In this document: positions 1-43,751 of the stretch, piece after piece
Layout: each line of letters opens with the position of its first letter
Numbering within the stretch: position 1 is the first letter of the stretch
Position numbers and translations under genes: made by a program
Assembly (NCBI GenBank): GCA_016782885.1
Contig: JADHXQ010000030.1
Span: 1-43,751, forward strand
Source: Phycisphaerae bacterium
GTDB lineage: Bacteria > Planctomycetota > Phycisphaerae > SM23-33
Direction of reading: 5' to 3'
Length of the DNA: 43,751 bases
Notes under the pieces: model-generated
Told to the model about the DNA's origin: nothing
Database searches by the model: none
Seen by the model: only the letters and a program-made list of their open reading frames with translations

Positions 1-3000
1 ATTGGCGGTGTGCACAGGTACTCCCGCACATGGGTCAACGGCGCGCCGCTCGGCGAGCATATCGGGTATCTGTCGGACTTCGAGTACGACATCACGCGGC
101 ACGTCGAGCCGGGCAAGACGGCGACGCTGGCCATCCGCGCGGACTCGAAGCAGAGATGGGACGTGGACTGCCTCACCGGCTGCGTCGACATCATCGACGC
201 CATGTTCGTGCAGTGGGGCGGCATATGGGGGCACGTCGCGCTAGAAGCACGAAACGAGACATGGTGGACAGACCTGTTCGTTCGCCCGGGAATCAATCCG
301 CCTTCATGCCGCGTTTCGGCCGTCCTGGCCGGTAAGGCGATCGGCGTCGCGAGCGTGCGGCTGGAGATCCTCAACGCCGACGGTAAGACCGTCGCGACCG
401 AAACCACGCTCTTGAAGGGCCCGCTCAAGGCCGACCGGACCGTCGAGATCGCCGCCAGGGTCCCGAAAGCGAAGCTTTGGTCTCCCAGCGCCCCGCACCT
501 GTACACCGCGCGTCTGTCGCTGGTCAAGGGCTCCAAGACAATCGACACCATCGAGACGCGCTTCGGCCTGCGTGAGATCAGCATCAAGGGCCCGCACATC
601 CTCCTCAACAGACGGAGGATTTTCCTCCACGGATACGGCGACGACTCGGTCTATCCTGAAACCGTCGCCCCGCCGGCGGACAAGGCAACGTATGTCAAAC
701 GGTTGAAGCTGGCCCGGGAGTACGGCTTCAACCACGTGCGGCATCACAGCCATTTCCTTCCGGTGGAGTATTACGAGGCGGCCGACGAGGTCGGCATGCT
801 GGTCTCGCCGGAACTGCCGATCGCATATATGAACTACTACCGGCGCGCCAAGGGCGCGGCGCTGGAATTGTACAAGACCGAGTGGTCTTCGGCGATCCGT
901 CGGCTGCGGAATCACCCGTCGATCCTGGACTGGTGCATGGGCAACGAGTTCTGGCACGGACTGCCCATCGCGCCTCAGTTATATCGCATCGCCAGGTCTC
1001 TGGACCCGACGCGCCCCGTGATCGACTCCGACGGCCTGTTCGCGCGCGAAATCCTCGCCGGCAAGGGCGACCGGGCGACGCTGGACTGGTACTTCGCGAT
1101 GTTCGACATCCAGAACCTGCCGCTGGACCGGCCCGACAAACACAAGTTCCCCCGACCGAAGAAACCCGTGATCTCCCACGAGACGGGCAACTACGGCACG
1201 TTTCCCCGGCTGGACCTGATCGAACGGTTCACTCACAACTTCAAGCCGTTCTGGCTGACGCCCGTGCGAGACAAGCTCAAGAAGCTCTCCATGCTCGGCG
1301 AGGCCGAACTGTGGGCGAAAAACTCCGAACGCCTCTACCTGCTCAGCCACAAGCTGAACATCGAGGACATGCGAAAGAACCCATACATTTCGGGCCATCA
1401 CTGGTGGCTGTTTCAGGACTACTGGACCGGCTCCAACGGCCTGGTGGACGCGTATTTCCGGCCGAAGAAGGGCATCCGCCCGGCCGAGGTGCGGCAGTTC
1501 AACGCCGACGTCGTGGTGCTTCAGGACGCCCTGCCTCTGACCTGCCGCGCCGGCGACAAGCTGGCGCCGAAGCTGATCGTGTCGAACTACTCGCCCGAGC
1601 CGATCCGCCGCGGCGGGCTGACCTACCGCTACCTGGGCATGCCGGCCCCCAGGCCGCCCCTCGGCAAGCCGAACGAGCCGGTCGCCCGGAAGGGTCGCGA
1701 CATGGGCGGGATGCTGGGTTTCGACGTCGCCCAGGGCGAGGTCAAGACGATCATGCCGGCCGAAATAAGCCTGTGGGACGTACACTCGCCGACGAAGGTG
1801 ATTCTCGAGGCCGAGTTGAGCGCCTCCGGCCGAAAGTTCCGCAACCGGTGGACCACGTGGGTGTACCCGGCGAAGATCCCCCCACCCGCGCTGAAGGTAC
1901 CACTGTTTGCTGATCCGGTGCTGGCCGGCGCACTGGCCCGATGGGGCGCCAAACCAATCCCCGCCGACAGCGACCTGCCGGGAAAGGCAGTCTACGTCAT
2001 GCGCCAACCATCGCCTCGCGTGGTCGATTCCGTCGCCAGGGGCGCGTGCCTCGTGCTGCTGAGCCCGTCCGGTCTGCTGCCGACGGCGCCCACGCGGTTC
2101 AAGACCTCGTGGTGGCTGGGCAGCGAGAGGGACTGCAACGTGGGCACGGTGGTCTACGACAACCCGGTCACGGGCGAGATGACGCCGGACGGCTGGTGCG
2201 ACGCGGGCTGGTACCGCCTGCTGGAAGGCGCCCAAACGTACATTCTCGACAGCCTGGCCGCTCCGCCGGAGGTCATGGTCCGCGCGCTGGACGTCCACCG
2301 TTTCTGCCGGAGCAAGGCGCTTATGTTTCGCGCTCGCATGGGGCGCGGATCGCTGATCGTCAGCGGGCTGAGGCACTTCATCCACGACCGCGATACCCCG
2401 CCCGAGGCCCAGTGGCTGCTGGGACGCCTGATCGCCCACGCCGGCTCGCTGCCGCAGCCCAAATCCAGGCTTCCGATCAAGCTCCTCCGCAACTGTGCCG
2501 TGGATCTCGCCCCGCCGAGCGGACCGTACGTACCGGGCTACCGGCGAATGATTACCCTAGCCGAGAAGGCCCTGTGGCACAGCTACCGCGAGGACAACAC
2601 GACGAACTACTGCTGCCGCCAGTTGACCGTCGGGACGCGAATGGAATGGGAAACCGCCCCCCTGCCTTCTGAGCACAAGGGCAAGGGCGTCACGTTCGTC
2701 TTCGCCGGCGGGCTGGGGTGGCGGTCCCAGCCGAAGACGAAAGGCTTCACATTGGAGGTCGGCGGCAGGGAGGCTCTCTCGTTCGACCTGACGGGAACCC
2801 GCGGGACATGGAAGAGCGCCGACGCCAAGGTGCGCATGGTCTTCCTGCCGCTGCGACAGCTCCCGCAAGACACGGTGGGCCTGTTCTACGTCACCATCGC
2901 GGCGGACCTGCTCACGCCGGGCAAGCCCATCCGCTTCGGCGTGGTCTCCAAAGGCAAAGGCAGCCGGCGCTGGTTCGGCCTGAACCCCTACACCGACGTC

Positions 3001-3015
3001 CTCGGCAGCAGGTGA
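1..3015 (+). CDS. Glycoside hydrolase family 2 protein, 5'-truncated by the window
   Basis: The frame is open at the left edge, so the N-terminus lies outside the window. The first visible residues (IGGVHRYSRTWVNGAPLG, then YLSDFEYDIT) match the GH2 jelly-roll sugar-binding domain, followed by an immunoglobulin-like domain at about residues 100-195 and a TIM barrel. The expected acid/base glutamate is in WCMGNEFWHG (Glu316 counted from the window edge) and the likely nucleophile is in SHETGNYG (Glu394). Family knowledge: retaining beta-galactosidase, glucuronidase or mannosidase type activity, usually exported in Planctomycetota; the substrate cannot be read from sequence. About 480 residues after the barrel (from about 520) are longer than in a minimal GH2 enzyme and probably hold extra beta domains. 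The M14 peptidase gene follows after 13 nt on the same strand, suggesting one transcript. The family call is firm, the specificity is not. Confidence 0.88.
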   Translation: MGGVHRYSRTWVNGAPLGEHIGYLSDFEYDITRHVEPGKTATLAIRADSKQRWDVDCLTGCVDIIDAMFVQWGGIWGHVALEARNETWWTDLFVRPGINPPSCRVSAVLAGKAIGVASVRLEILNADGKTVATETTLLKGPLKADRTVEIAARVPKAKLWSPSAPHLYTARLSLVKGSKTIDTIETRFGLREISIKGPHILLNRRRIFLHGYGDDSVYPETVAPPADKATYVKRLKLAREYGFNHVRHHSHFLPVEYYEAADEVGMLVSPELPIAYMNYYRRAKGAALELYKTEWSSAIRRLRNHPSILDWCMGNEFWHGLPIAPQLYRIARSLDPTRPVIDSDGLFAREILAGKGDRATLDWYFAMFDIQNLPLDRPDKHKFPRPKKPVISHETGNYGTFPRLDLIERFTHNFKPFWLTPVRDKLKKLSMLGEAELWAKNSERLYLLSHKLNIEDMRKNPYISGHHWWLFQDYWTGSNGLVDAYFRPKKGIRPAEVRQFNADVVVLQDALPLTCRAGDKLAPKLIVSNYSPEPIRRGGLTYRYLGMPAPRPPLGKPNEPVARKGRDMGGMLGFDVAQGEVKTIMPAEISLWDVHSPTKVILEAELSASGRKFRNRWTTWVYPAKIPPPALKVPLFADPVLAGALARWGAKPIPADSDLPGKAVYVMRQPSPRVVDSVARGACLVLLSPSGLLPTAPTRFKTSWWLGSERDCNVGTVVYDNPVTGEMTPDGWCDAGWYRLLEGAQTYILDSLAAPPEVMVRALDVHRFCRSKALMFRARMGRGSLIVSGLRHFIHDRDTPPEAQWLLGRLIAHAGSLPQPKSRLPIKLLRNCAVDLAPPSGPYVPGYRRMITLAEKALWHSYREDNTTNYCCRQLTVGTRMEWETAPLPSEHKGKGVTFVFAGGLGWRSQPKTKGFTLEVGGREALSFDLTGTRGTWKSADAKVRMVFLPLRQLPQDTVGLFYVTIAADLLTPGKPIRFGVVSKGKGSRRWFGLNPYTDVLGSR

Positions 3016-3028
3016 GATAAACATTGAA

Positions 3029-4702
3029 ATGAAAACTCGAAACATCATCCTGGCTGCGATCGTGCTGGGCGGTTTGGCCGGCGATGTCCGGGCCAAAGTC
3101 GCCGTCGATGCGGATTATCCCGGTGGGAACATTATCGTCGAGCGTATCGACGGAGACGTTATCGATCTTCGTCAGGACCTGCGCGACACCAAGGGGTGGT
3201 GGTTCTATTGGAATTTCCGCGTTCGTGGTGCGGGCGGGCGGAGGCTTACCTTTCGCTTCACCAACAAGAACGTTATCGGTACGCGCGGGCCGGCGGTCAG
3301 CACAGACGGGGGCAAGACGTGGGCTTACATGGAAATGCGACCGGTCAAGGGGGCATCATTCGCCTACACCTTCCCAGGCGATGCGAAAGACGCCAAGGGC
3401 GTGCGATTCGCCTTTGCGATACCTTACCAGGAAGCGGACCTCAAGCAGTTTCTCGCCGGGCGCGAGAAGAATAAAAACTTGACTGTTCGCAAGTTATGCA
3501 AGACTCGCAAGGGGCGGCTCGTCGAGCGGATCCACGTCGGCAGGATCGACGGAAAAGCCCCCCACCGCGCACTGCTGACGTGCCGCCATCACTCGTGCGA
3601 ATCGATGGCCAGTTACGTGCTCGAGGGCGCCCTGGCCGCTATTCTCGCCGACACCGAGTGCGGCAAGTGGTTTCGTCGGAACGTCGAGATGATGGCGATT
3701 CCGCTGGTCGACATCGACGGTGTCGAGGACGGCGACCAGGGCAAGACCCGCAAGCCGAGAGACCACAATCGCGACTACATCGGAAAGAGCGTATATGCCT
3801 CGACGGCCGCTCTCCGCGAACTGGTCCCCAAGTGGTCGGACGGTCGCCTGAAGATCGCCATCGACCTGCACTGCCCGTGGATACGCGGCAGGCAAAACGA
3901 AGTGATCTATCTCGTCGGAAGCAGGAACAAGGCGATATGGCGGGCCCAATGCAGATTCGCCGGGATCCTCGAATCGATCTGCGGAGATGCCCTGCCCTAC
4001 AAGGCGTCAAACAACCTGCCGTTCGGAAAGTCATGGAACACCGTCGGAAACTTTAAAGCCGGAAAGAGCTGCTCCCGCTGGGCTGCAGAGTTGAGAGGCA
4101 TCGACCTGGCGACGACAATCGAAGTACCGTACGCCAATGCGGGCAAGGTGACGATCACACCAGAACTCGCCAGGGCATTCGGCGCCGCACTGGCCGAAGC
4201 AATGTACAAGTACCTCCAACCGGCGCGAAAAGACAGCGATTCCGCGGGAGACAAACATGCGATACGCCGACTTGGCGCCGGCCCTACCGCTCGGGATCAA
4301 TCGGGTCGGCGAATCAGCAGGAGAAACTCGGTATTGCCCCCCTTGCCCGTAATCGGAGAGGGAATTATCTTTTCGGGCTCGAAACCGAGTTGGGCCAATT
4401 GCGTGCAGACCCGGTCGCGGATTTCCTCGGTTTTTGGGGGGGTTAGAATTTTCGGCCCGCGCTTGGGTCTCGCCGCCGGGTCCAGCTTGGCCAGTTCGAA
4501 TATGGGTTTCAGCAGACTGATTATCCTGCCTCCCGGTTTCAACCACTTCGCAGCCGCCGGTACGCTGAGCTTCTGGGGCGTCCAGGCGACGTCGATGGTC
4601 ACGAGATCAACGCCCTCAGGCGCCTCGGCGTACAATGCGTTGGTGCGTTCCATGACGACCACGCGCGGGTCGGTCCGCAGCTTCCATGCCAGCGTTCCGT
4701 AA
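3029..4702 (+). CDS. Exported M14-type zinc carboxypeptidase with anomalous C-terminal extension
   Basis: A signal peptide (MKTRNIILAAIVLGGLAG, cleaved near VRA) is followed by a beta domain at about residues 25-150 and an M14 carboxypeptidase-like domain at about 165-400. Metal ligands fit HxxE (His188, Glu191 in RHHSCE) and His281 (IDLHCPW), and the catalytic glutamate fits Glu365 (TTIEVPYAN). M14 enzymes remove C-terminal residues from peptides or trim peptidoglycan peptides; the domain order resembles cytosolic-carboxypeptidase-like M14 proteins. It lies 13 nt after the GH2 gene with only a weak ribosome site. Oddity: no stop follows the catalytic domain, and the frame runs about 150 residues further, mostly antisense to the tlyA-like gene. 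This tail (from about residue 405) has no protein-like character I can recognise, so the native end may have been lost by deletion or an assembly error. Confidence 0.8.
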   Translation: MKTRNIILAAIVLGGLAGDVRAKVAVDADYPGGNIIVERIDGDVIDLRQDLRDTKGWWFYWNFRVRGAGGRRLTFRFTNKNVIGTRGPAVSTDGGKTWAYMEMRPVKGASFAYTFPGDAKDAKGVRFAFAIPYQEADLKQFLAGREKNKNLTVRKLCKTRKGRLVERIHVGRIDGKAPHRALLTCRHHSCESMASYVLEGALAAILADTECGKWFRRNVEMMAIPLVDIDGVEDGDQGKTRKPRDHNRDYIGKSVYASTAALRELVPKWSDGRLKIAIDLHCPWIRGRQNEVIYLVGSRNKAIWRAQCRFAGILESICGDALPYKASNNLPFGKSWNTVGNFKAGKSCSRWAAELRGIDLATTIEVPYANAGKVTITPELARAFGAALAEAMYKYLQPARKDSDSAGDKHAIRRLGAGPTARDQSGRRISRRNSVLPPLPVIGEGIIFSGSKPSWANCVQTRSRISSVFGGVRIFGPRLGLAAGSSLASSNMGFSRLIILPPGFNHFAAAGTLSFWGVQATSMVTRSTPSGASAYNALVRSMTTTRGSVRSFHASVP

Positions 4703-4881
4703 CCGGTGTCCACCGCGTAGACCTTCGCGGCACCGCGGGCGAGCAGGCAGTCGGTGAATCCCCCGACATTGCAACCGAAATCGGCGCAGATCAGCGAAGC
4801 GCAGTCTATGTCGAACGCCCGGACCGCCGCCTCCAGCTTCAATCCCCCGCGACTGACATATCGGTCGGTAGAATCGCTCAT
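4297..4881 (-). CDS. tlyA: TlyA/FtsJ-family rRNA methyltransferase lacking the S4 domain
   Basis: The 194-residue protein begins MSDSTDRYVSRGGLKLEAAV; YVSRGGLKL is the hallmark of TlyA-type 2'-O-ribose methyltransferases. An SAM-binding FtsJ Rossmann core follows (ADFGCNVGGFTDCLLARGA, then VYAVDTGYGTLAW), with VTIDVAWTPQKL and LLKPIFE for the K-D-K-E-type active site. Typical TlyA has a roughly 60-residue N-terminal S4 RNA-binding domain (family knowledge), which is absent here. An in-frame TGA two codons before the ATG rules out a longer form in this frame. The ribosome site GCGGAG precedes the ATG. The gene lies just downstream of rpsT, beyond its terminator, and its 3' end overlaps the tail of the opposing M14 gene by about 400 nt. 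Likely role: 2'-O-methylation of rRNA cytidine; without S4 the target could differ. Confidence 0.85.
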   Translation of the reverse strand: MSDSTDRYVSRGGLKLEAAVRAFDIDCASLICADFGCNVGGFTDCLLARGAAKVYAVDTGYGTLAWKLRTDPRVVVMERTNALYAEAPEGVDLVTIDVAWTPQKLSVPAAAKWLKPGGRIISLLKPIFELAKLDPAARPKRGPKILTPPKTEEIRDRVCTQLAQLGFEPEKIIPSPITGKGGNTEFLLLIRRPD

Positions 4882-4900
4882 TGGTCAACTCCGCGCAAAA

Positions 4901-4933
4901 CAAACCGCCCGCGGACGTTATCGCCGCGGGCGG
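4901..4933 (-). terminator. Intrinsic terminator of rpsT
   Basis: Perfect 10-bp inverted repeat CCGCCCGCGG / CCGCGGGCGG (4905-4914 and 4924-4933) with a 9-nt loop, followed on the minus strand by TTTGTTTTG. It begins 31 nt after the rpsT stop and ends about 20 nt before the tlyA-like start codon, so tlyA expression depends on readthrough or a promoter I cannot see. Confidence 0.85.
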
Positions 4934-4964
4934 ATGGTAATCATTATTAAAATTGTCCCAAACG

Positions 4965-5231
4965 CTATGCGCCGGCCTGGTTGAGCTTCCGCGCCAGGCG
5001 AGATTTCCTGCGATCCGCGGTCCGCTTGTGGATAGTACCGCTGGCCGCAACCTGGTCGAGTTGCTTGAAGACTACCTTGAGGCATTCGGCGGCCTTGTCG
5101 GTATCGTGCTGGCCCAGAGCCTCTTCAAAGGACCGAACGGCCTTCTTGATACGCTCCTTGCGCCACCGATTGCGGGCGTTATGACTCTCGTTCTGACGAA
5201 TGCGCTTCTTTGCTGAATTCGAATGGGCCAC
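4965..5231 (-). CDS. rpsT: 30S ribosomal protein S20
   Basis: The 88-residue basic protein (MAHSNSAKKRIRQNESHNAR, then TIHKRTADRRKSRLARKLN) has the full-length S20 pattern. S20 binds the 5' domain of 16S rRNA early in 30S assembly. The start is GTG (at 5231), chosen because AGGAG lies 7 nt upstream and the conserved MAHS N-terminus begins there. It has its own near-consensus promoter and a strong terminator, so it is probably a monocistronic unit. It is the most reliable housekeeping anchor in the window. Confidence 0.97.
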   Translation of the reverse strand: MAHSNSAKKRIRQNESHNARNRWRKERIKKAVRSFEEALGQHDTDKAAECLKVVFKQLDQVAASGTIHKRTADRRKSRLARKLNQAGA

Positions 5232-5292
5232 GTACTGCTCCTGCGTATATTCTCTGCCTGTTAAGTTCCATGTTACCGAAAAAGGATCACGA

Positions 5293-5320
5293 ATTATACA
5301 TCCCGCCGGCGCAATGACAA
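5293..5320 (-). promoter_or_regulatory. Sigma-70-type promoter of rpsT
   Basis: On the minus strand TTGTCA (5315-5320) is followed by a 16-bp spacer and a perfect TATAAT (5293-5298), about 60 nt upstream of the GTG start. This is the best consensus promoter seen in the window and shows the organism uses a standard -10/-35 pair with a 16-bp spacer. Confidence 0.8.
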
Positions 5321-5336
5321 GGGAATTTCCGACAAA

Positions 5337-6755
5337 TTATTCCCGTGGCGGCGCCTCGGGCGTCTGTCCGCCATTAGCGATGGCCTTGTTGACTGCATCG
5401 AGACGCTCGCGCACGTCCTTGTAGTTATAATCGATCTGCGCGACGGCCGAGAACTGCTCCCTGGCGTCGACCACCTTGTCCATCTTCTCCAGGACGCTAC
5501 CGAGGTTATACCGCAACTCCTTGGTGTTATCTTCCGACATTTCGCTTTCCAGCGCCCGGACGTAAGTCTCACCGGCCTCTCGAAACCATCCCTTGGCCTC
5601 GAACGCCTGACCGAGGTAGCTCATTGCCTTCAGGTGGTTTCTGGGATCTCTCTGGGCCTGCTGGAGCGAGGCGATCGCATCGTCGTACATGCCCGCAAGA
5701 TACTGCCTGCGTCCAAGCTCGAACTTCAGCTTCAGGTCTGTGGGGTAGTTGATCGACCTTTCCTTGAATTCATTGAGTTCGAACGCCAATTGAACCCGGA
5801 TTTGCTCTTTTGCACCTTCTTCGTCACCGCTCTGCACGAGTTTGCGGTATCGGCGGGTCATCTGCTTGATCTTTATGTCGCCAATTCGCAGCTTGTACTG
5901 GTAGGTCCCGCTGTCGCTGTGAGCCTTTGTAAGGACATCGACGGCCTCGCCCTCGTACGCCTCGTCGGGAATCTTCAGCAGCGCGTCGACAAATGCGTTC
6001 ACCTTACCGGGCACCTCCGGGCTGGCGAGGTATTCCTTCCGGGCATTTTCGATCTCGGCCAGCAGGAAATCCTCGCTCTGGACGATATGGTCCTTCTCCA
6101 TGAGCTTCTTCTGGCCCTCGAGGTCGGCCACCTTCTCACTGAAATCGCCTTCCTGGTCGTACTTGCCCTTGTGTATCGTGTACTTGGCCGACAGGTCGCT
6201 GAGGGTCTGTTGGATTACCGCGTCATTGGGCGCCGCCTTGCGGGCGAGTTCGCAGGCCTGGATCGCATGGGTGAACTCGTCGATATTGGTGTAGTTCTCG
6301 GCGATGACCATCAAGAGCTTCACGTTGGCCTTCTTGGCCTGTCGCTGGGAGTCAAGGAGTATGTCGCATACCCACTTGATAACCGCGGGCAGTTCGAGCT
6401 TAATCGCACACTGGAGTACCTGGTGCATCAACTGCTGCGAGCCCGGTTCCTTAGCCAGCAGGAACGTTGCGTTCGCCAGGTTCGTTACCGGATCCTTGCC
6501 CGGACGATGTTTGAACTTGTCGACCATACCGGGTCCCTTACCGCCCTGGACCTTGCGATTCAGCGATGCTTCACGCAGCGGTTGGTAGCCACGTTCGATA
6601 TTACCCGGATCGCGCTTGATCCCCTCTATGTAGAGTTCGATAGCGAAATCCCAGTTACCGGTTTCCGCCACCTGTTCGGCACGTTCGAAAAACGCCTTGC
6701 CCTTACTCGGCTTGGCCGGTTCCTCGGGAGGATTCTGAGTATCTGCCTCGGTCAT
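5337..6755 (-). CDS. Cytoplasmic tetratricopeptide-repeat protein
   Basis: The 472-residue protein has no signal peptide or membrane segment. It opens with an acidic, proline-containing tail (MTEADTQNPPEEPAKPSKGK) and then carries TPR-like helical repeats. Clear ones are near residues 25-55 (WDFAIELYIEGIKRDPGN) and in the C-terminal third (LGRRQYLAGMYDDAIASLQQ, then YLGQAFEAKGWFREAGETY, then LGSVLEKMDKVVDAREQF). The middle is charged and may be coiled coil. TPR proteins are scaffolds; no partner can be named. Start at ATG 6755 with AAGGA 7 nt upstream. It ends with a proline/glutamate tail just upstream of the rpsT promoter and lies on the same strand. Similar proteins are common in Planctomycetota genomes (recalled, not searched). 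Confidence 0.75.
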   Translation of the reverse strand: MTEADTQNPPEEPAKPSKGKAFFERAEQVAETGNWDFAIELYIEGIKRDPGNIERGYQPLREASLNRKVQGGKGPGMVDKFKHRPGKDPVTNLANATFLLAKEPGSQQLMHQVLQCAIKLELPAVIKWVCDILLDSQRQAKKANVKLLMVIAENYTNIDEFTHAIQACELARKAAPNDAVIQQTLSDLSAKYTIHKGKYDQEGDFSEKVADLEGQKKLMEKDHIVQSEDFLLAEIENARKEYLASPEVPGKVNAFVDALLKIPDEAYEGEAVDVLTKAHSDSGTYQYKLRIGDIKIKQMTRRYRKLVQSGDEEGAKEQIRVQLAFELNEFKERSINYPTDLKLKFELGRRQYLAGMYDDAIASLQQAQRDPRNHLKAMSYLGQAFEAKGWFREAGETYVRALESEMSEDNTKELRYNLGSVLEKMDKVVDAREQFSAVAQIDYNYKDVRERLDAVNKAIANGGQTPEAPPRE

Positions 6756-7177
6756 TCCTGCATCCTTCTGTTATCTACGAAATATCAAGCTCTATACTCT
6801 ACACCGCCCCGCCCCCCCAGGCAAGCAACTTATCCCGCCGACCGGGGTGTGCGAGGCAATTTCCTAACGGAAATTTCCCTCGCACAGAAGCAGGAGAACA
6901 GTTGAGCAGGTGACCGGTGAAACGACAACGTCAAAACCTGAATCTCCGAACTGGTCAATAAGTGAACAGTTCTCCTGCGGTCTCCTGCTGATCGCCTGTT
7001 CAAGAAGCAACTTCGCCAAGCCCACACTAAACAAACGCAGAAAACGCTCATGAACACCTATTTGTCCGGAAGATAAGAATGCCAGAAAAATTCTTCGCAC
7101 ACCCACCCCTGTGTAATCGTATCTAAACGCCAGGGAAGTGATCCCGCCGGCGGACCTGCGGCGGTGATCGGTCATCA
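6756..7177. other. Gene-poor stretch with hairpins
   Basis: About 420 nt without a credible gene. It holds the leader of the TPR gene, a long inverted repeat at 6848-6886, and a CAGGAGAAC motif near 6891 whose inverted copy GTTCTCCTG lies near 6969. A Lys-rich short frame (about 6980-7075, ending TYLSGR before TAA) has no start or family I can name. The stretch probably belongs to the decayed mobile-element region that follows. Confidence 0.5.
6848..6886. repeat. Long imperfect hairpin
   Basis: TGTGCGAGG (6848-6856) pairs with CCTCGCACA (6878-6886), and inside it AATTTCC (6858-6864) pairs with GGAAATT (6869-6875) around a TAAC loop: 16 bp in all with one small internal loop. There is no T-run, so it is not a classic intrinsic terminator. 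It could be the end of a mobile element or a small structured element. Confidence 0.55.
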
Positions 7178-7914
7178 GTGACAACCATCCTGAATAGCGG
7201 CCTGTTCGCGATGAAGTCGCGATGCCTGAGGCACAGGGGGTTTGAACTGGCAAACGGTCTTCCGTTCGTAGCCTCCGACCAGGCCATCCACGATCTCCTG
7301 GACGCCCACACCATCGCCGAAGCCCAAGCCGTCCAGGTGGCCATGGGGCGAATCCGACAGGCCTGCGGGCATTATAAAGGGAGAATATTGGCGATTGATC
7401 CCCACAGGCTGCTGTCTCACAGCAACCGCCGAATGCGAGTGCGCAGGAGCAATACAAAGTCAAAAGCCGCCAACACAACCCAAACGTTCTTCTGTCTCGA
7501 CGCCGACACCTGCTTGATATGGCCGGACAGATACTCTCGAAGCAGGAGTCCCGACCGCTGGTGTTGGCCGACTGCGAACACTTCACGGTGGAATTGGTCG
7601 AGGAGGTATATCGCAAGTCCATGTTCGATCTGATCGTTCCGACACCCAGGCAACCATATATCAAAAAGTTGCTGCAAGGCATCGATCCGGAGGACCAGTG
7701 GAACGCCAAGCATTTGGCCAAGGAGATATTTTGTGATTTGGACGGCGGGCTTCGCATGCAAGGCGACACGGTGGTGGTGACGTATTACAACACCCCGAAC
7801 GCCGCGATGCTGCGTGAGCATTTTGAAGGGCTGTCCGGGCGTCTTGCATCCGAAGGGGTATCGCCTGAGATTCCGTGGCTGTACAATTTGAAGTTGGACT
7901 TCCGGTTCAAATAA
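7178..7914 (+). pseudogene. Decayed DDE-type transposase
   Basis: Two frames together read as one transposase. Frame A (7178 to about 7510) gives DQAIHDLLDAHTIAEAQA, then CGHYKGRILAIDPHR, and ends at QTFFCLDADT. Frame B (7519-7914) continues with RPLVLADCEHFTVELVEEV, then FDLIVPTPRQP, and ends at WLYNLKLDFRFK. The aspartates in AIDPHR and LADCEHF are candidates for catalytic residues. Between the frames there is a shift and apparently a loss of some residues, and frame A lacks a normal N-terminus, with stops just upstream. It is therefore a dead copy. I recall this kind of protein as a multicopy transposase in Planctomycetota but cannot name the IS family. Confidence 0.7.
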
Positions 7915-8021
7915 GTACAATAAACTACCCCTAAAAAACCGTTGATGCACATCGGGACGCTTCGGGACAGGCATCGGGACCTTCGGCGCCGATGACACGA
8001 AACGTTATCCAGGAGAAAAAA

Positions 8022-9290
8022 ATGAAATCAACAATTTTGGGAACAGTATTACTCTTAACCGCAATCGCTTGTTCTATCCCCGCCGGAAATAACGCCGGGG
8101 ACAAGAATAAAAACATTCTAAAACCGGCTGATTTGGAATACCTGGGGGCATTCAGGCTTCCTCGCGGAGGAACTCAAGACGCTCTTACCTGGAATTATTC
8201 CGGAAGCGCCATGACTTACTGCCCCAAGGGTGATCCCAAAGGAGCCGATGACGGGTTTCCCGGTTCAATTTTCGGTACCGGGCACGAACAGCATCAGTAC
8301 GTATCCGAATTCAGTATTCCCAAACCCGTAATATCAAAAAACAAAAACGTCAAAGAGCTCAACAGGGCGAAAACCCTCCAGACATTCACCGATATCCGGG
8401 ATGCCTCCTTCAAAAAATATGAAATGCCCCGAGTTGGAATCGAGTTTCTGGAAAAACATGGCCGGCAGGATGATGACTATCTGTTTTTCACCTGGGCACA
8501 GCACCTGGATGAAACCGCTACAGGCCCTTCACTTGGGGCGCATAAGCTCAAACTTTCCGATTCAGCATCCTGGGGGCCATGGAAAATCGACGGTAAGAGC
8601 AACTACCTGACAGCCGATCTGCTGTTCACAATTCCCGACCAGTGGGCAAAGGAAAACACTTCAGGAATGCGCTTGGCAATGGGAAGATACCGCGATGGAG
8701 GACAAAGCTCTCAAGGTCCGACTATCTTCGTCTGCGATCCCGCCGGCAGCGGAAAATTCCCTGAAAAGGGAGCCTCCATAAAGAATAAAACCCTGCTCCG
8801 GTATCCCAATATTCTCGACGATCCGAAGGCCGCAAAGGGGCTGAAAGATTATACTCATGCCGATGCCTGGAACGGTGCGATTTGGGTGGATTCCAAGGGA
8901 AAACAGGCCATGATCTTCACCGGTATCAAGGGAGAAGGCAAATGCTGGTACGGATACGGCGACGGTACGGTCTGGCCGGAAGAACCACCCTTCCCTCCGG
9001 AACCCGCGGGAGCAAGAGGCTGGTGGGCGAAGAAATTCACACCCATGTTCATCTTTTACGATCCTGATGATCTCGCGAAGGTCGCAAAAGGGCGAATGAA
9101 ACCTCACGAACCGCAGCCCTATGCGAAAATGGACATCAGTTCTCATCTGTTTAATATCCCCAGGAACGAGATATGGATGATGCTGGGCGCCGCTTGCGTC
9201 GACAACAGGAACGGCATCATTTATATGTTTGAACATAATGGAGATGCCGAAAACTCAGAGTCCATCGTGCATGTATGGAAAATTAAATGA
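8022..9290 (+). CDS. Exported protein of unknown function, A/T-richer than its neighbours
   Basis: ATG 8022 is chosen over the upstream in-frame start at 7992 because AGGAG lies 6 nt before it and a signal peptide begins there (MKSTILGTVLLLTAIACSIP). The LTAIAC segment could be a lipobox, making it a lipoprotein. The mature part starts with an ADLEYLGAFRLP-type motif and contains beta-rich, aromatic segments (WGPWKIDGKSNYL, MIFTGIKGEGKCWYGYGDGT, WMMLGAACVDNRNGIIYMFE), which suggests a propeller-like fold; I recognise no enzymatic motif. Base use is visibly more A/T-rich (many AAA/AAT codons) than the flanking genes, and a transposase relic ends about 100 nt upstream, so horizontal acquisition is likely. 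A possible promoter (TTGGAC, 16 bp, TACAAT) overlaps the end of that relic. Confidence 0.75.
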   Translation: MKSTILGTVLLLTAIACSIPAGNNAGDKNKNILKPADLEYLGAFRLPRGGTQDALTWNYSGSAMTYCPKGDPKGADDGFPGSIFGTGHEQHQYVSEFSIPKPVISKNKNVKELNRAKTLQTFTDIRDASFKKYEMPRVGIEFLEKHGRQDDDYLFFTWAQHLDETATGPSLGAHKLKLSDSASWGPWKIDGKSNYLTADLLFTIPDQWAKENTSGMRLAMGRYRDGGQSSQGPTIFVCDPAGSGKFPEKGASIKNKTLLRYPNILDDPKAAKGLKDYTHADAWNGAIWVDSKGKQAMIFTGIKGEGKCWYGYGDGTVWPEEPPFPPEPAGARGWWAKKFTPMFIFYDPDDLAKVAKGRMKPHEPQPYAKMDISSHLFNIPRNEIWMMLGAACVDNRNGIIYMFEHNGDAENSESIVHVWKIK

Positions 9291-9407
9291 CCCTGACCCC
9301 TGTTGGCTGTTGATCCTCGCCGTTGTCTGTGCTTTCCCCGGTCATGAGTGAAGAACCATAATTTAGTATTTCCGGAATTTGGACAACGGGCCTGATCGGC
9401 GCGTATG

Positions 9408-10388
9408 TCAACTGCCTGCAAACGCCTTTCGCAGCATGGCCAGGCTCTTGGGGATCGCCGTTTTGGCATCCTCGCGGCCTTCGTATTCCAGAGAGATGTA
9501 GCCGCGGTAGTCCACCTTGCGCAGGATGGCTGCTATCCGGTCGTAATCGAGCTTCAACGTGTACCACGTGCCCCCGCCGTAGTACGTCTTGGCCTGGACG
9601 AAGACCGTCTTCGATGCAAGCCTGGCCAGCTTTGAGTAGGGGTCTTCCAGGAAGTTGCCCGTGTCCATTGTCACCTGGAGCCACGGCGACTTGACGGCGT
9701 TGACTATCCGCAGCACGCCCTCAGGTGTCAGGCCCAGGCCCCAGTGGTTCTCCAAACCGAGCATCACGCCGCGGCGCTCGGCGGCGGGAAGGCACTTGCC
9801 GAGGCTCTCGATGACCCATGGATAGGCGTCGGCGTCGGTGTAGCCTTTCAGCGGCGGTTCGATGCCGCGGTTCTTCATCAGTTGCGTGAAACTCCGAGAG
9901 GTGCCCCACCGTCCGGTGTCCACCCGGATAGTGGGGATGCCCAGCTTGTACGCCAGTTCGATGCTCGCGACAGTCTTCTTCACGTTGGCCTCGCGGTCAG
10001 CGGCCTTGGGCGAAACGAAGTCCTGGTGCGTCGACATGCCGCACAGGTCGAGCCCGGCGGTAAGGGCCTGTCGCTTGAGCGACTGGAGATACGCATTATC
10101 CGTGCGGTGCATCTGTTTCTCTAGGATCTCCACCGCGTCGAAGCCCATCCGGTCTGCAAGGGCGATGCAGTCTTCGATCTTCAACCGCGCCCCCGCTCGG
10201 TATCGCCAGAACGAGTACGTCGAAACCGCAATCGGATTGCCCCGCCACCCGCCGCCGGTCGATTCGCCTCGCCCCTTGGTCGCCACTTCAGCCGCCGCGT
10301 CAGCGGAGCGAGCACCAATGGCGGAGGCGGCCAGTCCAGCCCCCGCGGCGATGGAAGACCCCAGAATGTCACGCCGATTTACGCCCAT
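9408..10388 (-). CDS. Exported TIM-barrel protein of the sugar phosphate isomerase/epimerase type
   Basis: The 326-residue protein has a Tat-like leader (NRRDILGSSIAAGAGLAASA) and a xylose-isomerase-like TIM barrel (about residues 50-325). Metal-site candidates are Glu213 (LGLENHWG), Asp242 (TMDTGNF) and Glu301 (YISLEYEG). The position that is usually His in a VHxKD motif reads Gln265 (FVQAKTYYGGG), so the metal site may be altered. Family members isomerise or epimerise sugars, inositols or keto acids; in Planctomycetota many Tat-exported paralogs have no known substrate. It stands alone on the minus strand, 162 nt downstream of the clan CD peptidase-like gene. The fold is secure, the reaction unknown. 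Confidence 0.82.
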   Translation of the reverse strand: MGVNRRDILGSSIAAGAGLAASAIGARSADAAAEVATKGRGESTGGGWRGNPIAVSTYSFWRYRAGARLKIEDCIALADRMGFDAVEILEKQMHRTDNAYLQSLKRQALTAGLDLCGMSTHQDFVSPKAADREANVKKTVASIELAYKLGIPTIRVDTGRWGTSRSFTQLMKNRGIEPPLKGYTDADAYPWVIESLGKCLPAAERRGVMLGLENHWGLGLTPEGVLRIVNAVKSPWLQVTMDTGNFLEDPYSKLARLASKTVFVQAKTYYGGGTWYTLKLDYDRIAAILRKVDYRGYISLEYEGREDAKTAIPKSLAMLRKAFAGS

Positions 10389-10550
10389 GTCAGTAATCCT
10401 TTCGATAGTCCCCGCAACCGGCTGCTGTTATACGCCCACCGGGCCGGGGGCCACCACCCCGTATTCTCCCGGCAGGCCCCAAAGCTCCAGGTCTTTTGCC
10501 GGGAATCCTTCGGAGTCCTTCCGCCCATCGTGTGGTGCGACGATGGCGGT

Positions 10551-11945
10551 TCACCCCGGGGCAATCACTTTAGCCTTGAAGCGGACCACGTACCTGCTAT
10601 CCGAATTGCACTTGCGTGGGTTGGGGATGAGGATGAAATCGTCGGTGACGACCGGGTTGAGGTCATCCCCGGCGACGATCTTTATGTCTTTGATCCGGTG
10701 AGGAAGGAATTGGACAATCGGGCGCCAACCGCGCTCCGAACCGTTCGTGTTGACCGGCTTGAACGAATCCTCCCCGCGATTGGGCGTAATTGTCAGCGTG
10801 TAAACACCGTCCTTGATCTCCAGTTTCTGGTTGTAGTAAGTCGGCATCTTGGCCATCCTGGCCGACCATTTCGGATCGCCGTAGAAGGCTACGACGTTGA
10901 GGTCGCCTAGCAACCGCCGTTGGGTGCGGGCGTCGGTTACCGGGTCGTTCATCCGTTGGACCAGGGCATGATGGTTGGCCAGAAACGCCTCGGTGAAGGT
11001 GTAGCGGCCGGGCTGTTCGACGAAGTAATCGAGACACCCCCAACCACCGTAGCCGTACCCGGTCGGGATCGTGTAGCCGATCATCTGCTTCACCCCCACG
11101 GAGTTCATCCAGGCCAGGGCCATCGCATCGCGGTCCTTGACGTGACCCATCAGGCAATTTCCGATCGGCATGTAGACCTTCGGATTGGGGGATTTGATGG
11201 GATGTTTGACGTTTTTCGTATCCAAGCCATACATCCGACCGCCCGCGCACCGAAACTGGCCGTTGCGGTATCGAAAACCGATTTGCCAACCACGTTCGGT
11301 CGCATGCCCCGAGGTGATCATCAGGTCCGCCTTGTAGTTGTTGAGCAGGTCGACGAGAGGTTTGGTGGTGTCGTCGGGGCCTTTCAGTTCTTTCGCCTTG
11401 CCGCCAGGCTCCTTCTTGACGTGCTTGTTCTTAACCAGTTCGTCGTACCACTGACCCTCGGTGACCATCTCGGTGGCGAATTCCGTGCCCGAGGCGACTT
11501 TCTTGACGACCAGCGGCTTGCTATGGCTTGCGATCGCCAGCGCGTTGGCCGCGTCGTAACCGGTGAGAATTCCCCAGAACGTGTCGGTGTAGGGGTCGTC
11601 ATCGAGCTTGCGGGTCAGCCTGTGAACGCGAGCAACGAAATCCCGCCCGGCATCTTCCGGTTTGGTTACGAAGCAGGTGTAGCGGGGAAACTTCTGTTTG
11701 AGCGCATCGAGCGACTCGTCGACCAACGCGTTGTACGTAATCACCGACGCGTTGTGCTTCTTCTTGATCGCCGTGACGACCTTCCGCCATTGGCGGTCCT
11801 CGGCGGTCGACTTCTTCACAACCACGGCGCAGGTGGCTTTCGGCGGCGCGGGCTCGCCGGAGGCCGAACACGGCCGCCATGCGGCGGCGACAGCAGTGCC
11901 GACCAGGATCACCAGGAAAACACGGATTCCAGGGACCGAATTCAC
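10551..11945 (-). CDS. Exported putative clan CD cysteine peptidase (gingipain/caspase-like fold)
   Basis: The 464-residue protein has an N-terminal signal segment (GIRVFLVILVGTAVAAAW). The middle reads as an alpha/beta domain in which ITSGHATERGW (His214) and, 50 residues on, PIGNCLMGHV (Cys264) look like the His-Cys dyad of gingipains, caspases and related C25/C14 peptidases. The following GVKQMIGYTIPTGYGYGGWG resembles the strand and substrate loop after the cysteine. The N-terminal part (LTGYDAANALAIA) resembles the alpha/beta region that precedes the catalytic half in gingipain-like proteins. The C-terminal 90 residues are beta-rich (YTLTITPN, IKIVAGDDL), as in an immunoglobulin-like tail. 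Assignment rests on motif geometry only. Its 5' leader carries the conserved hairpin element shared with three other units. Confidence 0.6.
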   Translation of the reverse strand: MNSVPGIRVFLVILVGTAVAAAWRPCSASGEPAPPKATCAVVVKKSTAEDRQWRKVVTAIKKKHNASVITYNALVDESLDALKQKFPRYTCFVTKPEDAGRDFVARVHRLTRKLDDDPYTDTFWGILTGYDAANALAIASHSKPLVVKKVASGTEFATEMVTEGQWYDELVKNKHVKKEPGGKAKELKGPDDTTKPLVDLLNNYKADLMITSGHATERGWQIGFRYRNGQFRCAGGRMYGLDTKNVKHPIKSPNPKVYMPIGNCLMGHVKDRDAMALAWMNSVGVKQMIGYTIPTGYGYGGWGCLDYFVEQPGRYTFTEAFLANHHALVQRMNDPVTDARTQRRLLGDLNVVAFYGDPKWSARMAKMPTYYNQKLEIKDGVYTLTITPNRGEDSFKPVNTNGSERGWRPIVQFLPHRIKDIKIVAGDDLNPVVTDDFILIPNPRKCNSDSRYVVRFKAKVIAPG

Positions 11946-12025
11946 GTATCGGTTCCCAACCTGCCGAAGAATACTTGCTTCATCGATTCACCATACCTGA
12001 TTTCGTTTGGGTTTCTGCTTGTCCT

Positions 12026-12078
12026 CCCGGATTACCCGGATGGACTCTGGCCCACGACCGCCGCGGGTCTTTCCGATG
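12026..12078 (-). promoter_or_regulatory. Conserved 5' leader element, copy D
   Basis: Minus-strand leader of the clan CD peptidase-like gene. It starts CATCGGAAAGA, followed by the hairpin CCCGCGG-CGG-TCGTGGG (12051-12067; all seven stem positions pair, two as G-U) and then a GGGTAATCC box. The same arrangement occurs in copies A, B and C. About 80 nt separate its end from the start codon. Function unknown; candidate cis-regulatory RNA. Confidence 0.65.
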
Positions 12079-12106
12079 ACGCTATCAAGATCTCGGGGTT
12101 AAGTAA
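12079..12106 (-). promoter_or_regulatory. Promoter of leader copy D
   Basis: Minus strand TTACTT (12101-12106), a 16-bp spacer, then TAGCGT (12079-12084), placed exactly as in the three other copies: the CAYYG start of the leader follows the -10 directly. The -10 is weak taken alone; support comes from the conserved layout. Confidence 0.5.
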
Positions 12107-12136
12107 AGGTCTTTCCGTCCCAGACCCCAGATCCGC

Positions 12137-12164
12137 TTGTTAAACACGCCGCATCGGATACAAT
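12137..12164 (+). promoter_or_regulatory. Promoter of leader copy A
   Basis: TTGTTA (12137-12142), 16-bp spacer, TACAAT (12159-12164). The bases around and between the boxes are also close to those of copy B (for example CATCGGATACA against TATCGGATACA). It diverges from the promoter of copy D, with about 30 bp between the two -35 boxes. Confidence 0.7.
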
Positions 12165-12220
12165 CACCGTGAAAACCCCGTGATGGTCGCGGGCGCAATG
12201 CTATCTGGGAAATCCCAGCT
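12165..12220 (+). promoter_or_regulatory. Conserved 5' leader element, copy A
   Basis: Begins CACCGTGAAAA, followed by the hairpin CCCGTGA-TGG-TCGCGGG (12177-12193, 7 bp) and then a GGGAAATCC box, here inside a second hairpin CTGGG-AAAT-CCCAG. Compared with copy B, stem position 4 changes from G-U to G-C and position 5 from C-G to U-G, both keeping the pair. It ends 12 nt before the start codon of the Tiki-like gene and just before its ribosome site AAGGG. Confidence 0.65.
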
Positions 12221-12232
12221 AAGGGCATAGAA

Positions 12233-13255
12233 ATGGATAGATGGCAGTTACGAGCCCTGATCGCACTGGCGTTCGCAATGATGATGGTGACCCTTGTTGG
12301 TGCCCAGGCAACAAAGAATGCGCCCCCGACCGCCAAGGTCGCAGCACCGGAGCAAGCCCCCGCAAACGCACCCGCTAAACCGCTCGCCCTTCTGAAGAAG
12401 GACAAGAATCTTGAAATTGACCACATAGAAATCAAGGGCGAGAATCCGAAACTGATATATATTCCGATTGTACATGACACCCCTGCGCATCGCCATGCCG
12501 CCGGGGGCGCCAAAGCCATTGAAAAGACTCTCGTCCGCTGCCGGACGATTTCGGAGCATCTTTATACCGAATACGGCGTTCGTAATATTCTCCTGGAAGG
12601 CATCTCCAAGACACTTGCCGACAAATACAACTCCCCCAAGTATCGGAGGCGTAAGCTGTCTGTTGGCAAGAGCAAGTCGGTTACGTTTAAGGTCTGGTTT
12701 GATCTTCTGAACGAGAATCAATGGCGCCTGGCGCCGGCCTATGAGAAGAATACTTATGGGCCGTTGACCCTGCTTGGCCACAAATACACTCTTCGTATTC
12801 AGAAAGCCTTTGGGATCGCCAAGCAGAATGGATGGTTCCGTTCACGCCAGGCTTTTGTTGAAAACCAGACCGAATTCACCGCCCTGATTAGTAAGGCCTG
12901 TGGAGGCTACAACGCCGGCCTGGACGCTCTGCTGTTGAAGGATCCGAAGCTCAAGAAGGAGTATGACATAACTGTAATCCAACGGAACAAGGTCTTTATT
13001 GACAATTCAATGGCGGTGAAAGGGCCGACCATCATTATGTGCGGCGGCGGGCATATTCAGGATCTGATCGATCAGTTTAACAAGCAAAAGATCCCCCACA
13101 TGATTGTTGTGCCCAAGGGCATCGCATGGCCGCCGGCGAAAAAAGATGACAAGACCATTTACAATGATATGCTAAAACTAGGCTGCCAGCTCAGGTCATG
13201 CAACCTCCAGTTCGGCGATGGAACCAGCGCCAAGATCAAGATACCCATTAAATAA
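12233..13255 (+). CDS. Exported TraB/Tiki/EreA-superfamily-like protein
   Basis: The 340-residue protein has a signal peptide (ALIALAFAMMMVTLVGAQA) and an Ala/Pro-rich linker to about residue 52. The domain shows features of the TIKI/TraB/GumN group of putative metalloproteases and erythromycin-esterase-like hydrolases: an early His in IYIPIVHDTP (His81), Glu122 in RNILLEGIS, a late Arg-Asn pair (QRNKVF, 251-252) and a terminal MCGGGHIQDL (His274). In this superfamily two GxxH-type motifs and a Glu are thought to form the active centre. The sequence is divergent, and I place it by spacing of these motifs, not by overall similarity. ATG 12233 has AAGGG 7 nt upstream. Leader copy A precedes it directly. 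Substrate unknown. Confidence 0.55.
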   Translation: MDRWQLRALIALAFAMMMVTLVGAQATKNAPPTAKVAAPEQAPANAPAKPLALLKKDKNLEIDHIEIKGENPKLIYIPIVHDTPAHRHAAGGAKAIEKTLVRCRTISEHLYTEYGVRNILLEGISKTLADKYNSPKYRRRKLSVGKSKSVTFKVWFDLLNENQWRLAPAYEKNTYGPLTLLGHKYTLRIQKAFGIAKQNGWFRSRQAFVENQTEFTALISKACGGYNAGLDALLLKDPKLKKEYDITVIQRNKVFIDNSMAVKGPTIIMCGGGHIQDLIDQFNKQKIPHMIVVPKGIAWPPAKKDDKTIYNDMLKLGCQLRSCNLQFGDGTSAKIKIPIK

Positions 13256-13291
13256 GCAGTAAGCTGCAATAGCCACTACTTGATTTGACAG

Positions 13292-13510
13292 CTACGCTAC
13301 TTGTTTTGTTGTCTGTTTGGTCGAGTCGAACAGTTTGCTTTTGGCCAGTTCGATCGGATCTTCGAACGTCTGCATCGGGGTCTTGCCGAAGCACTATTTG
13401 CCGCTGTGCGTTCGCTCGTGATTGTACTGCTTAAACCAATCATCCAGATCGGCCTGCAGTTCGTCATTCTCCACCCAGACGTCCAGGCCGATATCCCCGC
13501 CCGCGAAGGA
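13292..13510 (-). pseudogene. IS481/IS3-type transposase C-terminal remnant with internal stop
   Basis: On the minus strand the text reads ELQADLDDWFKQYNHERTHS, then GK, a TAG stop, and CFGKTPMQTFEDPIELAKSK. This matches the C-terminal end of rve-type integrase transposases of the IS481/IS3 kind (NNERTHQGK, then GKTPMQT). The in-frame TAG sits where these proteins have Y or M, and the catalytic DDE core is missing upstream. It is therefore a dead fragment, bounded at 13292 by the family's usual stop region. The upstream limit is approximate. Confidence 0.75.
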
Positions 13511-13582
13511 CTGACAAGCCGACACTTCCCAGATAGTCTATGTTGGAAGCCTATGGTCCGATGCCCAGACGCCATATTCAGC

Positions 13583-13610
13583 TTGCTTAACACACCGTAT
13601 CGGATACATT
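13583..13610 (+). promoter_or_regulatory. Promoter of leader copy B
   Basis: TTGCTT (13583-13588), 16-bp spacer, TACATT (13605-13610). It is highly similar to the copy A promoter including non-consensus bases, so the two arose by duplication or are under the same sequence constraint. Confidence 0.65.
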
Positions 13611-13665
13611 CACTGCAAATGCCCCGCGACGGTCGTGGGCTGAGAGGCTATCCAGGAAATCACGG
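13611..13665 (+). promoter_or_regulatory. Conserved 5' leader element, copy B
   Basis: Begins CACTGCAAATG, followed by the hairpin CCCGCGA-CGG-TCGTGGG (13623-13639) and AGGAAATCA. A further perfect hairpin, CGGACAAT / ATTGTCCG (about 13663-13685, loop ATCAGTT), follows just before the ribosome site of the M61-like gene and is specific to this copy. Confidence 0.65.
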
Positions 13666-13703
13666 ACAATATCAGTTATTGTCCGACGACCAGGAGATTG
13701 TAC

Positions 13704-15068
13704 ATGAAGATGCGTTTATTCCCGACACTGTTCGCCAGCTTCTTCGTGATCCCCGGACTCCTCGCCCAGGCCGCAGATGCGCCAAAGGCGGACTCGCGAC
13801 TTGCCTATACGATCAAGACCGACCCGGCGGACCGGAAGGTCCACATCACCGCAACTGTGGGTGGGCATTCCCGCAAGCAGGTTACCCGTTTCACCAGCTT
13901 TGGATTGCGCAAGAAAGTGAAGATCGGCGTCAAGACCAACGACGGCCTGGTGACATTCAGCTACCAGGTACCCATCGATCAGGCCGCGTTCAATGATCCC
14001 TTTCAGCCGGTCCTCAATAAGGATTACTTCGCCGGATTCATGAGCACGTTGCTGCTCGCGCCGAGGATAGAGGGCGTTAATTTCAAGAACATACCTCTCA
14101 CGATCGAGACCCCGAAGGGATGGAGGATCGCGACCAGTCGAGGCGTGGGCGAGGCGAGTTACACGCTGGCCGGTCTCAAGGACCTGGCCGGGACCCTGGT
14201 CTGCGCGGGCGACTACTCGACCTGTTCGTTTGATCTCGAACACAAGGGCGGTAAAACGAGCACGAAATGCCACGTGGCCATTCGCGGGAAGCGGGATTGG
14301 GACGACAAGGAGTTCGTGGACCAGTTCAAGCGCCTGGTGCGCGGACAGATGAACTACTTCGGCGGCAGCCATCCCGCTCCGGTGCAGTTCCTGGCGCTGC
14401 ACCTGCTGCCGAAAGGCGGTAAGTCGCGTATTCCCGCCTTCAACCGCCGAGTGCCCGGTCATGACACCGTGCTGGCGCTTCAGGCCAAGCCGCGCCAGCA
14501 CTTCGAGTTCTTGGGCATGCTTGCCCACGAGCACCTGCATAACTGGTATCCGTACACGATGAAATCGGACCTCGGCCCCTGGTTCATGGAGGGCCTGAAC
14601 GACTACGTCGCCTACCGCGGGCTGCTGGCCAACGGCCTGCATAGCCGCCAGCAGTTCACCGGCATGCTCTCCAAATGGTATCGGGAATATCTGTACTGCC
14701 TCAAGCATAATGACCAGCGTCTGATGCCCTATCGCCGCGGCATGATCGCCGCCTGGGTGTTCGACATAGAACTGCGCCGGACGACGCAGGGACGGCGAGG
14801 CCTTACCGACGTGCTCCGCAACCTGATCGACAGCAAACCGGAAGGCGGGGTCGTCCGGCGTTCACATTTTCTCGCCATGCTGAACAAGGTGTCGGGGAAG
14901 AAGATGGAAGCGTTGTACCGGCACCTGGTCGAGGACGACGGCGCCATCAATCTGGCGACCCACCTCAACGGCACCGGCTTCCACATCGCCGCGAAGACGC
15001 CCGCCATCGAGATCCGTCCGGAAACCGATGCCGAGAAGAAACTGTTCGAGGCGATCCTGTCGGAGTGA
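13704..15068 (+). CDS. Exported M61-like (glycyl aminopeptidase family) zinc peptidase
   Basis: ATG 13704 is preferred over TTG 13698 because CAGGAG (13691-13696) then has a 7-nt spacing. A signal peptide (MRLFPTLFASFFVIPGLLAQ) is followed by an N-terminal beta domain (about 30-190) and a gluzincin catalytic domain: AHEHLHNWYP gives HExxH (His275, Glu276, His279) and FMEGLNDYVA gives the third zinc ligand Glu296. HEHxHNW followed by a WFxEGxxDY stretch is typical of M61 peptidases. C-terminal helical region about 300-440. Role: extracytoplasmic peptide cleavage, probably of N-terminal residues. There is no sign of the C-terminal PDZ domain found in many M61 proteins. Leader copy B lies immediately upstream. 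Confidence 0.85.
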   Translation: MKMRLFPTLFASFFVIPGLLAQAADAPKADSRLAYTIKTDPADRKVHITATVGGHSRKQVTRFTSFGLRKKVKIGVKTNDGLVTFSYQVPIDQAAFNDPFQPVLNKDYFAGFMSTLLLAPRIEGVNFKNIPLTIETPKGWRIATSRGVGEASYTLAGLKDLAGTLVCAGDYSTCSFDLEHKGGKTSTKCHVAIRGKRDWDDKEFVDQFKRLVRGQMNYFGGSHPAPVQFLALHLLPKGGKSRIPAFNRRVPGHDTVLALQAKPRQHFEFLGMLAHEHLHNWYPYTMKSDLGPWFMEGLNDYVAYRGLLANGLHSRQQFTGMLSKWYREYLYCLKHNDQRLMPYRRGMIAAWVFDIELRRTTQGRRGLTDVLRNLIDSKPEGGVVRRSHFLAMLNKVSGKKMEALYRHLVEDDGAINLATHLNGTGFHIAAKTPAIEIRPETDAEKKLFEAILSE

Positions 15069-15151
15069 TCGCCTGAGCATCGCGTTGGATGGTTCGGTCA
15101 CATTAATCGCAGGACGCTGACGTTGAACCCTCCAGGATGTCACTATTTTGA

Positions 15152-15262
15152 CTGAGACAAGAGTTTGACAAGTGGCACGGCGAGTTTGATGTTCTGATCC
15201 GGGCGTACTGCCTTATGCCGAACCATGTGCATCTGATCCTGGTTCCCTCGACATCTGACGGG
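15152..15262 (+). pseudogene. RAYT/IS200-type Y1 transposase fragment
   Basis: The frame reads LIRAYCLMPNHVHLILVPST then SDGLA. AYCLMPNHVHLI with the HxH (HUH) motif is the signature of REP-associated tyrosine transposases. Only about 35 residues remain; a TGA lies directly before and the similarity stops after DGLA. The tyrosine-bearing C-terminal part is absent. By chance it stays in frame with the following M23-like gene. Confidence 0.8.
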
Positions 15263-15308
15263 TTGGCCCTGGTCGCCTGCGGCGGCAGCACAGGAGACAG
15301 CTGTCGTG

Positions 15309-15337
15309 TTGACTCGCCTGGGCGACGGCGGTATCGT
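15309..15337 (+). promoter_or_regulatory. Possible promoter of the M23-like gene
   Basis: TTGACT (15309-15314), 17-bp spacer, TATCGT (15332-15337), about 37 nt before ATG 15374. Supports transcription starting after the RAYT fragment. The -10 is imperfect. Confidence 0.4.
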
Positions 15338-15373
15338 CTGGGCATCGTCAACAGGTTCACATTTCGGTGGCTG

Positions 15374-16438
15374 ATGATGTTCGTCGGCCTGGTTGTTTTT
15401 GTCGGGGCCGTGCAGTTGAGTGCATCGGCGGCGCCCCGTCCCAGGCACGCCGCGGCGCCATACGCTCCGACCAGTTCGTTAGCACAGCGGATCAAGACCA
15501 GCGAGCGCAACGCAGCCCTCAAAGTCGACTCGCTTGTGTTCCCGCATACCGGCGCACTAAACATACTGCCGGGCCCGACATCGAAGCCGACCGGCGCCAT
15601 GTCGATCAGGTACCCCGACGCCGACCGGGTGGTCTGGCAGATCGTACCGTGGTCGCCTAAGCACGCCGAGTATCTGGCGCGCCGGGCTAAGGACCTATCG
15701 GAGAAACGCCCCGAACGGCTCATCGGCTGGTGTCGCAAGAATCGCCTTTCGACGTGCGCGGAGTACGAACTGCGGCTGCTGCTGCGGAAGATATGGGACT
15801 TCAAGAAACCGCAGTATCAGACCTATCGCAAGGTGTGGTACCCGATGGCGGAAAAGCGACAGATAGAATACTCCTTTGCCCTGCCGGTGACAGGCGAGTG
15901 GTACGTCGTACCCGACCGGACCGGACACCACCGCATCAAACACGGGGCCGCATTCGCACACGACCTGGTCATCAGGAAGCGAGGTAGAAGTTATTCCGGC
16001 AGGGGCAAGCACCTCGAAAACTACTACGCCTGGGGCCAACCGATAGTCGCCCAGGCCGACGGGATCGTAACCGCCGCCACCGACAAGAACCCCGACATGC
16101 CGCCAGGCCAATCGGGCGGTTTCAACAACGCCAACTACGTGGCAGTCTATTACGGGGCGGGAATCCAGGGATTCTACGGGCACATCCAGCAGAAATCCCT
16201 GAAGATAAAAGCCGGCGACAAAGTAAAAACCGGCCAGCCCCTGGCGTTGGTGGGCAACTCCGGCGCCTCGGGCGCACCGCACCTCCACTTCACCATGACC
16301 GACATGTCATCGTTCTCGGTAAAGGGACGCTTCACCTACGAAGTGCGCCGAGGCACAAAGTGGCTGCAGATAAACGCTCGTGACCTCCCGCCCAACCAGA
16401 TAGTGAGAAACTGGGACCCGCCCGCCGAGACCCAGTGA
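15374..16438 (+). CDS. Exported M23 (LytM-type) peptidase-like protein
   Basis: Start placed at ATG 15374, where the signal segment begins (MMFVGLVVFVGAVQLSASA). An upstream in-frame ATG at 15215 belongs to a transposase fragment, although the ribosome site here is weak. The C-terminal half is an M23 domain: HGAAFAHDLVI (residues 190-200), a central GWGQPIVAQADGIV-like segment, FYGHIQ, and GNSGASGAPHLHF with the HxH ligand pair (His303, His305). The first motif is not a canonical HxxxD (His190 or His196 with Asp197), so the zinc site may be modified. M23 enzymes cut peptidoglycan peptide bridges or serve as inactive wall-binding factors. The N-terminal 170 residues are helical and unassigned. 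Confidence 0.8.
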   Translation: MMFVGLVVFVGAVQLSASAAPRPRHAAAPYAPTSSLAQRIKTSERNAALKVDSLVFPHTGALNILPGPTSKPTGAMSIRYPDADRVVWQIVPWSPKHAEYLARRAKDLSEKRPERLIGWCRKNRLSTCAEYELRLLLRKIWDFKKPQYQTYRKVWYPMAEKRQIEYSFALPVTGEWYVVPDRTGHHRIKHGAAFAHDLVIRKRGRSYSGRGKHLENYYAWGQPIVAQADGIVTAATDKNPDMPPGQSGGFNNANYVAVYYGAGIQGFYGHIQQKSLKIKAGDKVKTGQPLALVGNSGASGAPHLHFTMTDMSSFSVKGRFTYEVRRGTKWLQINARDLPPNQIVRNWDPPAETQ

Positions 16439-16480
16439 TCAGTGATCCGTGATCAGTTACCAGTAAACGGCAACACCGCA
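16435..16480. repeat. Short GTGATCA-like tandem repeats between convergent genes
   Basis: GTGATCA, GTGATCC, GTGATCA and GTTACCA follow one another between the M23-like and sulfatase stops. Each GTGATCA contains the palindrome TGATCA. It is a short degenerate tandem array with no evident terminator. Confidence 0.5.
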
Positions 16481-16486
16481 AACAAC

Positions 16487-18085
16487 TCACAGAGAACGCC
16501 CGGTCATGCCGAGGAGTTGGGCCTTCAGGTCCGCTTTCACCTTCCCGTGACGCCTGTCGCCGGACAGGTTCGTCCATTCATAGGGGTCGGCGTCGTGGTC
16601 GTACAACTCCTCGCTGCCGTTGTTGTATAGAATATACCGCCACCTGGCTGTCCGAACGGACCAATGCTGCATGGCGGGGTCCCTGGCTGTGCCCTTGCCT
16701 GCAAAGATCATCGTCAGCGCCGCATCGGGCCCCTTCCAGGTTCCGGACTTCGGGTCCTTGAGGAACGGACGCATACTATGGCCGTCCAGTTTGGCGCCCC
16801 GGCGGTTCTTCCGCGTATCGCCTTTGAGGCCGCAGAGGTCAACAAGCGTAGGGTAGATATCGATCAGCGAAACAGGATGCGCCGCCACCCCTCCGGGCGT
16901 CGCCACACCCGGCGCTCGAACGATCAGCGGCACGCGAGCGCTTTCTTCCCAGAGCGAGTTCTTGAAAAGATAATCCTTCTGGCCCATGTTCCAGCCGTGG
17001 TCGCTGGTGACGACGATAATGGTGTTGTCTTTCTGCGAACTCTTGTCCACCGCTTCGATTACCCGACCGATGCAATCGTCAACCGCGGCCACACTGGCCA
17101 GATACGCCTGAGTGAACGCTTTGAGCCCACTTTCCAGCTTCGGATACGATTCCTTGAGCAGGCGGAAGTACTTCAATCCCTTTTTGCTGCTGTCAAAGAC
17201 GTCCGTATAGTGACAGTCTTCGGCGTCGTTGGCCTTGATCACGGGCGCCTTAACCGACTTCAAGGGGAACATGTCGAAGAAACGCTTGGGCACGTGCAGC
17301 GGCGTGTGCGGGCGAATGAAGCCGACGCACAGGAGAAACGGTTTGCCGCTGTCTTGTTTGGCCAGTTCTCTGATCCTGCCGACCGCCCACGACGCGTTGC
17401 GCTCGTCGGGCGTGGGATCGCGATTGGTCTCGTCGGTGTAGTTGAACTTCCTGGTCTTGCCCCAGGTTCCGTAGATCCAACCCTTGTTGTCCTTCCTTCC
17501 GGGTCCGTAAGGCAGGTCCGACAACGGGGCGTAAGAACCGTCAACCGGCCCGATGCTCTTGAACGGTTGGGGAACCGACGGATGTGCGACCCTTTCCTTA
17601 CCGTCATAGACGAATGGCCCGTAGTCGGCCTTGTGCTTGAACTCGCTCCACACTGAAGCGAGATGATGATGCATGAGCTTGCCCGAGCCCGCAACATGGT
17701 AACCATTATCGCGAAAATGCTCCATGATGGTCTTGGAATTCTGGAGCACGGGATTCTTGTACCACTTGTCCCAGAACAGGTTCTTCGAAGTGTGCGGGTA
17801 GATCCCGGTCAGGAAGCTGGATCGCGACGGCGCACAAATGGGATTGTTGCTATAGGCCCGTTTGAACGCCACCCCGGACCGGGCCAATTTGGCGATGTTC
17901 GGCGTTTTGGCCTGGGGATGCCCCGCCAGGGGCGAAACGTAGTCGTTCAGATCGTCGCAGACAATCATCACGACATTGGGCTTTCGCTTCCGATCGACCG
18001 GGGGCTTTGCGTAACCGGCCGACAGACCCAATACCCCAACCGCCCCTGCCGCAAAGCTCTTCAGAAAATCACGCCGAGTTTTCAC
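16487..18085 (-). CDS. Tat-exported sulfatase
   Basis: The 532-residue alkaline-phosphatase-fold sulfatase has a Tat leader (TRRDFLKSFAAGAVG). The activation signature is complete: CAPSRSSFLTG (Cys84), the site converted to formylglycine by anaerobic or FGE-type maturation. Metal ligands are seen in MIVCDDLND (Asp44-45) and VVTSDHGWNMGQ. The C-terminal region has the usual NNGSEELYDHDADPYEWTNL segment. The pattern resembles iduronate-2-sulfatase-like members, but subfamily and sugar cannot be fixed by eye. It starts 1 nt after the stop of the CE6-type esterase gene (operon), which fits removal of sulfate and acetate from the same polysaccharide. Confidence 0.92.
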   Translation of the reverse strand: MKTRRDFLKSFAAGAVGVLGLSAGYAKPPVDRKRKPNVVMIVCDDLNDYVSPLAGHPQAKTPNIAKLARSGVAFKRAYSNNPICAPSRSSFLTGIYPHTSKNLFWDKWYKNPVLQNSKTIMEHFRDNGYHVAGSGKLMHHHLASVWSEFKHKADYGPFVYDGKERVAHPSVPQPFKSIGPVDGSYAPLSDLPYGPGRKDNKGWIYGTWGKTRKFNYTDETNRDPTPDERNASWAVGRIRELAKQDSGKPFLLCVGFIRPHTPLHVPKRFFDMFPLKSVKAPVIKANDAEDCHYTDVFDSSKKGLKYFRLLKESYPKLESGLKAFTQAYLASVAAVDDCIGRVIEAVDKSSQKDNTIIVVTSDHGWNMGQKDYLFKNSLWEESARVPLIVRAPGVATPGGVAAHPVSLIDIYPTLVDLCGLKGDTRKNRRGAKLDGHSMRPFLKDPKSGTWKGPDAALTMIFAGKGTARDPAMQHWSVRTARWRYILYNNGSEELYDHDADPYEWTNLSGDRRHGKVKADLKAQLLGMTGRSL

Positions 18086-18086
18086 G

Positions 18087-18920
18087 CTACTTTGCCTTCT
18101 TCGCTTTGGCTTTCTGTTCGGCTTTCTGTTTGGCGTGGATATTGAGCATTGCTTCGGCGTATCGCTTGCCGAGCAGTTTCATGCTCCTGGCGTCAAAATG
18201 CCAGCGGTCCATGGTGGTGAGCCCCTCGGCGCCGGCGAATCCGGTATATTCTGCGGCCTTGGGCAATTGTCTGATCTGGTCGTTGATCAGTTTAACCTTC
18301 TGGACCTCACCAGCCACGAACGGGAGGTTCGGATCGTCGAGGTCTTTTCTGAGATCGGCGATCAGGGCCTTGAGCTTGTCGAGGTACTTGGCGTCTTTCG
18401 CGTCGGATTCCCCCTGGTGCCAGAGAACGCCCTTCAGCACACCGGTTTCCTTTGCGAGTTTCGTTCGCTTCAGGGCGTCCTTGTAGAACTTCGAGCCCTT
18501 GGCCCACAGCCGGATACTCGTACCGCCCTTGGCGTTGACAACCAGTCCGACCGAAAGGGTCTTGTCCTTCTCGAGCATCGTCGTCGCGAAACCATAACCG
18601 GGGTTCATCTTCTGCATACCCAGGCCCTTGCGAATCGTCGAGTAGCGATTTAAGGGGTTCTTCGCGGGCTCCCACTTGCCTTCTTTATTGAGCAGGCTGC
18701 ACCGCGGAATAACGGCAGCCTCTGCGTCAGTAAACGGAGCCCGCCCAGCCATGTTCGACTGCCCGATCAGGAGATAAATATGAAGCAGTCCGGGCCTCGC
18801 CTTGGGCTTGGGCGCAGTAGTCGCCTGATCCTGCACGCGAGCGGACGCTACAACCGCCATGAAGACAAGCAACGCAATCAACAGACCACTACGCGGTAAC
18901 TTTCTCGTAACGTTTATCAT
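18087..18920 (-). CDS. Exported SGNH/SASA esterase (carbohydrate esterase family 6 type)
   Basis: The 277-residue protein has a signal peptide (LLIALLVFMAVVASARV). The SASA/CE6 motifs are clear: LLIGQSNMAGR (nucleophile Ser), VLWHQGESDA (oxyanion and acid region) and DRWHFDA (Asp-His dyad). Known members deacetylate xylan or sialic acids. The C-terminus is a Lys/Ala-rich tail (KQKAEQKAKAKKAK). ATG 18920 has GAGAAGGG upstream. It is the first gene of a two-gene operon with the sulfatase and is likely to act on the same substrate outside the cytoplasm. Confidence 0.88.
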   Translation of the reverse strand: MINVTRKLPRSGLLIALLVFMAVVASARVQDQATTAPKPKARPGLLHIYLLIGQSNMAGRAPFTDAEAAVIPRCSLLNKEGKWEPAKNPLNRYSTIRKGLGMQKMNPGYGFATTMLEKDKTLSVGLVVNAKGGTSIRLWAKGSKFYKDALKRTKLAKETGVLKGVLWHQGESDAKDAKYLDKLKALIADLRKDLDDPNLPFVAGEVQKVKLINDQIRQLPKAAEYTGFAGAEGLTTMDRWHFDARSMKLLGKRYAEAMLNIHAKQKAEQKAKAKKAK

Positions 18921-19055
18921 TTCGCCCTTCTCATTTGCAGCCGCATGCTTCGCTCAACGCCCCATCTTCTTCACAACTGCCGAAAGCTCTCGCAGCGCCA
19001 GGTCATCCCGGGCCCCGTTCGCCGTCGCCGCTTGCGGCTTAGCATTGCCTCTAAC

Positions 19056-19646
19056 CTATTTTTCCTTGTAGACGGTATCTATCGCCAGACCTGCGGCCAG
19101 AAGCAACGTCGCATGGTCCGGTTCGTTCTTGCCTTCGAGGGAGATGATGTAGTTATCCGCCGACGTGAACAGCTCCTTTCCGATCCCCGCCCACTTCTTG
19201 GTGATCTTGCCGATCTCGTTGCCCGAACTGTCGGTGAAACGGAAATTCCATCCTTTCCAATCGCCCTTGACCAGCGCTACTTCACGGCCCTCGGTATCGA
19301 AAACTCTAAATGCGCCTCCCATTGAGAGCAATTTGCTCTTGAACCATCCGACAAGGCTCCCATCAGCATTGCATACATCGATCTTGGACCTGAACATCGT
19401 GAATCCGCGTTGAATGAAGAACAGCAGCTTGCTCTCATCGTCGGGATCTGAACCTTCGTAAATGAAGACCTTCGTCGGGAGGATCCGTTTGTTGACCACG
19501 AGGCGGAGCAGTTTCATGAACCCGCCGGGTTTCTCTTTTGCGATACCCAACTGATCCTGCGTCTCGGGATCGAGGATATCGAAGGTGTCGGTGAGCTTCA
19601 TGAAACCCACATGTTCGCGAATGAAGTACGTTTGTCTACTCAGCAT
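19056..19646 (-). CDS. LURP-one-related / scramblase-like (tubby-fold) protein
   Basis: Start placed at ATG 19646 (MLSRQTYFIREHVGFMKLTD) because GGGAGAG lies 4 nt upstream; an in-frame start 48 nt further upstream adds a stretch with no family character. The 196-residue protein has the LOR pattern: YFIREH, FDILDPETQDQLGIAKEKP, then repeated strands (FTMFRSKIDVCNADGSLVGW, FRVFDTEGREVALVKGDWKG, FRFTDSSGNEIGKITKKWAG) and ALLLAAGLAIDTVYKEK-type C-terminal helix. The fold is a closed 12-strand barrel around a helix, related to Tubby and phospholipid scramblases. Function in bacteria is unknown. No signal peptide. Confidence 0.8.
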   Translation of the reverse strand: MLSRQTYFIREHVGFMKLTDTFDILDPETQDQLGIAKEKPGGFMKLLRLVVNKRILPTKVFIYEGSDPDDESKLLFFIQRGFTMFRSKIDVCNADGSLVGWFKSKLLSMGGAFRVFDTEGREVALVKGDWKGWNFRFTDSSGNEIGKITKKWAGIGKELFTSADNYIISLEGKNEPDHATLLLAAGLAIDTVYKEK

Positions 19647-19828
19647 GTTGCTCTCCCGGGCAAGTTTAATAAATGTTCGATGCGCGTGTTGCATCGATGT
19701 CCGGCAGTATCATACATGACCAGTGCGTCGAGGGCACCTTTTTTTATTGCGGCCTCAAAAACTTACCGGTGACGCTCCGCAGCAGCAGAACCGGACCACG
19801 TGGAAGAAGACCGGGGCCGGGAAGGGGC

Positions 19829-19856
19829 TTGCAAATATCGGGAATTGCGGTAGTAT
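19829..19856 (+). promoter_or_regulatory. Promoter of leader copy C
   Basis: TTGCAA (19829-19834), 16-bp spacer, TAGTAT (19851-19856), with GCTTG upstream as in copies A and B. The spacer sequence differs from A and B, so spacing and boxes are kept while the filler is not. Confidence 0.6.
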
Positions 19857-19909
19857 CATCGCAGCGGTCCGCGGCGGTCGTGGGCACAACGCCAATTGGG
19901 AATCCCCGG
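19857..19909 (+). promoter_or_regulatory. Conserved 5' leader element, copy C
   Basis: Begins CATCGCAGCGG, followed by the hairpin TCCGCGG-CGG-TCGTGGG (19868-19884; U-G, C-G, C-G, G-U, C-G, G-C, G-U) and GGGAATCCC. It precedes the YeeE/YedE operon by about 28 nt. Same layout as copies A, B and D. Confidence 0.65.
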
Positions 19910-19937
19910 TCAAACGGGAAAAATGAAAGGGAAGATC

Positions 19938-20468
19938 ATGCATACATCGCGAGAACCGATTCTGCCCTGGTGGGCGGCGGGAATACTGCTGGGACTTGTG
20001 ATGACGCTGGCTGTGGCGGTAAAGAAACCGCTGGGCGTCTCGACGCAGTTCGTGGTCGCCAACGGCGCCATACTCAAGGAGGCCGCCTCGGACTATGTCG
20101 ACGGGCACGACATGCTCAAGCAGGCCAAGTACCACACGCCGGGATACGGATGGTGGTTCGATATCGGCCTGTTCGTCGCCGCATCCGCCACCGCCGTCCT
20201 CGTCGGAAAGTTCAAACCGCGCGCAACATGCGAGTGGGCTCGCGCCAACGGATCGGTGCGAAAGCGCCTGATCCTGTCGTTCATCGGCGGTTTCATCCTG
20301 CTGTTCGGCACCCGCCTTGCCGGCGGATGCACCAGCGGGCAGTTCGCCAGCGGATGGGCGCAGCTTTCGCTGTCGGTCGTTCCGTTCACCGTCGCGATGT
20401 TCGCGTTCGGAATGCTCGCCGCACGCATCTTTTTCCCCAAAACACCTGGCGTCAGCGAAGGAGCATGA
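19938..20468 (+). CDS. YeeE/YedE family half-transporter, N-terminal-type subunit
   Basis: ATG 19938 is chosen because AAAGGGAAG sits just before it; ATG 19923 would add five residues. The 176-residue membrane protein has about four hydrophobic segments (WWAAGILLGLVMTLAVAV, FDIGLFVAASATAVLV, LILSFIGGFILLFGTRLAGG, VPFTVAMFAFGMLAARIFF). The conserved thiol motif GGCTSGQFASG is present. YeeE/YedE (TsuA, PmpA/PmpB) proteins carry thiosulfate or related sulfur compounds through relay cysteines. The partner half follows after 1 nt, so the pair probably forms one transporter. Leader copy C precedes it, so it may be regulated together with the other leader-bearing units. Confidence 0.88.
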   Translation: MHTSREPILPWWAAGILLGLVMTLAVAVKKPLGVSTQFVVANGAILKEAASDYVDGHDMLKQAKYHTPGYGWWFDIGLFVAASATAVLVGKFKPRATCEWARANGSVRKRLILSFIGGFILLFGTRLAGGCTSGQFASGWAQLSLSVVPFTVAMFAFGMLAARIFFPKTPGVSEGA

Positions 20469-20469
20469 C

Positions 20470-21003
20470 ATGTTAAGCCAAATGCAGATACTCGCGTTGG
20501 GCGTCGGGGGCGTCTTCGGGATGGCGTTGATAGTGGCGGAACTGGCCGATCCGGACCGCATCATCGGCACGCTTCGCCTCAAGGACTTCCACGCGATGCG
20601 GACAATCGCGATGTTCGTTCTGACATCGATGGTCGGCGTCTGGGTGCTTTCCCAGGTGGGGCTGGCGCACCTGAGCATAAAACCGGCCGTCATGACCCCC
20701 GTCGCCGTCGGCGGAAGCCTGCTGGGCTTCGGCTTCGGAATGACCGGATTCTGCCCGGGCACCGGCCTTGCGTGTGCAGCGGCCGGACGCGGCGACGCAT
20801 GGATTTCGGTAGCGGGCATGTTCCTCGGCGCGTTGGCGTTCATCGTCCTCTGGCCGTTCATCGTCCCGCAACTGTCGGACGTGTGGAATTACGGACAGAC
20901 CACCCTCCCGGAGTTCACTGGCTCCCCCTCCTGGTGGTGGGTAGGCGGATTCGTCGGCCTGGGCGGACTGGTGCTGTTCGTTACGCGGCCGCGTCGCAAG
21001 TGA
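20470..21003 (+). CDS. YeeE/YedE family half-transporter, C-terminal-type subunit
   Basis: ATG 20470 follows the upstream stop by 1 nt, with AAGGAG 7 nt before it inside the end of the previous gene, implying coupled translation. The 177-residue protein has about four to five membrane segments (ILALGVGGVFGMALIVAELA, AMFVLTSMVGVWVLSQVG, VGGSLLGFGFGMTGFCPGTG, VAGMFLGALAFIVLWPFIV, WWWVGGFVGLGGLVLFV) and the second relay-type motif GFCPGTGLA. Together with the preceding gene it makes up the content of a full-length YeeE. The substrate is probably thiosulfate or a polysulfide-type anion (inference). It converges with the GH127 gene 65 nt away; no terminator is visible between them. Confidence 0.87.
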   Translation: MLSQMQILALGVGGVFGMALIVAELADPDRIIGTLRLKDFHAMRTIAMFVLTSMVGVWVLSQVGLAHLSIKPAVMTPVAVGGSLLGFGFGMTGFCPGTGLACAAAGRGDAWISVAGMFLGALAFIVLWPFIVPQLSDVWNYGQTTLPEFTGSPSWWWVGGFVGLGGLVLFVTRPRRK

Positions 21004-21068
21004 GCCGAACGCGGCGCCGTTGCCTTCAGGGCTCCCGACCGCGCGTGCTTTCCGTGCGTTTTGGCGGA

Positions 21069-23477
21069 CTACGGCTTGGCTTTCCTCCTGGCGGTTCGGA
21101 CCCCGAATATCCCGCCGCCTATCTTGCCCTTATGCGCTTCAAACCGGACGGTTACCTTGGCTTTGCCCTTGGTGAACTTTTCGGGGATCGGATGCGTGGT
21201 GTCGAAGAATTCGCCGGGTTTGGCGCCGGTGAGAGTCTGCGAGCCGATTTTCGTGTCCCCGACCTTGATGTCGAACCCGCGATTGCCCTTGTCGCCGCCC
21301 CAGCACGTGACCACCACGTCGACCGGCTTGTCAGGGTCGACCTTCATCTCGTAGGAGAAATAACTTCCCGGCCAGGCGTGTCGCCAGTGCCGCCCGAACG
21401 CCGCGCCGGCCAGCATATTACCGCCCTTTAAGTTGTGGGCCTTCTCGGATTCCTTATCGGGCCTTGCCTCATCGATCGTGCGTTCCTTCAGGTCCTTCAA
21501 TCGCTTCTCTTGGGCTACTCGCCTGGCTTCCTGCCGCCGCCATGCCTTGTCGGTCATGATGTCCCAGTAGACGGTGTAGCGCTGATGGTGCGCCTTGTAG
21601 AACGGAATCAGCGAGACCTCGCGAGGCCGTCCGACACCCGCCGTCTTAAACTCGAGCGGCTTTCCGGAAACCGGTTTGAGCCACTCGGCGACCGGTTTGC
21701 CTTCGGCGGCAAGATCCGGTACGGGCGGGGTTGGCGTTCCCCCGAAGGCCCAGTGCAGTGGCGAGTAGGGCATCTTGTCGGTCATTCCTTCCCGCCCGAG
21801 CTGACCGGCCAGCAGAATCGGACCGTACATGATCGCCATAATCTGCGGGCGGTTTTCCATGGGTTCGAGGCGCAGGCTCATCGGGAGTTCGACGTCCACC
21901 GCGTCGCCTTTGACCCACGATCGGTCGATGGCGAGGTACTCTCCGGGCTTGCTGGCGGCGACGACTTTCTTACCGTTGACGGTGGCCTTCAATACCGGAC
22001 CCGCCCATTTCGGATGGCGGATCTTCAGTGCAATCTTGACCGGTTTTTCGCAGGTGAAGACGAAGCGGGTTTTCGGCTCGTAGGGGAACTTCGTCTGCTG
22101 AGCGATCTTCAGGCCCTTGGTTTTCCACTTCAGTTCGGAGGCGATGAACAGGTTCACATGCAGGCTGTTGTCATCGTGGAAGTAGATGCTGTCACCATAT
22201 TTCACGTGGTTTTCGATACCGGTGCCCGTGCAGCACCAGAAGCTCTCGAACCGCGTGCTGTAAGTATGGAAGTGGCCCGGCTTGAGCTCACAGAAGTAGA
22301 TCATCCCGCCCTTTTTCGGTTCCTGGGACGCCAGGATGTGGTTGTACAGGGCGCGCTCGTAGTAGTCGGCGTACTGCTCCTCAGCCGTCCATGCGAACAG
22401 ATGCCGCGTCAGTTTCAGCATGTTGTAGGTATTGCATGTCTCGGAGGTGCTTGGGGTCAGGCGTTTCCACAGTTCGCCCTTGGTGCGGAAATGCTCGCGT
22501 TCGCTATTTCCGCCGTTGACGTAGGATCGATGCCTGGTGACCTCTTCCCAGAAGAACTCCGCCGCGATGCGGAAGTCCTTGTTGCCGGTAAGCTCGTACT
22601 GGCGGGCGACGCCGATGACCTTGGGCGCCTGGGTGTTGGCGTGCAGGCCTTCGAGGCGGTCCTGGCGCTTGCTGAGCGGACCGAGCACGGACATGTCGTT
22701 GAAGCGGGTCGCCAGTTTGAGATGCTCGGCTTTGCCGGTGATGGCGTAGATGTCGGCCAGTGCTTCGTTCATCCCGCCTATCTCGCACGCGAACATCGAC
22801 TGCATCTGCTTGTCGGTCAACTTGCCGGTGACGCCGGCGGCCCAGTCGGTCATTCCGATCACGATCTTCCTGGCCTTGTCGCTTCCGCAAATACGGTAGG
22901 CGTCGACGAGTCCGGCGTACAGTTTGTGGAGGTTGTACCACGGGACCCATCCCTTGTTGAGTGAGAACTTCCTGGCCACGATCTTACCGGCCGCTACCTC
23001 CGCGAAAATTCGTTTCGCTTCGGGAACGCCGCCGACGTATCCGCTGCCGTAGGCTTTCTGGCATTCGGCGAGCTCGTCGACGAGATAGTGGACCCGGTCG
23101 GCGTAGCGCTTGTCGCCCGAGGCGGCGTACATCATCGAACATGCCGAGATGTAATGTCCGAGAACGTGTCCGGCCAGGCCGCGGCCTTCCCATCCGCCGT
23201 AGATTTCACCTTTGGGTTTGAGGCCGGCCTGCTTTCTCAGCAGCGACATGAACCGGTCGGGCTGGAGGTCCAGCAGGTACTTCGCATCGAGGTCCATGGC
23301 CTTCTTGAACGGTCCGTCCAACAGCCGCACGTCTGACAGGCTGAAGGCATAGGCCTCGATCGGGACCTTCGGCGCTACGCTGTATTTTTTCTCGCCCTGC
23401 TCGGGCGCCGATGCGCCAGCCATGGTGCTCATCAGCAGTGATGTAATCAGCGTAGTCATCGTCAGCATTTTTTTCAT
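21069..23477 (-). CDS. Exported GH127 beta-L-arabinofuranosidase
   Basis: The 802-residue protein has a signal peptide (MLTMTTLITSLLMSTMAGA) and an (alpha/alpha)6 barrel from about residue 45 to 430, followed by beta domains. The zinc-thiolate active site of the HypBA1 type is intact: Glu346 and Cys348 in PSTSETCNTYN, and Cys415-Cys416 in ESFWCCTGTG, where one cysteine of the pair is the nucleophile. The GGWEGRGLAGHVLGHYISA segment is also typical. The C-terminal portion (about 650-800, charged helix then VVVTCWGGDKGNRGFDIKVG) is the extra beta domain often found after GH127. It would release L-arabinofuranose from arabinan, arabinogalactan or glycoprotein side chains. GAGGAG precedes the ATG. 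Confidence 0.93.
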   Translation of the reverse strand: MKKMLTMTTLITSLLMSTMAGASAPEQGEKKYSVAPKVPIEAYAFSLSDVRLLDGPFKKAMDLDAKYLLDLQPDRFMSLLRKQAGLKPKGEIYGGWEGRGLAGHVLGHYISACSMMYAASGDKRYADRVHYLVDELAECQKAYGSGYVGGVPEAKRIFAEVAAGKIVARKFSLNKGWVPWYNLHKLYAGLVDAYRICGSDKARKIVIGMTDWAAGVTGKLTDKQMQSMFACEIGGMNEALADIYAITGKAEHLKLATRFNDMSVLGPLSKRQDRLEGLHANTQAPKVIGVARQYELTGNKDFRIAAEFFWEEVTRHRSYVNGGNSEREHFRTKGELWKRLTPSTSETCNTYNMLKLTRHLFAWTAEEQYADYYERALYNHILASQEPKKGGMIYFCELKPGHFHTYSTRFESFWCCTGTGIENHVKYGDSIYFHDDNSLHVNLFIASELKWKTKGLKIAQQTKFPYEPKTRFVFTCEKPVKIALKIRHPKWAGPVLKATVNGKKVVAASKPGEYLAIDRSWVKGDAVDVELPMSLRLEPMENRPQIMAIMYGPILLAGQLGREGMTDKMPYSPLHWAFGGTPTPPVPDLAAEGKPVAEWLKPVSGKPLEFKTAGVGRPREVSLIPFYKAHHQRYTVYWDIMTDKAWRRQEARRVAQEKRLKDLKERTIDEARPDKESEKAHNLKGGNMLAGAAFGRHWRHAWPGSYFSYEMKVDPDKPVDVVVTCWGGDKGNRGFDIKVGDTKIGSQTLTGAKPGEFFDTTHPIPEKFTKGKAKVTVRFEAHKGKIGGGIFGVRTARRKAKP

Positions 23478-23538
23478 TTCGCCAACTCCTCAGGGTTTCC
23501 TGTCAGTAGTGGTGATTGTCCGCTGGAAGGCGCATCGC

Positions 23539-23577
23539 ATTCTTGTCGAAGCGGCTCACGTTGTCAATGCCGACAAC
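23539..23577 (-). promoter_or_regulatory. GH127 promoter with overlapping palindrome
   Basis: Minus strand TTGACA (23562-23567), 17-bp spacer, AAGAAT (23539-23544). A perfect 6-bp palindrome GTTGTC-AATGCC-GACAAC (23560-23577) covers the -35 box, a good position for a repressor operator. It is a candidate for substrate control of the glycosidase. Confidence 0.5.
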
Positions 23578-23619
23578 TTTGCTTGCGACGGAAATCGAGG
23601 ACAATCCATATGGCGGGCT

Positions 23620-23647
23620 TTCACAATTGGTCCACACCGGCTACACT
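23620..23647 (+). promoter_or_regulatory. Promoter of the propeller gene at 23.7 kb
   Basis: TTCACA (23620-23625), 16-bp spacer, TACACT (23642-23647), 64 nt before the start codon and diverging from the GH127 promoter. The leader after it does not carry the conserved hairpin element. Confidence 0.45.
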
Positions 23648-23711
23648 ACGGTTCCGGCGATCCTATTGGATGATGATTGTGCCGATGGTGAAAAGACCAA
23701 AGGAGTCAGGA

Positions 23712-24986
23712 ATGCTGCGATACATCCTTGCGATGGCGATGGTCGCGTGCGCTGGCGCGGCTTGTCCGCCCGTTATCGCCCAAACCGAAGCCAAAGACCA
23801 AAAGCCTTACTGGCCCCAATTTCGCGGACCGCGCCGCGACAGTATCTCGCTGGAAACCGGGCTCCTGAAGAAATGGCCCGCCGATGGTCCGCCCCTGATC
23901 TGGAAGTACTCCGGCTGCGGTAAGGGGTTCTCGGGCGTTTCCATCGCCGAGGGAAGAATTTACTGCGCCGGCGATTTCGGCAAGCAGGAAATAATCTTCG
24001 CACTGAGCCTCGATGGGAAGCTGCTCTGGAAGTCGCCTAACGGGAGTAGCTGGCGAGGGTCTTGCCCGGGCTCGCGCACCACACCGACCTATGTAGACGG
24101 CGCGTTGTATCATATGAACCCTTCCGGGCGGGTGGCGGCGTTCGGCGCCAAGGACGGTAAGGAGATCTGGGCGGTGGATTTGAAAGAACGCTTCGCAGCC
24201 AGGCCCGGGATATGGGCGCTGGCCGAGAACCTCATCGTCGAAGGCGACAAGGTCCTCTGCCTGCCCGGCGGCGCCAAGGCGCTCGCCGCGGCGCTCGACA
24301 AGAAAACCGGAAAGACGATATGGACCACACCGCCCCTGATCGACCGGGCCGCATACTGCACACCCGTGATTGCAACACACAAGGGCGTCAGGCAGATGAT
24401 CACGATGACCGCAAAATCGATCGTCAGCGTCGACGTGAAGACCGGCAAGCTCCTGTGGACTCATCCCTACCCGATGGGCTACCCGCAGCATGCCACGCCG
24501 CCGGTTTATCACGAGGGCTATGTGTTTGTCGCCTGCGGGCATTCCACCGGCGGGACGATGCTTCGTATCAATCCGGACGGGAATGGCGTTACCAAGGCCT
24601 GGTACATGCGCAAGTTCGACAATTGTCACGGCGGCGTGATTCGCATCGGCAAGCGCATTTACGGGTCGGGCTGCCGCGTGGGCGGAAAGGGCTTTTACTG
24701 CGTCGATTTCCTGACCGGAAAGCTCATCGACTCGAACGACGAGGTGGGCAAGATATCGATCCTCTACGCTGAGGGCATGCTATACGGCCTGAACCACACC
24801 GGTCCGATGTACCTGATGGACATCACCGCCGGCAAGATCAAGATCGTCAGCCGCTTCAACATGCCCGGCAAGAGAAAAACGAACATTTACCTCGCCCACC
24901 CGGTAATCTGCGCCGGTCGCCTCTATCTGCGTGAAGGCAACAACCTCTACGCGCACGACATCCGGGCCAAGGCGCCTGGTCGGTAA
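23712..24986 (+). CDS. Exported PQQ-like beta-propeller protein
   Basis: ATG 23712 has AAGGAG 6 nt upstream; the frame is open earlier but has no leader character. A signal peptide (MLRYILAMAMVACAGA) is followed by WPQFRGPRRDSISLETGLLK, the opening typical of Planctomycetota outer propeller proteins. Repeated blades of PQQ-like type follow (IFALSLDGKLLWKSP, VAAFGAKDGKEIWAVDL, AAALDKKTGKTIWTTPP, SIVSVDVKTGKLLWTHPYP). These are structural repeats; nothing indicates bound pyrroloquinoline quinone. Length of 424 residues fits one seven- or eight-bladed propeller. Function unknown, probably binding or scaffolding outside the cytoplasm. Four cysteines in the first half may form disulfides. Confidence 0.88.
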   Translation: MLRYILAMAMVACAGAACPPVIAQTEAKDQKPYWPQFRGPRRDSISLETGLLKKWPADGPPLIWKYSGCGKGFSGVSIAEGRIYCAGDFGKQEIIFALSLDGKLLWKSPNGSSWRGSCPGSRTTPTYVDGALYHMNPSGRVAAFGAKDGKEIWAVDLKERFAARPGIWALAENLIVEGDKVLCLPGGAKALAAALDKKTGKTIWTTPPLIDRAAYCTPVIATHKGVRQMITMTAKSIVSVDVKTGKLLWTHPYPMGYPQHATPPVYHEGYVFVACGHSTGGTMLRINPDGNGVTKAWYMRKFDNCHGGVIRIGKRIYGSGCRVGGKGFYCVDFLTGKLIDSNDEVGKISILYAEGMLYGLNHTGPMYLMDITAGKIKIVSRFNMPGKRKTNIYLAHPVICAGRLYLREGNNLYAHDIRAKAPGR

Positions 24987-25062
24987 TACCTGCCGTGACG
25001 ACGTTGGAGCGTAATTGGAATTTTGGCTTGGTTGCGGCTTGGGGATTGGGCTGGACTCATCA

Positions 25063-25175
25063 ACACCAGGTGCCTGGTGTCGGGTTTTAATCCGGTGGCA
25101 ACTTGGTTATTGTCGTGTGGCGGTAGTTTTACTAGATTGTCGGGATGGCGATCCGGCCGCGGCAATTGCGGATCG
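25063..25175 (+). promoter_or_regulatory. Leader region of the SUMF1-like gene
   Basis: Contains an 8-bp palindrome ACACCAGG-TG-CCTGGTGT (25063-25080), a possible promoter TTGTCG, 17 bp, TAGATT (about 25111-25139), and a hairpin CGATCCG / CGGATCG (25149-25175) shortly after it. The ATG is at 25225, so the untranslated leader would be about 80 nt. This hairpin is unrelated in sequence to leader elements A-D. Confidence 0.35.
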
Positions 25176-25224
25176 AAATGGAACTGAACGGGTTTTTTGT
25201 TCGATTGAAGGGACGAGAAAAAAA

Positions 25225-26292
25225 ATGCGGCTTCGAATTACAACGGCGTTCTTTCTGGTGGCGGCCATTTCCATAACCACTTCCGTCCGGACATCGTGGT
25301 CTCGTGATGCCGGCAGCGTGCGATCCCCGCGGGCGCGCGAGTTGAGCGAACCGTTGGCTCTTGCAGCGGCCAAGCCCGACAAGCCCCCCGCCGCGGCGGC
25401 GAAACCCAAAGCCGATATCTCCACGTGGGCCAAGATCTCGCCCGCGCAAATGGCGGCGGCCAAGAAGCTTGGCGTTCCGGTCGCGTTCGAGAACTCAATT
25501 GGAATGCGGTTTGTGCTGATTCCCCCTGGAACGTTCATGATGGGCTCGAAGGAGTCGGCGGCGGAAGTCGCCCGCAACTGCGCCATGCCCAATGCAGGCT
25601 CGGGGTGGTTCATGGATGAGCATCCGCACCACAAGGTGACGCTGACCGAAGCATTCTACATGTCCATTCACGAAGTCACGCAAGGGGCTTACAAGACACT
25701 CATAACGCCCAAACCGAAGAAGCCGAAACGTGGCGAGAAGACGGTCCCGGAGAAAGAACCGGCGGAAGACCTCGCCAAGGCCAAGGACGCCAACGATCCG
25801 GCCGTAATGATTTCCAGCAGCGCCGCGGAGCAGTTTTGCAAGAAGTTAGGCTCGATCGGCAAACGCAAGTACACCTTACCGACCGAAGCACAGTGGGAAT
25901 ATGCATGCCGGGCGGGCACGGAAACACCGTTTTCTTTTGGTGAGACGATATCGACCGACCAGGCGAACTACCACGGAGGCTACATATACGGTAAGGGCAA
26001 GAAGGGGAAGTACCGCGAAAAGCCCTCGCCTGTGGGCAGTTTCGCTCCCAACGCGTGGGGGTTGTACGACATGCACGGAAACGTCAGCGAATGGTGTGCG
26101 GATCGCTACGACAAATACGGAAACGAGCCCGTAAGCGATCCGAAAGGACCCGCCAAGGGAGACCGCATCTTGCGCGGCGGTTCCTGGCGCAGTTATCCCG
26201 GCGCCTGCCGCTCTGCATTCCGCCTCAGGGGGGCGGGGACGGACGGCGTCGGGTTTCGCGTATGTTGCGCCATACCAACGAAGTCCCCTTAG
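25225..26292 (+). CDS. Exported SUMF1-type (formylglycine-generating-enzyme-like) protein
   Basis: Start at ATG 25225, where the signal peptide begins (MRLRITTAFFLVAAISITTS); the frame is open further upstream without leader features. A low-complexity Ala/Lys/Pro linker (about 50-80) leads to an FGE-sulfatase domain: ENSIGMRFVLIPPGTFMMGS, FYMSIHEVTQGAY, YTLPTEAQWEYACRAG, GLYDMHGNVSEWCADRYD and ILRGGSWRSYPGACRSAFR, ending GVGFRVC. The cysteine pair that activates oxygen in true FGE (CxxxxC before the final GFR) is not present in that arrangement; only one Cys (GACRSA) occurs there. It is therefore more likely a non-maturase, binding or other function, despite the sulfatase in this window. Charged insertion near residues 150-180. 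Confidence 0.85.
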   Translation: MRLRITTAFFLVAAISITTSVRTSWSRDAGSVRSPRARELSEPLALAAAKPDKPPAAAAKPKADISTWAKISPAQMAAAKKLGVPVAFENSIGMRFVLIPPGTFMMGSKESAAEVARNCAMPNAGSGWFMDEHPHHKVTLTEAFYMSIHEVTQGAYKTLITPKPKKPKRGEKTVPEKEPAEDLAKAKDANDPAVMISSSAAEQFCKKLGSIGKRKYTLPTEAQWEYACRAGTETPFSFGETISTDQANYHGGYIYGKGKKGKYREKPSPVGSFAPNAWGLYDMHGNVSEWCADRYDKYGNEPVSDPKGPAKGDRILRGGSWRSYPGACRSAFRLRGAGTDGVGFRVCCAIPTKSP

Positions 26293-26391
26293 ATTTGGCG
26301 CTGCAGAAGGCGCGGTGCAGGTATTTCCGTTTACCGCAACGTTCCGGCTCCACGGCGAACGACAAAAGACAACTGTGAAACCGTCGCCCCG

Positions 26392-27819
26392 CTACTTCAT
26401 CGCCGCAAAGCAGTGAATTTTGCCTTTGTCTGTGCTTACGAAGAGTCGCCCGCCTGCAACCGCAAGCCCGCGGGCTTTCCCGTCTACCGGGGCGTTCCAT
26501 AACGCTTTTCCGTCGCGGGCCGAGATGGCGCAGACGACACTGTCGCCACCGAGGAAAATCGTCTCGCCGGCGAGGATCAGTTCGTAGGCGAGCGGGCAAT
26601 TGACGCTGAAGTTAAAGGATTTTCCGCCGTCCTGCTTGATGCGTTTGAGTTCGGCGGCGACCTTTTCAAGCTCGCGTTTGACGACTTCGTGGGCGGATTT
26701 GCGTTTGGCGGCTTGAGCGGGGGTTTCCTTCTTGCCTCTCCTGCTTTTCGGCGGGCGGGAAAGGGCCTTGAGCTTCCCGGACAGTGCGCGCTGCTTGTTG
26801 AGTGTAATGTGTTCGGCGAATTTGAAGGTCGACAGGTTACCCGGCTTGTAAATGTAGCCGGTCTTGTCGCCCAGGACGATGCGGCTGGCGCCGGCGAAGG
26901 CGCTGATCCTCGTTCGAGTTTTTGCATCCTGCATTGCCAACCACCCGGTCTTGCTTCCGGGCCCGTAGATGAGCTGGGAATCCTTCGTCAGCAGCGCGTG
27001 GACGCCGCCGTCTCCCCCGCCCCCAAGCGAACCGACGACCTTACCGTCGCTGCGCGAGAAGACCAGCGCTGGGCTTCGGCCTTGGAGGACGAATAGCCGG
27101 GTGTCCGAGGCGAGCAGCGCGCCCTGCATGGCCTGACCGGAATTGACAACCTTGAAGAGCCCGGGACCTGAGTCCTTGCCCGTCCGGGCGTCTACGCCGC
27201 AGAACTGCGACTTTTGCCACGGGAACAGCGAGCCGGCAAAGTACGCCTTGCCGCCTGCGACGAGAACGCCGGTCCGGCACGGCCAGAGGGAGATCAGCTT
27301 CCCGTTGCTGGGCACTACGCGATCGGCCGGTGCGGCGCGGTATTTCCAGACGGGCGAACCATCGGCGGCCTTGACGCAGTAGGCGTGCCCGTCGTCGGAG
27401 CCGAAGTAGACGTTCCCGCCGGCGACGCTCGGGGGCAGTCGGACCGGACCGTCGGTGTGGAAGGCCCAGACGGCCTTTCCCGTCACCGCGTCGAGGCAGT
27501 GTGCGGCGTCGTCGGCCGACGAACCGAAGAACACCCGCCCGCCGGCAGCGGTAACGTAGAACGCCAGGTCGAAGTCCCGCATGTGCTTAAGGCCCTTCAT
27601 TCCGGCGTACGCGTTCCATTTGGCCGGTCCGGCCCAGGCGCTCGCGGGCGCCGACGGCGAATCGTATCGCCATACCTGCTTCAGCGGCAGGCGAAGAGTC
27701 TCGGCGGTGGCACCACTTCGGCGATTATCGTGTCGATAGGTCGGCCAGTCCTCGGCGCGGGCGACTGCGGCTGCGGCAAGGAGTATCGCTATGGTTATGA
27801 CGGCTCTTGGAGTAGTCAT
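26392..27819 (-). CDS. Exported PQQ-like beta-propeller protein, coupled to the upstream fusion gene
   Basis: Start at ATG 27819, which overlaps the TGA of the preceding gene (ATGA) and begins a signal peptide (RAVITIAILLAAAAVARA). Mature part opens with DWPTYRHDNRRSGATAE, the usual entry motif of this family, then blades such as AHCLDAVTGKAVWAFHTDG, AYCVKAADGSPVWKYRAAP and CAISARDGKALWNAPVDGKA. A Lys-rich helical insertion at about 345-400 (KLKALSRPPKSRRGKKET to VAAELKRIKQDGG) interrupts the propeller. Role unknown. The overlap indicates co-translation with the LamG/methyltransferase-like/propeller protein, so they may act together outside the cytoplasm. Confidence 0.88.
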   Translation of the reverse strand: MTTPRAVITIAILLAAAAVARAEDWPTYRHDNRRSGATAETLRLPLKQVWRYDSPSAPASAWAGPAKWNAYAGMKGLKHMRDFDLAFYVTAAGGRVFFGSSADDAAHCLDAVTGKAVWAFHTDGPVRLPPSVAGGNVYFGSDDGHAYCVKAADGSPVWKYRAAPADRVVPSNGKLISLWPCRTGVLVAGGKAYFAGSLFPWQKSQFCGVDARTGKDSGPGLFKVVNSGQAMQGALLASDTRLFVLQGRSPALVFSRSDGKVVGSLGGGGDGGVHALLTKDSQLIYGPGSKTGWLAMQDAKTRTRISAFAGASRIVLGDKTGYIYKPGNLSTFKFAEHITLNKQRALSGKLKALSRPPKSRRGKKETPAQAAKRKSAHEVVKRELEKVAAELKRIKQDGGKSFNFSVNCPLAYELILAGETIFLGGDSVVCAISARDGKALWNAPVDGKARGLAVAGGRLFVSTDKGKIHCFAAMK

Positions 27820-30809
27820 CACTTGCCCTCCTTCTTCGCCGGGGCGGGGGGCTTTTTGCCCTTGGACTTTCCGGGCGGTTTCTTGATATTGGGCTTTGGC
27901 GCGAAGCCAAGCGACGTCTCCAGCCAGTTCCCGCAACTGCACCCCGCCCCGCCTTCGGGGGCGAGCACCATCCCGCCGGCGGGTATCACGCTCAGCCAGC
28001 AACTCGGGCGAAGATTCACCCAACTGCTTGTCTTGCCAGTGGTTGTGTCCCACATGGATATCCTGCGAGCGTCGCCCCGATAGATCAGCGCACCGGTAGT
28101 TGCCGCCCGGGTGGAGCATCCTTGACGACCGCCCATCCTCAGCGGAAGGCGTTTGCCCGTCGCCACCTCGTAACCGCTGGGCTCGACGAAGATCGCCCCT
28201 CCGCTGATCGCCGGATGCTGCATGTGCCCGCCGTGATTGTTCGCCGCCCATTTGTGCTCGGCGTGCCAGACGTCCTTCCCGTCGGCGGCCGAGTAGGCGT
28301 AGAGGTCGTACTTGTTGTTCGAAGACGAGACCAGCATGAGCTTCCCGTCAGTGTAAGCCAGGAAAAAAACAACGATCCCGGGGGCGGTATCGAGCGGTCG
28401 GGCCCAGAGCTTCGAGCCGCTCTCGGCATCGAGGGCAACGAGAAACTGCTTCGACCAGAGCTTGCCCGTGGTCACGCGCGACGACAGCGAGGCCATAGCT
28501 TCCGGATCACGCGACTCGGCGAAGTAGACCTTCCCGCCGCCGATGGTGATGGTGGTATTCACGATCGCGCCGCCTGAGTACGTCCAGGCGGTCTTGCCCG
28601 AGGGCAGGTCCAGGGCGAACAGTCCGTCGCTGCATATCTTGTGCGTCCCGTGCCCACCTCGCTGATCGTACCAGGAAACCTTCTTCCAGAAATCGGTGTA
28701 GGGCGAGCCGGCCTTTACGGTGCTTCCGTAGAGCTTCCCGCCTTCGCGGGCGACGTAGCCCCAATCGTGGGTTGCACGCTTTGCTTTGTCGGGTAGTTGG
28801 GCAGTCGCTTTTCTCCGCCCGGTATATGCATCCAGCGTCCAGCAGGCGTTCCTCAGCGCGACGTAAACGTTGTCCCGATCGGCGCACCAGTTGCTCGCGT
28901 CCCGGGGCATGTTGACGCGGCGGAGGTCGGGTATAGAAAGCGTCCAGAGCGGGGCCCCGTTGTGCGAGTCCAGGGCGATCATGCGATTCATCCCCTGGTG
29001 GAACAACCGTCCGTTGACCGCCAGCGGAGCGGGCATGCGCGGATTGCGGTCCAGGCCGAAGTCCGCGCCGGGGCGCCCGAACCATTGCACGTGAAGATCG
29101 TCGGTGGCTGTGGCGCCGCCAAGAGTCTCGCCGCCGAAAGCGGTGTTGTCGGCCCGACCGTACTGGTGCGTCCACTCGCCGGCGCCCGGAAGTTCATCAC
29201 GCTTGACGCTCGCCCACCAACCGTTCTCGCGGGACACTACCGACGCGACCTTGCCCGCCTTAAACCACTCCTCAACCGCAGCACCTCGGGGGGCTCCGAA
29301 CTGAGCGGTCCCGCCGGGACGGAGCACGCGGAACATCTCCGCCGCGGAGCCCGGGCACTTCCGACCAGCGAGAATGTCTTCCGAGACGATCAGGTTGGCG
29401 AAACCGTCGGTGAAGGGAAGCTTCGCAAGCGATTCGACGTGTCGGACGGTGATCCGCGGCCCGTAGAGTTTCGCCCCGGACAGCAGCTTCCGCGCCTTTG
29501 CAACAGCGGATGCATCTTCGCTGACGCCGGCAATAATCAGTTCACTGCATTTGGCCAGTTCATACGCCAGCCGCCCCTCTCCAAAGCCATACACCACGCA
29601 GTATCCCTTAGTGATACCCGTATCGCGTATTATCCTCTCCGCTGCGGCTTTGTGGGATTTGGTGTCTGACCAGGGGCTCGGAAGTTTGGCGATCGACGCC
29701 GGGCGATGGTTGAAGGTGGTGTTGAACGTGTGCGGTCCGTCGACCTGTTCTTTCTCGCCGACGATTATTGTGTAGCTATAGACGCTCCCGGCGTCGAGCC
29801 CTTCGAGCCTGACGGCGTGGGCCTTCTTCGGCGTAGTATCAGTGACGCGTTTCGAGGGCTGCCCTTCGAGACCGTAGGTGAGGATCGACGGGCCCGCGAT
29901 CTTCGTCTCCCAGCAGACCACCGCCAAACCCGCCGCGTCATATCGGACATACGGACCCAACTCGACGCGGAAGCCCCTGGGCTTGGGCTTATGGACAGGC
30001 GCCGGCGGCGGCGGAGGGTTCTTGAGCTTCGCGACAAGCTTCGGATCTACCTTGGGGAACTTGTCTTTCTTGGCATTGTATCGAGCGAGGATCTCCTTGG
30101 CGCTCAGCGGGCGCTTGTAGACGGCCGCCTCGTGAATCCGCCCGGTCATGCGGTTGTACTCGTTGTTATCGTGATACGCGCCGATCTCGTAGAACGTGTC
30201 GGTCGGCGGATAGAGCAGCTTGCCCTTGCGGGACGTGTCGCTCGCTTCGAGGCGCCCGTCAACGTAGATGCAATGGGCCTTCCCGTCGTACGTGCCCACC
30301 ACGTGATGCCACTTGCCCGGGGTGAACTGACGCCTCGACGCCAGGTATGTCATCGACCGCTTGTCTTCGGTGACGATCGCAAACGAAAACTTATTGCCCA
30401 CAAAGCCCAGCAACCAACCGGTCTCATCGTTCCCATTGTCGCGCATGGCCCCGACGATACCGCCCCACCTCAGCGGCCTGTAAACCGAAACCCATGCCTC
30501 GGCGGTGATGGTCTTCTCAGGCAGACCGGCAGAACTACTCTTGGCGGTAATCATCACGCTGGCGGTCCTCCCGCCGAAAACGAGCGAACCGGGACCCTTA
30601 TCCTTGGCGAGCTGCGTGCCGCCCAGTATTCGCCCGTCGGGTCCGTTTACGGCCTTGACGCCCGCACCGCGCACGTGGTCCTTATCGAATATCCAATGAT
30701 GCACCGGCGGGGCGGCGCCCCGCACCGGGGCAATCGAGCAAACCATCGGAACCGCTACCAGAACCACAGCTAACACGCACCATCTCGACCGCATCGCTTT
30801 ATTTGCCAT
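27819..30809 (-). CDS. Exported fusion: LamG, fibronectin-like, methyltransferase-like and PQQ-like propeller domains
   Basis: ATG 30809 is preferred (AAAGG, 6-nt spacing, then signal sequence WCVLAVVLVAVPMVCSI); an upstream TTG at 30827 is less likely. Domains in order (approximate residues): LamG/concanavalin-like 35-245 (ITAEAWVSVYRPLRWGG, GKWHHVVGTYDGKAHCIYVD); Pro-rich linker; purple-acid-phosphatase-N/fibronectin-like 275-370 (VRLEGLDAGSVYSYTIIVG); class I methyltransferase-like 385-535 (CVVYGFGEGRLAYELAKCSE, LPFTDGFANLIVSED, MFRVLRPGGTAQF); and a PQQ-like propeller 545-955 (MIALDSHNGAPLWTLSI, LFALDLPSGKTAWTYSGG). It ends in a Lys/Pro-rich tail. A methyltransferase fold in an exported protein is odd because SAM is cytoplasmic; it may be a non-catalytic relic or bind another ligand. 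Function unknown. Confidence 0.85.
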   Translation of the reverse strand: MANKAMRSRWCVLAVVLVAVPMVCSIAPVRGAAPPVHHWIFDKDHVRGAGVKAVNGPDGRILGGTQLAKDKGPGSLVFGGRTASVMITAKSSSAGLPEKTITAEAWVSVYRPLRWGGIVGAMRDNGNDETGWLLGFVGNKFSFAIVTEDKRSMTYLASRRQFTPGKWHHVVGTYDGKAHCIYVDGRLEASDTSRKGKLLYPPTDTFYEIGAYHDNNEYNRMTGRIHEAAVYKRPLSAKEILARYNAKKDKFPKVDPKLVAKLKNPPPPPAPVHKPKPRGFRVELGPYVRYDAAGLAVVCWETKIAGPSILTYGLEGQPSKRVTDTTPKKAHAVRLEGLDAGSVYSYTIIVGEKEQVDGPHTFNTTFNHRPASIAKLPSPWSDTKSHKAAAERIIRDTGITKGYCVVYGFGEGRLAYELAKCSELIIAGVSEDASAVAKARKLLSGAKLYGPRITVRHVESLAKLPFTDGFANLIVSEDILAGRKCPGSAAEMFRVLRPGGTAQFGAPRGAAVEEWFKAGKVASVVSRENGWWASVKRDELPGAGEWTHQYGRADNTAFGGETLGGATATDDLHVQWFGRPGADFGLDRNPRMPAPLAVNGRLFHQGMNRMIALDSHNGAPLWTLSIPDLRRVNMPRDASNWCADRDNVYVALRNACWTLDAYTGRRKATAQLPDKAKRATHDWGYVAREGGKLYGSTVKAGSPYTDFWKKVSWYDQRGGHGTHKICSDGLFALDLPSGKTAWTYSGGAIVNTTITIGGGKVYFAESRDPEAMASLSSRVTTGKLWSKQFLVALDAESGSKLWARPLDTAPGIVVFFLAYTDGKLMLVSSSNNKYDLYAYSAADGKDVWHAEHKWAANNHGGHMQHPAISGGAIFVEPSGYEVATGKRLPLRMGGRQGCSTRAATTGALIYRGDARRISMWDTTTGKTSSWVNLRPSCWLSVIPAGGMVLAPEGGAGCSCGNWLETSLGFAPKPNIKKPPGKSKGKKPPAPAKKEGK

Positions 30810-30840
30810 TACTTGCCTTTCAGCCAATGAAGTTGCGTTT

Positions 30841-30881
30841 ATTGTATATGCCCTGGCGTATTAACCCAAGTTTTCTTGGGT
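30841..30881 (-). promoter_or_regulatory. Promoter of the LamG/propeller operon with overlapping inverted repeat
   Basis: Minus strand TTGGGT (30864-30869), 17-bp spacer, TACAAT (30841-30846). The -35 lies in one arm of a perfect 7-bp inverted repeat ACCCAAG-TTTT-CTTGGGT (30864-30881), suggesting an operator. The intergenic region is shared with the diverging thioredoxin-fold gene, which has its own TACAAT at 30917-30922 but no good -35. Confidence 0.5.
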
Positions 30882-30975
30882 CCGAGACGGCTGTGGTAAA
30901 CGCCGGTGAAAGCACATACAATGTTTCATTCGCCAAAATGACCGGGACGAACGAAAGTAAATCAGGAGATCGCCG

Positions 30976-32205
30976 ATGATGTCGAAAACTTCTCAGAATT
31001 GTCTGATCCTAGCTGCAGTCGCGGTCGCAATGCTTGTTTTTGCGGCGCCCGCCGCCCCGGCCGCCGACAAGCCCGCGGCGACAACGCAACCCAAAGCCAA
31101 GAGCTATCCGCCATATCCCAAGGTGATTGGCCTGAGCATCGGCGACGCGGCGCCTGACTTCAAGCTGCCCGGCGTGGACGGTAAGATACACACGCTGAGC
31201 GAGTACAAGGACGCGAATATCCTGGCGATCGTCTTCACCTGCAATCACTGCCCCACTTCCAGGATGTACGAGGATGCGATCATCAAACTGTCCGCCGACT
31301 ACGCCAAAAAGGGCGTGAAACTGGTGGCTATTTCGCCTAACGATCCGGGCGCCCTGCGGCCTGACGAAGTGGCGGGCACGGTCCTCGGAGACAGCTTCGA
31401 GGAGATGAAGACCCGCGCCCAGGAGAAAAAGTATCCCTTCGGGTACCTTTACGACGGTGATACGCAGAAGGCGGCGATGGCCTACGGGGCCACCGTCACT
31501 CCGCAGATGTTCATCTTTGACGCCGATCGCAAACTGCGCTACACCGGGGCGGTGGAAAGCCCGCCCTATTCGGCCTCGGGCGGACCGCACGCTCGGGTAG
31601 CCATCGAGGCCCTGCTGGCCGGTAAGAAAATCGTGTACGATCGCACCCGCCCGTTCGGATGCTCGACGAAATGGGGATTCAAACGGCGATCCGTCGACTA
31701 CGCCACGGCAATGTGGAACGAAAAGCCCGTCAGCCTGGACGATATCGACCTTCCCGCGATCAAGAAACTCGCAGCCAACGACACCAACGTGCTGCGATTG
31801 ATCTGCGTGTGGTCCCTGTCGGACAAATCCAGCCAGTCCGCCTTCGACGACCTGGTGATGCTCCGCCGCATCTACCAGCATCGCCCGCTGGAGTTGCTCA
31901 CGGTGAACGTCGACCCGGTCGGCAAGAAGAAAGAAGTGTTGGCGTTCCTCAAGGCCCATCACTCCGCCCGCCCCGATCCGTCGCGATTTGCCCGGGTCAA
32001 AGACATCAAGGCGCCGATAAACTACATCTTCACGGGCAAGGATACCGCCGCCCTGCCGGCGGCACTCGGCGCCAAGGACAAGCCCAAAGTCAAAGCCCCC
32101 TACTCAGTAATGATCATCCCCGGCGGGGAAGTGATCTTCACGCAAACCGGAAAACTCGACCCCAAGGCCCTTCGGGCGCAACTGGTAAAAGTATTCCAGA
32201 GATAA
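30976..32205 (+). CDS. Exported AhpC/TSA-type thioredoxin-fold protein with CNHC motif
   Basis: The 409-residue protein has a signal peptide (ILAAVAVAMLVFAAPAAPAA). A peroxiredoxin/TlpA-like domain runs from about residue 50 to 205: IGDAAPDFKLPGVDGKIHTL, then FTCNHCPTS with redox cysteines Cys89 and Cys92, and the cis-Pro segment GATVTPQMFIF. A second thioredoxin-like fold follows at about 255-405 (NVLRLICVWSLSDKSSQSAF) without a CxxC and so probably not redox-active. CNHCP-type proteins are common in Planctomycetota and related phyla; thiol reductase or disulfide-handling role outside the cytoplasm is inferred. AGGAG lies 7 nt before ATG 30976. Next gene on the same strand starts about 100 nt downstream. 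Confidence 0.85.
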   Translation: MMSKTSQNCLILAAVAVAMLVFAAPAAPAADKPAATTQPKAKSYPPYPKVIGLSIGDAAPDFKLPGVDGKIHTLSEYKDANILAIVFTCNHCPTSRMYEDAIIKLSADYAKKGVKLVAISPNDPGALRPDEVAGTVLGDSFEEMKTRAQEKKYPFGYLYDGDTQKAAMAYGATVTPQMFIFDADRKLRYTGAVESPPYSASGGPHARVAIEALLAGKKIVYDRTRPFGCSTKWGFKRRSVDYATAMWNEKPVSLDDIDLPAIKKLAANDTNVLRLICVWSLSDKSSQSAFDDLVMLRRIYQHRPLELLTVNVDPVGKKKEVLAFLKAHHSARPDPSRFARVKDIKAPINYIFTGKDTAALPAALGAKDKPKVKAPYSVMIIPGGEVIFTQTGKLDPKALRAQLVKVFQR

Positions 32206-32301
32206 GCCCCTCGCATCATTCGGGCTTTTATCCGAGGGCGCCGATAGGGTAAAATATTGTCGGTGGAAAAACCGCACTAACAGCGATGCAGAGGTGTCTC
32301 G

Positions 32302-35289
32302 ATGAGAATGAGGAATATGCAATTGGTGAAACTATCGGCCGTGCTCGTATGCGTCCTCATGTGCGCTGCGGCGTTCGGCGCCGACAAGGTTGTCAAGGTC
32401 GACGTCCGCTGCGACAGCGAGGAGGGAGGATACGAGGCCTACAGGGCGATGGACGGTAATCCCAAGACTATGTGGCATACGCAGTTTTCGGGATTTTCCC
32501 CGTCGCAGCCGCACGAACTGCTGATCGACCTCGGCGGCGAGTACGAGATATCCGCCTTCGCCTACCTGCCTCGCTCGGGCGGCGGGTCGAACGGGACCAT
32601 CGCAAACTACGAGTTCTACGTAACCGCCACCGACAAGGACAAGGAAAAGGGCAAGCCGGCGGCCAGTGGCGGATTCAGGAATCGCGCCAGCGAAAACATC
32701 GTTGCGCTCAAAACTCCCGTCAAGGGACGCTACGTCCGCCTGCGCGCTTTGTCTGAGGTTCGCGGCCAGGCGTACACCTCGGTCGCCGAACTGAGAATCA
32801 TCTCCAAGGGCGTCACGTTCCAGGCCAAACGCGCAACCGGCAAACGCCTGAAACGCGCCAAGGCGACCGCAGTGCCGGAAGTAGTTCTGACCGCCGCGGA
32901 CGAACTGGAACTTCAATACCAGACGCTCTCGAACGATATCCGCAAACTCCGCCGCTTCACCCAGTACGCGCCGCAGACTTTCAACGCCGAATCGCTGATA
33001 ACCGAAGCCGACCGCGACGCCCTGGACGTAACGCTGCGCCGAACGGAGGCGGTGCTGGTCGACATCGGAAAGATCACCGGCGCCCCGGACCTGTCAGCCT
33101 GCGCCGCCGAACTCAAGACGCTCCAGGAAGCGGGGGCAAAGATCGACCCCAAAGAATCCAAAGCCCGGCTCGAACTGTTCAAGAAGGTCTGCAAACTCCG
33201 CCGTAAGATATCTTTCTCAAACCCCCTGCTGAACTTCGACAAGCTGCTGTTCATCACGCGCCACCGCTCGCGATTCAATCACATGTGCGACCAGTACTAC
33301 GGCGTAAACACGCTGCCCGGCGGGAGCATTTACGAGCTGTCAAATCCGTTCGGCGACGCCGACAAGCAGAAGGTCCGCGACATCGTGGGCGATTCGGTGG
33401 TCGAGACCGGGCGCCTGAAGGGCGAAAAGCTCGACGGATCGTTTCTCTCGCCCGACCTGTCGTACGACGCGAAGGAAATCGCGTTCGCCTACGTGGAATG
33501 CAAAGGCGAAACGAAGCACGACCGCCACACCGACCCCTCTCGCGGCCACTGGGACAAGCAGAGATCCTACCACGTCTTCAAGGTGAACGTCGACGGGACC
33601 GGACTCAAGCAGCTTACCGACGGCACGTGGAACGATTTCGATCCTTGCTGGATGCCCAACGGGCGACTGGCGTTCATCACCGAGCGACGCGGCGGATACC
33701 TTCGCTGCGGGCGGACCTGCCCGACTTACACGCTGTACGACATGAAGGACGACGGTACGGAGATCCAGTGCCTCAGCTACCACGAGACGAACGAGTGGCA
33801 TCCCAGCCTCACACACGACGGTATGATAATCTACACGCGATGGGACTACGTAGACCGGCACGGATGCACCGCGCACCTGCCATGGATCACCACGCCCGAC
33901 GGGCGCGATTCGCGGGCGGTTCACGGGAATTTCGCCCCGCGCGGAAAACGCCCTGACATGGAGTTGGACATCCGGGCGATTCCCGGATCGCACAAGTACG
34001 TCGCCACCGCCGCCCCGCACCACGGGCAGGCGTTCGGTTCGCTGGTAATGTTCGACCCGCGCGTGCCCGACGACGACGCTATGGCGCCGGTAAAACGCCT
34101 GACGCCCGACGTCGCATTCCCCGAGACACAGGGCGGCGCCCAGGTTTACGCGACGGCCTGGCCGCTCAGCGAGAACTACCACCTCTGCGTGTACGACCCG
34201 AGCATGAAGCCCGGAATGGGCGGTCAGGGCAGAAGGCATACACCGGGGCGATACGGTATATACCTGGTCGACGCGTTCGGTAACAAGGAACTGATCTACC
34301 GCGACCCGTCCATCGCGTGTCAGAGCCCCATGCCCTTCCGACCGCGCAAGAGACCGCCAATCATCCCCGACGGTTCGAAGCGAGTGTTCGCCGAAGCCGG
34401 CGGGGCTACGCTGTCGAAAACACCCGAATCCGCCACGCTGGCGCTGGTCAACGTTTACGACAGCCTCAAGAAGTGGCCTGAAGGAACGAAGATCAAGGCG
34501 CTGCGCATCTACCAGATCATTCCGATGTCCGTTCCCTCCGGCGGACCGCCGCACGAAATCGGATTGCGCCCGCCCACAACCCGCGATTCGGTGATCCTGG
34601 CGAGATACGTGCTGGGCACCGTTCCGGTCGAGAAGGACGGCAGCGCCCACTTCACCGTGCCTGCACACAGGGAACTGTTCTTTCAGGCGCTGGACGAAAA
34701 GGGACTGGCGGTCCAGTCGATGCGGTCGTCAACGTACCTGCAGGCCAACGAGCGCCTGACCTGCCAGGGCTGCCACGAACAGAAACACAACGTACCGCAG
34801 GCGCCGGGGCGTCTGGCGACCGCGCACCGCCGCAAGCCCGACAAGCCCAAGCCCGACGTCGACGGGTCAAACCCGTTCAGCTACCCGCGCCTGGTCCAGC
34901 CGGTCCTCGATAAAAACTGCGTGAAGTGTCACGAGAAGAACACAAAGGACCCGAAGGTCAAGGTCAAGCCCCCCGACCTCAGCGGCAAGGTCGTCGCCAG
35001 GGGACGCGGAAAGTGGTACGCATCGTACCACAGCCTCGCGAAGAAGTACGGGTTCTGGAGCTACGGTGACGGATGGCGCACCACGCCGGGCAAGTTCGGC
35101 GCACACGCCTCGAAACTGTACCCCCTGCTGACCACCGGCAGCCACAAGGACCGCGTGAAACTCACCCCCGAGGACATGCACCGCATCACGCTGTGGCTCG
35201 ATTCGTGTTCGGTATTCTACGGAGTCTACGAAAAAGAAGGCGGCGAGGCCCAACTACGCGGCGAGATCGTCAAGCCGACACTGGAATAG
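32302..35289 (+). CDS. Exported discoidin/beta-propeller/diheme cytochrome c protein, HzsA-like
   Basis: The 995-residue protein has a signal peptide (LVKLSAVLVCVLMCAAAFGA), then an F5/8-type C (discoidin) domain at about 30-165 (YEAYRAMDGNPKTMWHTQF, RYVRLRALSEVRGQAYTSVA). A helical segment (about 195-300) and a TolB-like propeller at about 320-700 (YHVFKVNVDGTGLKQLTDGT, DPCWMPNGRLAFITERRGG) follow. The C-terminal region has two c-type heme sites: CQGCH (821-825) and CVKCH (873-877). Propeller plus two terminal CxxCH sites resembles the alpha subunit of hydrazine synthase and its relatives in non-anammox Planctomycetota; no beta or gamma subunit genes are nearby, so hydrazine synthesis is not implied. 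Likely a periplasmic redox protein. AGAGG precedes the ATG. A terminator hairpin lies about 120 nt downstream. Confidence 0.85.
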   Translation: MRMRNMQLVKLSAVLVCVLMCAAAFGADKVVKVDVRCDSEEGGYEAYRAMDGNPKTMWHTQFSGFSPSQPHELLIDLGGEYEISAFAYLPRSGGGSNGTIANYEFYVTATDKDKEKGKPAASGGFRNRASENIVALKTPVKGRYVRLRALSEVRGQAYTSVAELRIISKGVTFQAKRATGKRLKRAKATAVPEVVLTAADELELQYQTLSNDIRKLRRFTQYAPQTFNAESLITEADRDALDVTLRRTEAVLVDIGKITGAPDLSACAAELKTLQEAGAKIDPKESKARLELFKKVCKLRRKISFSNPLLNFDKLLFITRHRSRFNHMCDQYYGVNTLPGGSIYELSNPFGDADKQKVRDIVGDSVVETGRLKGEKLDGSFLSPDLSYDAKEIAFAYVECKGETKHDRHTDPSRGHWDKQRSYHVFKVNVDGTGLKQLTDGTWNDFDPCWMPNGRLAFITERRGGYLRCGRTCPTYTLYDMKDDGTEIQCLSYHETNEWHPSLTHDGMIIYTRWDYVDRHGCTAHLPWITTPDGRDSRAVHGNFAPRGKRPDMELDIRAIPGSHKYVATAAPHHGQAFGSLVMFDPRVPDDDAMAPVKRLTPDVAFPETQGGAQVYATAWPLSENYHLCVYDPSMKPGMGGQGRRHTPGRYGIYLVDAFGNKELIYRDPSIACQSPMPFRPRKRPPIIPDGSKRVFAEAGGATLSKTPESATLALVNVYDSLKKWPEGTKIKALRIYQIIPMSVPSGGPPHEIGLRPPTTRDSVILARYVLGTVPVEKDGSAHFTVPAHRELFFQALDEKGLAVQSMRSSTYLQANERLTCQGCHEQKHNVPQAPGRLATAHRRKPDKPKPDVDGSNPFSYPRLVQPVLDKNCVKCHEKNTKDPKVKVKPPDLSGKVVARGRGKWYASYHSLAKKYGFWSYGDGWRTTPGKFGAHASKLYPLLTTGSHKDRVKLTPEDMHRITLWLDSCSVFYGVYEKEGGEAQLRGEIVKPTLE

Positions 35290-35290
35290 C
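35254..35290 (+). repeat. 37-bp direct repeat, copy 1 (3' end of the diheme gene)
   Basis: Encodes the last residues LRGEIVKPTLE and the stop of the HzsA-like gene. Identical at 34 of 37 positions to 36193-36229, same orientation, 0.94 kb apart. Confidence 0.85.
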
Positions 35291-35376
35291 GATCGACGAC
35301 AACGTCAACGGCCTTTGTCAAAGGACACAAAGGTAGGCAGAGGCTGCGACAACGTTTTACTGTCGCCGTTAGCCGT

Positions 35377-35403
35377 GGAGCCCTCTGCAAGAGGGTGACT
35401 GAA
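35377..35403 (+). repeat. Stem-loop repeat, copy 1
   Basis: GGAGCCCTC, then a short loop, then GAGGGTGACTGAA; the CCCTC/GAGGG arms pair. A close copy lies at 35457-35483, and an inverted copy is at 35517-35535. Confidence 0.7.
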
Positions 35404-35408
35404 CGTAG

Positions 35409-35450
35409 CCCAGGGCGCAGCGAAGCAAGCCCTGGGAACAGGCGTTTTTT
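35409..35450 (+). terminator. Intrinsic terminator downstream of the diheme gene
   Basis: CCCAGGGC (35409-35416) pairs with GCCCTGGG (35429-35436), loop GCAGCGAAGCAA, followed by AACAGGCG and six T residues (35445-35450). The hairpin-to-T-tract distance is long, so efficiency is uncertain. The hairpin sits between the two direct stem-loop repeats and may belong to the same repeat family. Confidence 0.6.
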
Positions 35451-35456
35451 ATCCCC

Positions 35457-35486
35457 GGAGCCCTCCGAACGGAGGGTGACTGAAAA
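35457..35486 (+). repeat. Stem-loop repeat, copy 2
   Basis: GGAGCCCTCCGAACGGAGGG followed by TGACTGAAAA; arms CCCTCC/GGAGGG pair. Same outer sequence as copy 1, with the stem changed at both sides so that pairing is kept. Confidence 0.7.
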
Positions 35487-35511
35487 CCCCGCTGTATTCG
35501 AATCACCCGTC

Positions 35512-36099
35512 TCAATCACCCTCCTCGGAGGGCTCGTTAATCCCGAGCAACGCCATAAACTGTTCGCATTCGATCATGCCTCTGATGGTGTCGGCAACAC
35601 TGGTGGTTGCCAGTTTTCGCCCCAGAGGAAACGGAATCTTCTCGGCGACGGCATCCGAAATGGAGACGCCCAATTCATCTTCAAGAACCATGACAACCCC
35701 CACGGTGTCAATCCCCAGTCCAGTCAGCCCCTCGAAAAACTCCATCTTTTCATCCGGATAAACCACCTCGACCGGAATTTTCCCATCCTCAGCCAACCCT
35801 TTCCGCACCCCCAGGCAAAGCTCGTCATACCGGGACCCCAAGCCAACCAAATCAAGAAACTCCTCCGACGACATATGGGGACGCTCGGCCGCCAAAGCAC
35901 GCTCACGCCGGCAACGACGTTCAATACAAGCACATCCAAATACGAGCCCAACTATCGCCAGGCCGATGATGACGAGCAGGTGGAAGCCGCAGACGGCTGT
36001 TATGATTTCCCGCCTTCCGCTGAGACCCAGCACACCCGCAAGACATGCGTTGGATTGAAACGCAGCAATGATTGTATTGAACGCGGGATAAATGCTCAT
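35512..36099 (-). CDS. Membrane-anchored acyl-carrier-protein-like protein without the phosphopantetheine serine
   Basis: The 195-residue protein has one strong membrane segment at about 32-58 (CGFHLLVIIGLAIVGLVFGC), then a basic stretch (ERRCRRER) and a soluble domain. The segment LTGLGIDTVGVVMVLEDELG, followed by VSISDAVAEKIPF and TSVADTIRGMIE, has the helix II/III pattern of acyl carrier proteins, with the usual DSL replaced by DTV (Asp131-Thr132). Thr is not a normal phosphopantetheine site, so it probably cannot be charged in the usual way. The last codons (NEPSEEGD) lie in an inverted copy of the stem-loop repeat, hinting that the C-terminus was reshaped by it. GGGGTGA precedes ATG 36099. 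Flanked by the 37-bp direct repeats. Function unknown. Confidence 0.65.
   Translation of the reverse strand: MSIYPAFNTIIAAFQSNACLAGVLGLSGRREIITAVCGFHLLVIIGLAIVGLVFGCACIERRCRRERALAAERPHMSSEEFLDLVGLGSRYDELCLGVRKGLAEDGKIPVEVVYPDEKMEFFEGLTGLGIDTVGVVMVLEDELGVSISDAVAEKIPFPLGRKLATTSVADTIRGMIECEQFMALLGINEPSEEGD
35517..35535 (-). repeat. Stem-loop repeat, inverted copy 3
   Basis: On the minus strand GAGCCCTCCGAGGAGGGTG, matching the core of copies 1 and 2. It lies inside the last codons of the acyl-carrier-like gene. Confidence 0.65.
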
Positions 36100-36192
36100 G
36101 CTTCACCCCAGCGAGACTGCAAACTCGCGTTGGCATTATCGGTATAGAGGCGGCTGTGGACATCGTATCACCGGGGGCTGATGAGTCAAGGA

Positions 36193-36229
36193 CTACGCGG
36201 TGGGATCGTCACGCCGACACTGGAATAGC
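36193..36229 (+). repeat. 37-bp direct repeat, copy 2
   Basis: Three mismatches to 35254-35290. In the plus orientation it still reads LRGGIVTPTLE followed by TAG, a decayed copy of the diheme gene's end. On the minus strand it supplies the last codons (FQCRRDDPTA) and the TAG stop of the spermidine-synthase-like gene. Confidence 0.85.
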
Positions 36230-38601
36230 AGCCCGGCGAACAGGTAGCAGGCGACGGCTGCGACGGTCAGGACGGTGAAGCCGAAACTCATCGCGATCAG
36301 CGGCGCCGCGACGGTTGCTACTACTGATGCGAATCCGTTGGCTGCCCATGCCCAGGGGATGAGCTTCGGTCCGGATCGGCCCAGGTGCCTCAGGCCCGAG
36401 GGAAACACGTGCCCCATCGCCACGGCCAGAGGCGCTATCGTCAGGGCGGCTACGATAAAACGCACGGGAGGCGCCTGGCTCTGTGTCAGGCCCAGCCAAC
36501 CGTCCATCGCCGCCATGTACAGTAATCCGAGCGCGGCGACGGCGGCGGCGCCCGCGGCGGCCAGGCGGCGCGGCGCCAACGGCCAGAGGCGGCTGATCCA
36601 ACTGCCCGCGCCGCTGAATATCAGGAAGGCGGCGATTACAACGGCGGCTGAGTAGATCGGGTGGGCCAGGTAGAGGATCAGCTTTTGGAAGAATCCCATC
36701 TCCAGCAGCATGAAGCCCGCCCCCACCAGTGAGAAGAACCCCAGCGAAACGGCCCGATGCTTGTAGCCCCTCAAGGCGCCGATTCCCGGGGCCAGCGGCA
36801 GGACGACCAGCAGAACGCCCAGGACGATCGCCTGCGCCAACGCCGCGACGATCATCAGGTACCCGATCTCCAGGAACGCCGGGCTCGCCCCGCCGAGCTG
36901 GCGTCTGAACTCCTCCATGGCCCGCCAGCGAAACGAGTGGAAGAAATACGGGCGGTCGTCGGTTGTCGCGTCCACGGCAAAGATGTAATCGTCCAGGAAC
37001 TCATCCCGATGCGGACCGAGCAGTGCGGCGGCGGCCTGGAAGTAGTACGGCTCGTCGAGCAGGTGATGGCGGTTCGCCCGCGACTTGCTCAAACCGGGCA
37101 GGTAGCACAAATCGAACGATCTGCCGGCGCAGAATTCGCCGATAGCATCCGCTTCATCCGGCGTGATGGCCTGTCTGAAGACCATCACGGTGACCGTCGC
37201 CCAGCTTCTTATCATGGCCAGGCGCCCGCCCGGATCGAGCCCTTCGGCACGGAGCATCTCGGCGGCGGTGTCGAATATCCTCAGTTCGTCGCGAGGCGGC
37301 GTGCGGGCCCACCGTGTGATCGCCAGAACACCGTCGGCGGCGAGATTATCGTACATCGCCGCCATCGACTCGACGGTGTAGAGATACGACTCGCGCGTGG
37401 CGTACAGGCCCGCGCCGGAGGCGCCGAACGCGTCGATCATCGGCAGTTGGATCACGTCGAAGCTCTCGCCGGCTGAGACGAAGTAGCCCCTGGCCTCGTG
37501 GTTAAGCACGGTCACGCCGCCGCGAGTGTATATCCCCCCGCCGCGCAACTTCAGCGGACCGCCCATGGCGTCGATGACCTGATCGTTGATTTCAAGGGCA
37601 ACGATACGCTTGCTGCCGTGGAACACCGCCAGGCCGATATCCGCCCCGCCGCCGGCGCCGATGATGCACACCTCGGGGCGTTTGCGAAGGTGGTACGCGG
37701 CGGCCGCTGTCGTGTAGTCCTTGAACTCCCAGTCTTCTATGCCCGCCGGGTCGTAGACCGCGCTTGTCTGGTCGCCATCGACGATCAGGAGCACGTGAGG
37801 CGGAATCTCGCGCATGAACTGCAGGCTCAGCCCCGGTGCGTAATGAATGGCCCGCCCGCCGAGAACGTCTATCCGCCCCAGCGGACCGAATGACTGGTGA
37901 ACCACCTCGGTCTCGCCCCAGTTGGGTATCTGGGCGAGCATCTTGTATTGCGAGATCGTCTCCGGCGGAGAAATATACGCAAAAACCGCCACCGCCCCGC
38001 CGACCAGCACCCCCAACACCACAGCCCCGGCGCGACGCCATGGTAAGAGCACCGCAAAAGCGAAGCATCCCGCCGCGGACATTACCAGGAACTGACCGCT
38101 GACAGGCATCACGTACATCAGCGCCACCGACATCACCGCACCGAGACCCGAACCGACCAGATTTGCCGCATAGTGCCCGCTGATCCGCCGCGGGGCATCC
38201 AGAAGCGCCACGCCGACAGCCACGCCCGCCAGGAACAGGGGCACGAACATCAGCAACTCGATCGCCACGATGTTGCCTATCTGCGCCAAATCCCACGCCA
38301 GGTATCGGACGTCCAGAGGTACGCGGGCGGCTGCAAGGCGGCAGGGGAAGATGCTCGCGGAAAACGCCATCGTCGCGGCGCAAAACCACGCGCCGGGGCG
38401 TTTGAGAATCCTCCGCCTGAAGAGTGCGATAAACGTACCGCTGGCGCCAAAACCCAGCAGCGCCACGCTGATGACCATGTAGGCGAAATGCGACCAGTAT
38501 CGCAGCGAGAGGTCCCGCATCAACGCAAGTTCCAGACCGATAGTCGCCGCCGAGACCGCCAGCAGCGCCAACCGAGTCCGCACGGGGGGCAGTTGGCTCA
38601 C
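36193..38601 (-). CDS. Polytopic membrane protein with spermidine-synthase-like domain
   Basis: Start assigned to GTG 38601, which overlaps the TGA of the upstream PCMT-like gene (GTGA); the frame is open further upstream but only as antisense-like, Arg-rich text. 802 residues: about seven membrane segments (LALLAVSAATIGLELAL, FAYMVISVALLGFGASGTFI and others), a soluble Rossmann domain with EVCIIGAGGGADIGLAVFHG (about residues 310-328) and RIVALEINDQVIDAMGG as in aminopropyltransferases, then about seven more segments. Such fused transporter-like/spermidine-synthase proteins are widespread and mostly uncharacterised; the DAFG loop replaces the usual catalytic-site sequence, so polyamine synthesis is uncertain. 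The end of the protein lies in the 37-bp repeat. Confidence 0.8.
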   Translation of the reverse strand: MSQLPPVRTRLALLAVSAATIGLELALMRDLSLRYWSHFAYMVISVALLGFGASGTFIALFRRRILKRPGAWFCAATMAFSASIFPCRLAAARVPLDVRYLAWDLAQIGNIVAIELLMFVPLFLAGVAVGVALLDAPRRISGHYAANLVGSGLGAVMSVALMYVMPVSGQFLVMSAAGCFAFAVLLPWRRAGAVVLGVLVGGAVAVFAYISPPETISQYKMLAQIPNWGETEVVHQSFGPLGRIDVLGGRAIHYAPGLSLQFMREIPPHVLLIVDGDQTSAVYDPAGIEDWEFKDYTTAAAAYHLRKRPEVCIIGAGGGADIGLAVFHGSKRIVALEINDQVIDAMGGPLKLRGGGIYTRGGVTVLNHEARGYFVSAGESFDVIQLPMIDAFGASGAGLYATRESYLYTVESMAAMYDNLAADGVLAITRWARTPPRDELRIFDTAAEMLRAEGLDPGGRLAMIRSWATVTVMVFRQAITPDEADAIGEFCAGRSFDLCYLPGLSKSRANRHHLLDEPYYFQAAAALLGPHRDEFLDDYIFAVDATTDDRPYFFHSFRWRAMEEFRRQLGGASPAFLEIGYLMIVAALAQAIVLGVLLVVLPLAPGIGALRGYKHRAVSLGFFSLVGAGFMLLEMGFFQKLILYLAHPIYSAAVVIAAFLIFSGAGSWISRLWPLAPRRLAAAGAAAVAALGLLYMAAMDGWLGLTQSQAPPVRFIVAALTIAPLAVAMGHVFPSGLRHLGRSGPKLIPWAWAANGFASVVATVAAPLIAMSFGFTVLTVAAVACYLFAGLLFQCRRDDPTA

Positions 38602-39458
38602 TTGGCGGACACATCCTTTCGCCGCAGCGGGACGAATCGCACGCCCATCAGTGAACGGCTGCGAACCTTGCCGTTCTTGTCCTTCACAACGAGCATCAGC
38701 GACTGCCTGGAAAACGCCCCGCCCACGGGAATGACCATCCGCCCTCCGTTGGCGAGTTGTTTGACCAGCGGCGGAGGAATCTGCCCTGCCGCACACGTGA
38801 CAATGATCGCGTCGAACGGGGCCTCGGAGGGCCATCCGTAGTAACCGTCTCCGCGTTTGGTTTTTATCACGTGATAACCGAGATTTTTGAATCTCGCCTT
38901 TGCGGCCTGGGCCAGTGGCTTGACTATCTCGATGCTGTACACGTGCGGCGTGAACTCGGTGAGCACGGCGGCCTGGTAGCCCGAACCGGTCCCTATCTCC
39001 AGGACGCGCGAAGTGGGCTTGAGGGCCAGTTGCCTGGTCATCTCGGCGACCATATACGGTTGGGATATCGTCTGACCGAACCCTATGGGCAGCGGCGTGT
39101 CGTAGTGCGCACGGGAGGCTATGGCTCTGGGTACGAAGAAATGCCTGGGCACGCCCACCATCGCCCGGAGGACCGATAGGTCTTTCACGCCGTAATTCAT
39201 AATCACGCGGGCCATCTTGTTGCGGTCATTGAATCCGGCCTTGAATCTGGGCGGCGACCATTTTTTCCGCGGCTGGCTTGCCGGCGCCGCGGTGGTCGTT
39301 GACGACCGGCTCGTTGCCCGCGGGGACAAGTTGACAACCGGTCCGCGCGGGCGCGCCATCACGTGCAGCACCGCCGCGGTTGGAATCGCCAATACGACCA
39401 GCCAGAACGCCATCGACCTCCCGCCCCACCACTCACGTTGACTACTGACGCGTCCCAT
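38598..39458 (-). CDS. Membrane-anchored protein-L-isoaspartate O-methyltransferase-like protein
   Basis: ATG 39458 is preferred (GAGGTGGGCT upstream); an in-frame GTG at 39503 would add 15 residues. An N-terminal hydrophobic segment (MAFWLVVLAIPTAAVLHVMA, about residues 16-35) is followed by a Ser/Thr/Pro-rich linker and a PCMT domain: VPRHFFVPRAIASRAHYDTP, PIGFGQTISQPYMVAEM, RVLEIGTGSGYQAAVL (SAM site), FDAIIVTCAAGQIPPPLV. PCMT repairs isoaspartyl residues in damaged proteins and is normally soluble and cytoplasmic; the anchor or signal peptide here suggests membrane attachment or export, the latter raising the question of SAM supply. Its stop overlaps the start of the spermidine-synthase-like membrane gene. 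Confidence 0.87.
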   Translation of the reverse strand: MGRVSSQREWWGGRSMAFWLVVLAIPTAAVLHVMARPRGPVVNLSPRATSRSSTTTAAPASQPRKKWSPPRFKAGFNDRNKMARVIMNYGVKDLSVLRAMVGVPRHFFVPRAIASRAHYDTPLPIGFGQTISQPYMVAEMTRQLALKPTSRVLEIGTGSGYQAAVLTEFTPHVYSIEIVKPLAQAAKARFKNLGYHVIKTKRGDGYYGWPSEAPFDAIIVTCAAGQIPPPLVKQLANGGRMVIPVGGAFSRQSLMLVVKDKNGKVRSRSLMGVRFVPLRRKDVSAK

Positions 39459-39597
39459 AGCCCACCTCAGGTATACCAACGTCGATTTGCGAATTGTATG
39501 CACTACCGACCTATAATCATTTTAACAGGAACCAACGAAAAAACCACGTCCAATCGTTATTGATACAGTGGATTTGCCCCCCGCCGTCAGACGAAGG

Positions 39598-39626
39598 TTG
39601 ATTCATCCGGGCGGTGGGCATAATAT
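39598..39626 (+). promoter_or_regulatory. Promoter of the zinc-ribbon/VWA gene
   Basis: TTGATT (39598-39603), 17-bp spacer, TAATAT (39621-39626), 57 nt before the start codon. Located in the divergent interval between the PCMT-like and zinc-ribbon genes. Confidence 0.55.
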
Positions 39627-39682
39627 AGGTGATCGGGCTTCTGGGCTCCGTGTGAACCAGCTTGCACAAGGAACTGGCGCCA

Positions 39683-40801
39683 ATGGCAATCAAGATTCGC
39701 TGCGTTGACTGCAAGAAGAAGATATCGATAGACGAGGCGTTCGCCGGGGGCGTCTGCCGCTGCCCGTATTGCACGGCGATTGTCTACGTGCCCGATGACA
39801 GCGCCACAAAAAAACGTAAACGCCGACCCGAAACACCAAAACCCAGACCCGAATCACCAGCGCCCAGGCCCAAGGCGCCCAAACCCGCGGCAGGCATCCC
39901 TGCGCTGGCCGACTCCAACGAGGATACCGCGGTAGACCTCCCTGTAGTAACCACCTCCAACGAAGATACCGCGCTGGATCTCCCTGTAGTCACCGGCTCC
40001 AACGAGGATACCGCGATAGATCTCCCCGCGGTAACCGACGCGCCAAGCGCACGCGTATCAGAAACGCGGGACGAAGCGGACAAGGCACTGGCTGCAGCAC
40101 ACGGGCAGGCAAATATTCCGACCGCCGCGCCGGTGAAATTGCAGGGTATTGTCTCTATCGTTCTCGCGGTGCTGCTGGTGGGAATGATCGGCGGAATAGT
40201 GTACCTGGCGATCGAGATGACAAGGCCGAAGGTCGTGGTCGATATCCCCAAAGACTACGGGCACACCGCTGTAACTGTTCGCGATTTCCCCGCCGTCGCA
40301 GGCACGATAAAGGTCGCCGCACCGGTGGTGTACTGCATCGACACCAGCAAGCCGATGCGCGATGTGTTTGAGGCGGCCGGTAATATCGTCATCGCTTCAG
40401 CCAAGTCGCTCAAGGGTGGAAAGTTCAACATCATCCTCGTTGGCGAAGACGACGACAAGATCCTCAGCCCCCAACCGATCGCATCGGACAAGGCGGGGGT
40501 CGCAAAGGCCCAAGCCTTCCTGGCGTTGGATTTATGCGGTCTCGCCGATCAGACCAGAGCCCTCAAGACCGCACTGGACATGAAAGCCAAAACCGTAGTT
40601 CTCCTCGCCCGGGACTCTGCCATGGGCGCCAAGGCCCTCGCCGAAGGCGCCTTCAAGGAAAAATCCGTCACACTGCACACCATCGTTCTGGACAGTTCGG
40701 ACAAGGGACTGGTTGAAATGGCGAAAATCACCGGCGGTGAATCCAAGAGCTACACTCTCTCGGAACTCGAAACGCAGCTACAGAGGGCGGACGAAAAGTA
40801 A
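39683..40801 (+). CDS. Zinc-ribbon, transmembrane, VWA-like protein with tandem repeats
   Basis: ATG 39683 has AAGGA upstream. The 372-residue protein begins with a small zinc ribbon (Cys7-x2-Cys10 and Cys27-x2-Cys30; IRCVDCKKKIS, CRCPYC), then a Lys/Pro-rich linker. Three tandem 14-residue repeats of SNEDTAxDLPVVT (residues 78-119) follow, one membrane segment (about 155-179, IVSIVLAVLLVGMIGGIVYL), and a C-terminal VWA-like domain (about 210-360) with VVYCIDTSKPMRDVF (Asp220), where the MIDAS DxSxS is altered to DTSKP. VWA domains bind partners through a metal site; the altered motif may weaken this. The N-terminal ribbon would lie in the cytoplasm and the VWA outside if it is a type II protein. 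Function unknown. Confidence 0.78.
   Translation: MAIKIRCVDCKKKISIDEAFAGGVCRCPYCTAIVYVPDDSATKKRKRRPETPKPRPESPAPRPKAPKPAAGIPALADSNEDTAVDLPVVTTSNEDTALDLPVVTGSNEDTAIDLPAVTDAPSARVSETRDEADKALAAAHGQANIPTAAPVKLQGIVSIVLAVLLVGMIGGIVYLAIEMTRPKVVVDIPKDYGHTAVTVRDFPAVAGTIKVAAPVVYCIDTSKPMRDVFEAAGNIVIASAKSLKGGKFNIILVGEDDDKILSPQPIASDKAGVAKAQAFLALDLCGLADQTRALKTALDMKAKTVVLLARDSAMGAKALAEGAFKEKSVTLHTIVLDSSDKGLVEMAKITGGESKSYTLSELETQLQRADEK
39914..40039 (+). repeat. In-gene tandem repeat, three units of 42 bp
   Basis: Three consecutive units, each encoding SNEDTA followed by V, L or I, then DLP(V/A)VT and T, G or D. Nucleotide identity between units is high, with mostly third-position changes, so the expansion is fairly recent or conserved. 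Confidence 0.85.
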
Positions 40802-40865
40802 AAAAAGAAGTCCACGCGAAAGACCAAAACGAACCGACACACCCCCAGACCGGAGAGTCTCCAGA

Positions 40866-41669
40866 ATGATCATCATTGGTGAGAAGATCAATGCGACGCG
40901 AAAAAAGGTCGCGGCAGCTCTTGCCGACCGCGACGAGCAGTTTGTTATCGATACGGCCGTCGCACAAGCCCAAGCCGGAGCACACTATATCGACCTCAAC
41001 GGCGGTGACCCGCGCCAAGGCCGGGAAGCAAAGAATATGGAGTGGTTGGTGAATCTCGTCCAGGCGCACACGGACGTTCCGGTCGCAATAGATTCAGCCG
41101 ACCCCCAGGCCATGGATGTGGGCCTGTCGCTGGTCAGAGAAGGCGACAAACCGATACTCAACAGTATTTCGCTGGAAACCGACAACCTCGATGAGCGTCT
41201 GGAAACGCTGGCGAAATACGATTGCATGGTCATCGGCCTGGTCATGAGCGACGATGGTCCGCCGCAAGGCGCAGGCGACCGCATCGAGCGAGCCGGTGCG
41301 CTGATCGAGAAGTTCGAGGCCTGCGGAAAGAATCGCGGCGATATCATCATTGACCCGTGCTTCTTTCCGGTATCATCCGACGGAGCCTGCGGGCGGGCAG
41401 TGATCGACGCGATCGCGGGCATACACGCAAACTGGCCCGACATTCACATCGGCGGCGGGTGTTCGAACATAAGCTACGGGCTACCGAAACGAAAACTGGT
41501 GAACTTCGCCGCGCTGGCCCAGGCGATATACCACGGGATGGATGCGGGGCTCATCGATCCATGCACGCCGGGGATAGTCGCCGCGATCCTTGCCGCCGAA
41601 GCCGTCGCCGGAAAAGACGACTACTGCATGAACTACATCAACGCCGAACGAGACGGTGCGCTGGGGTGA
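40866..41669 (+). CDS. Methyltetrahydrofolate methyltransferase-like pterin-binding protein (AcsE/MtrH-like)
   Basis: The 267-residue protein is a single DHPS-like (alpha/beta)8 pterin-binding barrel: IIIGEKINATRKK at the N-terminus, GAHYIDLNGGDPR, VPVAIDSADPQAMD, KPILNSISLE, DIIIDPCFFPVSSDG and HIGGGCSNISYGLP are the expected loop motifs. Family knowledge: AcsE transfers the methyl group of methyl-H4folate to a corrinoid protein in the Wood-Ljungdahl pathway, and close paralogs serve demethylation systems or methionine synthesis. No corrinoid or zinc-binding domain is fused. ATG 40866 has GGAGAG upstream. It is 64 nt after the VWA-like gene and has a strong terminator. The formate dehydrogenase gene converges on it, which supports a one-carbon role but not a shared transcript. 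Confidence 0.85.
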   Translation: MIIIGEKINATRKKVAAALADRDEQFVIDTAVAQAQAGAHYIDLNGGDPRQGREAKNMEWLVNLVQAHTDVPVAIDSADPQAMDVGLSLVREGDKPILNSISLETDNLDERLETLAKYDCMVIGLVMSDDGPPQGAGDRIERAGALIEKFEACGKNRGDIIIDPCFFPVSSDGACGRAVIDAIAGIHANWPDIHIGGGCSNISYGLPKRKLVNFAALAQAIYHGMDAGLIDPCTPGIVAAILAAEAVAGKDDYCMNYINAERDGALG

Positions 41670-41699
41670 GCGTCTCACCTTTACCCACATCTGACGACA

Positions 41700-41730
41700 G
41701 CCCACAGATTGCTATCTGTGGGCTTTGTTT
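41700..41730 (+). terminator. Intrinsic terminator of the methyltransferase-like gene
   Basis: Perfect 10-bp stem GCCCACAGAT (41700-41709) / ATCTGTGGGC (41714-41723) with loop TGCT, followed by TTTGTTT. The minus strand has no T-tract, so it serves mainly the plus-strand transcript. Confidence 0.9.
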
Positions 41731-41780
41731 GTAGGTTTTGTGTTTCGGATTTGAACCCTTCGGGCTCGCGCGACTCGCAC

Positions 41781-43751
41781 TCAGGTATCGCACGCTTCGA
41801 TGCGGACGGCGCAGACTTTGAATTCGGGGATCTTGGCGATGGGGTCCAGGGCGGCGATCGTCAGCCTGTTGGCCGGTGACTCGCGGTAATGGAACGCCAG
41901 GAACACCGCACCGGGCAGAACACGCGGGGAAATCCGGGCGGCCACCTCGATCTCGCCGCGTCGGGAAGTCACCTTGACTGTCGCTCCGTCGGCGACACCG
42001 ATCTTCTCGGCGTCGGTCGAACTGATCTCGATCGACCCGGCCGGTACGAGCGCATCGAGCACCCGCGATCGCCTGCTCATCGAACCGGTATGAAAATGTT
42101 CGAGCACCCGCCCGGTGGTCAGCAGTATCGGGAACTCCTCGTCGGGCAGTTCGCGGGCCTCCACGAACTCGACGGGATGGAACTTGCCCAGACCGCGCGA
42201 GAACTTGCCCTTGTGCAGGTACGGCGTACCGGGGTGTTCGGCGTCCGGGCAAGGCCACTGCAGCGGTCCCTTGTCCAGGCGATCGTAAGTAATCCCGCCG
42301 TAGATCGGCGAGAGAGATGCGATCTCGTCTTCGATGGCGCCGGCGTCGGCGTACGACATTTCGTAGCCCATTCGAGATGCCAGGCCGCAGATTATCTCCC
42401 AGTCGAGGCGCGCCTCGCCGGGCGCGTCGACGGCCTTGTGAAGCAACTGGACCCTTCGCTCGGTGTTCGTGAACGTACCGTCCTTTTCGGCGAATCCGCA
42501 CGCGGGCAGGACAACGTCGGCCAGTTCAGCCGTCTCGGTCAGGAAGATATCCTGGACGACCACGAAGTCGATTTTTTCCAGCGCCTCGCGCACGTGGTTC
42601 TGGTCGGGGTCCGAGAGCATGGGGTTCTCGCCCATGAGGTAGAGCGCCTTGAGTCTGCCTTCCGCGCCGGCGTTCATCATTTCCACAACGGTCAGTCCCG
42701 GCACGGGCGATAGCTCGGCGCCCCAGGCGGCCTGGAATTTCTCCCGCGCTTCCGGCGAATCAACTTTCTGGTAGCCCGGGTAGACGTTTGGAAGCGCCCC
42801 GAGGTCGCAGGCGCCCTGTACGTTGTTCTGCCCGCGAAGCGGGTTAACGCCCGCACCGGGCTTTCCAACATTGCCGGTAAGCATCGCGAGATTCGCCAGC
42901 GACATCACGTTGTCCGTGCCAGTGGTGTGCTGCGTGATGCCCATCGAATAGACGATTGACGCCGCCGGCGCTTGTGCGTACATGCGTGCGGCATGGACAA
43001 TATCGGCGGCCGGTACGGTCGTGATCATCTCGGCGAGTTCGGGCCTGCACGGCGCCACCGCGGCGCGGAATTCGGCGAAACCTTCGGTCCGCTCGGCGAT
43101 AAACTGCTCGTCTGCGAGCCCTTCTTCCAGGATAACGTGCATCATCGCGTTGATCAGCGCCACGTCCGAACCGCTTCGCTGGGCCATGTGCAGATCGGCC
43201 ACCCCGGTCAGTTCGATTTTCCGCGGGTCGGCCACTATCAGCTTCGCACCGCGAGCGACGGCCCGTTTGATCGCCGAACCGATTATCGGATGGCATTCGG
43301 TGGTGTTCGAACCTATCACGAATATGCAGTCGGCGACTTTGAAATCTTCGATCGAGTTGGTCATCGCCCCGCTTCCGAACGACCTGGCCAGTCCCGCCAC
43401 CGTCGACGAATGACAAAGCCGCGCGCAATGGTCGACATTATTGGTTCCTATCACGGCCCGCACGAACTTCTGGAGTATATAATTTTCTTCGTTGGTACAC
43501 TTTGCCGACGACAGGCCGGCCAGCGCATTGGGCCCGAACTCGGCGCCGATCTCCGCCAGACGCCCGGCGACCAGTTCGAGAGCTTCATCCCAAGTGGCCG
43601 GCTGGAGTTTGCCATCCTTGCGGACCAGCGGTTGGGTCAGTCGCTCGCTGTGGCCCATAAAATCGATACCGAACCGCCCCTTGACGCAGAGAAGCCCCTC
43701 GTTGACGCCGAGGCCTCCGCGCCCGGTGATCTTGACTACCTTGTTGTCGCG
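41781..43751 (-). CDS. fdhA: Formate dehydrogenase alpha subunit, cysteine type, 5'-truncated by the window
   Basis: The frame is open at the right edge; the first visible residues (RDNKVVKITGRGGLGVNEGL, then LCVKGRFGIDFMGHSERLT) are the segment just after the Fe4S4 domain of FdhF/FdhA-type molybdopterin enzymes. The catalytic-site segment DHCARLCHSSTVAGLARSFG has Cys (codon TGT) where many enzymes have selenocysteine, and the following His is present. MGD-binding motifs include VIGSNTTECHP, GITQHTTGTDN and GENPMLSDPDQNH, and the C-terminal domain has LTTGRVLEHFHTGSMSRRS. Role: reversible formate/CO2 conversion; electron partner genes are not visible. With the neighbouring methyl-H4folate methyltransferase-like gene it hints at a folate-linked one-carbon route. 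Confidence 0.92.
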   Translation of the reverse strand, partial: RDNKVVKITGRGGLGVNEGLLCVKGRFGIDFMGHSERLTQPLVRKDGKLQPATWDEALELVAGRLAEIGAEFGPNALAGLSSAKCTNEENYILQKFVRAVIGTNNVDHCARLCHSSTVAGLARSFGSGAMTNSIEDFKVADCIFVIGSNTTECHPIIGSAIKRAVARGAKLIVADPRKIELTGVADLHMAQRSGSDVALINAMMHVILEEGLADEQFIAERTEGFAEFRAAVAPCRPELAEMITTVPAADIVHAARMYAQAPAASIVYSMGITQHTTGTDNVMSLANLAMLTGNVGKPGAGVNPLRGQNNVQGACDLGALPNVYPGYQKVDSPEAREKFQAAWGAELSPVPGLTVVEMMNAGAEGRLKALYLMGENPMLSDPDQNHVREALEKIDFVVVQDIFLTETAELADVVLPACGFAEKDGTFTNTERRVQLLHKAVDAPGEARLDWEIICGLASRMGYEMSYADAGAIEDEIASLSPIYGGITYDRLDKGPLQWPCPDAEHPGTPYLHKGKFSRGLGKFHPVEFVEARELPDEEFPILLTTGRVLEHFHTGSMSRRSRVLDALVPAGSIEISSTDAEKIGVADGATVKVTSRRGEIEVAARISPRVLPGAVFLAFHYRESPANRLTIAALDPIAKIPEFKVCAVRIEACDT

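Follow-up and report, generated by a model that had tools for sequence, protein, structure and literature searches.

Modules and genes in the window

The window, meaning the whole stretch of 43,751 bases that was analysed, contains four copies of a module, all of which combine a promoter-like -35/-10 pair with a hairpin of 7 bp and a GGNAATC box. Each copy is annotated here as a solo right end of an IS1380-family insertion sequence, and the bit scores are those of the refined covariance model R2. Copy 1 (plus strand, about 12135-12224, 90.2 bits) comprises a -35 box TTGTTA at 12137-12142, a -10 box TACAAT at 12159-12164, a hairpin at 12177-12193, and the terminal inverted repeat CTGGGAAATCCCAG at 12205-12218. 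The gene behind it (12233-13255, plus strand, ATG 12233) encodes 340 aa with a signal-peptide-like start. Copy 2 (plus strand, about 13581-13671, 84.9 bits) carries TTGCTT at 13583-13588, TACATT at 13605-13610, the hairpin at 13623-13639, and the inverted repeat CCAGGAAATCACGG at 13652-13665, followed by a plus-strand gene (13704-15068, ATG 13704) for a protein of 454 aa that also has a signal-peptide-like start. Copy 3 (plus strand, about 19827-19915, 73.2 bits), with TTGCAA at 19829-19834, TAGTAT at 19851-19856, the hairpin at 19868-19884, and the inverted repeat TTGGGAATCCCCGG at 19896-19909, precedes the plus-strand gene of a sulphur transport protein of the YeeE/YedE type (19923-20468, ATG 19923; PF04143, E 8.9e-18). 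Copy 4 lies on the minus strand, back to back with copy 1 (about 12020-12108, 69.8 bits). Its -35 box is located at about 12101-12107, the -10 box TAGCGT at 12079-12084, the hairpin at 12051-12067, and the inverted repeat CCGGGTAATCCGGG at 12026-12039; the minus-strand gene behind it (10551-11945) encodes 464 aa. Of the names that a sequence-only reading had given to these four genes, only that of the sulphur transporter is confirmed, and the genes behind copies 1, 2, and 4 have no Pfam match at E<=0.01.

All four copies lie where that reading had placed them. The 16-bp spacing it reported between the -35 and -10 boxes is present in all four in the alignment register, with 17 bp in the minus-strand copy if the hexamer is shifted by one base. 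When both strands of the window are scanned, seven sites combine a stem of 7 bp and a YGG loop, and at four of them, exactly the four copies, a GGNAATC box follows 13-15 nt later. R2 scores the copies at 69.8-90.2 bits and the next-best match in the window at 13.7 bits; this gap, together with the further copies in the genome, places the module far beyond chance. The initial covariance model R1, built from the four window copies, had already recovered further copies in the same genome (best E 1.3e-13), and R2 finds at least 42 copies in this genome (G000) at E<=0.01. Copy counts are lower bounds throughout, because only part of the first-look candidates was scored: 150 of 2,040 in one search, 114 of 1,967 for G000 in another, and at most 111, 29, or 14 per genome in other searches. 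Pairwise comparison reveals that similarity between many copies begins upstream of the -35 box and mostly ends just past the GGNAATC box or inverted repeat, forming a sharp boundary.

Assignment to the IS1380 family

The module is the right-hand end of an insertion sequence of the IS1380 family. In a relative, the ORF lying upstream of a copy matches NF033539 (transpos_IS1380) with an E value of 1.9e-77 and 260.7 bits, the cut-off being 180. In five contigs (G003:C334, G003:C719, G003:C84, G042:C36, and G007:C92), the module starts 228-240 nt past the end of the transposase profile match, and in a complete relative about 175 nt separate the transposase gene from the module that follows it. The complete element in G007:C92 spans 1,677 bp and is bounded by matching inverted repeats, CCCGGATTTCCC at the left end and GGGAAATCCCGG at the right end. 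A complete element of 1,679 bp, with a module of 67.4 bits, is present in a Kiritimatiellae MAG; the complete elements with a transposase are the loci L148/L238 and L239. The right inverted repeat, with mismatches, is present in all four window copies. Among 80 IS1380 loci fetched by their transposase, 66 contain a match to the right repeat (16 positions with up to 4 mismatches allowed, where the loosest matches may be due to chance), and in five the transposase is followed by the module at E<=0.01. A hairpin before the right repeat is not supported as an IS1380-wide trait in these 66 of 80 loci (mean z -0.37 outward, -0.42 inward). At locus L249, a weak R2 match (E 0.0012) lies on the other strand at the left end.

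Fresh insertions are found in the sister genome G002, where five copies are identical from the contig edge through the whole repeat, beyond which their sequences are unrelated. Six right-end loci, two of which share one flank, were compared with ten left flanks, and four of the five distinct right flanks equal a left flank, corresponding to target duplications of exactly 5 bp (shuffle P 0.001 on distinct flanks). These duplications are seen in the fresh G002 insertions, the solo copies having no left end. In a wider set of 145 copies, which are the best-scoring rather than random copies after removal of four duplicate rows and the three weakest rows, the right flanks of the 106 copies with a readable repeat show the pattern NTNAN (T 70%, A 75%), with which the flank CTAAG of copy 1 agrees. 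The transposase at a near-fixed distance, the matching inverted repeats, and the 5-bp duplications together establish membership of the insertion sequence. The GGNAATC box is thus the IS1380 terminal inverted repeat. From the earlier interpretation as a promoter-plus-leader RNA, the repeated module, its further copies, and the covarying stem remain, and a new riboswitch-like family is not supported.

The putative outward promoter and leader hairpin

By sequence match, the right end contains an outward-facing -35/-10 pair with 16-bp spacing that reads out through the terminal repeat; the promoter columns are part of R2, so that the search itself partly favours copies that share the promoter. 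The stem was analysed in 134 copies, obtained from the 145 by omitting 11 that are identical or of unusual model length. Mapped on a tree, changes over the seven pairs comprise 72 from Watson-Crick to GU, 24 from Watson-Crick to AC, and 17 compensatory doubles, compared with 2.4, 2.2, and 0.9 per pair, respectively, for random column pairs. Counted as stem cells, GU exceeds AC by 119 to 31. The excess of GU over AC changes indicates that pairing is selected on the outward strand. The pairing-preserving stem differences noted in the four window copies extend, as covariation on the transcribed strand, to the wider copy set.

A near-perfect inverted repeat beside a transposon end could also serve as a palindromic DNA site, recognised by the transposase or by a regulator of the host, with RNA pairing being incidental, and a dimer site can likewise yield compensatory changes. 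Such a site would be expected to show G-T and A-C differences between its half-sites alike, which is at odds with both the cell counts and the tree-mapped changes given above, and this explanation is considered unlikely.

The folding energy of the leader is no better than that of shuffled sequence (z -0.46 to +0.34), so the support for the stem consists of the covariation. This support came only with the wider set. In an alignment of 17 copies, the structure was indistinct from shuffles: the covariation score of a two-hairpin structure was reached by 39 of 500 shuffles and its one pair with double changes by 439 of 500, while slid versions gave up to three such pairs versus one. The second hairpin was dropped as an RNA structure, with 59% of its cells pairing in the 17 copies and an overlap with the inverted repeat. 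It is the terminal repeat, and since no U run follows it in the four copies, it was also rejected as an intrinsic terminator. A leader peptide was discarded as the AUG in the loop is lost in copies with a CGG loop, and a pseudoknot between the loop and the YYAUC linker was discarded as changes in the linker do not track those in the loop.

Genes behind the copies

In G000, 30 of the at least 42 copies were examined, and the next gene is in sense orientation in all 28 called cases. Across 145 copies from 25 genomes, this holds for 115 of 124 called genes; 89 of these 115 begin within 100 nt, and the median distance from module to gene start is 36 nt. For the upstream gene, the strand agrees in only 74 of 129 cases (Fisher 4e-11 for the sense bias of downstream versus upstream genes, the copies not being independent). 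These ORFs were called with a home-made caller, and 24 of the 145 copies overlap a called ORF. Since dozens of right ends lie directly before host genes and read towards them, it is likely, judging from sequence and placement, that they provide these genes with ready-made promoters. Among the five identical recent copies in G002, two have a sense gene downstream, one overlaps a sense ORF, and two overlap an antisense ORF. The sense bias is thus weaker among fresh insertions, which fits retention by selection, though five copies are few.

No shared function was found among 126 downstream proteins, which are diverse, with just some pairs being related. Near-identical downstream proteins across genomes are limited to two pairs. 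As a sign of retention, locus L058 of G000 and a copy in G001 are 83% identical over 1,502 nt of module and gene (84.3% for the downstream proteins), whereas the upstream sequence is different. Given this diversity and the origin of the module as an IS1380 right end, the earlier proposal of a signal coordinating protein turnover with sulphur import is not upheld.

The same data bear on a host family of cis-regulatory RNAs, either a riboswitch or a protein-responsive leader, that spread alone and was captured at some IS1380 right ends. The many copies before genes, the conserved YGG loop, and the stem covariation on the transcribed strand would suit such a family. Nevertheless, the 3' part of the module is a transposon terminal repeat that matches the left end, copies stop at this repeat and continue into target-site-like bases, and fresh copies are flanked by 5-bp duplications. 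The downstream genes are diverse, loop and linker do not covary, and Rfam offers no family for the window or nine related loci at gathering thresholds, or for three copies at E<=5, and the sequence-only reading had not recognised a known riboswitch either. A host RNA family is therefore regarded as very improbable.

Solo right ends

Right ends far outnumber left ends. At E<=0.01, G000 has at least 42 right ends and at least three left ends, the latter weak and partial. Among the candidates scored, the corresponding numbers are at least 73 and at least three in G003, at least 39 and at least two in G007, at least 19 and none in G017, and at least 16 and none in G009. Of 38 genomes, 24 have more right than left ends, one is a tie, one shows the reverse, and 12 have neither end among the candidates scored. 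Because the left-end model R3, built on seven sequences, may have a lower sensitivity than R2, some of the right-end excess may reflect detection. No left end was found in the window at E<=5, and no IS1380 transposase was found in G000 at E<=1e-10, so the local copies are remnants. G048 displays the opposite pattern, with at least 33 left ends and no right end among the candidates scored.

The remnants could be plain debris, i.e., functionless, decaying right ends whose sense orientation merely reflects the loss of insertions elsewhere. Their left breakpoints are scattered from about -157 to 0, 26 of the 145 inverted repeats are eroded (at least four mismatches to any of four repeat variants), and the fresh G002 copies are not uniformly sense. 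Decay acting evenly would not, however, produce the imbalance of ends in G000 and G003, unless the left-end model misses many, and the sense orientation in G000 is uniform among the called cases. Furthermore, copies with eroded repeats retain a mean of 6.46 of seven stem pairs, compared with 6.49 in the others and 4.62 in the background, a comparison with some bias, as a copy must match the model to some degree to be found. Functionless debris is accordingly judged improbable.

One-ended transposition, in which the right repeat is used with a pseudo-left end, would make each solo end a mobile promoter unit complete in itself, not the remnant of a deletion. As described in PMC9330008, IS1380 members can carry neighbouring DNA along when an end is misread. 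This route is compatible with the surplus of right ends and with the back-to-back pairs in the window (12026-12218) and at L106, L126, and L080. On the other hand, the target duplications observed belong to the fresh G002 insertions, the left breakpoints are scattered and the outer flanks of the window pair are unequal (AGGAC and CTAAG). This route is retained as a tentative option with some plausibility.

The explanation in which we place good confidence is that an IS1380 right end is present as dozens of solo copies upstream of host genes, likely providing them with a promoter of the sigma70 type and with a 5' leader capped by the hairpin. An insertion sequence of this type would carry along, on transposing, a promoter that faces outward from its right end. 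With a predicted transcript start about 5-6 nt ahead of the hairpin, mRNA of the neighbouring gene would open with a stem-loop. In other bacteria, 5' stem-loops protect mRNA 5' ends from decay, and the leader stem-loop is predicted to provide similar shielding here. Insertions yielding a useful promoter may have been kept while the remaining element was deleted, which would result in solo right ends before many unrelated genes. An extension of this scheme, in which the solo ends form a dispersed regulon and the YGG-loop hairpin is read by a shared RNA-binding factor that jointly sets mRNA stability or translation of genes with this common promoter and leader, is rather doubtful.

Relation to known systems

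The promoter of ISEcp1, a member of the IS1380 family, sits at the 3' (right) side of the element. In the part of PMC9330008 that was available, ISEcp1 is described as having a complete outward promoter, TTGAAA-18N-TACAAT, that drives neighbouring genes, and promoter fixation is the term used for a remnant of about 200 bp that has kept this promoter in front of a gene. ISPme1, of the same family, mobilises DNA adjoining its 3' end (PMC9330008, same portion). The copies described here share the family and the outward promoter sequence with these elements as far as they are described there. In contrast to these single elements by one gene or with mobilised cargo, one genome has at least 42 solo right ends and several relatives have tens of them, the spacer is 16 bp, and a covarying hairpin is located between promoter and terminal repeat. 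Mobile promoters, or promoter propagation, in prokaryotes are named in the available part of PMC9208149. The resemblance lies in repeated promoter sequences before genes and spread by mobile elements; here, by comparison with what is given there, the carrier element is identified along with its ends and target duplication, and a structured leader forms part of the repeat. No report of solo IS1380 ends in bulk appears among the literature matches listed, as far as their text was available. Within that scope, outward IS1380 promoters are known already, and the number of ends, their solo state, and the leader hairpin are new.

Apparent internally deleted, two-ended derivatives of about 295-670 bp in relatives (L137, L139, L136, and G001:C218) resemble MITEs. 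The window copies themselves were rejected as MITEs, given the missing left end in the window and the at least three weak, partial left-end matches in the genome. Like Rfam cis-regulatory RNAs, the module has a leader hairpin that is conserved, covaries, and is placed close to the predicted mRNA 5' end, but it differs in being a transposon terminus.

Significance

The candidate riboswitch is replaced by an element of traceable origin, the end of a transposon. For covariance searches aimed at new RNAs, this is a caution that the ends of insertion sequences can be caught as well. The case is a clean natural example of transposon-derived, promoter-like ends kept in bulk in one bacterial lineage, and it offers an identified parent element, a base-exact boundary, and a strand-specific signature that the transcript matters. 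In eukaryotes, regulatory networks have been seeded by transposon ends, and a parallel would exist here if the solo ends are active. In that event, a sizeable set of genes would owe both promoter and 5' leader to one insertion-sequence family.

Occurrence of the module

The sequence-only reading described four modules in the window, and both their positions and their layout hold up. They lie at 12135-12218 (+; copy 1), 13581-13665 (+; copy 2), 19827-19909 (+; copy 3) and 12026-12108 (-; copy 4), each with a -35/-10 pair, a 7-bp hairpin with a YGG loop (stem 1) and a GGNAATC box. Such a stem and loop occur at seven sites in the window, four of which, the modules only, carry the box. The same reading had proposed a covariance search for further copies, and the model R1, built from the four, retrieved more in the same genome. 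The second model, R2, was built from 17 copies with stem 1 as its sole structure and includes the promoter columns. At E ≤ 0.01, R2 finds at least 42 copies in the window's own genome (G000) and matches 43 of 150 relatives, compared with 7 of 294 genomes phylum-wide at the stricter E ≤ 1e-4, the own genome being counted in both. All copy counts are lower bounds, with part of the candidates scored. These results establish the motif as real, with its copies concentrated in the lineage of the window genome.

Just upstream of copy 2, a one-stop frame at 13296-13490 (-) resembles the C-terminal end of a transposase, which we take to be of the integrase type; it is apparently what remains of a different insertion sequence. 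Farther along, past the gene that copy 2 precedes, lies an ORF with a Peptidase_M23 domain (15215-16438, +; PF01551, E 6.4e-15).

Right end of an IS1380 element

Comparison of 145 copies from 25 genomes revealed similarity reaching hundreds of bases upstream in some pairs and mostly ending just past the GGNAATC box. Five copies in G002, one genome of the comparison set, share the same sequence from the contig edge up to the last base of the box, beyond which the DNA is unrelated. In one relative, an IS1380 transposase is encoded by the ORF lying upstream of a copy. On five contigs, the module starts 228-240 nt past the point where the transposase profile match ends, and in a complete element about 175 nt behind the transposase reading frame. 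One contig carries the element in full (1,677 bp), with inverted repeats at its left (CCCGGATTTCCC) and right (GGGAAATCCCGG) ends; a second complete element, of 1,679 bp, is found in a Kiritimatiellae MAG. For fresh insertions in G002, 10 left-end flanks were compared with six right-end loci (five distinct flanks). Among the distinct right flanks, four of five are matched by a left flank, in each case over exactly 5 bp (TTGAA, TCTAC, TCCAG and CTTAC; shuffle P 0.001, distinct flanks only). The bases just after the repeat, readable in 106 of the 145 copies, follow the pattern NTNAN. The sharp boundary, the transposase, the matching ends, the 5-bp duplications and the NTNAN flanks together identify the module as the right end of the element, with the GGNAATC box as the terminal inverted repeat.

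Solo right ends

Left ends, searched with R3, a model built on seven sequences, are much rarer than R2 right ends. The own genome has three, weak and partial, versus at least 42 right ends. Further lower bounds for left versus right are 1 and 20 (G001), 12 and 41 (G002), 3 and 73 (G003), 2 and 39 (G007), and 0 versus 19, 16 and 12 (G017, G009 and G047). Right ends outnumber left ends in 24 of 38 genomes, with one tie and neither end in 12. Because R3 rests on few sequences, its sensitivity may explain part of this gap. G048 shows the opposite pattern, with 33 left and no right ends, and has either a different right end or one that escapes detection by R2. Its left ends are near-identical, belong to a related IS1380 type, lie in several cases at contig edges and lack an R2-type right end; they perhaps reflect a different subgroup that expanded recently.

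In the window, R3 detected no left end at E ≤ 5, and no IS1380 transposase was found in the own genome at E ≤ 1e-10. Solo copies have scattered left breakpoints, and G036 and G001 contain apparent derivatives with both ends and the transposase mostly or wholly gone. Back-to-back right ends reading outward both ways occur at window 12026-12218, where the pair faces two divergent genes, and at L106, L126, L080 and contig C43 of G000. In locus L249, the left end of the IS1380 element there has a weak R2 match on the other strand (2329-2393, -; E 0.0012), and the left end of some relatives' elements may carry a similar hairpin.

Pairing in the hairpin

Across 134 of the 145 copies, stem cells comprise 767 WC, 119 GU, 31 AC and 18 other; with one copy per genome (25 genomes), the numbers are 148, 19, 4 and 4. 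Stem changes were traced by parsimony along a tree inferred with the stem excluded. The seven pairs show 72 WC-to-GU changes, 24 WC-to-AC changes and 17 compensatory doubles, while random column pairs show 2.4, 2.2 and 0.9 per pair, respectively. A stem acting as a DNA palindrome would show no one-strand preference for G-T over A-C, and the preference observed speaks against it. Pairing is therefore under selection on the outward strand, bearing out the earlier reading of the pairing-preserving differences as RNA structure. In the first 17 copies alone, covariation did not set the structure apart from shuffled or slid controls. The thermodynamic stability of the hairpin is ordinary.

Several copies carry extra small palindromes (for example CCTGCCGGTAGGCAGG or ATCCCGATGTGCATCGGG-like), located inside the hairpin or between it and the inverted repeat, namely L020/L058, L022/L052, L026/L059, L031, L033/L065 and L034/L064 in G000, and L111 in G002. 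Judged by sequence, these look as if another short dispersed repeat were inserting into the hairpins.

Position relative to genes

Genes were called by a codon-bias ORF caller. The next gene is sense in all 28 called cases of the own genome (30 of 42 copies examined) and in 115 of 124 overall (145 copies); the copies compared are mutually related, and P values assuming independence are merely indicative. The sense gene starts a median of 36 nt from the module (≤100 nt in 89 of 115), and the upstream gene lies on the module's strand in 74 of 129 cases. For two copies, the gene behind the module has a clear counterpart behind a module in a second genome (84.3% over 472 aa in one case, 88.3% over the available 77 aa in the other); for the former pair, shared sequence starts at the module and not upstream of it. 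A hydrophobic N-terminal stretch is present in 69 of 126 downstream proteins, whose families differ.

Proposed role and precedents

The -35/-10 pair would act as a working promoter, with transcription predicted from sequence positions to start 5-6 nt ahead of the hairpin. The 5' stem-loop may stabilise the mRNA, and useful insertions would be retained while the remainder of the element is lost. According to PMC9330008, outward promoters are established for the IS1380 elements ISEcp1 and ISPme1, and an ISEcp1 remnant of about 200 bp retained as a promoter is on record. The module, with its predicted outward promoter, is therefore a variant of something known. Compared with ISEcp1 and ISPme1 as described there, what is unusual here is the copy number, the solo state across a lineage and the conserved leader hairpin.
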